Shown one piece after another: positions 1 through 27,352 of a stretch of DNA of 27,352 nucleotides. The stretch is taken from positions 1-27,352 of IMG/VR virus record IMGVR_UViG_3300035181_000319; one strand, 5' to 3'. The notes beneath the pieces are model-generated. The model did not search any database. It worked only from the letters and a program-made list of their open reading frames with translations, and was not told where the DNA came from. Source of the stretch: a virus. Made by a program: the position numbers and the translations under genes. How positions within the stretch are numbered: position 1 is the stretch's first letter; each line of letters starts with the position of its first letter.

Positions 1-490
1 CATTGCCGGTGGCCTGGGTTTCGGGGCCGGACGTGATCGTGTTCTCGTCCACGGTGTCCTCCATCTTGACGAGGCCGATGATGGCCTCCGGGTTGGCGGG
101 GCGGTCCACCAGGGAGATTTCCACCAGATTGAGCCCCTCGATGACCTTCTTGTTCTTGGCGTTCCGCTTCGTGACCTTCCCGCCGATACTGAAGCCCTTG
201 AGCACGCCAGTCTTCACCTTCCGGCAAGACTCGGCATCCACGACGAGGGCTTCCAGGTAGGTGCGGCCATCCTCCTGGACCTCACAAGCAATCGCAGTGC
301 CGGCGGCGATGGGCTGGTGCATCTCCCTCAGGGCGCCGAACTTCATGTAGTCAGGGATGGCCTCCTTCATGGCCGTGGCGGTGACGGTCTCGCCGTCACT
401 GTCCACAGCTTCGCTGGAGGCGATGCCGGAAACGGTCAGGGTGCCGTCATCGTTCTCGCTGACCTTGGTTATGTCGCCCCAAATCCGCAT
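1..490 (-). CDS. Prohead protease, XkdF-like (partial, N-terminal 163 codons)
   Basis: The start ATG at 490 follows a purine-rich site (AAGGGGGGG), and the frame stays open to the window edge, so the C-terminus is missing. The translation begins MRIWGDITKVSENDDGTL. It then shows a GIASSE...DSDGET segment, an EMHQ histidine near residue 58, FSIGGKV with a serine near residue 101, and LVEISLVDRPANPEA near 120-135. This order (GxAS, MHxx, FSIGG, SLVDRPANPEA) is typical of XkdF/HK97-type prohead serine proteases, which mature the capsid by cutting scaffold and capsid proteins inside the prohead. The histidine and serine are candidate catalytic residues by family analogy. The major capsid gene should follow beyond the left edge. 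Confidence 0.8.
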   Translation of the reverse strand, partial: MRIWGDITKVSENDDGTLTVSGIASSEAVDSDGETVTATAMKEAIPDYMKFGALREMHQPIAAGTAIACEVQEDGRTYLEALVVDAESCRKVKTGVLKGFSIGGKVTKRNAKNKKVIEGLNLVEISLVDRPANPEAIIGLVKMEDTVDENTITSGPETQATGN

Positions 491-548
491 CGGTCCCCCC
501 CTTTTCGCCACGGATTCTAGCACCAGAGGCGCTTTTGCAACAGCCCGA

Positions 549-860
549 TCAGGCCGACCCGCGCTTGATGGGGAGGAGCCCACCCCCCACCAGGGTCCGG
601 CCGCCCGAGGTCGTGATCTTGGCACGGATGAGGTAGGTGGCGCCATTCGTGCCGCCCGCGACCTTCTGAAGAGCCGATCCGCCCTGAACAGTGGCGGCCC
701 CGCTGATCATGGCGCTGGTGTCCTCCGTGGTCCCGTCCTGGCGCTCGGCGGTGAACACCGGGGTGCCCGTGATGGTCTCCGCGCCCATCAACAGGTTGTC
801 GAACTTGACCGTGAGGGTGACGACCTCCTCGGGGTCCTTGGGGCTGAAGCTCTGGATCAT
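549..860 (-). CDS. Small beta-rich virion protein, fibre-tail adaptor/GP7-like
   Basis: A 103-residue protein with no membrane segment. It begins MIQSFSPKDPEEV and has a mid-chain GGTNGATYLIRAKITTSGGRT segment. The KDPxE start followed by an alternating beta pattern and a GG..G..Y.....T..GR block resembles short immunoglobulin-fold phage proteins annotated as fibre-tail adaptor or GP7-like. The match is from memory of the family pattern, so function is tentative. Its ATG overlaps the stop of the upstream repeat protein by four bases (ATGA), indicating translational coupling. It sits just before the prohead protease, so a structural role in the head or connector is reasonable. Confidence 0.55.
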   Translation of the reverse strand: MIQSFSPKDPEEVVTLTVKFDNLLMGAETITGTPVFTAERQDGTTEDTSAMISGAATVQGGSALQKVAGGTNGATYLIRAKITTSGGRTLVGGGLLPIKRGSA

Positions 861-2032
861 GCGTTCACCTCGTATGTTCGGGTGGGCAGGGTGATGGCAC
901 AGGTGCGGGCGTCAGGGGTGACGGCGGCGACGGACACCGGCGCCAGGGTATAGGTCCGGGCCTCCAGCATCACCGCCCAGGCCCTAGCATGCACCTCAAC
1001 ATAGAAGCGCGGGTCCGTTTCCAATTGCCCCGCCATGGGCAAGGAAGGCGCCAACGTGGCGAAGGCCAGCGATGAGGACGGAGCGCGGAGGACGAATTGT
1101 GCGGAAGGTGACGCCGCAGATGTTGCCAGCCCTGCGGATGGGATATTAAGGTTCCGCGCCAGGCTCGGCGCTGGCCCCGACATGGCCACAGCAGCCGGGG
1201 CCGGAACCTGAAGGACCTGCCCCACTGCCAGCGTTGGCGTTGGACCTGCAAGGGTGATGGACGTGACGGGGGCGGCGAGTGTGAACCCCATCGAAGGGGC
1301 CGGGCTGCCGAGAGTAAGGCTTGCCGGTCCTCCGATTTGCAGGGAGGTGGTGCTGGAGGTGGACAGCGCCGGCGCCGGCGCGGAGAACCCCATCGCTCCA
1401 GGTGCCGGGGCGCCCAGGACCGTCGTCAAAGAAGGCGCAGGTGCCCCGGTGCTTACCGACGCAGCTGCGGGTATCCCCAAAACCGAGACAAGGATGGCCG
1501 CAGCCGTGGCAAATGCCACCGCAGTGACGGGTGTCTGTAGACTCACGGAAAGAGAAGGCGCCGGTTCCGCCATGCTCATCGCCGCAGCGGACGGCACCTG
1601 TAACACGATGGCTTGCGACAAGGCAGGCGCGGGTTCCGCAAGGGCCATGGTGGCCGCCGGAACGGCCAAGCTGACCGTCAGCGCCGGCGCTGCTGCGGAT
1701 GTGACGATATTCGTCGGCGTCGGTAATTGCAGTACAACTTGACTGCCCAGCGTAGGTGCGTTGCTCGCTAGCGAGATGGCAGCCGAAGGGGCTTGCAATG
1801 ACACCGATAATGTAGGTGCATTGCTCGCAGACGCAATGGTGGTGGGCGTTGGGCACGCCAGTGAAATTTGAACAGTAGGCGCTGGATTGCCTGTGACGAT
1901 ATTCGTTGGCGTCGGACAATTGAGAACCGTCCCACCAACAGAAGCGGGCTCCCAGAACTCCGACCCGGCCACGGCCCCCAGAACCCCTTCATCCCGGAGG
2001 TTCTGGGTCGTGGCGCGGGTGGTCCAGAGCAT
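857..2032 (-). CDS. Ala/Pro-rich tandem-repeat virion protein (about 14 repeats)
   Basis: A 391-residue protein of three parts: a non-repetitive head (residues 1-35), about 14 imperfect repeats of 20-24 residues (about 36-330), and a non-repetitive tail rich in Arg and aromatic residues. Each repeat has the pattern L-x-x-P-(T/A)-P/A-x-x-x-(A/S)-x-x-x-A-P-(A/T/S)-L-x-V-S, for example LQLPTPTNIVTSAAAPALTVS. Alternating small and hydrophobic residues with regular Ala-Pro turns suggest a beta-solenoid or fibre-like fold; this is inference. No signal peptide or membrane anchor is visible. The ATG lies two bases after the stop of the upstream gene and the stop overlaps the next gene, so it is co-translated with the head genes. 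I do not recognise the family. Confidence 0.75.
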   Translation of the reverse strand: MLWTTRATTQNLRDEGVLGAVAGSEFWEPASVGGTVLNCPTPTNIVTGNPAPTVQISLACPTPTTIASASNAPTLSVSLQAPSAAISLASNAPTLGSQVVLQLPTPTNIVTSAAAPALTVSLAVPAATMALAEPAPALSQAIVLQVPSAAAMSMAEPAPSLSVSLQTPVTAVAFATAAAILVSVLGIPAAASVSTGAPAPSLTTVLGAPAPGAMGFSAPAPALSTSSTTSLQIGGPASLTLGSPAPSMGFTLAAPVTSITLAGPTPTLAVGQVLQVPAPAAVAMSGPAPSLARNLNIPSAGLATSAASPSAQFVLRAPSSSLAFATLAPSLPMAGQLETDPRFYVEVHARAWAVMLEARTYTLAPVSVAAVTPDARTCAITLPTRTYEVNA

Positions 2033-2034
2033 GG

Positions 2035-2868
2035 CTACTTAGCTCCGATGGCGAAGGAGCCGAGGCTGATTCCGGTGCTGGATGTGGTAGTCCAGTACAT
2101 CGCATTTATGCAGGCATTGGCCCCGACCTTGGGCATTTGGAGCGCGGCGAAGTCCCTGATGTCCGCGTAGTTCGCGGCGAGGCTCATGAACGGCGCCAGC
2201 CGCTTGATCGCCGTGACGCCGAAACTGCCAGCCGTTCCAGTGCTCGCGCTGAGGGTCACGGAATCAACCGTCTTGATCCACTTGCCAACAGTGCCAGCGG
2301 GCGGCTGGATCGGGAGCATCCGGTATGCGGGCGTGGAGGCCGCAACCGTGACGGACACGGACCCGGTGGACGCATCGTTGTAGGTCACGGCACAGGTGGC
2401 GGTGACGCCCGTGGAGCCCGTGGCCGTGTACCACTCCAGGTAGTGCTCCACATCGGAGTAGTCCGAGGCGCACCGCCCGTCGCTTACGGGCGAGGTCATC
2501 ACCGCGCCGGTGGACTGTGCCGTGGTCACGGTCCCGCTGAGGCCGCCCATGTGTCCCAGGCGATCCACCAGCCACTTGCCTTGACCGGCGTTGGCCTGGG
2601 CGATGGAGCCCCACAGCAGGCGGCAGGTTGCGGTCCCTGGGTTGACGTAGTTTGGATTGTAGGCTCCGAGCGTGGCATAGGTCGGATTCGCCCACGCTCC
2701 GGGAGTCGCACCCGCCGCAGGCGCCCCGCCCTCCTGCCACCCGGAATACCAGTTGGAGGCCACGGCGGTTAGGCTGGTCTTGTAGATGTTGAACCGCCCA
2801 CCCGCACCGCCTCCGCCGCTGGCGGCGAGGGCGGAGACTACATCTGAGGTAGTCGCAAAATCCGTCAT
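2035..2868 (-). CDS. Phage structural protein, unknown role
   Basis: A 277-residue protein beginning MTDFATTSDVVSALAASGGGG. It is rich in Gly, Ala, Ser and Thr with beta-type alternation and lacks membrane segments. A central WLVDRLGHMGGLSGTVTTAQ stretch and a later PPAGTVGKWIKTVDSVTLSA stretch resemble conserved parts of uncharacterised virion proteins in other tailed phages, as far as I remember. Its start overlaps the stop of a 54-codon gene by four bases (ATGA at 2865-2868). Its position between the portal/Mu F fusion and the prohead protease suggests a head decoration or connector-associated protein. The specific role is unknown. Confidence 0.75.
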   Translation of the reverse strand: MTDFATTSDVVSALAASGGGGAGGRFNIYKTSLTAVASNWYSGWQEGGAPAAGATPGAWANPTYATLGAYNPNYVNPGTATCRLLWGSIAQANAGQGKWLVDRLGHMGGLSGTVTTAQSTGAVMTSPVSDGRCASDYSDVEHYLEWYTATGSTGVTATCAVTYNDASTGSVSVTVAASTPAYRMLPIQPPAGTVGKWIKTVDSVTLSASTGTAGSFGVTAIKRLAPFMSLAANYADIRDFAALQMPKVGANACINAMYWTTTSSTGISLGSFAIGAK

Positions 2869-3029
2869 GGCGCGGCCTCCAGATAGATGGGCGCGAAGGC
2901 AGACTCAATGCCCTCCAGGTAGACCACCGTCTGCCCGTCATCGGCGGTGCCGACAGAGGCCACTGTGTGGACGCCGGGGAAGGCGTCAGCAAATGGTGGA
3001 AGGACGATGACGCGATCACCGGGATTCAT
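2865..3029 (-). CDS. Small SH3/KOW-like phage protein, 54 aa
   Basis: A short reading frame reading MNPGDRVIVLPPFADAFPG and ending in YLEAAP. ATG at 3029 has a strong AGGAGG site seven bases upstream, and its TGA overlaps the next start as ATGA. The GDRVIVLPPF... V.SV....GQTVVYLEG pattern is the sort of small five-strand barrel seen in SH3/KOW-like proteins, but the chain is too short to assign confidently. It fills the gap between two structural genes and is coupled to the 277-residue protein, which supports it being real. It could be a small head accessory or connector protein. Confidence 0.7.
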   Translation of the reverse strand: MNPGDRVIVLPPFADAFPGVHTVASVGTADDGQTVVYLEGIESAFAPIYLEAAP

Positions 3030-3041
3030 TTGAGCCTCCTA

Positions 3042-3494
3042 CTAGGTGAGCGTGAGCCAGCCAGCGGCGTTCTGCGTGAGCGTCACGGTGTTGCCCGCAG
3101 CGAAAGACACATCGGCGGGAGCGGAATCAAGAAGTCCGTAGCCGATCAACGGGTTCACCTTGCCGTTCAAGGTGCCATTCGCCCGGAGCACGTAGTAGCG
3201 GGCCGAGAACCCAGCACCTGAGCCGGTCCATGAAGGATTGTTCCCCGTCTTGAACGCCGCCGTGCCGGAAGTCTGCGTGAACGTGGGCGAGGTCAGGGCG
3301 ACTCCGCCTGTGGTGTAGCCGTTTCCGTTGGCCACTTCGTTCGTGAGGTCGGCGGAAACAGCCATCGTAAGCGCCGGGGTGAAAGACGAAGTGTGCAGCG
3401 TGACCACGAACGAGTTGGCGTCCATGTCGAACGTCCCGTTCCCGATGTCGGCCTTAAACGAGTTGAACAGGGTCAATCCAGAGGGAGCAGCCAT
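3042..3494 (-). CDS. Phage structural protein, 150 aa
   Basis: The protein begins MAAPSGLTLFNSFKADIGNG. Its pattern (F..FKADIGNGTFDMD.NSF.V.LHTSSF...NEV.NGNGYTTGGV.L) matches a widespread but uncharacterised family of small tailed-phage virion proteins. The rest is beta-rich and ends in NAAGWLTLT. No cysteines, membrane segment or signal peptide were seen. The ATG is preceded by GAGGAGG, which lies inside the last codons of the portal/Mu F gene, so the two are closely coupled. A role as minor head or decoration protein is likely from position; the exact function is not known. Confidence 0.75.
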   Translation of the reverse strand: MAAPSGLTLFNSFKADIGNGTFDMDANSFVVTLHTSSFTPALTMAVSADLTNEVANGNGYTTGGVALTSPTFTQTSGTAAFKTGNNPSWTGSGAGFSARYYVLRANGTLNGKVNPLIGYGLLDSAPADVSFAAGNTVTLTQNAAGWLTLT

Positions 3495-3497
3495 GGG

Positions 3498-5750
3498 TTA
3501 TTCCTCCTCATTAGGTTGCGTGAGAACCGGAAGCAGATCGCACCGGCAGTTAGGGTGGAGAGGCGGATCGCCTCCGGGGAACTCGGAATCCAGGGCCACG
3601 ACCATGCCGTCCATGGCCTGACAGTCCTCGCATACCTCGTCCTGGGACACGAGCCACTGTTTGGCATCCACCACGCCGGACTCGCGGTAGCCCATGAGGT
3701 TGCCCTGGATGTCGGCGGCGGCGGTTTCCGTGCGGGCGATCATTTCACTCCGGGCGTCCCCGAAGCCGGCCGCGTCCTGGATGGCATCCGCCAATTCATC
3801 GTTGCTCAAGCCGCCCGTGATGGCCTGACTGACCAGATCCCTCAGCCCTTCGCGGGTGGTTTCGTCAATGCCTGTGACTAGCCGGGCCGCGTGTTCCTCC
3901 GCCCACGCGATGGCCTTCGTGTTCGCCTGGGTGAGCATCTCGTCCAGGGCATCCTCGCTCATGGTCCCGGTGAACTTAAAGATCTGGTCCAGAGCCTCGC
4001 TGGAACCATCCATGGCGATGCGGCCCAGCTCCTGTTTGAGCAGGTCCAGGAACGCCTCGCGCTCCTCCACCGGCAACGCCGCCAGGATCGCCTCAAGCTC
4101 CTCGCGGGTGAACTCAGCCTTGGCGATCTTTTCAGCCCGTAGATGAGCCAGCACGGCGTCACGGATGCCGGCGAAGTATCGCTTGGTGGCCGCCAGGATG
4201 CGCTTCTCGACCCGCCGGGCGATGGGACGGTTCCGGGTCAGGGGAGCTAGTGCCCTTTTTTTTTGAACCTTCCCGGCGCTGCGATTAGAGGCAGGGGGGA
4301 GGCCGGAGGCCGAGTCACGGTCCCCCCCCTGGGGAGGCTTCGGCTTTGCACCCGGCATTCCGGTCGGATCGCCTCCACCGCCCAACTTGTCCTCACCGGC
4401 TCCACCGAACAGCCCTGGAGGGGACGGGGGATTCAATTCCTTTTTCTGCTCAGGGGTCAGGGGATTCTTGCCCAAGTCCTCGCGCACTTCGTCCGGGGTG
4501 ATCACCTTCATGTCCACATACGCCTTGTGGACCTCGGCCTTCACCTTGGGGTCCGTGATTTCCTCATCTGCCCAGGCGAACTCCAGATCGTCCGCGCCCC
4601 AGCACCGGATCAGGACCTCGTTCATGACCTCGGCCCACCACTCCTTCAGCGGTTCCAGGCCCTCGGCCCGAGCCGTGGCGGCGTTGGTCTGAGCCGTGGC
4701 CCGATTGTTGTCCTTAACCAGCGCGGAGGGGCTGATGCTGAAGCACCAGCAGATGATCCTGGCCATCCACTCGTCCAGGGGGTCAGTCAGTTGGGGGTCC
4801 TTCAGGGGCTTCGTGTCCATGCCGCCCGGAACCACGATGAGTTTGCGGCGGGCCTCCAGGTTGCCCGTCAGGATGGTGTCAAACCAGTCCTGAGCCTGTT
4901 TGATCTGGTCGGGGTTCCACATTTCCGGTGCGCCCACCAATTGCTCGGGGATGTTGCCGGCCGTGTAGTAACTGATCAGGTGGAGCTGTCGCTTCAAGCC
5001 CAAGTTGATGATGTTCACCGCCTGTTCGACCGGGCTCATGCCATAGAACCGGTGGCTCCGCAGGTTGCGCGGGGCGTAGATCAGTTCATCCAGGGTGTAG
5101 TTGTTGGCGGGGAGGCCCTTGATGATCTGCTGGTAGGCGGCCTCGGGCGGGAGGGGGCGCCGACCGTTCTGGTCCACAAGGATCTTGATGGTGGCGCCGT
5201 CCATGACCTCGGGGATCTTGAAGCCCTCGGCCATCGGTCTCAGGTAGATCGTGGGGGCGTCAATAACCAGCAGATCCTCCAGCAGTTGCCTCTGCCACTG
5301 ACGGAAGGTATGGACCAGATCGGGCCGGCGAAGCGCGGTCTGCACCAGCTTCGCCCGTTCCTGGGAGGGCTCTGGCGCCTCGTCATTCAGCTTCTTCGGG
5401 CGGATGATCCAGCGCTGAGCCTCCATCTGGTCCTTGCGGGTTTCGATAGCAATACGCATGAGGTCCAGCCCGCCCGCCGCGGGGTCAGCGATGCGCCGCA
5501 GGACATCGAACCCAATGCCGGACTCGCTGGCCTCGCTCTTGGGACGGTAGTTAAGGTTTACGCCCATGGGGAAGTCGAAGGGGCGGCCCTTCACTTCCTC
5601 TGGAGCCTGCGGAGGCAGGGGTTTGTTGGGGCCGAACCAATCAGGCGCTTCACCGGTTTTGACATAGCGGATCGCGCCAGCGATTCGCTCGATGATGCCG
5701 GGCTCAAAGGGCGTTGCCTTTCCACCAGCCGGGGTTTCAGGTGTCGCCAT
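3498..5750 (-). CDS. Portal protein fused to Mu F-like head morphogenesis protein
   Basis: A 750-residue protein. Residues about 20-435 form a portal domain: a stretch near 230-260 (LRSHRFYGMSPVEQAVNIIN) and KDPQLTDPLDEWMARIICWCF...PSALVKDNNRAT (about 317-352) are typical of portal proteins, the dodecameric ring for DNA entry at one capsid vertex. A Pro/Gly-rich linker spans about 437-500. Residues about 500-745 are a Mu F/SPP1 gp7-like minor head domain, with ARTETAAADIQGNL near 672 and W....D..CEDC...DG...PPLHPNCRCDLLPV near 699-742, whose Cys and His residues probably bind metal. Portal and Mu F proteins are usually separate neighbouring genes. Nine A residues fall exactly at the junction (see findings). 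The start has AGGAGG upstream. The fusion is seen directly; any portal-only product is inference. Confidence 0.93.
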   Translation of the reverse strand: MATPETPAGGKATPFEPGIIERIAGAIRYVKTGEAPDWFGPNKPLPPQAPEEVKGRPFDFPMGVNLNYRPKSEASESGIGFDVLRRIADPAAGGLDLMRIAIETRKDQMEAQRWIIRPKKLNDEAPEPSQERAKLVQTALRRPDLVHTFRQWQRQLLEDLLVIDAPTIYLRPMAEGFKIPEVMDGATIKILVDQNGRRPLPPEAAYQQIIKGLPANNYTLDELIYAPRNLRSHRFYGMSPVEQAVNIINLGLKRQLHLISYYTAGNIPEQLVGAPEMWNPDQIKQAQDWFDTILTGNLEARRKLIVVPGGMDTKPLKDPQLTDPLDEWMARIICWCFSISPSALVKDNNRATAQTNAATARAEGLEPLKEWWAEVMNEVLIRCWGADDLEFAWADEEITDPKVKAEVHKAYVDMKVITPDEVREDLGKNPLTPEQKKELNPPSPPGLFGGAGEDKLGGGGDPTGMPGAKPKPPQGGDRDSASGLPPASNRSAGKVQKKRALAPLTRNRPIARRVEKRILAATKRYFAGIRDAVLAHLRAEKIAKAEFTREELEAILAALPVEEREAFLDLLKQELGRIAMDGSSEALDQIFKFTGTMSEDALDEMLTQANTKAIAWAEEHAARLVTGIDETTREGLRDLVSQAITGGLSNDELADAIQDAAGFGDARSEMIARTETAAADIQGNLMGYRESGVVDAKQWLVSQDEVCEDCQAMDGMVVALDSEFPGGDPPLHPNCRCDLLPVLTQPNEEE
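4256..4264 (-). repeat. A9 homopolymer at the portal/Mu F junction
   Basis: On the coding strand this reads C-A9-GGG and encodes Q-K-K-R near residue 497-500, at the end of the Pro/Gly-rich linker. Losing one A gives CAA AAA AAA GGG CAC TAG, an immediate stop. Gaining one A gives a stop after about 25 codons. Either slip therefore yields a portal of roughly 500 residues without the Mu F domain. Runs of nine A are known to promote polymerase slippage in bacteria; that it happens here is inference. Confidence 0.85.
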
Positions 5751-5774
5751 GCCAGCCTCCTGTCAGGGTGGATT

Positions 5775-7298
5775 TTAACCGCCGGCGTCGGCTTTCGCCA
5801 TCAACTTGGATTTCGCCGCCTCGGCTTCCCGGCGGAGGTATTCAAAGAATCCCATGCCGCCCCCGCCCGAGGACAGGTAGCTCAAGGCGCCGTCGAAAGC
5901 GTCCACCTGGTCGTCATGGGCCGCGTTGGGGAAGGTGGCGAGCTCATCCACGAAGTCAGAGACCCACGGGGCACCCTCGGGGAGATAAACAAGCCCGGCC
6001 TCCAGTATGGGGGTCACGGCGTTGGCGCGGGCCACCTTGTCCCGGTCCACAGGGATGGGGATGATCGGGATGCGGGTCTCGCGCTTCATCTCCTGTATCA
6101 AGCTCTGGCCGCTGGCCTTGTCCTCAACCAGCACTACGGACGGAGCCCACTTGGCGGCCTGTGCCGGCACCGCCCGCTTCAATTCGGGGAACTCCACCTG
6201 TGCCCTCCAGACATCTAGGACAAAGTAGCGGTTCTTTCCGGCCCCCATGGTGACACACACGCTGAAGTCCGCCTGGTCGCCCTTCTTGAAGGCCGTGTCC
6301 CAGAACTGGACCACATTCGTGATGCCCAGGTCCTTGACCAGTTGCCGGGGGTCATCCGTGGTCACACGATGCCATTGCCACCAGTCCCGCTTGAAGATGG
6401 CACCCTCTGCCGCCGCCGGCCGCTGTTGGTAGAGGCTGGCCCACACGCGAGAGCCCACGGCCCGCTTGATCCTGTCCAGTTCCTCAATTGAGTAACGCTC
6501 TGGATGGAGGGGGTCGCCCTCCTTCCTCAAAAGGCGCCCGTCGAAGGTGCTGAACTCGTCCTGCTCTGCCACCGCCGGGAAGTTTATGACCGTCCAGGGG
6601 TCGCCCTCGCCGTCCTTCATCTGCTTCAGCAGCCGGCCCACAAGATCGTCCTCATGCCAGCGGGTGAGGATGATCAGCATACCGGCGCCCGGCATCCGGC
6701 GGGTGTAGAAGGTGGACTGATACCACTCCCACACCTTGTCCCGGTAGGTCTTGCTGTTCGCCTGTTCGGCATCCTTGATGGGATCGTCAATCTGGAGGAT
6801 GTCGCCGCCCATGCCCGTGATGCCACCGCCCACGCCCGCGCTACGGTAGGAACCCTTGTGGTCCAGGACCTCAAATAGCTCTGAGGTTCGAACCCGTGAG
6901 CCGTCACGTCCGGCCTTGAGCCCAGGAATGCGGGTCTCGGGGAAGATCCAGCCGTAAGCCGGGTCATCCATGATGCGCTGGACATCCCGGTTGATGCGGT
7001 TGGATAGGTCAGCCGAATAGCTGGTGGAGATGATCGACAGGTCGGGGTTCCTGCCCAGGGCATAGGCTGGGAACCGCCGGCTTACAATCTCGGTCTTGCC
7101 GTGGCGGGGCGGCGCCTCAAGGATCAGGCGTGGGGACTTCCTGGCCTCAACATCATCAAGGAACTGGTCCAGGGCCGTCGCTACCTCATGCGCGAACCAC
7201 CCGGCCTTGTAGCCGGGGAAGGTCTCGATGATGAAGCGGATGAGCTTCTTGCGGGCCAGTTCCCGCTTGATGTCAGCCAGGGGTGGGAGGTTCTTCAC
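5775..7298 (-). CDS. terL: Terminase large subunit (packaging ATPase/nuclease)
   Basis: A 507-residue protein, normal length for the family. The ATPase half has a Walker A-type motif EAPPRHGKTE (about 61-70), Walker B ILQIDDP (about 167-173) and the coupling motif LTRWHEDD (about 211-218). The nuclease half has the RNase H-like acidic cluster: FWDTAF (Asp about 333), VLVEDKASG (about 389-397) and HDDQVDAFDG (about 461-470). The enzyme pumps DNA into the prohead through the portal and cuts the concatemer. The start is GTG at 7298, three bases after the small-subunit stop and in the same operon. The portal starts 24 bases downstream. All key residues appear intact. Confidence 0.96.
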   Translation of the reverse strand: MKNLPPLADIKRELARKKLIRFIIETFPGYKAGWFAHEVATALDQFLDDVEARKSPRLILEAPPRHGKTEIVSRRFPAYALGRNPDLSIISTSYSADLSNRINRDVQRIMDDPAYGWIFPETRIPGLKAGRDGSRVRTSELFEVLDHKGSYRSAGVGGGITGMGGDILQIDDPIKDAEQANSKTYRDKVWEWYQSTFYTRRMPGAGMLIILTRWHEDDLVGRLLKQMKDGEGDPWTVINFPAVAEQDEFSTFDGRLLRKEGDPLHPERYSIEELDRIKRAVGSRVWASLYQQRPAAAEGAIFKRDWWQWHRVTTDDPRQLVKDLGITNVVQFWDTAFKKGDQADFSVCVTMGAGKNRYFVLDVWRAQVEFPELKRAVPAQAAKWAPSVVLVEDKASGQSLIQEMKRETRIPIIPIPVDRDKVARANAVTPILEAGLVYLPEGAPWVSDFVDELATFPNAAHDDQVDAFDGALSYLSSGGGGMGFFEYLRREAEAAKSKLMAKADAGG

Positions 7299-7301
7299 GG
7301 G

Positions 7302-7793
7302 CTACGCCTCGGGCGTGGGCTCGGCATCCGGGGCGGGGTCGATGGCACAGGTCTGGTAGATGGCCTCCAGCGCCTCCAGTTGGTCTGCGGAGAGCTTGGA
7401 CAGATCCAAGGCTGGGGGCATCGCGCTCCCATCCGGCATGGTGGGCGCCACCAAGGTGGGGGCGTCCAGGCCCCGCAGGGCCGCCCGGCGCTGCTCGATC
7501 CGCAGCAGGGTGTCGGCCACCCTGGGGTTGCCGCGCTGCGGCCAGAGCTTCAGTTGCATGGCGTCCAGCCGCTCCTCCTGCATCCGGCGCAGTTGCTTGG
7601 CGCTCTGGGCAGCCGTGGCCTCCAGGTCGTCCAACGCATCGCTGATGAGCTTGTGCACATGCTGCCGGGACTTCAGCTTCAGGGTGTCCGCGATGGCCTG
7701 CAGGGTCGCCCCAGCCTTCCGCAGTTCCATCGCCTGGTTCGTCAGTTCCATAACGCGCAGGTGCTTCTTGCCGGTTCGCGGGCTCCTAACCAT
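7302..7793 (-). CDS. terS: Terminase small subunit-like DNA-binding protein
   Basis: A 163-residue protein directly upstream of the large terminase. Residues about 15-55 hold a helix-turn-helix pattern (ATLQAIADTLKLKSRQHVHKL), followed by a charged helical section (LEATAAQSAKQLRRMQEERLDAM) suited to ring assembly and an acidic Pro-rich tail. Small terminase subunits recognise the packaging site and load the large subunit. Assignment rests on position, length and the N-terminal HTH, since sequence conservation in this family is poor. ATG at 7793 follows TATAGGAGAATTGAC, a good ribosome site. A 16-bp palindrome (7810-7825) lies just upstream. Confidence 0.8.
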   Translation of the reverse strand: MVRSPRTGKKHLRVMELTNQAMELRKAGATLQAIADTLKLKSRQHVHKLISDALDDLEATAAQSAKQLRRMQEERLDAMQLKLWPQRGNPRVADTLLRIEQRRAALRGLDAPTLVAPTMPDGSAMPPALDLSKLSADQLEALEAIYQTCAIDPAPDAEPTPEA

Positions 7794-7809
7794 GTCAATT
7801 CTCCTATAC

Positions 7810-7825
7810 TGTCAACATTTTGACA
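7810..7825. promoter_or_regulatory. Palindrome TGTCAA-N4-TTGACA before terS
   Basis: The only gap between the methyltransferase stop (7833) and the terS start (7793) contains a perfect 6-bp inverted repeat, TGTCAACATTTTGACA. On the coding strand it places TTGACA about 17 bases upstream of the start codon. No convincing -10 follows at the right spacing, so it looks more like an operator or RNA hairpin than a promoter. Confidence 0.4.
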
Positions 7826-7832
7826 TGCTGCC

Positions 7833-9362
7833 TTACTCCTCGGGGGTCTGTGGTTCCTCTGGCAGGGCGCCAAATTCGACGGGGCCCACCGCCTCGGTGG
7901 CCTTCTTCGCATCGCCCTTGATGAAAACCAGGACATTCTGGTGGACTTTGCAGAGCTTGCGGCTGGATTCGAAGCTCCGGCCGGCCCGGATGGCGGCGCT
8001 GCCCACGGCGTTGACCAGGATGCCCTCGTTGTAGAAGGCGGCCCCCGCCTGCTCGAACATGCCAATCGTGTGGGGGACGAAGCTGCGGTAGTTGCCCTTC
8101 TTGTCCCGGACATCGCCCACTACCCAGACGATGAAGGCGTTGGGCTTAAGCCTGGCCACGGCCTTCTGGATGATGTCGTTGTAGAGGCGCAGGAACTCCG
8201 GGTATTCCTTGTTGCTGATGTCGGCCGGGTCGTCGCTGTAGACCTCCAGGTCCGCGTAGGGCGGGCAGCTTAGGATCATGTCGGCCTGGAAGTCATCGGG
8301 CAGCACCTGGTCCATCAGCAGGCTGTCGGTGCAGATCCACTCCGGTTTCGGGAAACCCTTGCCGTGGAAGATTTCGTTGGCCTGATGGCGGTTGGCGTCC
8401 ACCTGCTCCTGCCGAAGATCAAGGCCCATGTAGCGGCGGCCCAGCAGCCCGGCGACGACACCACGGACGCTGCCCCCGGCGAATGGGTCCAGAACCAGGC
8501 CAGAGGGAGGGCAGAACCAGCGGTAGGCCAGTTCACACAGCACGGGGTCAAAGATGCTGGTTCCGCTGCCCGACTCCAGGATCTTGGCGGAAACGGGGTC
8601 AAGATCTTCAATGGCCCGATTCCCGGCCACATAGGTCAGGCGGCCCGTCACAGTTGCGGGCGCGGCCCCATGGCGTGGGCTGGACCCGCCCGCGTATTCC
8701 ATTGCCTTTGCCTTGGCCGCCTCCCGCTTCGTCTTGTCTGGCTGCAGCAGCGTGTCGCTCTTAAGCAGGTTCTCGCCCCGCCCCACCTCGGACTTGATGC
8801 CAAAGGTCATCCACGCACGCTTCCGGTCCTGCCAGTAGCCCTGTCGGCTGTCGAGGATGCTGAAGGGGGGCACACCGAAGCGCTCGGCCAGGGTCGCGGA
8901 GGCTGCGCCCTTGTCCGGCCCCGCCCCACCATCGGGCTCCTTCCCGGCCAGTTCGTCCAACAGGGCCTGTATCCCGGCGTCCTGGGTTTCGACATCGGCC
9001 AGAAGCTGGTCCAGGATGGCTTGGTCTCGGGTGGCCAGTTCGGTGATCGGGTCCAGGACGGCGAGGGCCAGGCGCTCCTCCTCCGGGGTGAGTTCCACGA
9101 TGGTAGCCGGGATGGTCGGCAGGCCCTGGCGCATGGCCTCCTCCACTCGGGCGTGCCCGTCCAGCACATGGCCCGTGGTCTTGTTCACGATGATGGTCTT
9201 CAGCCAACCAAGCTCCTTCATGCTCCCCCGCAGGGCGTCCATCTGGGTGCCAGGGTGGCGGCGGAAGTTAAGCGGGTTCGCCAGCAGGTCATCTGGCTTC
9301 ACATCGCCATGCCCCACGATGCGGGACTTGATCAGGGCGGCGGCGTGTTCGGGTTTTGCCAC
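7833..9362 (-). CDS. ParB-like domain fused to DNA methyltransferase
   Basis: A 509-residue protein if started at GTG 9362, which has AAAGGAGG seven bases upstream; a GTG at 9383 lies upstream of that site and is less likely. Residues about 15-110 are a ParB/Srx N-terminal domain with VLDGHARVEEAMRQG. A linker follows. The methyltransferase domain has the SAM-binding motif LVLDPFAGGSVRG (about 289-301) and then the catalytic-loop motif ILSCPPYADLE (about 363-373). SAM motif before catalytic motif is the alpha/gamma-type order. The motif IV core is SCPPY rather than the usual D/N/S-PP-Y. It probably modifies phage DNA amino groups, perhaps N4-cytosine or N6-adenine. It precedes the terminase genes, as in many phages. 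Confidence 0.85.
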   Translation of the reverse strand: MAKPEHAAALIKSRIVGHGDVKPDDLLANPLNFRRHPGTQMDALRGSMKELGWLKTIIVNKTTGHVLDGHARVEEAMRQGLPTIPATIVELTPEEERLALAVLDPITELATRDQAILDQLLADVETQDAGIQALLDELAGKEPDGGAGPDKGAASATLAERFGVPPFSILDSRQGYWQDRKRAWMTFGIKSEVGRGENLLKSDTLLQPDKTKREAAKAKAMEYAGGSSPRHGAAPATVTGRLTYVAGNRAIEDLDPVSAKILESGSGTSIFDPVLCELAYRWFCPPSGLVLDPFAGGSVRGVVAGLLGRRYMGLDLRQEQVDANRHQANEIFHGKGFPKPEWICTDSLLMDQVLPDDFQADMILSCPPYADLEVYSDDPADISNKEYPEFLRLYNDIIQKAVARLKPNAFIVWVVGDVRDKKGNYRSFVPHTIGMFEQAGAAFYNEGILVNAVGSAAIRAGRSFESSRKLCKVHQNVLVFIKGDAKKATEAVGPVEFGALPEEPQTPEE

Positions 9363-9404
9363 GGTCTGCCTCCTTTTGGGCACAGGATAGCAGGTTGGGG
9401 CGCG

Positions 9405-9430
9405 ATAAAGCCCCCTTTCGGGGGCTTATT
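9405..9430 (-). terminator. Probable rho-independent terminator between early and packaging genes
   Basis: AAGCCCCC (9408-9415) pairs with GGGGGCTT (9420-9427) around a four-base loop that reads GAAA on the minus strand. The coding-strand stem is followed by TTATCG, so the T-tract is short. It lies between the HNH gene and the ParB-methyltransferase gene. The rest of the 9363-9514 gap shows only an extended -10-like TGCTATCCT near 9386-9394 and no clear -35. Confidence 0.6.
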
Positions 9431-9514
9431 TGGCGGTTCCTGGCCTTACCACTCAAACCCGAGTCCTTCCATGGCAGCCTGGAACTCAGCCATTAAGGCG
9501 GGGAGGCTGGAAAT

Positions 9515-9877
9515 TCATGTTGGGTCATATCCCGCTGCTTTCAAGGCCATCACAACCTTGGCTAGCAGTTCCTGGTGAGACCCGAAGCAGCTGGCGAACT
9601 CTCGCGGCCCGGCGTGGAAGGCGTGGCGCCCTGTGCGGTGGCAGGCGGCGCAGAGGCTGATGGCCTGATGGTCGTCGGCCTTCTGCCCCATGCCCTGGCC
9701 CTCGCGGGGATGGTGTGCCTCGCTGGGTGGCGGGGCTCCGCAGACGATGCAGGGCAGGGCACGAACCAGTGCCAGGTGTTCCGGGTCCTCCACCCGCCCC
9801 ACCTTGATGCGGGGGGCGGGCTTGCCCTTGCGCCTGGGTGTCAGGCGCTTGGGCCGGATGGGGGACCTGCGAAGCAT
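9515..9877 (-). CDS. HNH/Ref-like zinc-binding nuclease family protein
   Basis: A 120-residue protein with a very basic N-terminus (MLRRSPIRPKRLTPRRKGK). The core reads LPCIVCG...SEAHHPREGQG, then DHQAISLCAACHRTGRHAFHAGP. The two Cys pairs plus the HH and CH..H clusters match the HNH-type fold of the Ref/DUF968-like phage proteins, which bind zinc and cut or nick DNA. The nuclease residues look complete by eye. No ribosome site is evident before ATG 9877, and 77 bases separate it from the methyltransferase upstream. It is the last gene before the terminator. HNH proteins often assist packaging; Ref-type proteins act with RecA. I cannot decide between these. Confidence 0.75.
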   Translation of the reverse strand: MLRRSPIRPKRLTPRRKGKPAPRIKVGRVEDPEHLALVRALPCIVCGAPPPSEAHHPREGQGMGQKADDHQAISLCAACHRTGRHAFHAGPREFASCFGSHQELLAKVVMALKAAGYDPT

Positions 9878-9954
9878 GATCAGCCGAGGGTGTTGGGCAG
9901 GGGGCGATTCTTGGGAGCGGGATTGGGGGATGGGGGGAGCCGGTGAGCTGGGCG

Positions 9955-10668
9955 TTAGGATGCATCTCCATCAATGTCGAAAAGGCTTTGATTGTGTGTT
10001 CCACTCTTGATTCGCTTGCATGCCAGATCAAAAAAACTTCCATCCATCTCCACTCCAATAAATCGGCGGTCAGATGCCAGGGCTGCAACTCCAGTGGTCC
10101 CGCTTCCCATGAAGAGATCCATCACCACATCCCCAGGCTTTGTGGAGTTGCGAATAAGGAAATCCATTAAGGCAACCGGCTTTTCTGCTGGGTGTCCATT
10201 GGGCTTTGTTGATGACCATTTGAAAGACTGTACGTCTGGAATCCCGCGATCTGGGATAGCAAAATCTTCCCCAGCGAACAACGCCACCAGTTCAAAAGAT
10301 GGGCGCAAGCCCTTCTGCCCTCCTGGTCCAATCCATTGCTTGTCCCATACCAAAAGACTTTCTATCGACCAATCGACATCGCAGGCTGCTTTCTGGAACG
10401 TCACCAATGACCGCCAATTCAAGCAAGTCCACATGCACCCGTCAGGCGTCAGTTTCTCTCGGACGCGCCGGAACCATTCCGCGTACCAAAAAGCGGAATT
10501 ACATAGATCACCCCAAGGGTTCAGTTTCCCCTTACCGTCCGATTTCGTATTGATCCCATAGGGCGGGTCCGTGACGACAGCATTGACCGAACATGCCGGA
10601 ATCTGGCTCAGAACCTCCAAACAGTCGGCATGGTATAAAGTGGCGTTTCCAATTTCTAGGCGATTCAA
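9955..10668 (-). CDS. Site-specific DNA methyltransferase (DPPY type)
   Basis: About 237 residues. The catalytic motif AVVTDPPYGI is near residue 35-44 and the SAM-binding motif DLFMGSGTTGVAAL near 193-206, with HPAEKPVALM just before it. Catalytic before SAM motif is the beta-type order of N6-adenine or N4-cytosine methylases. An in-frame ATG at 10683 is possible, but TTG at 10668 has AGGAGA at good spacing and gives the usual family start (MNRLEIGNATLYHADC). Base composition is clearly more AT-rich than the flanking genes, suggesting recent acquisition. No cognate restriction enzyme is adjacent, so protection of phage DNA from host restriction is the likely role (inference). Confidence 0.92.
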   Translation of the reverse strand: MNRLEIGNATLYHADCLEVLSQIPACSVNAVVTDPPYGINTKSDGKGKLNPWGDLCNSAFWYAEWFRRVREKLTPDGCMWTCLNWRSLVTFQKAACDVDWSIESLLVWDKQWIGPGGQKGLRPSFELVALFAGEDFAIPDRGIPDVQSFKWSSTKPNGHPAEKPVALMDFLIRNSTKPGDVVMDLFMGSGTTGVAALASDRRFIGVEMDGSFFDLACKRIKSGTHNQSLFDIDGDAS

Positions 10669-10724
10669 ATGCCGTCTCCTCATTTGTGGGGCATCCTACA
10701 TCAATCGAACGCATTCTGCGCCGG

Positions 10725-10775
10725 TTATCTTCGGACCCTACCTCTGGTGCGTTCTGGTTCGTTCTGGTTCGTCAT
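10725..10775 (-). CDS. Possible 16-aa micro-ORF with strong ribosome site
   Basis: It reads MTNQNEPERTRGRVRR. Its start context, CCATCTGGAGGAACCATG, is identical over 18 bases to the one at 11554-11571, which precedes another small gene. The coding part overlaps a degenerate 10-bp tandem repeat (10741-10780). It may be a remnant of a gene displaced by the methyltransferase, a leader peptide, or chance. Confidence 0.3.
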   Translation of the reverse strand: MTNQNEPERTRGRVRR

Positions 10776-10794
10776 GGTTCCTCCAGATGGACAG

Positions 10795-10986
10795 TTACGG
10801 TTTCGGTGCGTATTCGATGAAGAACGGGCAGTAGAACGGCGGTGCTGTGGGGCTCAGGTCGGCAAAGATGAGGGGTCCAAGCCCCCTGCCATCGTCTGCC
10901 TCACAGTCCATGAAACGGGCGCAGGTATCGCGCTTGCCGCAGGTCGTTCCGATGCACCGGGAAACATCACGGGGAAGCTGGCTCAT
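10795..10986 (-). CDS. Small Cys-rich protein, 63 aa
   Basis: It starts MSQLPRDVSRCIGTTCGKRD and contains four cysteines close together (C-x4-C-x5-C-x5-C) in the first third, then a single Cys in PPFYCPFF near the end, which suggests a small metal-binding fold. ATG 10986 overlaps the stop of the upstream gene as ATGA and has GAGGAAGG before it, so it is preferred over a start at 11013. No homologue is recognised. It belongs to the run of small early genes. Confidence 0.65.
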   Translation of the reverse strand: MSQLPRDVSRCIGTTCGKRDTCARFMDCEADDGRGLGPLIFADLSPTAPPFYCPFFIEYAPKP

Positions 10987-11213
10987 GCCTTCCTCGCCGC
11001 CAGTTCCTTGCAATACTCGATCAGTTCGTCCTGCATCCGTTTCCCGTTGTCGCCAAGGGCAAACCTGACACGGGAGAGCAGATCGAAGGCGCTGATGTTG
11101 TCCTTCCTGGCTTGTTCCAGGTCATCCCGCAGGGAATCCAGGGCGGGACGCCACACGGACTCGGGGGCACCACAGACCAGCAGGCATTGTTCGAGGATTG
11201 AAAGGTCAGTCAT
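10983..11213 (-). CDS. Small helical early protein, 76 aa
   Basis: It begins MTDLSILEQCLLVCGAPESV and is predicted mostly helical, with a charged middle (LRDDLEQARKDN) and a KELAARKA end. ATG 11213 follows CGAGGAACCA, a ribosome site resembling those of neighbouring small genes; a longer frame from 11273 lacks such a site. The stop overlaps the next gene (ATGA). No domain is recognised. Confidence 0.65.
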   Translation of the reverse strand: MTDLSILEQCLLVCGAPESVWRPALDSLRDDLEQARKDNISAFDLLSRVRFALGDNGKRMQDELIEYCKELAARKA

Positions 11214-11235
11214 TGGTTCCTCGCTCTGGACAGGC

Positions 11236-11403
11236 TCAGTTGAAATAGAAGCGACAGCCCGTGCAGGCGGCATTGATGGGCTTTGCCCGATGGATGCAGA
11301 CCACGCAGGGGAAGTGCAGGTTGAACGAGTGGAGGTCGAACCTGAACCGATCCTCGTTCTGAGGCTGGGCTGTGGCTTCTTTGGTTTCGTCAGCGAGGCT
11401 CAT
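11236..11403 (-). CDS. Small zinc-ribbon-like protein, 55 aa
   Basis: It begins MSLADETKEATAQPQNEDRF and ends with two Cys pairs (PCVVCIHRAKPINAACTGCRFYFN), the pattern of a small zinc ribbon. ATG 11403 has AGGAG upstream; an in-frame TTG at 11418 lies above that site and is less likely. It may bind nucleic acid or a host protein, but no family is recognised. Confidence 0.65.
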   Translation of the reverse strand: MSLADETKEATAQPQNEDRFRFDLHSFNLHFPCVVCIHRAKPINAACTGCRFYFN

Positions 11404-11420
11404 AAGGCTCCTAGACAAGA

Positions 11421-11556
11421 TCAGGCTTGCGCCTGAGTGGACTCGGGGGCGTGTTCCTGGATTGCCTCAATCAGGCCGAAGGTCGGGATTTCGTTCGCCT
11501 CGCTTGTTCGCTTCCTCCATCCTTCGTGCGGTCATGGCTTCGGATTCCATTCGCAT
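11421..11556 (-). pseudogene. Small gene apparently split by a +1 frameshift
   Basis: ATG 11556 has the strong site CTGGAGGAACC and opens MRMESEAMTARRMEEANKRG, but this frame stops at 11467 after 29 residues. The +1 frame continues as EANEIPTFGLIEAIQEHAPE and ends at 11421. That places its stop 17 bases before the next start with its ribosome site, which is the spacing seen elsewhere in this operon. A one-base insertion around 11490-11515, a sequencing error or a programmed shift would explain it. The joined product would be about 44 residues. The function is unknown. Confidence 0.5.
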
Positions 11557-11575
11557 GGTTCCTCCAGATGGGCGG

Positions 11576-11752
11576 TTAAGGTTTGGTTTCGATCTTTGCA
11601 TAGTGACGGTCAGCCATCTGATAAGCCCACTTCAGGAAGCTGTCTATGGACTCAGCTGAGAGATCCTTGGTTGGGATCATTTGGCGCAGGACATCGGTAA
11701 TAACCCGAAGTCTGGAGAGATTGGATGCCGTGATGTAGTCATTCTCGGTCAT
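11576..11752 (-). CDS. Small helical early protein, 58 aa
   Basis: It reads MTENDYITASNLSRLRVITD and continues through DVLRQMIPTKDLSAESIDSF to a basic end. It is predicted all-helical, with no membrane segment or Cys motif. ATG 11752 overlaps the stop of the 50-residue membrane protein (ATGA) and has GGCGGAAG upstream. No family is recognised; it is part of the accessory early operon. Confidence 0.65.
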   Translation of the reverse strand: MTENDYITASNLSRLRVITDVLRQMIPTKDLSAESIDSFLKWAYQMADRHYAKIETKP

Positions 11753-11901
11753 GGCTTCCGCCAGGTCTTGGTGGTGTCGTGGGTGCGGGGCCCACTGCGC
11801 CGGCGGTCCGCCTTCATCCGGGCCGACTGATCCCGCTCGAGGTCTCGGAGAATCACGGCGATCCCGAGTGCCCAGAGGAGAGCGAGAACTGCGAGGATCA
11901 T
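11749..11901 (-). CDS. Small single-pass membrane protein, 50 aa
   Basis: It begins MILAVLALLWALGIAVILRD: an N-terminal hydrophobic helix of about 17 residues followed by a strongly basic cytoplasmic-type tail (RMKADRRRSG...KTWRKP). The start ATG overlaps the upstream stop (ATGA) and the stop overlaps the downstream start (ATGA), with GAGAGGGGG as ribosome site. This tight fit supports a real gene despite the short length. It could target the host membrane or a lysis or exclusion function; there is no homology to decide. Confidence 0.7.
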   Translation of the reverse strand: MILAVLALLWALGIAVILRDLERDQSARMKADRRRSGPRTHDTTKTWRKP

Positions 11902-12257
11902 CGCGGCCCCCTCTCATCCAGCGCCTCCCGGATCGCGGCCCGACGGCGCTCCCGTGACTCCCTGGCCTTCTGGCGGTTATACTCGCGGGTGGCACCGGAC
12001 CAGGCGGGCCTCTTGCGTTTCCGGCCCCTTGGCTCACGGTAGATGTAGTCGGCGCGGGGCGTAACGACGGGGATTTGCCGCTCAAATTCGACGGTGACCC
12101 CATCCATGGAGACGGCGCACTCCAGGCGTCCCTTGGTATCAACCCACGACTGCATGGCCCGCTGCCAGGCGATGCACTCAGGCTGGTCGGCGTTGAAGGG
12201 GCGCGGCATTTCCGGGCGCTGGGCGATGTGGGCGGAGAGGGCTTCAGCGGGGGTCAT
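11898..12257 (-). CDS. Basic early protein, 119 aa
   Basis: It begins MTPAEALSAHIAQRPEMPRP and contains ECIAWQRAMQSWVDTKGRLE in the middle and a very basic C-terminus from about residue 75 (REPRGRKRKRPAW ... NRQKARESRERRRAAI). The tail suggests nucleic-acid binding. ATG 12257 shares one base with the upstream stop (TGATG) and follows AAGGAG. The family is not recognised. Confidence 0.7.
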   Translation of the reverse strand: MTPAEALSAHIAQRPEMPRPFNADQPECIAWQRAMQSWVDTKGRLECAVSMDGVTVEFERQIPVVTPRADYIYREPRGRKRKRPAWSGATREYNRQKARESRERRRAAIREALDERGPR

Positions 12258-12559
12258 CAAGGCTCCTTCTTCTTCAGCTCCGCCATGACGGCGGACATGG
12301 GGATCATGGTGGTCTGCCACCAGACCTCGGACGCCATGTTCCCGTGCTTCACGCGGTAGGAAATGGTGGTGTCGGGCACCTGCAGGATGCGGCTGGCCTG
12401 GGCCGGCAGGACATGGGACGGGGCGAGGATGATGCCGTGGCGGGGTTTCACCGCGCTGAGGGCCGCTAGGACCTCCTGAGGGTGGTCCCAACCCCAGGCG
12501 TTGAGGAATGGGCGAAGCGATTGGGTGACCGGGTGGGCCTGGGCCTCCTTGAGATTCAT
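12257..12559 (-). CDS. Early protein with possible HTH, 100 aa
   Basis: It begins MNLKEAQAHPVTQSLRPFLN. Residues about 40-75 (KPRHGIILAPSHVLPAQASR followed by ILQVPDTTISYRVKHGN) could form a helix-turn-helix, but the pattern is weak. The end is AELKKKEP. ATG 12559 overlaps the upstream stop by one base (TAATG) with GAAGGAGGAG as ribosome site. The function is unknown; a small regulator is one possibility. Confidence 0.65.
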   Translation of the reverse strand: MNLKEAQAHPVTQSLRPFLNAWGWDHPQEVLAALSAVKPRHGIILAPSHVLPAQASRILQVPDTTISYRVKHGNMASEVWWQTTMIPMSAVMAELKKKEP

Positions 12560-12897
12560 TACTCCTCCTTCGGTTCGATGTCGATTCCAACGGAGCGGAG
12601 GAAAGCCACCTCCCTGGCCTCCCATGCGTGGATGCCCTTGGCCGCTTGGAGCCGGAGTTCCCACTTGCGCTTCTCCATCTGGCGGCCTTGCTCCATGAAC
12701 CGTACAACGAGCGCGGTGTCCAGTTGGACCTGCTCATGGATCGCGGTGAGTTCGCTCTGGAGCCGTTCCTTTTCTTGGGCCTTGAGCTTGGCGGACTCCT
12801 CCTCCAGGAGCCGCTCGGTGATGTGGATTCCGTAGGCCACGATGAGGATGACAGCCAGGAGGATGGCCCACGCGATCACGGCGTAAAGCACGGTCAT
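12559..12897 (-). CDS. Membrane-anchored coiled-coil protein, 112 aa
   Basis: An N-terminal membrane helix (MTVLYAVIAWAILLAVILIV) is followed by a long charged helix (LLEEESAKLKAQEKERLQSE onward) likely to form a coiled coil, then a short C-terminal part (VGIDIEPKEE). The ATG overlaps the stop of the next upstream small membrane protein by four bases. Similar architecture in its neighbour suggests the two act together at the inner membrane. Early expression argues against a simple spanin role. No named family is recognised. Confidence 0.7.
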   Translation of the reverse strand: MTVLYAVIAWAILLAVILIVAYGIHITERLLEEESAKLKAQEKERLQSELTAIHEQVQLDTALVVRFMEQGRQMEKRKWELRLQAAKGIHAWEAREVAFLRSVGIDIEPKEE

Positions 12898-13133
12898 GGC
12901 CGCCCCGCTTTGGCCCGCTTCACGGCCTCCTGAAAGCTCTTGATGGCCTTCTCAGTCTTGGCGTTCTCGCGCCTAACAGTTTCCTGCCACTCGCGCTCTG
13001 CCTCCACCTTGGCCGCCTCGAACTGGATGATGGCGGCCAGGGGAAGGAGGATGGTGGCTAGGAGCATGATGCCGGCCACGAACCGGATGCACCGGGCCGC
13101 GAAGCTGGGGGTCTCATCGGGGATCATGGTCAC
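12894..13133 (-). CDS. Membrane-anchored coiled-coil protein, 79 aa
   Basis: Residues about 18-38 form a membrane helix (FVAGIMLLATILLPLAAII), followed by a charged helix (KVEAEREWQETVRRENAKTE) and a basic end (AKAGRP). GTG 13133 overlaps the upstream stop (GTGA); ATG 13127 two codons later is an equally plausible start. The architecture mirrors the 112-residue downstream neighbour: anchor first, then coiled coil. The function is unknown. Confidence 0.65.
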   Translation of the reverse strand: MTMIPDETPSFAARCIRFVAGIMLLATILLPLAAIIQFEAAKVEAEREWQETVRRENAKTEKAIKSFQEAVKRAKAGRP

Positions 13134-13492
13134 ACCTGCGCCGGGGGGCGGACCATGCTGACGGCGGCTTCCAGGATGTCCATGGCGGCGTCCTCGGCGG
13201 GGCTGTTCACCTCGATGGGCGGCCTGGCCAGGGTCTCAGAGGTGGAATCAGGCACCGCCATGGCGGCCTCGATAGCCGCCCGCTTCGCCATCAACTGGAA
13301 GGCTTCCTCCAGGTGGTCAGCCAGGGCGCGAAGGGCGATCACGGTCTCCTCCGTGCAGTCGGGGGTCATGGTCATGCAACCCATGGAGAGGCAGAGCCAG
13401 GGCGTGTTGATGCCCTGGTCGGGCGCGACGTGGATGACGGCGCGGATGTCCTTCGTTAAATCAACGGGGCGGTAGGGTAAGGCGTTTGCCAT
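13130..13492 (-). CDS. Early protein of unknown function, 120 aa
   Basis: It begins MANALPYRPVDLTKDIRAVI and contains LCLSMGCMTMTPDCTEETVI, then an Ala-rich helical C-terminus (LADHLEEAFQLMAKRAAIEA). ATG 13492 follows AAGGAGCCGCTACC. An in-frame GTG at 13540 overlaps the upstream stop but has a poorer site. No domain is recognised. Confidence 0.6.
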   Translation of the reverse strand: MANALPYRPVDLTKDIRAVIHVAPDQGINTPWLCLSMGCMTMTPDCTEETVIALRALADHLEEAFQLMAKRAAIEAAMAVPDSTSETLARPPIEVNSPAEDAAMDILEAAVSMVRPPAQV

Positions 13493-13536
13493 GGTAGCGG
13501 CTCCTTGAGAGGGGTGGTGGGGGGTGTGCCGGGCGC

Positions 13537-13722
13537 TCACTTCTTCACCTGCCGACGGCGCTTCTCGGTCAGGGCGTCATTCACCTGATCCAAATATTTC
13601 GCCTCGGCGTCCTCGTTCCCAATGGACCTCATGGACTTCGCGGATTCTTGCGCGTCCATGATGAGGAAGGCCAATTCGGCGTCCGTCTTGCCGGCGTAGC
13701 GGGTTGGGTGGGTGTTCTTCAT
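13537..13722 (-). CDS. Small helical protein, 61 aa, first gene of the accessory operon
   Basis: It begins MKNTHPTRYAGKTDAELAFL and continues as a charged helical chain ending RRRQVKK. ATG 13722 has GAAGGAGCCCACC upstream. It is the first gene after a candidate promoter (13744-13771) with a CRP-type site above it, so it probably leads the run of small genes down to about 9515. The function is unknown. Confidence 0.7.
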   Translation of the reverse strand: MKNTHPTRYAGKTDAELAFLIMDAQESAKSMRSIGNEDAEAKYLDQVNDALTEKRRRQVKK

Positions 13723-13743
13723 GGTGGGCTCCTTCGATGATTC

Positions 13744-13771
13744 AGTATCGGACCCGTTGACTGAGTATCAA
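13744..13771 (-). promoter_or_regulatory. Candidate promoter for the accessory early operon
   Basis: On the minus strand: -35 TTGATA (13771-13766), 16-bp spacer, -10 GATACT (13749-13744), followed by GAATC. The ACTGAA piece and the 16-bp spacer are shared with the promoters at 19145 and 15811. The -35 lies in an imperfect palindrome, GTTGA-N7-TCAAC (13756-13772), which might be an operator. Confidence 0.5.
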
Positions 13772-13797
13772 CCCCCTAACTGCGTTTTTCTGCGAAG

Positions 13798-13813
13798 TGT
13801 GATCTCTGTCACA
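13798..13813. promoter_or_regulatory. CRP-type site TGTGA-N6-TCACA
   Basis: TGTGATCTCTGTCACA matches both half-sites of the CRP consensus and lies about 61.5 bp upstream of the 3' end of the candidate -10 at 13744. It overlaps the last codons of the gene ending at 13809. A near copy is at 19200-19215. Confidence 0.55.
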
Positions 13814-14078
13814 CCTTTTTGGGCTCCAGGAAGCATCCCTTCCCTTCCAGGTGGGGGCGGATATGCACCCGAAACTGCTCGGGGATATTCGGCCCCCAGC
13901 CGGGCGCGAACACGCATTTGCAGGACGGGCAGACATAACCCCAGTAGCCGGTGCGGAACTGCCGGTAATAGTGGACCAGATCGGGTGGGACCTGGAAGTC
14001 ATCCTCCACCATGTTGGGAGGATTCCAACCGTATGCCTCGGGCTCATCCAGCGGGCGTGTAATCGGGGAGTGGATCAC
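13809..14078 (-). CDS. Small zinc-finger-like protein, 89 aa
   Basis: It begins MIHSPITRPLDEPEAYGWNP, and the second half has YVCPSCKCVFAPGWG followed by FRVHIRPHLEGKGC. The CxxC, later histidines and the final Cys suggest a zinc finger. GTG 14078 overlaps the helicase-loader stop (GTGA) with AGAGGTT upstream. A competing frame at 13742-14047 lacks any such motif and is rejected. It may be an accessory to the replication genes with which it is co-transcribed. Confidence 0.7.
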   Translation of the reverse strand: MIHSPITRPLDEPEAYGWNPPNMVEDDFQVPPDLVHYYRQFRTGYWGYVCPSCKCVFAPGWGPNIPEQFRVHIRPHLEGKGCFLEPKKV

Positions 14079-14905
14079 TTGAACCTCTGATCCTTCAGGC
14101 CGGTCACGATGACCAGCGGGTTGTCGCCGCAGAGGCGGCTGACGAGTCGGGCGCCGTAGAACTCGATCATGCCGCCCATGTCCAGGTTGGTGGTGTAGAA
14201 GGTCGGCGCCTCCCGGCGGTAACGCTCATCGACCACGACATCCAGTTGGGAGGCGGCGAAGTCCTCCACGTAGGAGCCCTTGATGCGCTCCGATCCGAGG
14301 TCGTCCAGGAATAGGATGTCGGCCTGGATCATGTCGCCCACGGTGGTATCCACGAAACCCTCAACGGTTGCCCTAGACCTGAGGAGAGCCACGGCAGACG
14401 GCCAGGATCGCCAGCGGAGCCCGGCGGCCCCTGGGCAGGGGTTGGGTTCCCCGCCATCGTTCACGCGGGCCACTTCCCGCGCCTGTAAGTGCGCTCGGAG
14501 GATCGCGGCCATCGCGGAGGTCTTGCCGGCGCCCGTGCCCTCGCCACCGATGCCGAAGCCCGCTTTGGGCGGCTTACCCTCCAACATGGACTTGACGGCC
14601 TCGATCGGGAGCGCCCGCTTGATCTCCACCGGGATCTTCACGACTTCTGACCTGGCCTCGCGGGGACTCATGCCGGCATCCATGCAGACGCCCCAGCTCC
14701 AGGCGCCGATCTTCTCCAGGTGTTCAGCCTTGCGCTTCGCCTGCCATGCTTGTTCCTGGCAGTAGCCGCAGACCAGCTCACCAGGGTTCTTCCTGTCCGG
14801 CCCCATCGGGCCCTTGCATACCGGGCAGGGTGTGGCCTCCGGCGTCACTGAGCTGGGCCTTGAGGGCGGCATCGCGCCTAGCGTGGCGATGGGTCGCAGA
14901 TCCAT
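14075..14905 (-). CDS. DnaC/IstB-like replicative helicase loader ATPase
   Basis: A 276-residue protein. Near residues 27-50 two Cys pairs (CPVC...CGYC) form a zinc ribbon. The AAA+ domain has Walker A GGEGTGAGKTSA (about 120-131) and Walker B ADILFLDDLGSE (about 195-206), then a sensor-type FYTTNLDMGG (about 237-246) and a GARLVSRL arginine-finger segment (about 252-259). DnaC-type loaders place the replicative helicase on origin DNA. ATG 14905 follows AAGGAG; a longer frame from 14953 is less likely. The gene overlaps the 3' end of the replication protein upstream by 128 bases, an unusually long overlap. Its stop is coupled to the zinc-finger gene. Confidence 0.9.
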   Translation of the reverse strand: MDLRPIATLGAMPPSRPSSVTPEATPCPVCKGPMGPDRKNPGELVCGYCQEQAWQAKRKAEHLEKIGAWSWGVCMDAGMSPREARSEVVKIPVEIKRALPIEAVKSMLEGKPPKAGFGIGGEGTGAGKTSAMAAILRAHLQAREVARVNDGGEPNPCPGAAGLRWRSWPSAVALLRSRATVEGFVDTTVGDMIQADILFLDDLGSERIKGSYVEDFAASQLDVVVDERYRREAPTFYTTNLDMGGMIEFYGARLVSRLCGDNPLVIVTGLKDQRFK

Positions 14906-15680
14906 TTTGGGCTCCTTGGTTGGGGGTGGTTGGTTTCGCGCTATCCTGGGCACGGCTTAGCCAGTTGGTGGTGAATCTCCCCATGCCGACGTAGGTTTTC
15001 CCTCGCTTGGGGTTCTGCTCCAGCCATAACCTCATTCGCTTAGCCTCAGCCAGTGGGTCAAGGCCTGGAAAGGCATCTTTCCAGTCGTCCAGAAGGGATT
15101 GGGTCACGGGCCACTCCTTCATCCCCTTGCCAACGCATGGAAGGACCACTACCGCCGGGCCGGATGGCGGCTTGGCCGCCTCCGGGCATGTAGTTCTCTT
15201 TTGGTCTTGGTCTTGGTCTTTGTCTTTGTCTTGGTCTTGGTCTTGGTCTTGGTAGGGCATCGCTCGGGCATCCCCATGGGCATCCCCATGGGCATCACAT
15301 TCATCCTGTTTAGGCCATCGAGCGGCTCCACCTCGGGCGGCCTTGAACCGTTGGGTCTCATAGAACCCCATCACCTGGTCCCACTCCCTGACCAAGTAGG
15401 GGATGCCGGTCCTCCCCGGCAGGCCGGACACCGGCTCCAGCTTCGGCCACTTCGCCAGCAGGTCATCCAGCTCATCCGGGGTGCAGCGGGCCAGCCATGC
15501 CAGCTTCCGGCGGTCATCGGGTAGGGTTCCGCCCTTGGCCCACTGGTGGAGCATGAGAAGGAAAACAGAGCCCCATTCCTCACGGCTCAGGTTCTCGTAG
15601 TCCTCATCCATGAGCATATGCCTTGGGAAGACCCGGAAATAATCGGCCCGCTCAGGTCTGTCCATCTTGCATCGTGTCAT
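14778..15680 (-). CDS. DUF1376-type phage replication (replisome organiser) protein
   Basis: About 300 residues. The N-terminal domain (ADYFRVFPRHMLMDEDYENL, then SREEWGSVFLLMLHQWAKGG and LPDDRRKLAWLARC) has the spacing of DUF1376 winged-helix proteins, which act in phage replication initiation. A low-complexity linker of alternating Q/K and D follows near residues 143-160, preceded by DAHGDAHGDA. The C-terminal part (MKEWPVTQSLLDDWKDAFPG ... KTYVGMGRFTTNWLSRA) resembles the distal domain of such initiators. ATG 15680 has CGGAG before it; an ATG five codons later is possible. It pairs with the helicase loader downstream, the usual phage arrangement. A candidate promoter lies at 15811-15838. 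Confidence 0.8.
   Translation of the reverse strand: MTRCKMDRPERADYFRVFPRHMLMDEDYENLSREEWGSVFLLMLHQWAKGGTLPDDRRKLAWLARCTPDELDDLLAKWPKLEPVSGLPGRTGIPYLVREWDQVMGFYETQRFKAARGGAARWPKQDECDAHGDAHGDARAMPYQDQDQDQDKDKDQDQDQKRTTCPEAAKPPSGPAVVVLPCVGKGMKEWPVTQSLLDDWKDAFPGLDPLAEAKRMRLWLEQNPKRGKTYVGMGRFTTNWLSRAQDSAKPTTPNQGAQNGSATHRHARRDAALKAQLSDAGGHTLPGMQGPDGAGQEEPW
15199..15252 (-). repeat. Hexamer microsatellite encoding a QD/KD linker
   Basis: About nine copies of a six-base unit (GGTCTT on the plus strand, two copies reading TGTCTT) run in tandem and encode alternating Gln-Asp and Lys-Asp in the replication protein. The unit length keeps the frame, so slippage would change linker length only. A second short tandem repeat (CATCCCCATGGG, about 15268-15298) encodes DAHGDAHGDA next to it. 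Confidence 0.85.
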
Positions 15681-15810
15681 GCCCACTCCGGGCAAGGTCC
15701 CCCTCGCCGGTGGTCGCGTCCGGGGCACCTTGCGGTCTGCCCGGTCACCGGCGGGGGGGATGTCAAGAACTTTCCGGGGCGATCCTGCGCGATTCAGGCC
15801 CGGTCTTTTC

Positions 15811-15838
15811 AGTTTAGGAGCTTGCCGCCTGGCGTCAA
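15811..15838 (-). promoter_or_regulatory. Candidate promoter for the replication genes
   Basis: On the minus strand: -35 TTGACG (15838-15833), 16-bp spacer, -10 TAAACT (15816-15811), followed by GAAAAG. The CTAAACTGAAA segment is the same as in the promoter before the Cro-like gene. The -35 overlaps the end of the RusA-like gene. The 15681-15834 gap holds nothing else that I can support. Confidence 0.55.
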
Positions 15839-16281
15839 CCCCCTTCCCCCAGTGGGGCGTCCTCCAGCATCATCCACAGGTGGGGCTTCTCTCCCTTGCT
15901 CAGCGGGTGCTGCTCCACGATCAGGTCCAGGTGGGCGGCGTCATCCTCCATGATCAAGCCGTGGCCGATGCGCCTACGGCTCCAATGCTGGCCCGCCTTC
16001 TTGCCGGTCTTGTAGTAGCCCTCCTCATGCTTCGGGGGGCGAAGGACGTCAATTACCGGCTTCATGCTGGCGTAGAGGTTGTCGCGGTCCAGGGTGCCAC
16101 GGCCGAACCGGGTCAGGGTCAGCCGGCGCCTGCACCCGGCCGTGGGGATGTCTACGAAGCCCGGCGCCGCCCGGATCAGCCAGAACCACTCCCGCAGAAG
16201 CCGGCCATAGACCGGCCACGCCATGCGCTTGATGACGTTTCCGCTGGGCGGGACCTTGGGGATGGTTAGGGTCCAGGTCAT
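15835..16281 (-). CDS. RusA-like Holliday-junction resolvase
   Basis: A 148-residue protein beginning MTWTLTIPKVPPSGNVIKRM. The IPKVPPSGN start, the central acidic motif TLDRDNLYASMKPVIDVL (about 66-83) and the distal IMEDDAAHLDLIVEQ (about 112-126) match the RusA fold, in which spaced aspartates bind the catalytic metal. Such enzymes cut branched recombination intermediates before packaging. ATG 16281 overlaps the stop of the zinc protein upstream (ATGA) and follows CGGAGG. It lies in the recombination operon with YqaJ and RecT. The family match is by motif; the acidic residues appear intact. Confidence 0.8.
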   Translation of the reverse strand: MTWTLTIPKVPPSGNVIKRMAWPVYGRLLREWFWLIRAAPGFVDIPTAGCRRRLTLTRFGRGTLDRDNLYASMKPVIDVLRPPKHEEGYYKTGKKAGQHWSRRRIGHGLIMEDDAAHLDLIVEQHPLSKGEKPHLWMMLEDAPLGEGG

Positions 16282-16475
16282 CGGGGCCTCCGGAACTCGT
16301 CCGCCTTGGGGCACTTCGCCCAATGCGGCTCCAGGGTGCCCTTCTCCAGCGGCATCGCCTTCCCTTTGGGGGTGCGATACCACGCCAACTCACAGCCGCA
16401 GGCGCGGCACTTGCCGGTGTTCGTGAACTCGTAGCCGGCCTTCTCCAGTTCCAGTTCGGTGCGCGGGAAGGTCAT
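16278..16475 (-). CDS. Small zinc-binding protein, 65 aa
   Basis: It begins MTFPRTELELEKAGYEFTNT and holds CRACGCELAWYRTPKGKAMP followed by HWAKCPKADEFRRPR. CxxC, then a Trp-rich TPxGKxxP turn and H...C form a zinc finger common in small phage proteins near recombination genes. ATGA overlap with the upstream gene and a further overlap with the RusA-like gene indicate tight coupling. It may bind DNA or partner with the resolvase (inference). Confidence 0.75.
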   Translation of the reverse strand: MTFPRTELELEKAGYEFTNTGKCRACGCELAWYRTPKGKAMPLEKGTLEPHWAKCPKADEFRRPR

Positions 16476-16741
16476 GGCCGGGGCTCCAGGGCATAGGTGG
16501 TCACGCCCGTCACTCGGTCACGGCTCAGAATTTCGATAGCGTAGCCGGCGCCCCGGAGGTCATGGATGCGGGCGCCGAAGCGCTGGGCTATCTGCATGAG
16601 GTCTGAATTGCTGGCCGGGCCTTCTTTCAGCCGGGCCAGGATCGCCTGACACTGGCGCGAGAGGCGTGGTTCCTCCTCTGTGCCCCGGACCTTGGGATCA
16701 GCCAGCCAGAACAGCGGGAGGTCTTGGGTTTCATCGTGCAT
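16472..16741 (-). CDS. Small winged-helix DNA-binding protein, 89 aa
   Basis: It begins MHDETQDLPLFWLADPKVRG. From about residue 27 it has RLSRQCQAILARLKEGPASN, then SDLMQIAQRFGARIHDLRGA and GYAIEILSRDRVTGVTTYAL. This spacing (helix, N-S-D-L, helix ARIHDLR, wing GYxIE) is typical of small phage winged-helix proteins. ATG 16741 has GAAGGAGGAGCC upstream. It follows a strong hairpin (16759-16789) after recT and could regulate the early operon. Confidence 0.75.
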   Translation of the reverse strand: MHDETQDLPLFWLADPKVRGTEEEPRLSRQCQAILARLKEGPASNSDLMQIAQRFGARIHDLRGAGYAIEILSRDRVTGVTTYALEPRP

Positions 16742-16758
16742 GGCTCCTCCTTCGGAAA

Positions 16759-16789
16759 CGGCCCTGGGGGTTGGTGGTCCCCAGGGCCG
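16759..16789 (-). terminator. Strong hairpin between recT and the winged-helix gene
   Basis: An 11-bp perfect stem, CGGCCCTGGGG (16759-16769) with CCCCAGGGCCG (16779-16789), encloses a nine-base loop. On the coding strand it is followed by TTTCC, so the T-tract is weak. It could be a partial terminator, an attenuator or an mRNA-stabilising end. It fills nearly the whole gap between the two genes. Confidence 0.55.
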
Positions 16790-16803
16790 GCATCATGGCG
16801 GGA

Positions 16804-17853
16804 TCAGTCGAGAGGCAACCCTTCCGGGCTCCCTGCGGGCGTAGCGTCCTGCTCGGGCTCGGGCGGGGCGGCGGGAGCCGGCGCCTGGGTGGCGGCCTTC
16901 AGGGCATCCTTGAGCCCGCCATTGCCCGACTTGGTGGCGGGCCGTTTCTCATCCTGCGTAGTCTCCCCGTCGCGGATGGTGGAGTAGAGCGCCTGGAGGT
17001 CAGCCAGTCCCTTGGGGATGAGAACGTTGCCCTTGGGCCCTTCCGGCTGGGCACCTTCTGTTGGGTCCATGCCGAGGGCTCCGGCGATCTGGTGGTCCAG
17101 TTCGTCCAGGGCGTCAATGACCACCTCCCCAGGCAGGGAGGGGAAGCCATCGGCCTTGTTGTCCACCTCCAGGGCCTTGGCAAGCTCCACGGAGAGGGGG
17201 AGGTATTTGGTCAGGCGCTTGATGACGGTCTTCTTCGCCATCTCGTTCCAATCGGTGACCCATGGGCCACTCTGTCCAGCGCGGGAGCGGGAGCGGATGC
17301 CATCTACCGCCTTGCGGCTCATTACCTCGAACTGTGTGGAGCCGTCCTTGAGTTTCGCCACGGCGTAGACCCACTTCACGGGCGCGTTCTCATCGGCGTC
17401 CAGGTTCGGGCGGTGCATGAGGAGGGGGTCAGAGCCCAACTGGTAGGTGAACTCATCGCCGTCCTTCACCACGGCGGCGAAGATCATGGCGATTTCGCCC
17501 GTGCGGCGGGCCAGGGAGATGAGGCCCCGGTAGCCGGGGATGCCCTGCGCCTCGTAGTTCCCGGTCTTGTTGTTCTTGAACGGCACCAAGTAGTACTCGC
17601 CCAGCGCGGAGCCCACCTCCAAGCCAAGCTCGGCACCCTGCATCACCGCCTTGACCACGGAGGCCGGGGTGCATTTCAGGATGAGCGGGTTGCGGCTGGC
17701 GGCGTTGATGGCGACCTTCATCAGGCGGTCAGCGGTCAGGTGGCGCGGGAGGAGCGCGGCGAGGGAGCCCTTGCGGCTCTCCAGAAGCTCCTGGAGTTGG
17801 TGGATGGGGCTCTTGGCCCTGGTGGCGGGGGGCATGGTTTCGGCCATGGTCAT
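16804..17853 (-). CDS. recT: RecT-family ssDNA-annealing recombinase
   Basis: A 349-residue protein. Residues about 35-250 form the RecT domain: LTADRLMKVAINAASRNPLI, AVMQGAELGLEVGSALGEYY, LVPFKN, IPGYRGLISLARRTGEI, and WVTDWNEMAKKTVIKRLTKY are typical blocks. The C-terminal third is low-complexity (Pro/Ala-rich). RecT binds the single-stranded tails made by the partner exonuclease and anneals them to complementary strands. ATG 17853 has AAAGGAGA upstream and overlaps the exonuclease stop (ATGA), so the two are co-translated, as expected for a two-component recombination system. Confidence 0.93.
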   Translation of the reverse strand: MTMAETMPPATRAKSPIHQLQELLESRKGSLAALLPRHLTADRLMKVAINAASRNPLILKCTPASVVKAVMQGAELGLEVGSALGEYYLVPFKNNKTGNYEAQGIPGYRGLISLARRTGEIAMIFAAVVKDGDEFTYQLGSDPLLMHRPNLDADENAPVKWVYAVAKLKDGSTQFEVMSRKAVDGIRSRSRAGQSGPWVTDWNEMAKKTVIKRLTKYLPLSVELAKALEVDNKADGFPSLPGEVVIDALDELDHQIAGALGMDPTEGAQPEGPKGNVLIPKGLADLQALYSTIRDGETTQDEKRPATKSGNGGLKDALKAATQAPAPAAPPEPEQDATPAGSPEGLPLD

Positions 17854-18893
17854 TCTCCTTTGAAGTTGAAGCGGAAGATGCGGTAGCCGTTGCCAGCCGC
17901 CGTGAACTCGGGGATGAGGCGCTCGAGGTCTTTTTCGTGGATGTGCTTGCGGGCCAGTTCCTCCCAGCGGGTGGTGACGCGCCCCTTTGTTTGATTCCAG
18001 GTGGCGATACCCTTGAGGCCGGAGGCTTCCCCGATGGCTTGCTTCAGGCGGTTCTCGATGGCCTTCTGCTCCTCCTCCATGGCCGCCATGGTGGTGCGGA
18101 TTTCAAAGAGGCGCTTCGCCTCCTCCAGTTGCTCAGGGGTGGGGTCTTTGACCACCTTGGTGGCTTGCGCCATCTTCCCCAGGTAGTGGCCCCAATCATC
18201 GGAGCCGTCCACTTCGGGCGGGATGTCCGCGATCACATGGTTGAGCCAGAAACTCTCGGCGGCCTCCTTGAAGAAGGCGTGAAGCTCCAGGTCGGCCTCG
18301 ACCTCATAGCACCGGAACTTCTGGCCCCGTTCGAGGACGGCGAGGTCCGCGTAGGGCGCGGTGTCCACCATCATCTGCACATGGAGTTGGACAAGGTAGC
18401 CCTTGGTGATCTGATCGGTCCCCGGCTCTCCCCAGCCCTTTGAGGGATCGCAGTAACCCACATTCTTGGCGTCCACCGGGCGGTGGTCACCCCCTGCGCG
18501 GCGGGCATCGAAGGAGGCGCCGAGGATGTCGGAACCCGGCACCTTGCGGAAGTCATAGGGGTCAGCGCGGACGATTTCGTGCCCCGTGCGCTTGGCGTAG
18601 ACCCGGAGGATGGTCTCCTCCAGTTCGAGGCCCATCTCCATCTCCTCGCTCATCACGAAGTCCTCATCCATGAGGGCTCCAGTCTTGGCAAGCCACACGC
18701 TCATCGGGCCGCCCCAGGATTTCGGGGCGAGGCCGAGGATCTTGGCGAGGTCGGTGGCACCGATGGCCTTCCGGCGATCCTCCAGCCATCTGTTGCGGCG
18801 CTGTTCCATGGTCTCCTCGGTCGGGGCCTCCATGGCGCCGAACACGGAGGTCGTGGCGGATGCCGTGGCCTTCATCATCAGTTCATCGCTCAT
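17850..18893 (-). CDS. YqaJ-family recombination exonuclease
   Basis: A 347-residue protein. The nuclease core includes RRKAIGATDLAKILGL (about 40-55), W..KTG (about 67-72), MEMGLELEETILRVYAKRTG (about 85-104), ILGASFDARRAGGDHRPVDAKNV (about 123-144, split here by the catalytic Asp and the DAK motif) and YLVQLHVQMMV (about 166-176). This is the YqaJ/lambda-exonuclease-like arrangement that resects 5' ends. The C-terminal part has a helical stretch (EEEQKAIENRLKQAIGEASG) typical of YqaJ proteins. It overlaps the Cro-like gene upstream and recT downstream by four bases each. The catalytic residues appear intact. Confidence 0.92.
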   Translation of the reverse strand: MSDELMMKATASATTSVFGAMEAPTEETMEQRRNRWLEDRRKAIGATDLAKILGLAPKSWGGPMSVWLAKTGALMDEDFVMSEEMEMGLELEETILRVYAKRTGHEIVRADPYDFRKVPGSDILGASFDARRAGGDHRPVDAKNVGYCDPSKGWGEPGTDQITKGYLVQLHVQMMVDTAPYADLAVLERGQKFRCYEVEADLELHAFFKEAAESFWLNHVIADIPPEVDGSDDWGHYLGKMAQATKVVKDPTPEQLEEAKRLFEIRTTMAAMEEEQKAIENRLKQAIGEASGLKGIATWNQTKGRVTTRWEELARKHIHEKDLERLIPEFTAAGNGYRIFRFNFKGE

Positions 18894-19096
18894 CGCGCCA
18901 CCTTCTTCAGATCGTTGGGCTTCAGCTTGCCCTTCGCCAGTTTGAGGATTTCGGCGGCGTGGTCCAGCGTTGGCTGGGTCCGCCCCTTCTTCCAGTTGGT
19001 CACGGCGCTTGGATCTACGCCGAGGCGCCGGGCGAGAGCCCGCACCCCGTATGCCTTAATCCAGGCTCCAAACTTGTTGAGTGTGGGTTGGTCCAT
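18890..19096 (-). CDS. Cro/C1-type HTH regulator
   Basis: A 68-residue protein beginning MDQPTLNKFGAWIKAYGVRA, with a helix-turn-helix ALARRLGVDPSAVTNWKKGR (about 20-39) and a basic end (KLKPNDLKKVAR). ATG 19096 has GGAG seven bases upstream and is preferred over ATGs at 19108 and 19123. Its size and its place as the first gene of the leftward early operon resemble lambda Cro. It is coupled to the exonuclease by ATGA. No divergent CI-type gene is visible, so it may be a self-repressor rather than half of a lysis-lysogeny switch. Confidence 0.85.
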   Translation of the reverse strand: MDQPTLNKFGAWIKAYGVRALARRLGVDPSAVTNWKKGRTQPTLDHAAEILKLAKGKLKPNDLKKVAR

Positions 19097-19144
19097 TTCT
19101 GACTCCATGTTGGCGGCCAGCATTGGCCGCTAGTCCATGCTTTC

Positions 19145-19172
19145 AGTTTAGACATTGTGGACCAAGGCGCAA
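19145..19172 (-). promoter_or_regulatory. Candidate early promoter before the Cro-like gene
   Basis: On the minus strand: -35 TTGCGC (19172-19167), 16-bp spacer, -10 TAAACT (19150-19145), followed by GAAAGC. The CTAAACTGAAA segment and spacer length match the candidate at 15811-15838. A short palindrome, TTGAT-C-ATCAA (19180-19190), just upstream might bind the Cro-like protein. Confidence 0.55.
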
Positions 19173-19199
19173 CACTTTGTTGATCATCAATCCATGAAT

Positions 19200-19215
19200 T
19201 GTGATCTTCGTCACA
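19200..19215. promoter_or_regulatory. CRP-type site TGTGA-N6-TCACA in the early control region
   Basis: TGTGATCTTCGTCACA has both consensus CRP half-sites and is nearly identical to the site at 13798-13813. It is centred about 62.5 bp upstream of the 3' end of the -10 at 19145, almost the same distance as in the other case. It sits between the late terminator and the early promoter. Confidence 0.55.
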
Positions 19216-19230
19216 CCAGCACACGGGCAC

Positions 19231-19262
19231 AAGAAAACGCCCGGCCCACAACGAGCCGGGCG
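19231..19262 (-). terminator. Rho-independent terminator of the late operon
   Basis: CGCCCGGC (19238-19245) and GCCGGGCG (19255-19262) form a perfect 8-bp stem with a nine-base loop. On the minus strand it is followed by TTTTCTT (19237-19231). It lies just after the last lysis-region gene and before the early promoter. The remaining 19263-19323 bases show no further signal. Confidence 0.85.
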
Positions 19263-19323
19263 CCCACTCCACCCTCACCGCCGTGAGGAGCCGTCACGGC
19301 AGGCAGGCGGCGTGATGGTCTCC

Positions 19324-19947
19324 TCAGAACCGAATACCGGCCCGGATGAACCCAGCCCATGTGGTGCGGCCACCCGCTGCCAGGGGTTCTCGCACTTGGT
19401 AGAGATCGGCTCCTAGGCGGAGGAACCCGGCGTCCCTCTCGATCCAGGCGCCGAAGGTTCTGTCGGCTGGGTTCCAGCTTGGCCCCGCCGCCCACTTCAG
19501 GACCCGCTGGGGCACCGCAGCCTCCATGGGGATGTCCACCCCACCAATGACCTGCCCGTCGGGACTGGAGGCCAGGACCCTGCGGGACTGGTCGGGCATC
19601 CTCACTAGGGTGAGATCCACGCGCACGGGCGGGCACGGTGGCCGTGCAGGTGCGCTTGCACTATCGGAAGCACCGGACACAGAGGGGAGCGGAAGCACCG
19701 GGCTTGCGTGGGGCTGGACGGTCACCTGGACGATGCGCTCCACCTTCGCGCCCTTGGGCACGGTCTGAGCCGGCTTCGCGTCCTCCTGCGGCTTGCGCTC
19801 CAGCATCAGGCTTCCGTCCTGCTGGCGCACCGGCGGGGCGTAGGCCTCTGTCACCGGGGGCTTCGGCTTCCAGATCATCCACCCTGTCCCGAGCCCGGCC
19901 CCGAAGATCAGAACCCAGGCGATAAGCCCTTTCTGGATGTCGTTCAC
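19324..19947 (-). CDS. N-terminally anchored periplasmic protein, lysis region
   Basis: A 207-residue protein starting at GTG 19947 in a GTGA overlap with the holin-like gene, with AAGGGGGA upstream. Residues about 7-24 form a membrane helix (GLIAWVLIFGAGLGTGWMIW). The Pro-rich stretch has LMLERKPQEDAKPAQTVPKG, then KVERIVQVTVQP. The C-terminal domain has RRVLASSPDGQVIGGVDIPM and WIERDAGFLRLGADLYQV, and ends FIRAGIRF. A Pro-rich periplasmic extension after an anchor could span the cell wall, as i-spanins do, but no partner lipoprotein gene was seen. It is probably a lysis or envelope accessory protein; the role is unproven. Confidence 0.7.
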   Translation of the reverse strand: MNDIQKGLIAWVLIFGAGLGTGWMIWKPKPPVTEAYAPPVRQQDGSLMLERKPQEDAKPAQTVPKGAKVERIVQVTVQPHASPVLPLPSVSGASDSASAPARPPCPPVRVDLTLVRMPDQSRRVLASSPDGQVIGGVDIPMEAAVPQRVLKWAAGPSWNPADRTFGAWIERDAGFLRLGADLYQVREPLAAGGRTTWAGFIRAGIRF

Positions 19948-20219
19948 GGCTGGTCCCCCTTCGGTGGTTCCGGTGCATTGGAGCCCTTCTTGAACAGGCC
20001 GCCGGTGATGGCGGTGAGGAAAGCACTGAAGGCCAGGACCAGGTTGCCGTCCCGTGGCCCGGTGTAGAACCACCACGTCAGCCAACCTGCGGCGGCGATG
20101 AGCCCCATGCCATAGGCGGCCAGGTTGACCTCCAGGGTGGGGTCCTGGCTGTTGAAGGCGCGTCCAAGGCCCAGCCGCGGCCTCAACTTCTCCAGTAGAT
20201 CCACTGCCCATGGCGGCAT
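19944..20219 (-). CDS. Holin-like protein with two membrane helices, 91 aa
   Basis: It begins MPPWAVDLLEKLRPRLGLGR. Two hydrophobic segments follow: about 35-51 (LAAYGMGLIAAAGWLTWWFY) and about 60-75 (LVLAFSAFLTAITGGLF), then a hydrophilic charged tail (KKGSNAPEPPKGDQP). Two helices, small size and position just after the cell-wall enzyme fit a class II holin that times lysis. ATG 20219 has GGGAGG upstream and shares a base with the stop of a 14-codon ORF (TGATG). No specific holin family motif is visible. Confidence 0.65.
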   Translation of the reverse strand: MPPWAVDLLEKLRPRLGLGRAFNSQDPTLEVNLAAYGMGLIAAAGWLTWWFYTGPRDGNLVLAFSAFLTAITGGLFKKGSNAPEPPKGDQP

Positions 20220-20263
20220 CACAGCCTCCCGAGCCAGGTATTGATTCGGTCGAGCGTGGTCAT
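20219..20263 (-). CDS. 14-codon micro-ORF coupled between Tlde1-like and holin genes
   Basis: It reads MTTLDRINTWLGRL. Its ATG overlaps the upstream stop as ATGA and its stop overlaps the holin start as TGATG, so it exactly bridges the gap. It may be a translational coupling device or an amphipathic peptide. No separate ribosome site is obvious, so it could also be chance. Confidence 0.35.
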   Translation of the reverse strand: MTTLDRINTWLGRL

Positions 20264-20640
20264 GGGGTCACCGTCAGGGTGTCATCGGGGCCGGGCGTGA
20301 GGTTGTGGATCTGCAGGCGCCCGGCGAAAGGAACCACGCAGCATCCCTGGGACTCCTGGCCTCGGCGGGCGGGGTTCATGCTCGGGCCGTGGATGAAGAA
20401 GTCATCCCGCCCGAAGGTCTCCCCGGCGATCTGTGTAAGGGGCGCCACCATCTGTCCCAGGTGGGGATGGTTCTGCCAAGGGCCGATGCGGTAGATGCCC
20501 TGGGGTAGCGGCCCCACGTTGTGGACGTGCTGCATGGCGGGGTTGCACTTGCCCTCCCCGTTCCCAGACCATCCCAGGGCAACATGTGTGCCGTCATCCA
20601 TGGTCACCAGGCCGGTAGACTGGCTGAAGTTCAGGTTCAT
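20260..20640 (-). CDS. Tlde1/DUF2778-like cell-wall enzyme (candidate endolysin)
   Basis: A 126-residue protein beginning MNLNFSQSTGLVTMDDGTHV. It has GWSGNGEGKCNPAMQHVHNV, then GPLPQGIYRIGPW, and the catalytic block GRDDFFIHGPSM...ESQGCCVVPF (about 83-107) with the IHG histidine and the SQGC cysteine typical of L,D-transpeptidase-like Tlde1 proteins. Tlde1 effectors act on peptidoglycan stem peptides. No signal peptide is present, so release would rely on a holin, as with endolysins. ATG 20640 has GGAGGTGG upstream and overlaps the previous stop (ATGA). No other muralytic gene was seen in the window, which makes this the lysis enzyme candidate. Confidence 0.8.
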   Translation of the reverse strand: MNLNFSQSTGLVTMDDGTHVALGWSGNGEGKCNPAMQHVHNVGPLPQGIYRIGPWQNHPHLGQMVAPLTQIAGETFGRDDFFIHGPSMNPARRGQESQGCCVVPFAGRLQIHNLTPGPDDTLTVTP

Positions 20641-21026
20641 CGGCCACCTCCAAATTTCAGTGGGCAGTTGTCCGCATGACACTGGATATCCGTGCGGAGT
20701 TCGTTCCTGGTGTCCCGGAGATCATCCTTGGTGGCATACTCGCGGGCCATCGTGCTGTCGAGCTTCGCCACGGTGGTGCTGAGGCTTCCGATGGCGGTGT
20801 TCAAGGAGTCGATGGACAGGCGGAACTGGCCGGTCACGCGCTCCAGGGCGCGGGTGAAACTGTCCCGCGCCTCTTTCAACGCGGCTTCGTGGTCCAGCCG
20901 GTTCTGATTGACCGCCTTCCACAGTTTGTCCTTGGCGGTAATCTCCCGCCAGATGAAGGCGGCGAGGGACGCCCCCAGGATCGTCACCAGTCCCCGCATC
21001 GCATAGGTTTCAAATTCCGCGCCCAT
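20637..21026 (-). CDS. Membrane-anchored coiled-coil protein of the lysis region
   Basis: About 129 residues from ATG 21026 (AGAGGA upstream); ATG 21059 with GGAGGG is an alternative giving 140. A short hydrophobic segment (MRGLVTILGASLAAFIW, about 10-26) precedes a long charged helix (EAALKEARDSFTRALERVTG, SIDSLNTAIGSLSTTVAKLD) likely to be a coiled coil, then RTDIQCHADNCPLKFGGGR with two Cys. The form is like the small membrane/coiled-coil proteins often found beside endolysins. The role is not defined; spanin- or holin-associated functions are possible. Confidence 0.65.
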   Translation of the reverse strand: MGAEFETYAMRGLVTILGASLAAFIWREITAKDKLWKAVNQNRLDHEAALKEARDSFTRALERVTGQFRLSIDSLNTAIGSLSTTVAKLDSTMAREYATKDDLRDTRNELRTDIQCHADNCPLKFGGGR

Positions 21027-21124
21027 TGGTGTCCTCTGTGCTTTGGCGATGTGCTGCATGGTGCCCTCCACGGGCGTTCTAATCCAGGATAGTGATGTTG
21101 GAACGAGTCCACCAGCAAGGGCAG

Positions 21125-21571
21125 CTATGATACCGCCGCGATCAGATCAGCCTTGACCCCGGCCACGATGATGGACTTGAACGAATCCCAATCTGGCGCC
21201 TTGATGATCCGCATGATGGCCGTGACCACTCCCACGGGGTTCTCGATGGGGGTGTTCGTGGTGTAGGCCGCGACTGCCGCGACCCAGGCCGCCTGGGTAG
21301 CCGTGGGGTCAATGGCGGGATTCGCTTTGATCGCGTCGATCATGGCGCCGATGCCCACCAGCCGCTCGGCCTCAGCCTCAACGGTTAGTTGCGACTTGAT
21401 GCCGATGGTGGGCACGCCCTGGAGAGATGCGACGATGGGCGCTTTCTCCGCGTAATTGGCCGTCTGGAGCTGCGCGATGGAAGCGGCGCACTGATCCACC
21501 AGGTTCTTGGCCTGGGTGAGGGCGAGTTCCTTACCATTCAAGAGGGCGAGGGTTTGAAGGGTGTCAGCCAT
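21125..21571 (-). CDS. Phage protein of unknown function, 148 aa
   Basis: It begins MADTLQTLALLNGKELALTQ and is Ala-rich and predicted helical, with repeated QTANYAEKAPIVASLQGVPT and PIENPVGVVTAIMRIIKAPD segments. ATG 21571 has TAGGAG upstream and follows the tail-fibre stop by 11 bases, so the longer frame from 21748 is a shadow inside the fibre gene. Its place after a receptor-binding fibre makes a fibre-assembly or tail-accessory role possible; there is no family evidence. Confidence 0.65.
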   Translation of the reverse strand: MADTLQTLALLNGKELALTQAKNLVDQCAASIAQLQTANYAEKAPIVASLQGVPTIGIKSQLTVEAEAERLVGIGAMIDAIKANPAIDPTATQAAWVAAVAAYTTNTPIENPVGVVTAIMRIIKAPDWDSFKSIIVAGVKADLIAAVS

Positions 21572-21582
21572 GGTGACTCCTA

Positions 21583-24500
21583 TTAGGTGAGGGTCTTCAC
21601 ATTGTGAGATACCACGCCGAGCGTGATGTACGTGTGGACGCGGTTCACGGTGATCTTCACAACTTCTGCGAAGCCGAGCGGCTGGACGCAGATAACGGAT
21701 GCTCCATGCAATTTTTCGCCATGATGCAAGTGCTGAAGTTCGGTCCATTCGCCGTGGTGGGTGAGGAACCGGTGGTTCATAGCGAAGCGACCATCCTGCC
21801 CGTTGTCCAGATAGAGTCTGGCGACCGTATTCTCACCGCGCTCAACGAAGGTAACCTCCTCCACGCATTCGCACCCTGCGTCTTCATCCCAGGCTACAAC
21901 ACGGTCACCGACGCGGATCTGTCCAGCTGGCTTCTCGGTGCCGTCGGCCATGAGCAAAGGAACGTCGGGAGCTGGGCAAGCGCCACCGCCACCCGTGCCA
22001 CCGCCAGTTCCGCCGCCCGATGCCCCCGTAATTCCTGACGGCCACGCGGTTCCGTTGTCAGTGAGCGCGGTCCCAATAGTCCACCCGGACGCCGAATAGA
22101 AGCAGTGGGTATCGCTAGACCCCGCCACGCCGTAGAGCGTGACCTTACACGCTGGGACTCCTGACAGACCTAACTCAGCGAGAATTTGTGTGGCATAGGC
22201 CGCGTTCCCGGCATCTGAATCACTCGTAGGGTTGTAGTAGGTTCGATCCGGCAGTGGGCAATAGTAGATGCCCTTCGTGGTCAGCGTGGCCGTTGTGCCA
22301 GCGGCGGACTGACTGAACAACTCGATCTTGGCGTAGGAGAGCCCGTCCAAATTGTCCGTGTAGGAGCTTGGTGCCAGCTTGAGATCAAGGCGCCCCGTGT
22401 AGGGGCTGGCCGTCTGGTAGAGCGTTGGCGTGACGGTGAGCCGAGAGATGTTGGGGCGCCCGCCATTGGTGCCAGGGTCGTTACTGCCCCGATAGAAGCA
22501 CCGGAACGAGTTTCCTGTCTGCCCATTGTCACCAATGGCGCTCATGGCACGGGCAGTAAGGCCAGACAACTGGTAGCCCATGATGTTGACGCCATAGCCA
22601 AGCTCTACTTGCGCGGTGAATGTTGCGCCGCCAAGTAAGGTCGAAGTAAAACCATTCGCGCTGATCCTGTACCCGATGGGAGGCGTGGTGGCCGTGCCCG
22701 GCGTGTACCCGCTCGCATCCGACCCGCTCCGCATGTCCAGCGAGTAGAGCAGCGGCACCCGCGCCACGAGGGCCTGGAGCGTGCCGTCCAGGATGAGGTT
22801 TGCATCCGCCATTCGACGCAGGTAGAACTGGTTGAAGAACGTTGGGGAACCAGCAGCACCGCCTGAATCAACAATGACGCCCATCACTCCAACTGAACCC
22901 GACGGGGCAGATCCAGAGATACTCATTAATTCGTTTTGACCGCCAAGCCCAGCGCCCGAAAAGGACATAGGATTGGATGAATAGGCTTGGATTCCAGAAT
23001 TGTTCTTATCAAGAAATATAAGTTGGATAAACTTCGACCCAGATCCGTTGTTGGTTGCGCCTCGAGCCTGAAAAACGAATTGATCTCCAGGTGTGCAAGG
23101 AATGACCCCCGGTGTAACAACGAACCACTGATACCCTCCATTTCCAGTGATGATTCTGCAGCCACCTGCAGGGGTCAAGGGATAAACATCCGTCGGAGAG
23201 AGCTGGTTGGCTTCAATAGAGCCGCTCGGCCAAGCATTACCGCTTGGAGCCAGTGGGGCGCTATTCGGGTTTGGCACCAAGTTGTCGAAGTTCGTGACCG
23301 TCAGCTGGTTCGCAAACAACTGCCCAAACAACCCCGTCGCTGCCACCAGCACGTCCGTCCACGCAGTGCCAGTTGGGTTCACCTGTACCGTGCGAGCGTC
23401 CGTGGTGATCGCGTAGTAACCTGCTGGGTAAGCAGGATCTGGCAGCGCAGGCTTCGACGCATAGGCCCATGCCACCTGATGCGGCTGGGAAGCGAGTTGC
23501 GCGGCATTGGCCTTGTTCGTGGCATCCGTCGCCGCCGTGCTGATCGCGTTCTGCGCCGTGCCCACCGCGATGGCGTTCCGCAGATCGGCGGCGGCGTTCT
23601 TCACGGCTGTCCACTTCGGGTTCCAAAGGGCCACGCGATTGCCAGTTCCGAGCGCCGTGGTGCCACTGAGGGAGTTCCATGCCGTGGGGCTGGTGAGCGT
23701 GGACAGGTAAGACAGCAGCGCGGAATAGGCCGTGTCATAGGTCCCATGGCTCACGCCATAGGCGTTGGCCTTCGCCACGAGGTCCGCGTTCTCGCCCGTG
23801 ACCGCATTGTAGTCCAGGATGATCTGCGGCTTTTCGCCGACGGTAAGCGTGTCGGGGTCGTTGATGGTGTTGACGCCGGTCTGCGCTGGGATGCCCTCAC
23901 TCACCCGTAGTCCGGTGAAGTAGGCGCTACCGAAGGACGAGGTTGCTTCTATCTGGCAGAAACAATGGGCCGATACTGCCCCTGCCGGGACCGTTAAAGT
24001 TGCACTTCGCTTCGCCCACGCTGACCCAGCGGGTGCGGTTGCGCCATAGAGTCCCATGAAAAGATTGTTAGCGGCATCTCGGAAATACAGACCAAATGAT
24101 GCCGCATGGGTGGTTTGTGTCGTATCAATCCACGCTTCGTAATAGATTTGCGCCCCAGGTGTAACAGGGAATCTAGGCGTGGCAATTTGATCCCGCGCCT
24201 GCGCTCGACCACAGAACGGCGTGGGGCACCCTGCGGGGGCCGCTCCCGCAGCTATCTGCGTCATGTTGGGCCAAGTGGAGCCCATGTCTTGGTCGAAGTT
24301 TGGATTCGGGACGATGACCCCACTCTGAGCCGCATCCGCCAGTGCCTTGGCCTTCGCGTAGATCGCATTGAGCAGAGCCTGCCTGGTGGAATACACATCG
24401 GCAAACTTCTGTCGGAACGTCGGACCATCAATGGTCACGTCCGAGCCGGGAAGGACATTCCAGCCGGTGAGCGTTCCGAGGTAGGAGGCCAGAGCCGAGA

Positions 24501-24792
24501 CAGCCGTGTCGTAGGCAGTGCGGCTCACGGCGTAAGCGTCTGCCTGGGCATCAATCCCCGCTTGCTCGTTCGTGATGTTCGTGTAGTCCAGCACTACGGG
24601 AGGCTTCTCACCAGGGCTGAGGATGTTGTCCGACGCGATGTTGGCGAGGGCTGCGTTCGCCGTGTTGGCTGCGGTCTGGGCGTTATTCGCTGCAGTCTGG
24701 GCTGCGGCCACAGCCGCCCCCGTTGCCAGATCCGTGGACGCTGCCATGGCGGTTCCAGGGGCAGAACTGGTGGTCCAGGGTGATCTACTCAT
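21583..24792 (-). CDS. Large tail fibre with C-terminal Hint (intein-like) domain
   Basis: A 1069-residue protein. ATG 24792 overlaps the upstream stop by eight bases; ATG 24747 is an alternative. Order: a helical heptad-like start; helical module A (about 55-158, SPGEKPPVVLDYTNITN); a jelly-roll-like module (about 162-300, from VPNPNFDQDMGSTWP); helical module B (about 310-430, VGEKPQIILDYNAVTGENAD), a copy of A; a second jelly-roll-like module (about 505-665, from NLVPNPNSAPLAPSGNAWPS); a beta-rich region to about 925; a Gly/Thr linker; and a Hint domain (939-1069, bases 21586-21978). Paired sugar-binding-like modules suggest host recognition. The Hint Cys1, block B NHRFLTHHGEW and terminal VVSHN are present, with Val after Asn, so splicing is not expected; self-cleavage is possible (inference). 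Confidence 0.85.
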   Translation of the reverse strand: MSRSPWTTSSAPGTAMAASTDLATGAAVAAAQTAANNAQTAANTANAALANIASDNILSPGEKPPVVLDYTNITNEQAGIDAQADAYAVSRTAYDTAVSALASYLGTLTGWNVLPGSDVTIDGPTFRQKFADVYSTRQALLNAIYAKAKALADAAQSGVIVPNPNFDQDMGSTWPNMTQIAAGAAPAGCPTPFCGRAQARDQIATPRFPVTPGAQIYYEAWIDTTQTTHAASFGLYFRDAANNLFMGLYGATAPAGSAWAKRSATLTVPAGAVSAHCFCQIEATSSFGSAYFTGLRVSEGIPAQTGVNTINDPDTLTVGEKPQIILDYNAVTGENADLVAKANAYGVSHGTYDTAYSALLSYLSTLTSPTAWNSLSGTTALGTGNRVALWNPKWTAVKNAAADLRNAIAVGTAQNAISTAATDATNKANAAQLASQPHQVAWAYASKPALPDPAYPAGYYAITTDARTVQVNPTGTAWTDVLVAATGLFGQLFANQLTVTNFDNLVPNPNSAPLAPSGNAWPSGSIEANQLSPTDVYPLTPAGGCRIITGNGGYQWFVVTPGVIPCTPGDQFVFQARGATNNGSGSKFIQLIFLDKNNSGIQAYSSNPMSFSGAGLGGQNELMSISGSAPSGSVGVMGVIVDSGGAAGSPTFFNQFYLRRMADANLILDGTLQALVARVPLLYSLDMRSGSDASGYTPGTATTPPIGYRISANGFTSTLLGGATFTAQVELGYGVNIMGYQLSGLTARAMSAIGDNGQTGNSFRCFYRGSNDPGTNGGRPNISRLTVTPTLYQTASPYTGRLDLKLAPSSYTDNLDGLSYAKIELFSQSAAGTTATLTTKGIYYCPLPDRTYYNPTSDSDAGNAAYATQILAELGLSGVPACKVTLYGVAGSSDTHCFYSASGWTIGTALTDNGTAWPSGITGASGGGTGGGTGGGGACPAPDVPLLMADGTEKPAGQIRVGDRVVAWDEDAGCECVEEVTFVERGENTVARLYLDNGQDGRFAMNHRFLTHHGEWTELQHLHHGEKLHGASVICVQPLGFAEVVKITVNRVHTYITLGVVSHNVKTLT

Positions 24793-25078
24793 ACAACGCA
24801 CTCACAGCCGCATTGATGTTAGTCAGGTTGGTTGATGGTGAGACGGTCACCTGAAGGTGCCTGTCCGTGCCCGGACACTGCTGCGGAGTAACCACATAGG
24901 TGTCCGTGGCGGTGGGGTCCGTGCCCTTGTAGATTACCACCTCAAAATTCGGTGGGTTAGCGACGTTGGTGTGCCACGCCCAGGTCACGGCGATGTACTG
25001 CCGTTTGAGGACTGCAGGGACTCCGCCCGTGCCGCCCGTGCCACTGAGTCCGTCCCCGTCGTCCTTGTCAAATTTCAT
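24785..25078 (-). CDS. Small fibronectin III-like tail protein, 97 aa
   Basis: It begins MKFDKDDGDGLSGTGGTGGV, then VLKRQYIAVTWAWHTNVANP and PNFEVVIYKGTDPTATDTYV. The W.W....N.P.FEV.IYKG pattern resembles an FnIII-type domain such as those at the end of J-like proteins. It starts nine bases after the tail-tip stop, and the tail-tip protein ends PAPTSVTVAV, the usual lead-in to such a domain, so this may be a detached J-protein domain. Its stop overlaps the fibre start region. GAGGTGA precedes ATG 25078. Confidence 0.65.
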   Translation of the reverse strand: MKFDKDDGDGLSGTGGTGGVPAVLKRQYIAVTWAWHTNVANPPNFEVVIYKGTDPTATDTYVVTPQQCPGTDRHLQVTVSPSTNLTNINAAVSALYE

Positions 25079-25087
25079 CGTGTCACC

Positions 25088-27151
25088 TCACCAGAATGGC
25101 GTATCCGCGACCGCTACCGTGACGCTGGTGGGCGCCGGCAGAGTCTGGAGGGTGGGCGTGAAGGTGTAGGCCGTCTCTGCGCTGATCTGCCGCAATCCGC
25201 CGCCCCATTGGTTGTAGGAGACAAGTTTCACATAGAGCATGACCCCCACCTGCGCCGCAGGGATGGCGTAGCGGAAAACATTGGAGTCGCACTTCGCCCA
25301 CTTCGCCCCGGAGAGATGGCTGCCAGGGGAGGTGCCATAGAGCCCGCGGTAGAGCCCGGTCAGGTTGTAGGAGTTCGTTCCGGTGAGCGTGGCAGTCTGG
25401 AAGCTGATCATCTCCCCGTCAACCCAGATCAGGTTCAGGCCAGCCGCCGCGCTGGCATTGTCCACACTGGAGAGCGCGCCACCGTTGGGGATAGTGACGG
25501 AGAGGGTGTTGGTGTTGTCCTGAGCCGTTCCGCCTGCGTAGGCCGCCAGCCCCGCCGTGAGTGTGCCGAAACGGCATGGGTTGGTGATGTAGCCCGCCTT
25601 GGCATAGGTCGCTCCGGTAGTGCTGACCCACACCTCACATCCGCCCCAGATCGAGCCACCAGCCGCCGCCAGCGTGACCTCCGGGCAGCCACTCTGCGAC
25701 CAGAGGGCGGGGCTGTCAAAGATGGTCGGAACGGCCGCAGCCCCCGGGTCAGCGTTCACATTGGGCGACGTTCCAGACGGCGTCTGGACCGTGTAGGCTG
25801 TGGCCGTGGCCACGCCGAAGGGCCACTCCTCGGCGGTGACGGTGATGCCGTTCTCCTCGCTGCTCTCGTCTGGGATGTCAATGGTCAGAATCCTCACGAC
25901 CTTGTGATCGAATCCGATGATGGCGTCCGTGAGGGTCACAAGATCCATCGGCTCCAGCAGGAAGTAGCGCCAGCCGAGGCTGAATGTGTATTGGTTGCGG
26001 ACGTAGACGTTCCGCTGGGCCTTGATCGTGCTGATGGCCTGCGCCACGCTGGCCCGAGTGATCATGTGGAGGCTGATGGGCTGTGCCTTCTTTAGCCCGT
26101 TGGCGGCCACGTCCGTGGGCTCAGGAACATCCACCACGCTCACGTTGTAGCCCGTCATCCGGTCCCAGTACTCGACCGGCACGGAATTGTAGACATCCTG
26201 GTTTGAGACACGGCTGATGGTGATGGGGCTCTTGCCGGTGGGCTTTCCGTCCTTCCCTACCACGCCGAGAAAGTCATCATAGGTCAGGTCGTAGAGCGGG
26301 GTCGTGTTGGGCGTGTAGGTAGTGCCGTTTGCAGTGATGGGCGAGTCACCGTAGGGGACCACGTTCAACACCATAGAAGCCGCCCCGGAGTGCCAAACAG
26401 TCTCACTGTTCGTCGCGTCGAGGATGTCTTGGAGGTGGGACCGCATCGCCTTTTGGGTGTTGAAGGCGGGGCTCAATACGATCCCCGCCGCCTGGCAATA
26501 GGTGGCGTAACTGGCCGCGCCAGTCACGAGGTCGCCAATCTTTGTCGGGTCCCAGGTGGCGCCGTAGTAGACGTTGGAGAGGGCGTCCACCACGATGTCC
26601 GAGGGCTTGGCATCATAGGCGGCGGTGGCGGCTGGATCTTGCTGGGTGGCGGCCAGGGCGATGACCTCGAAGGAGTGATTCTTCATGGCGCCGGAGGACC
26701 CAAGGTCCGCCGTAGCATTGCAGACTAGGGCCATGCCGCTATACCCGCAGGCGAAGGTCGGGTGGTTTGAGGTCAGATAGCTCCAGGGCGTTTGAGTGCG
26801 GGTTCCAGAAAGGAAGGTGAAGCCGAACCCGGACAGACTCCCGAGGTCTTTGTCCCGCCAGACTTGGTTGATGCTGGTGACGGGGCCTTCGCAGAGTGCC
26901 AGCATCACGCAGGCCGTGTAGGTGTAGGTCGTGCTGGTCTGGGTGCTACCGCCGCCCCCCTTGCCCACGGTGGTGCTGGTCGTGTGGGGGATCGCCTTGA
27001 AGTCGGCGTAATAGATCAGGTTCCCAGGCACTCGGGTAGTCCCATAGACCACGGGGATGACGCCGCCATAGCTGGACGTCTGGAGTTGCATCCCAGCCAG
27101 GACCTGATTCGTGGTGCTGGTGCTGTGTCCACCACCAAACAGTCCGCTCAT
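25088..27151 (-). CDS. Tail-tip attachment protein, lambda J-like
   Basis: A 687-residue protein starting MSGLFGGGHSTSTTNQVLAG at ATG 27151, which shares one base with the NlpC/P60 stop (TGATG) and has GGAGGTG upstream. Early blocks (SYGGVIPVVYGTTRVPGNLI, YADFKAIPHTT) and CVMLALCEGPVTSINQVWRD are typical of tail-tip or central-fibre proteins of siphoviruses. The middle holds VPVEYWDRMTGYNVSVVDVP and DLVTLTDAIIGFDHKVVRIL. It is shorter than lambda J. It probably forms the distal tail hub that contacts the host and carries the fibre encoded downstream. Annotation is by pattern and gene order. Confidence 0.85.
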   Translation of the reverse strand: MSGLFGGGHSTSTTNQVLAGMQLQTSSYGGVIPVVYGTTRVPGNLIYYADFKAIPHTTSTTVGKGGGGSTQTSTTYTYTACVMLALCEGPVTSINQVWRDKDLGSLSGFGFTFLSGTRTQTPWSYLTSNHPTFACGYSGMALVCNATADLGSSGAMKNHSFEVIALAATQQDPAATAAYDAKPSDIVVDALSNVYYGATWDPTKIGDLVTGAASYATYCQAAGIVLSPAFNTQKAMRSHLQDILDATNSETVWHSGAASMVLNVVPYGDSPITANGTTYTPNTTPLYDLTYDDFLGVVGKDGKPTGKSPITISRVSNQDVYNSVPVEYWDRMTGYNVSVVDVPEPTDVAANGLKKAQPISLHMITRASVAQAISTIKAQRNVYVRNQYTFSLGWRYFLLEPMDLVTLTDAIIGFDHKVVRILTIDIPDESSEENGITVTAEEWPFGVATATAYTVQTPSGTSPNVNADPGAAAVPTIFDSPALWSQSGCPEVTLAAAGGSIWGGCEVWVSTTGATYAKAGYITNPCRFGTLTAGLAAYAGGTAQDNTNTLSVTIPNGGALSSVDNASAAAGLNLIWVDGEMISFQTATLTGTNSYNLTGLYRGLYGTSPGSHLSGAKWAKCDSNVFRYAIPAAQVGVMLYVKLVSYNQWGGGLRQISAETAYTFTPTLQTLPAPTSVTVAVADTPFW

Positions 27152-27352
27152 CAGGCACCTCCCCATGGAGACCAGAACCCAGCCTGGGCCTCGCGCAGGA
27201 CGGTGTTTCGCTCGCCATCGTCCAGGACCACACCCAGCCGGATGTATGCGTGGATGATCTGAGGCCAGGCGAGGACAATGGCGCCATGGCTGATGCACCT
27301 GCCGAAGCGATAAAGCACGATGTCGCCCGGCAGGCCGACCTCCACCTGGTGG
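27151..27352 (-). CDS. NlpC/P60-type tail assembly protein (partial, C-terminal)
   Basis: Only the last 66 or so codons lie in the window; the start is beyond the right edge. The visible part has VGLPGDIVLYRFGRCISHGA, with SHGAIV holding the likely catalytic histidine of NlpC/P60 peptidases, then IIHAYIRLGVVLDD and the end FWSPWGGA. The catalytic cysteine would be upstream, unseen. Such proteins precede J-like tail-tip genes in lambda-type phages and are thought to help the tail pass the cell wall. The stop overlaps the tail-tip start. Confidence 0.85.
   Translation of the reverse strand, partial: HQVEVGLPGDIVLYRFGRCISHGAIVLAWPQIIHAYIRLGVVLDDGERNTVLREAQAGFWSPWGGA

Follow-up and report, generated by a model that had tools for sequence, protein, structure and literature searches.

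A run of nine A's, placed where the portal part of a phage gene gives way to its MuF part, is with a probability of about 0.82 a programmed site of transcriptional slippage (realignment), by which a single gene would yield both portal and portal-MuF subunits. The gene lies on the minus strand of the window, i.e., the whole stretch of 27,352 nucleotides that was analysed. Computation has established the site itself, the selection that keeps it at the level of nucleotides, the proximity of stops in either slip frame and the existence of relatives that depend on a slip. Two products made by slippage, as proposed in the original prediction, are supported comparatively: by an A-run in 30 clusters of related genes, by nine relatives that are split at the run, by stops that appear selected and by alternative signals at the same joint. 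The features of the gene and its neighbour are the following.

3498..5750, minus strand: gene for the portal-MuF fusion, with 750 codons in the zero frame (open reading frame and translation, Pfam, phrog_2662)
4476..5345, minus strand: portal domain, Pfam PF04860, residues 136-425 (Pfam Phage_portal, 2.5e-20)
4257..4430, minus strand: linker, predicted disordered, residues 441-498 (AlphaFold2 pLDDT < 50)
4256..4264, minus strand: A9 run, the putative slippery site, codons CAA AAA AAA AGG, Q496-R499 (sequence; conserved in relatives)
4247..4249, minus strand: TAG that ends the 500-aa product (...QKKGH) when one A is lost
4159..4161, minus strand: TGA met with one A more or after a -1 ribosomal shift; 530-aa product
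3501..4229, minus strand: MuF part, about residues 508-750 (Pfam; AlphaFold2 helices from 509)
3534-3845, minus strand: Pfam Phage_Mu_F, residues 636-739, 2.6e-16
5775..7298, minus strand: terminase large subunit, same direction, just upstream of the portal-MuF gene (Pfam Terminase_6N/6C)

Positions 4256-4264 of the window read TTTTTTTTT (T9), and the coding strand, which is the minus strand, has GTT CAA AAA AAA AGG GCA CTA as codons 495-501. The A9 run is the only homopolymer of at least nine nucleotides in the window, the GC content of which is 63%. The portal and MuF domains belong to one family profile, phrog_2662, which matches residues 96-748 with an E value of 6e-100. In the AlphaFold2 model of the portal-MuF protein, the mean pLDDT of which (67.5) makes it good for coarse reading only, residues 441-498 have a pLDDT below 50 and the first MuF helix begins at residue 509, which places the run (codons 496-499) at the very end of the predicted disordered linker, before the first MuF helix. 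With the run in this position, the whole portal domain would be retained after a slip in either direction.

Consider the three lengths that the run may take in a transcript. When the run is unslipped, the gene encodes 750 aa. When one A is lost (A8), the product ends as ...VQKKGH* after 500 aa, with the TAG two codons past the run, and when one A is gained (A10), the product ends after 530 aa, with the TGA 31 codons past the run. The original prediction had put the run exactly at the transition from portal to MuF, had let the unslipped frame add the MuF part and had let both slips leave a portal of normal length with an immediate TAG for one A fewer, and in all this it agrees with the sequence; the early stop for one A more also stands, but its distance, claimed as about 25 codons, is 31. 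In the proposed mechanism, RNA polymerase would copy most transcripts faithfully, to be translated into the 750-aa portal-MuF protein, while some transcripts would gain or lose an A, and on these the ribosomes would halt at 500 or 530 aa, each product being a complete portal without a MuF domain. Both types of subunit would then assemble into one ring, where the MuF domain would be found inside the head on some of the subunits only.

The run is retained among close relatives. An IMG/VR scan gave 19 loci, 16 of which bear the run at identities from 100% down to 54%: A9 or A10 is kept in L002-L014 together with L018, in L015 (63% identity, A9) and in L016 (54%, A10). Behind an A9 stands GG or GT, and an A10 lies partly in an AAG codon, the final G of which comes next. 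The frame is thus preserved in every case, and A9 differs from A10 by a substitution between Arg or Ser and Lys, not by an indel. In L014, the Gln beside the run has become Glu with the run retained, and no frame-changing length variant of the run was found among the 14 close relatives. The same linker has a second homopolymer at 4322-4329 (C8 on the plus strand, G8 on the coding strand); it is G9 in L009 and L010 and absent in L011 and L012, i.e., its conservation is unlike that of the A-run.

Six further scans brought the sample to 329 loci with 154 distinct portals, grouped in 119 clusters at 80% portal identity, where portal and MuF are fused in one open reading frame in 87 clusters and found in different open reading frames in 16, the other 16 having no detected MuF; most of these relatives are metagenomic contigs. 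In the cluster representatives (949,851 bases), 29 runs of at least nine A/T fall in portal/MuF linkers, which make up 25.8 kb, and one falls in the other 924 kb. This single non-linker run (L128, position 4444) is located in the gene for the 789-aa 'portal protein' of the cultured Thermoanaerobacterium phage THSA-485A, and again at a portal/MuF joint: the last 250 residues of the protein match the MuF end of PHROG 2662 (4e-35), and the predicted slip products have 539 and 544 aa. THSA-485A is the only named isolate with the A-run, and a search for recoding signals in Brevundimonas phages, Sonali and MMB025 found none. The linker runs are A9 in 15 cases and A10 in 14; there is no A8 and nothing longer. 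With 1000 synonymous codon shuffles of each fused gene as the null, linker runs of at least nine A's are expected in 1.22 of the 87 fused clusters, with a shuffle maximum of 6, and they are observed in 21; for L002, the joint sequence of which is identical to that of the window, such a run appeared in 1 of 1000 shuffles. In total, 30 diverged clusters have A9 or A10 at the joint, and the original prediction has thereby survived the refutation by non-conservation that it had itself named.

Transcriptional slippage requires close stops in both frames, and the fused A-run genes have them. In these clusters, the distance to the first stop is 6.0 codons in the +1 frame against 17.2 expected (0/300), and 16.2 codons in the -1 frame against 28.2 expected (7/300). 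No such effect was found in clusters without a signal or in the -1 frame of the clusters with heptamer signals described below. This proximity of stops in the two slip frames thus appears to be selected.

In eight split clusters (L173, L187, L237, L240, L251, L254, L321 and L322), the zero-frame portal open reading frame crosses A9 or A10 and stops soon after, and the MuF open reading frame spans the same run in the -1 frame. L332, which is 64% identical to L173 and comes from a different metagenome, is split in the same manner in another codon phase. Read from their sequences, these nine relatives would have to slip at the run in order to fuse MuF to the portal, and their polarity is reversed: the zero frame gives the portal alone in the nine, while it gives the portal-MuF fusion in the window. 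Fusion would take A11 in three of the split clusters, a length never found in fused genes. In four other split clusters (L017, L062, L079 and L205), the frame change is +1 and coincides with GGAGG-NNN-CTT-C; when a +1 shift is made at CTT_C in L017, the result is IAKRRLL-KPINRNG, which aligns without gaps to VQKKRALAPLTRNR of the window. L215, L227, L061, L088 and L093, which look like ordinary separate genes or are unclear in their arrangement, were left out of the recoding count. In L088, L061 and L093, MuF is a separate gene, and in this family a portal that lacks MuF would accordingly seem to be functional.

The rival accounts of the run can be weighed against these results. That it just encodes a lysine-rich linker is very improbable: the linker end is indeed rich in Lys and Arg in most relatives, but the excess of runs (21 clusters versus 1.2) is calculated against synonymous shuffles, AAA is the minority Lys codon of the window gene (9 AAA, 31 AAG) and is nonetheless always the one used in the run, and there is a frame change at the run in nine relatives. 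The run also occupies all three codon phases, where it encodes QKKR, GKKKV or LKKN, and lysine demand is therefore no explanation; the pattern fits selection acting on the run at the nucleotide level. The least probable account is chance or sequencing artefact, i.e., an ordinary fusion with an accidental homopolymer, and split relatives that are miscalled. Some sequencing methods are prone to errors in homopolymers and the relatives are metagenomic, but the enrichment of runs does not depend on how frames are called, an A11, which is absent from fused genes, would have to be assumed in three split clusters, and L017, L062, L079 and L205 shift at a motif that is no homopolymer; with this +1 class and L332, sequencing error in the split relatives was rejected. 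A contingency tract, where gain or loss of an A in the DNA would toggle MuF between phage generations (phase variation), is improbable as well. Neighbouring clusters may be fused or split, with 6 fused/split changes among the A-run clusters on the portal tree, as phase variation would have it, but the 14 close relatives have no frame-changing length difference, the lengths stay at 9-10, L173 and L332 are both split although they are only 64% alike and from different metagenomes, and other relatives use ribosomal frameshift signals, which are incapable of phase-varying.

The remaining rival, which is unlikely but less so, lets the run act in translation, by a -1 slip at A_AAA_AAA or A_AAA_AAG of the kind known from E. 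coli dnaX; the outcome would be the 530-aa portal or, in the split relatives, the fusion. An in-frame A_AAA_AAA is always present within A9, and in the window it supplies a zero-frame X_XXY_YYZ heptamer; relatives with A6 or A7 have dnaX-like heptamers, Shine-Dalgarno (SD) sequences and hairpins at the same place, and all nine split A-run relatives require a -1 shift. The stimulators, however, are missing from the A-run sites. SD cores lie upstream of 0 of 30 A-run sites and of 14 of 24 heptamer sites (Fisher p = 6e-7), and in the window no AGGAG or GGAGG was found at -22 to -5 of A9. When the 55 nt downstream of each site are folded and compared with dinucleotide shuffles, the mean z is -2.1 for heptamer sites, against +0.11 for fused A-run, -0.36 for split A-run and -0.27 for signal-less clusters, i.e., no downstream hairpin was found in the A-run class. 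A -1 frameshift mechanism shared by all A-runs was rejected on these grounds. Moreover, the runs exceed the seven A's that a ribosome needs, with A8 absent, and early stops occur in both slip frames, most strongly in +1. Heptamer sites, where both stimulators are present, thus have the look of classical -1 frameshifting and A-run sites that of bare polymerase slippage, and because SD sequence and hairpin are absent from the latter, transcriptional slippage is favoured there, not proven, over ribosomal. Since every A9 contains an in-frame A_AAA_AAA, ribosomal slippage may also contribute.

When the same joint was scanned for signals other than A-runs, the zero-frame heptamers A_AAA_AAG, A_AAA_AAA, G_GGA_AAA and G_GGA_AAG were scored. 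In the first sample, they are enriched in the linker alone, with counts of 35 there against 6.9 expected, 1 in the portal body against 2.6 and 4 in the MuF body against 6.2. In the full sample, a linker heptamer is found in 45 fused clusters against 9.7 expected from synonymous shuffles, a linker heptamer with an upstream SD core in 14 against 0.58, and an in-frame GGAGG-NNN-CTT-C in 3 against 0.00, where the heptamer set and the SD-CTT motif (unlike the A-run) were drawn up once the first 54 clusters had been inspected, and the later scans added L205, L243 and all the A-run splits, such that the two sets are not fully independent. In a clade where all members are fused (L030, L031, L032, L036, L048, L071 and L316), the joint has AGGAGGT, about 14 nt, G_GGA_AAA/G and a stable hairpin a few nt downstream, a cassette that reads as a strong -1 frameshift signal. 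GGAGG-NNN-CTT-C is also present at the joint of L033, L035 and L243, where portal and MuF share a frame and where it hints at a +1 shift that yields a short product; its spacer codon is TTA in L033 and ACA in L035 with the motif unchanged. Recognised recoding signals were looked for in all 87 fused clusters, and none was found in 39 (about 45%), from which it follows that recoding at the joint, as predicted here, is common and neither universal nor obligatory.

A tree of the 119 portals, built by a quick method and moderately supported, requires 18 changes of the A-run label and 47 changes when all classes are counted, and on it the window clade (A-run, fused) is the sister of L017 and L062 (+1 motif, split). 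From the class changes across the tree, and from sister clades with different signals, it appears that portal with and without MuF has been reached repeatedly, with different signals and in both polarities. Because slippery signals of several kinds recur at this joint, the two versions of the portal are most likely made from one gene in these phages, and many long 'portal proteins' in databases are then probably incomplete product descriptions. Two of the MuF parts have intein-like insertions (L017:5370-6920 and L058:4399-7443), which interrupt the HPN-CRC motif; they match PF14890 Intein_splicing at E values of 4e-8 and 6e-6, below the curated cut-off, and the one in L017 has an HN|C end. L067 has an insertion of similar size.

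Programmed slippage is familiar in dnaX, IS elements and secretion genes, as is frameshifting in phage tail chaperones. The closest likeness is dnaX of Thermus thermophilus, where an A9 lies within a single long open reading frame and slips give a shorter product without the C-terminal part (PMC5009743, PMC3711429), and where close stops in both non-zero frames have been described (PMC5009743); the products there are DNA polymerase subunits, whereas here they are a portal and a minor head protein, and the slippage is predicted. Across bacteria, the dnaX joint uses ribosomal frameshifting in some species and transcriptional slippage in others, with the long product in the zero frame in some and shifted in others (-1 in E. 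coli, with the polarity reversed elsewhere). The portal-MuF family is alike in both respects, but it adds a third solution, +1 shifting at SD-CTT. This solution resembles prfB (RF2), where CTTT stands three nucleotides after the SD-like AGGGGG (PMC12421855), since L017, L062, L079 and L205 have GGAGG, three nucleotides and CTT at the frame change; unlike in prfB, no stop codon follows the CTT, and the motif is absent from the window. Phage lambda gpG/gpGT is likewise an assembly gene, from which slippage makes a short protein and an extended one in a ratio, and G_GGA_AAA/G heptamers are found in both systems, but gpG/gpGT is a tail chaperone, whereas the present joint belongs to the head module and the A-run of the window has no stimulators. 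The two functions are found in SPP1 as the gp6 portal and the gp7 MuF protein, but in two genes. The SEA-PHAGES label 'portal and MuF-like fusion protein' annotates such fusions in Arthrobacter phages. In the open-access literature covered by the search, no recoding at the portal/MuF boundary was found, and portal proteins go unmentioned in the available text of a 2016 review on recoding and of a 2013 survey of frameshifts in prokaryotes.

A portal ring has about twelve subunits, and a ring made of fusions only would carry twelve MuF domains, a number that slippage would lower without a second gene. We infer RNA polymerase as the slipping agent, as well as the slip frequency, the mixed ring and the purpose of setting MuF copy number, and mixed subunits would in this case tether MuF to the portal ring. 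In reporters, frameshifting amounts to 40% for 9 A, 63% for 11 A and 10% for 7 A (PMC3711429); at 40% slippage, several MuF domains would remain in the ring if assembly did not select among subunits. The MuF protein gp7 of SPP1 binds the portal and is present in 1-2 copies per capsid (PMC5576092), and only about a quarter of the virions without the minor head protein are infectious (PMC6316719). It is somewhat probable that a large group of tailed phages builds mixed portal rings, where slippage or -1/+1 frameshifting at the same joint sets the number of MuF-bearing subunits. If true, the mixed ring would break the symmetry of the portal and stand in for a separately encoded minor head protein. 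That a single joint has recoding signals of three different mechanisms, and in both polarities, argues strongly for a selected ratio of portal to portal-MuF, and the signals offer a direct handle on the role of the MuF protein and on its low copy number per capsid.

The surroundings of the gene have features of their own. Downstream of it, at 857-2868 on the minus strand, are open reading frames of 391 and 277 aa without a Pfam or PHROG match, and adjoining the terminase genes, at 7833-9383 on the minus strand, is a gene that combines a ParB-like N-terminal part with a C-terminal part like an N6/N4 DNA methylase.

Follow-up and report, generated by a model that had tools for sequence, protein, structure and literature searches.

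Phages that co-opt host regulators are already known, the regulators including LexA, Spo0A, CtrA and, as a repressor of T1 promoters, CRP. The CRP repression in T1 is the nearest known case to the locus described here: in vitro, pir is under direct repression by cAMP-CRP, which inhibits the dam and recE promoters as well, and phage development is coupled to sugar uptake (PMC6737242). T1 is alike in that host CRP controls promoters of the phage, a recE promoter among them, and different in that CRP represses there and that the main text describes no CRP binding site (PMC6737242); here, by contrast, perfect palindromes lie at activator positions of a pair of early promoters, and the phage family is GC-rich and apparently unrelated.

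In phages of Alphaproteobacteria, CtrA-binding sites are concentrated in promoters, an arrangement linked to 'lytic deferment' that was found by sequence and then tested (PMC9437464). The likeness lies in sites for a host master regulator in phage promoters, with a proposed timing of lytic development by host state, but the regulator and motif are others, and many sites occupy a large intergenic region there versus one per early promoter here (PMC9437464). GIL01 is controlled by LexA (PMC4551915) and phi29 carries Spo0A sites (as cited in PMC9437464). These two phages also use a host transcription factor for a developmental decision, but the factors are repressors that answer DNA damage in one case and sporulation in the other; the one proposed here is an activator of the catabolite/cyclic-nucleotide kind. 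Searches of the open-access literature turned up no other phage in which CRP sites are known to activate early promoters. A pair of early promoters that both have CRP-type sites in activator geometry, kept throughout a clade, appears to be a new variation on this theme.

Two CRP-type palindromes and their promoters

We analysed a phage contig from IMG/VR over its whole length of 27,352 bp (the window), in which nearly all plausible genes point leftward. Both palindromes lie upstream of leftward promoters, P1 and P2, among the following features:

19239..19256, minus strand: terminator-like (intrinsic) hairpin that ends the upstream leftward late/tail operon, just ahead of P1
19200..19215, minus strand: P1 CRP-type site; on the transcribed strand, TGTGACgaaGATCACA (read 19215-19200), TGTGACGAAGATCACA
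19145..19172, minus strand: P1 core promoter, -35 TTGCGC (19172-19167), 16 bp, -10 TAAACT (19150-19145)
19113..19130, minus strand: leader palindrome GCGGCCAATGCTGGCCGC, between the predicted P1 start and the HTH gene, mostly conserved in relatives
18890..19096, minus strand: HTH protein (HTH_3/Cro-like/YdaS-like), first gene of the P1 operon
17850..18893, minus strand: RecE-like exonuclease (phrog_434, 1.4e-55)
16804..17853, minus strand: RecT-like ssDNA annealing protein (phrog_148, 1.2e-77)
14075..14953, minus strand: DnaC-like helicase loader (phrog_50, 4.3e-25), early operon, upstream of P2
13798..13813, minus strand: P2 CRP-type site; on the transcribed strand, TGTGACagaGATCACA (read 13813-13798), TGTGACAGAGATCACA
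13744..13771, minus strand: P2 core promoter, -35 TTGATA (13771-13766), 16 bp, -10 GATACT (13749-13744)
13537..13722, minus strand: 61-aa ORF without family match, first gene past P2
13130..13540, minus strand: 136-aa ORF without family match, P2 operon

Both palindromes are present where a sequence-only reading had placed them, with the perfect half-sites it had described, and they are the only two perfect TGTGA-N6-TCACA matches in the window. The expectation under an iid model is 0.0105 per window (about 0.01), and among 600 order-2 Markov simulations 11 contained one perfect site and none contained two, which bears out the earlier statement that the sequence match is unlikely by chance. Sites with up to two mismatches number 10 in the window versus 8.8 by chance (shuffled sequence), so the significance is limited to the perfect palindromes. 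Most of the matches listed by a broad pattern scan are expected to be chance ones. Perfect sites occur once in 1.15 Mb from 98 loci of other, unrelated phages and 13 times in 168 kb of the phage family (homologous copies included in the count), and with permuted half-sites the family sequences gave at most two matches, versus 13 for the real motif. On the simulations and the background of unrelated phages, a chance origin of the paired palindromes was rejected.

The distance from palindrome centre to the 3' end of the -10, put at about 62 bp by the same reading, measures 62.5 bp at P1 (from 19145; 63 as an integer count) and 61.5 bp at P2 (from 13744; 62 as an integer count). Taking the predicted start to be 7 nt past the -10, the centres fall at about -69.5 (P1) and -68.5 (P2). 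In class-I CRP promoters, sites are found at about -61.5, at -70 to -72 or at further turns, upstream of intact -35 and -10 elements (lac is centred at -61.5 and malT at -70.5). By analogy, the P1 and P2 sites, about one helical turn above that of lac and near that of malT, would fit a class-I arrangement acting via the C-terminal domain of the alpha subunit. What is shared with class-I bacterial promoters is TGTGA-N6-TCACA at about -69 from a predicted start, upstream of a weak sigma-70 promoter; what differs is the setting in a phage early region, where the start is predicted only. The P1 -35 is poor (3/6 consensus matches); a poor -35 is common at activator-dependent promoters, and CRP-dependent promoters are often weak. 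Both palindromes lie upstream of the -35 and overlap none of the RNA polymerase elements.

A third promoter-like element, P3 (15811-15838, minus strand; TTGACG-16-TAAACTGAAA), resembles the P1 -10 region; its -10 (TAAACT) equals that of P1 and its -35 (TTGACG) is better. P3 has a counterpart with -10 TAGACT in the relative G017, and no CRP-like site was found at P3 (15838-15811) in the window. An inverted repeat, GTTGA-N7-TCAAC, overlaps the P2 -35 (13756-13772, minus strand), recurs in G017 at 31781 and is nearly intact in the related locus L123 (last base changed); it may serve a second regulator as its operator.

The P1 genes run leftward from the HTH/Cro-like gene through RecE, RecT and more early genes to the DnaC-like helicase loader. 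For the HTH gene, the better start is ATG 19096, preceded by a GGAG Shine-Dalgarno sequence, and a longer ORF extends to 19123. P2 precedes the next early operon, in which the 61-aa ORF is followed by more genes without family match, and farther downstream are terminase, portal protein and ParB/methyltransferase proteins; a GTA-like tail protein is encoded upstream of P1. The hairpin at 19239..19256 is conserved in relatives, and such terminator-like matches are no commoner in the window than in shuffles. The leader palindrome GCGGCCAATGCTGGCCGC is a possible autoregulatory operator or RNA hairpin. Elsewhere in the window, an ORF at 7833-9383 (minus strand) joins a ParB-like N-terminal part to a DNA-methyltransferase C-terminal part, a second methyltransferase ORF lies at 9955-10683, and a lower-GC patch at 10001-11436 (54% in 10001-11000) holds a 255-aa ORF without known family, which runs rightward against the prevailing direction.

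Conservation in related phages

Relatives were collected via RecT (L123) and then via the HTH protein and terminase, with DNA identity of about 83-97%. As a control for bias, homologues of P1 and P2 were fetched by core-promoter patterns that leave out the palindrome; the counts include the window. The palindrome is perfect at all 12 P1 places (9 distinct versions), with a spacing of 63 bp in 12/12, and at all 6 P2 places (5 distinct versions), with a spacing of 62 bp in 5/6 and 63 bp in 1/6. Co-conservation in relatives had been set beforehand as a test of the sites, and the half-sites are kept wherever the promoter was found, at a constant spacing for P1 and at 62-63 bp for P2. In L123, for example, both sites are found at the corresponding positions, where the half-sites are intact and the N6 cores differ.

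None of the 20 half-site columns varies, compared with 7 of the 12 core columns (Fisher p=2.4e-4) and 86 of the 223 columns of the remaining aligned promoter (Fisher p=1.3e-4); since the test counts columns, not evolutionary events, among closely related phages, these p-values serve as a guide. Selection acts on the half-sites rather than on the N6 core, although the conservation events are not fully independent, because the relatives are close (about 83-97%) and come from few sample series. In all homologues, the core starts with a pyrimidine and ends with a purine. The relatives share GTGTTGCG and TAAACTGA in the P1 core promoter, where the spacer is for the most part variable. At P2, the TGA stop of a small ORF (13809-14078) overlaps the left half of the palindrome, an overlap that may contribute to the conservation of that half. 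The P2 site is kept in L177/G017 though the 61-aa first gene is missing or replaced after P2.

The binding protein and other explanations

CRP consensus half-sites are TGTGA/TCACA, and the pattern TGTGA-N6-TCACA of a CRP-type (CRP/Vfr/Clp) site is found at both places and in all homologues. Neither a cNMP-binding (PF00027) nor a Crp-HTH (PF13545) domain was found in any of 8 records (the window and seven relatives, possibly incomplete records), and a phage-encoded CRP homologue was rejected as the binder on this result. The recognition helix of the HTH protein differs among relatives (SAVTNWKKG, SAVTHWKMG, SAVTLWKKG) and the half-sites are unchanged. With no CRP-family protein found in the phages and with sites that stay constant while the HTH helix varies, a CRP/Vfr/Clp-type host protein is favoured, on motif grounds, as the best-fitting binder of both palindromes. 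The proposal of a host CRP/Clp/FNR-family regulator is thus supported in part: a CRP/Clp type is favoured, and FNR is disfavoured because the FNR/Anr site is TTGAT-N4-ATCAA, with half-sites and spacing that do not fit. Nor is the nearby TTGATGATCAA (19180-19190) an FNR/Anr site, since its spacing is N1 rather than N4 and it is not conserved.

The alternative put forward with that proposal, that the palindromes are operators of a phage regulator such as the HTH/Cro-like P1 product, with coordinated feedback on both promoters, is disfavoured here and we consider it unlikely. It would account for an identical palindrome type at two phage promoters only and for an HTH gene immediately downstream of P1, but the half-sites equal the CRP consensus, they are constant while the recognition helix varies (not conclusive by itself), their position at about -69 is that of an activator rather than of a Cro operator, and the separate leader palindrome at P1 would suit autoregulation. 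About equally improbable is a host CRP-type protein whose binding would repress early transcription or delay it: the sites lie upstream of the -35 at class-I phase, clear of RNA polymerase elements, and the promoters are weak, a frequent trait of CRP-dependent ones, against which stand an integrase in one relative that suggests lysogeny in the clade and the precedent of T1, where cAMP-CRP acts on the pir, dam and recE promoters (PMC6737242). A bound CRP at -69 could alternatively repress or act with another factor, and activation is preferred to repression because of site position alone.

It is very improbable that the palindromes are not protein sites but hairpins that serve as intrinsic terminators for transcripts running rightward or leftward. 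CTTTTTGG does follow the P2 palindrome on the plus strand, and this palindrome is listed as a terminator-like match, but neither flank of the P1 palindrome carries a T run (on which intrinsic terminators were rejected), terminator-like matches in the window do not exceed the shuffled number, and the half-site letters are fixed around a variable core where a hairpin would permit compensatory changes.

Phage type, host and proposed early control

Genes for terminase, portal, tape measure and tail occur in G017, a nearly complete relative of 37.4 kb, from which we infer a tailed phage of siphovirus type. G017 carries two similar but not identical P1/HTH regions, one near each end (L244:1-2523 and L245:17306-19390), which may reflect either a genuine duplication or a chimaera assembled from a population. 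G000, G003, G004 and G017 gave no integrase domain; the close relative G001 encodes a tyrosine integrase with an Arm-DNA-binding domain (L256:7671-8852, equal to G001:21670-22851), which suggests that some members of the clade are temperate. A RecT search of genome contigs for the host gave two distant MAG matches only, and the best matches of RecT, TerL (phages, plasmids), portal, tail and the G001 integrase disagree (Pasteurellaceae, Brevundimonas, Paracoccus/Ruegeria); the host is probably a proteobacterium.

Presence, rarity, conservation and spacing of the sites, the promoter-like elements and the search for CRP-family proteins were computed here, and we infer from them the identity of the binding protein, activation and the physiological role. 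With a CRP-type regulator assumed in the host, a CRP/Vfr/Clp-type protein quite likely binds both palindromes and activates early transcription at P1 and P2. A dimer centred at the positions given above would, by class-I analogy, recruit RNA polymerase to the two weak sigma-70 promoters; P1 would then drive the HTH/Cro-like, RecE, RecT and replication genes, and P2 would re-initiate inside the same leftward early region and drive the following operon. Early gene expression would hence depend on the cyclic-nucleotide/catabolite state of the host, and so would infection speed or timing or, in temperate relatives, the lysis-lysogeny balance.

Since conserved CRP-type sites lie upstream of both early promoters, early phage expression is probably tied to host metabolic state. 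We propose more tentatively, as a possibility somewhat short of even, that both early promoters are wired to host CRP as an activator, such that infection proceeds only, or faster, at a high cyclic-nucleotide signal and is otherwise deferred. Short promoter fragments placed in laboratory E. coli would suffice to test the prediction, for which the natural host is not needed, and the case also suggests a general search for phages that sense metabolic state, by looking for host regulator palindromes at fixed promoter spacing. If true, the arrangement would be a metabolic counterpart of the CtrA 'lytic deferment' and a clear case, backed by comparative sequence evidence, in which the early programme of a phage is under positive control by the global catabolite regulator of its host.
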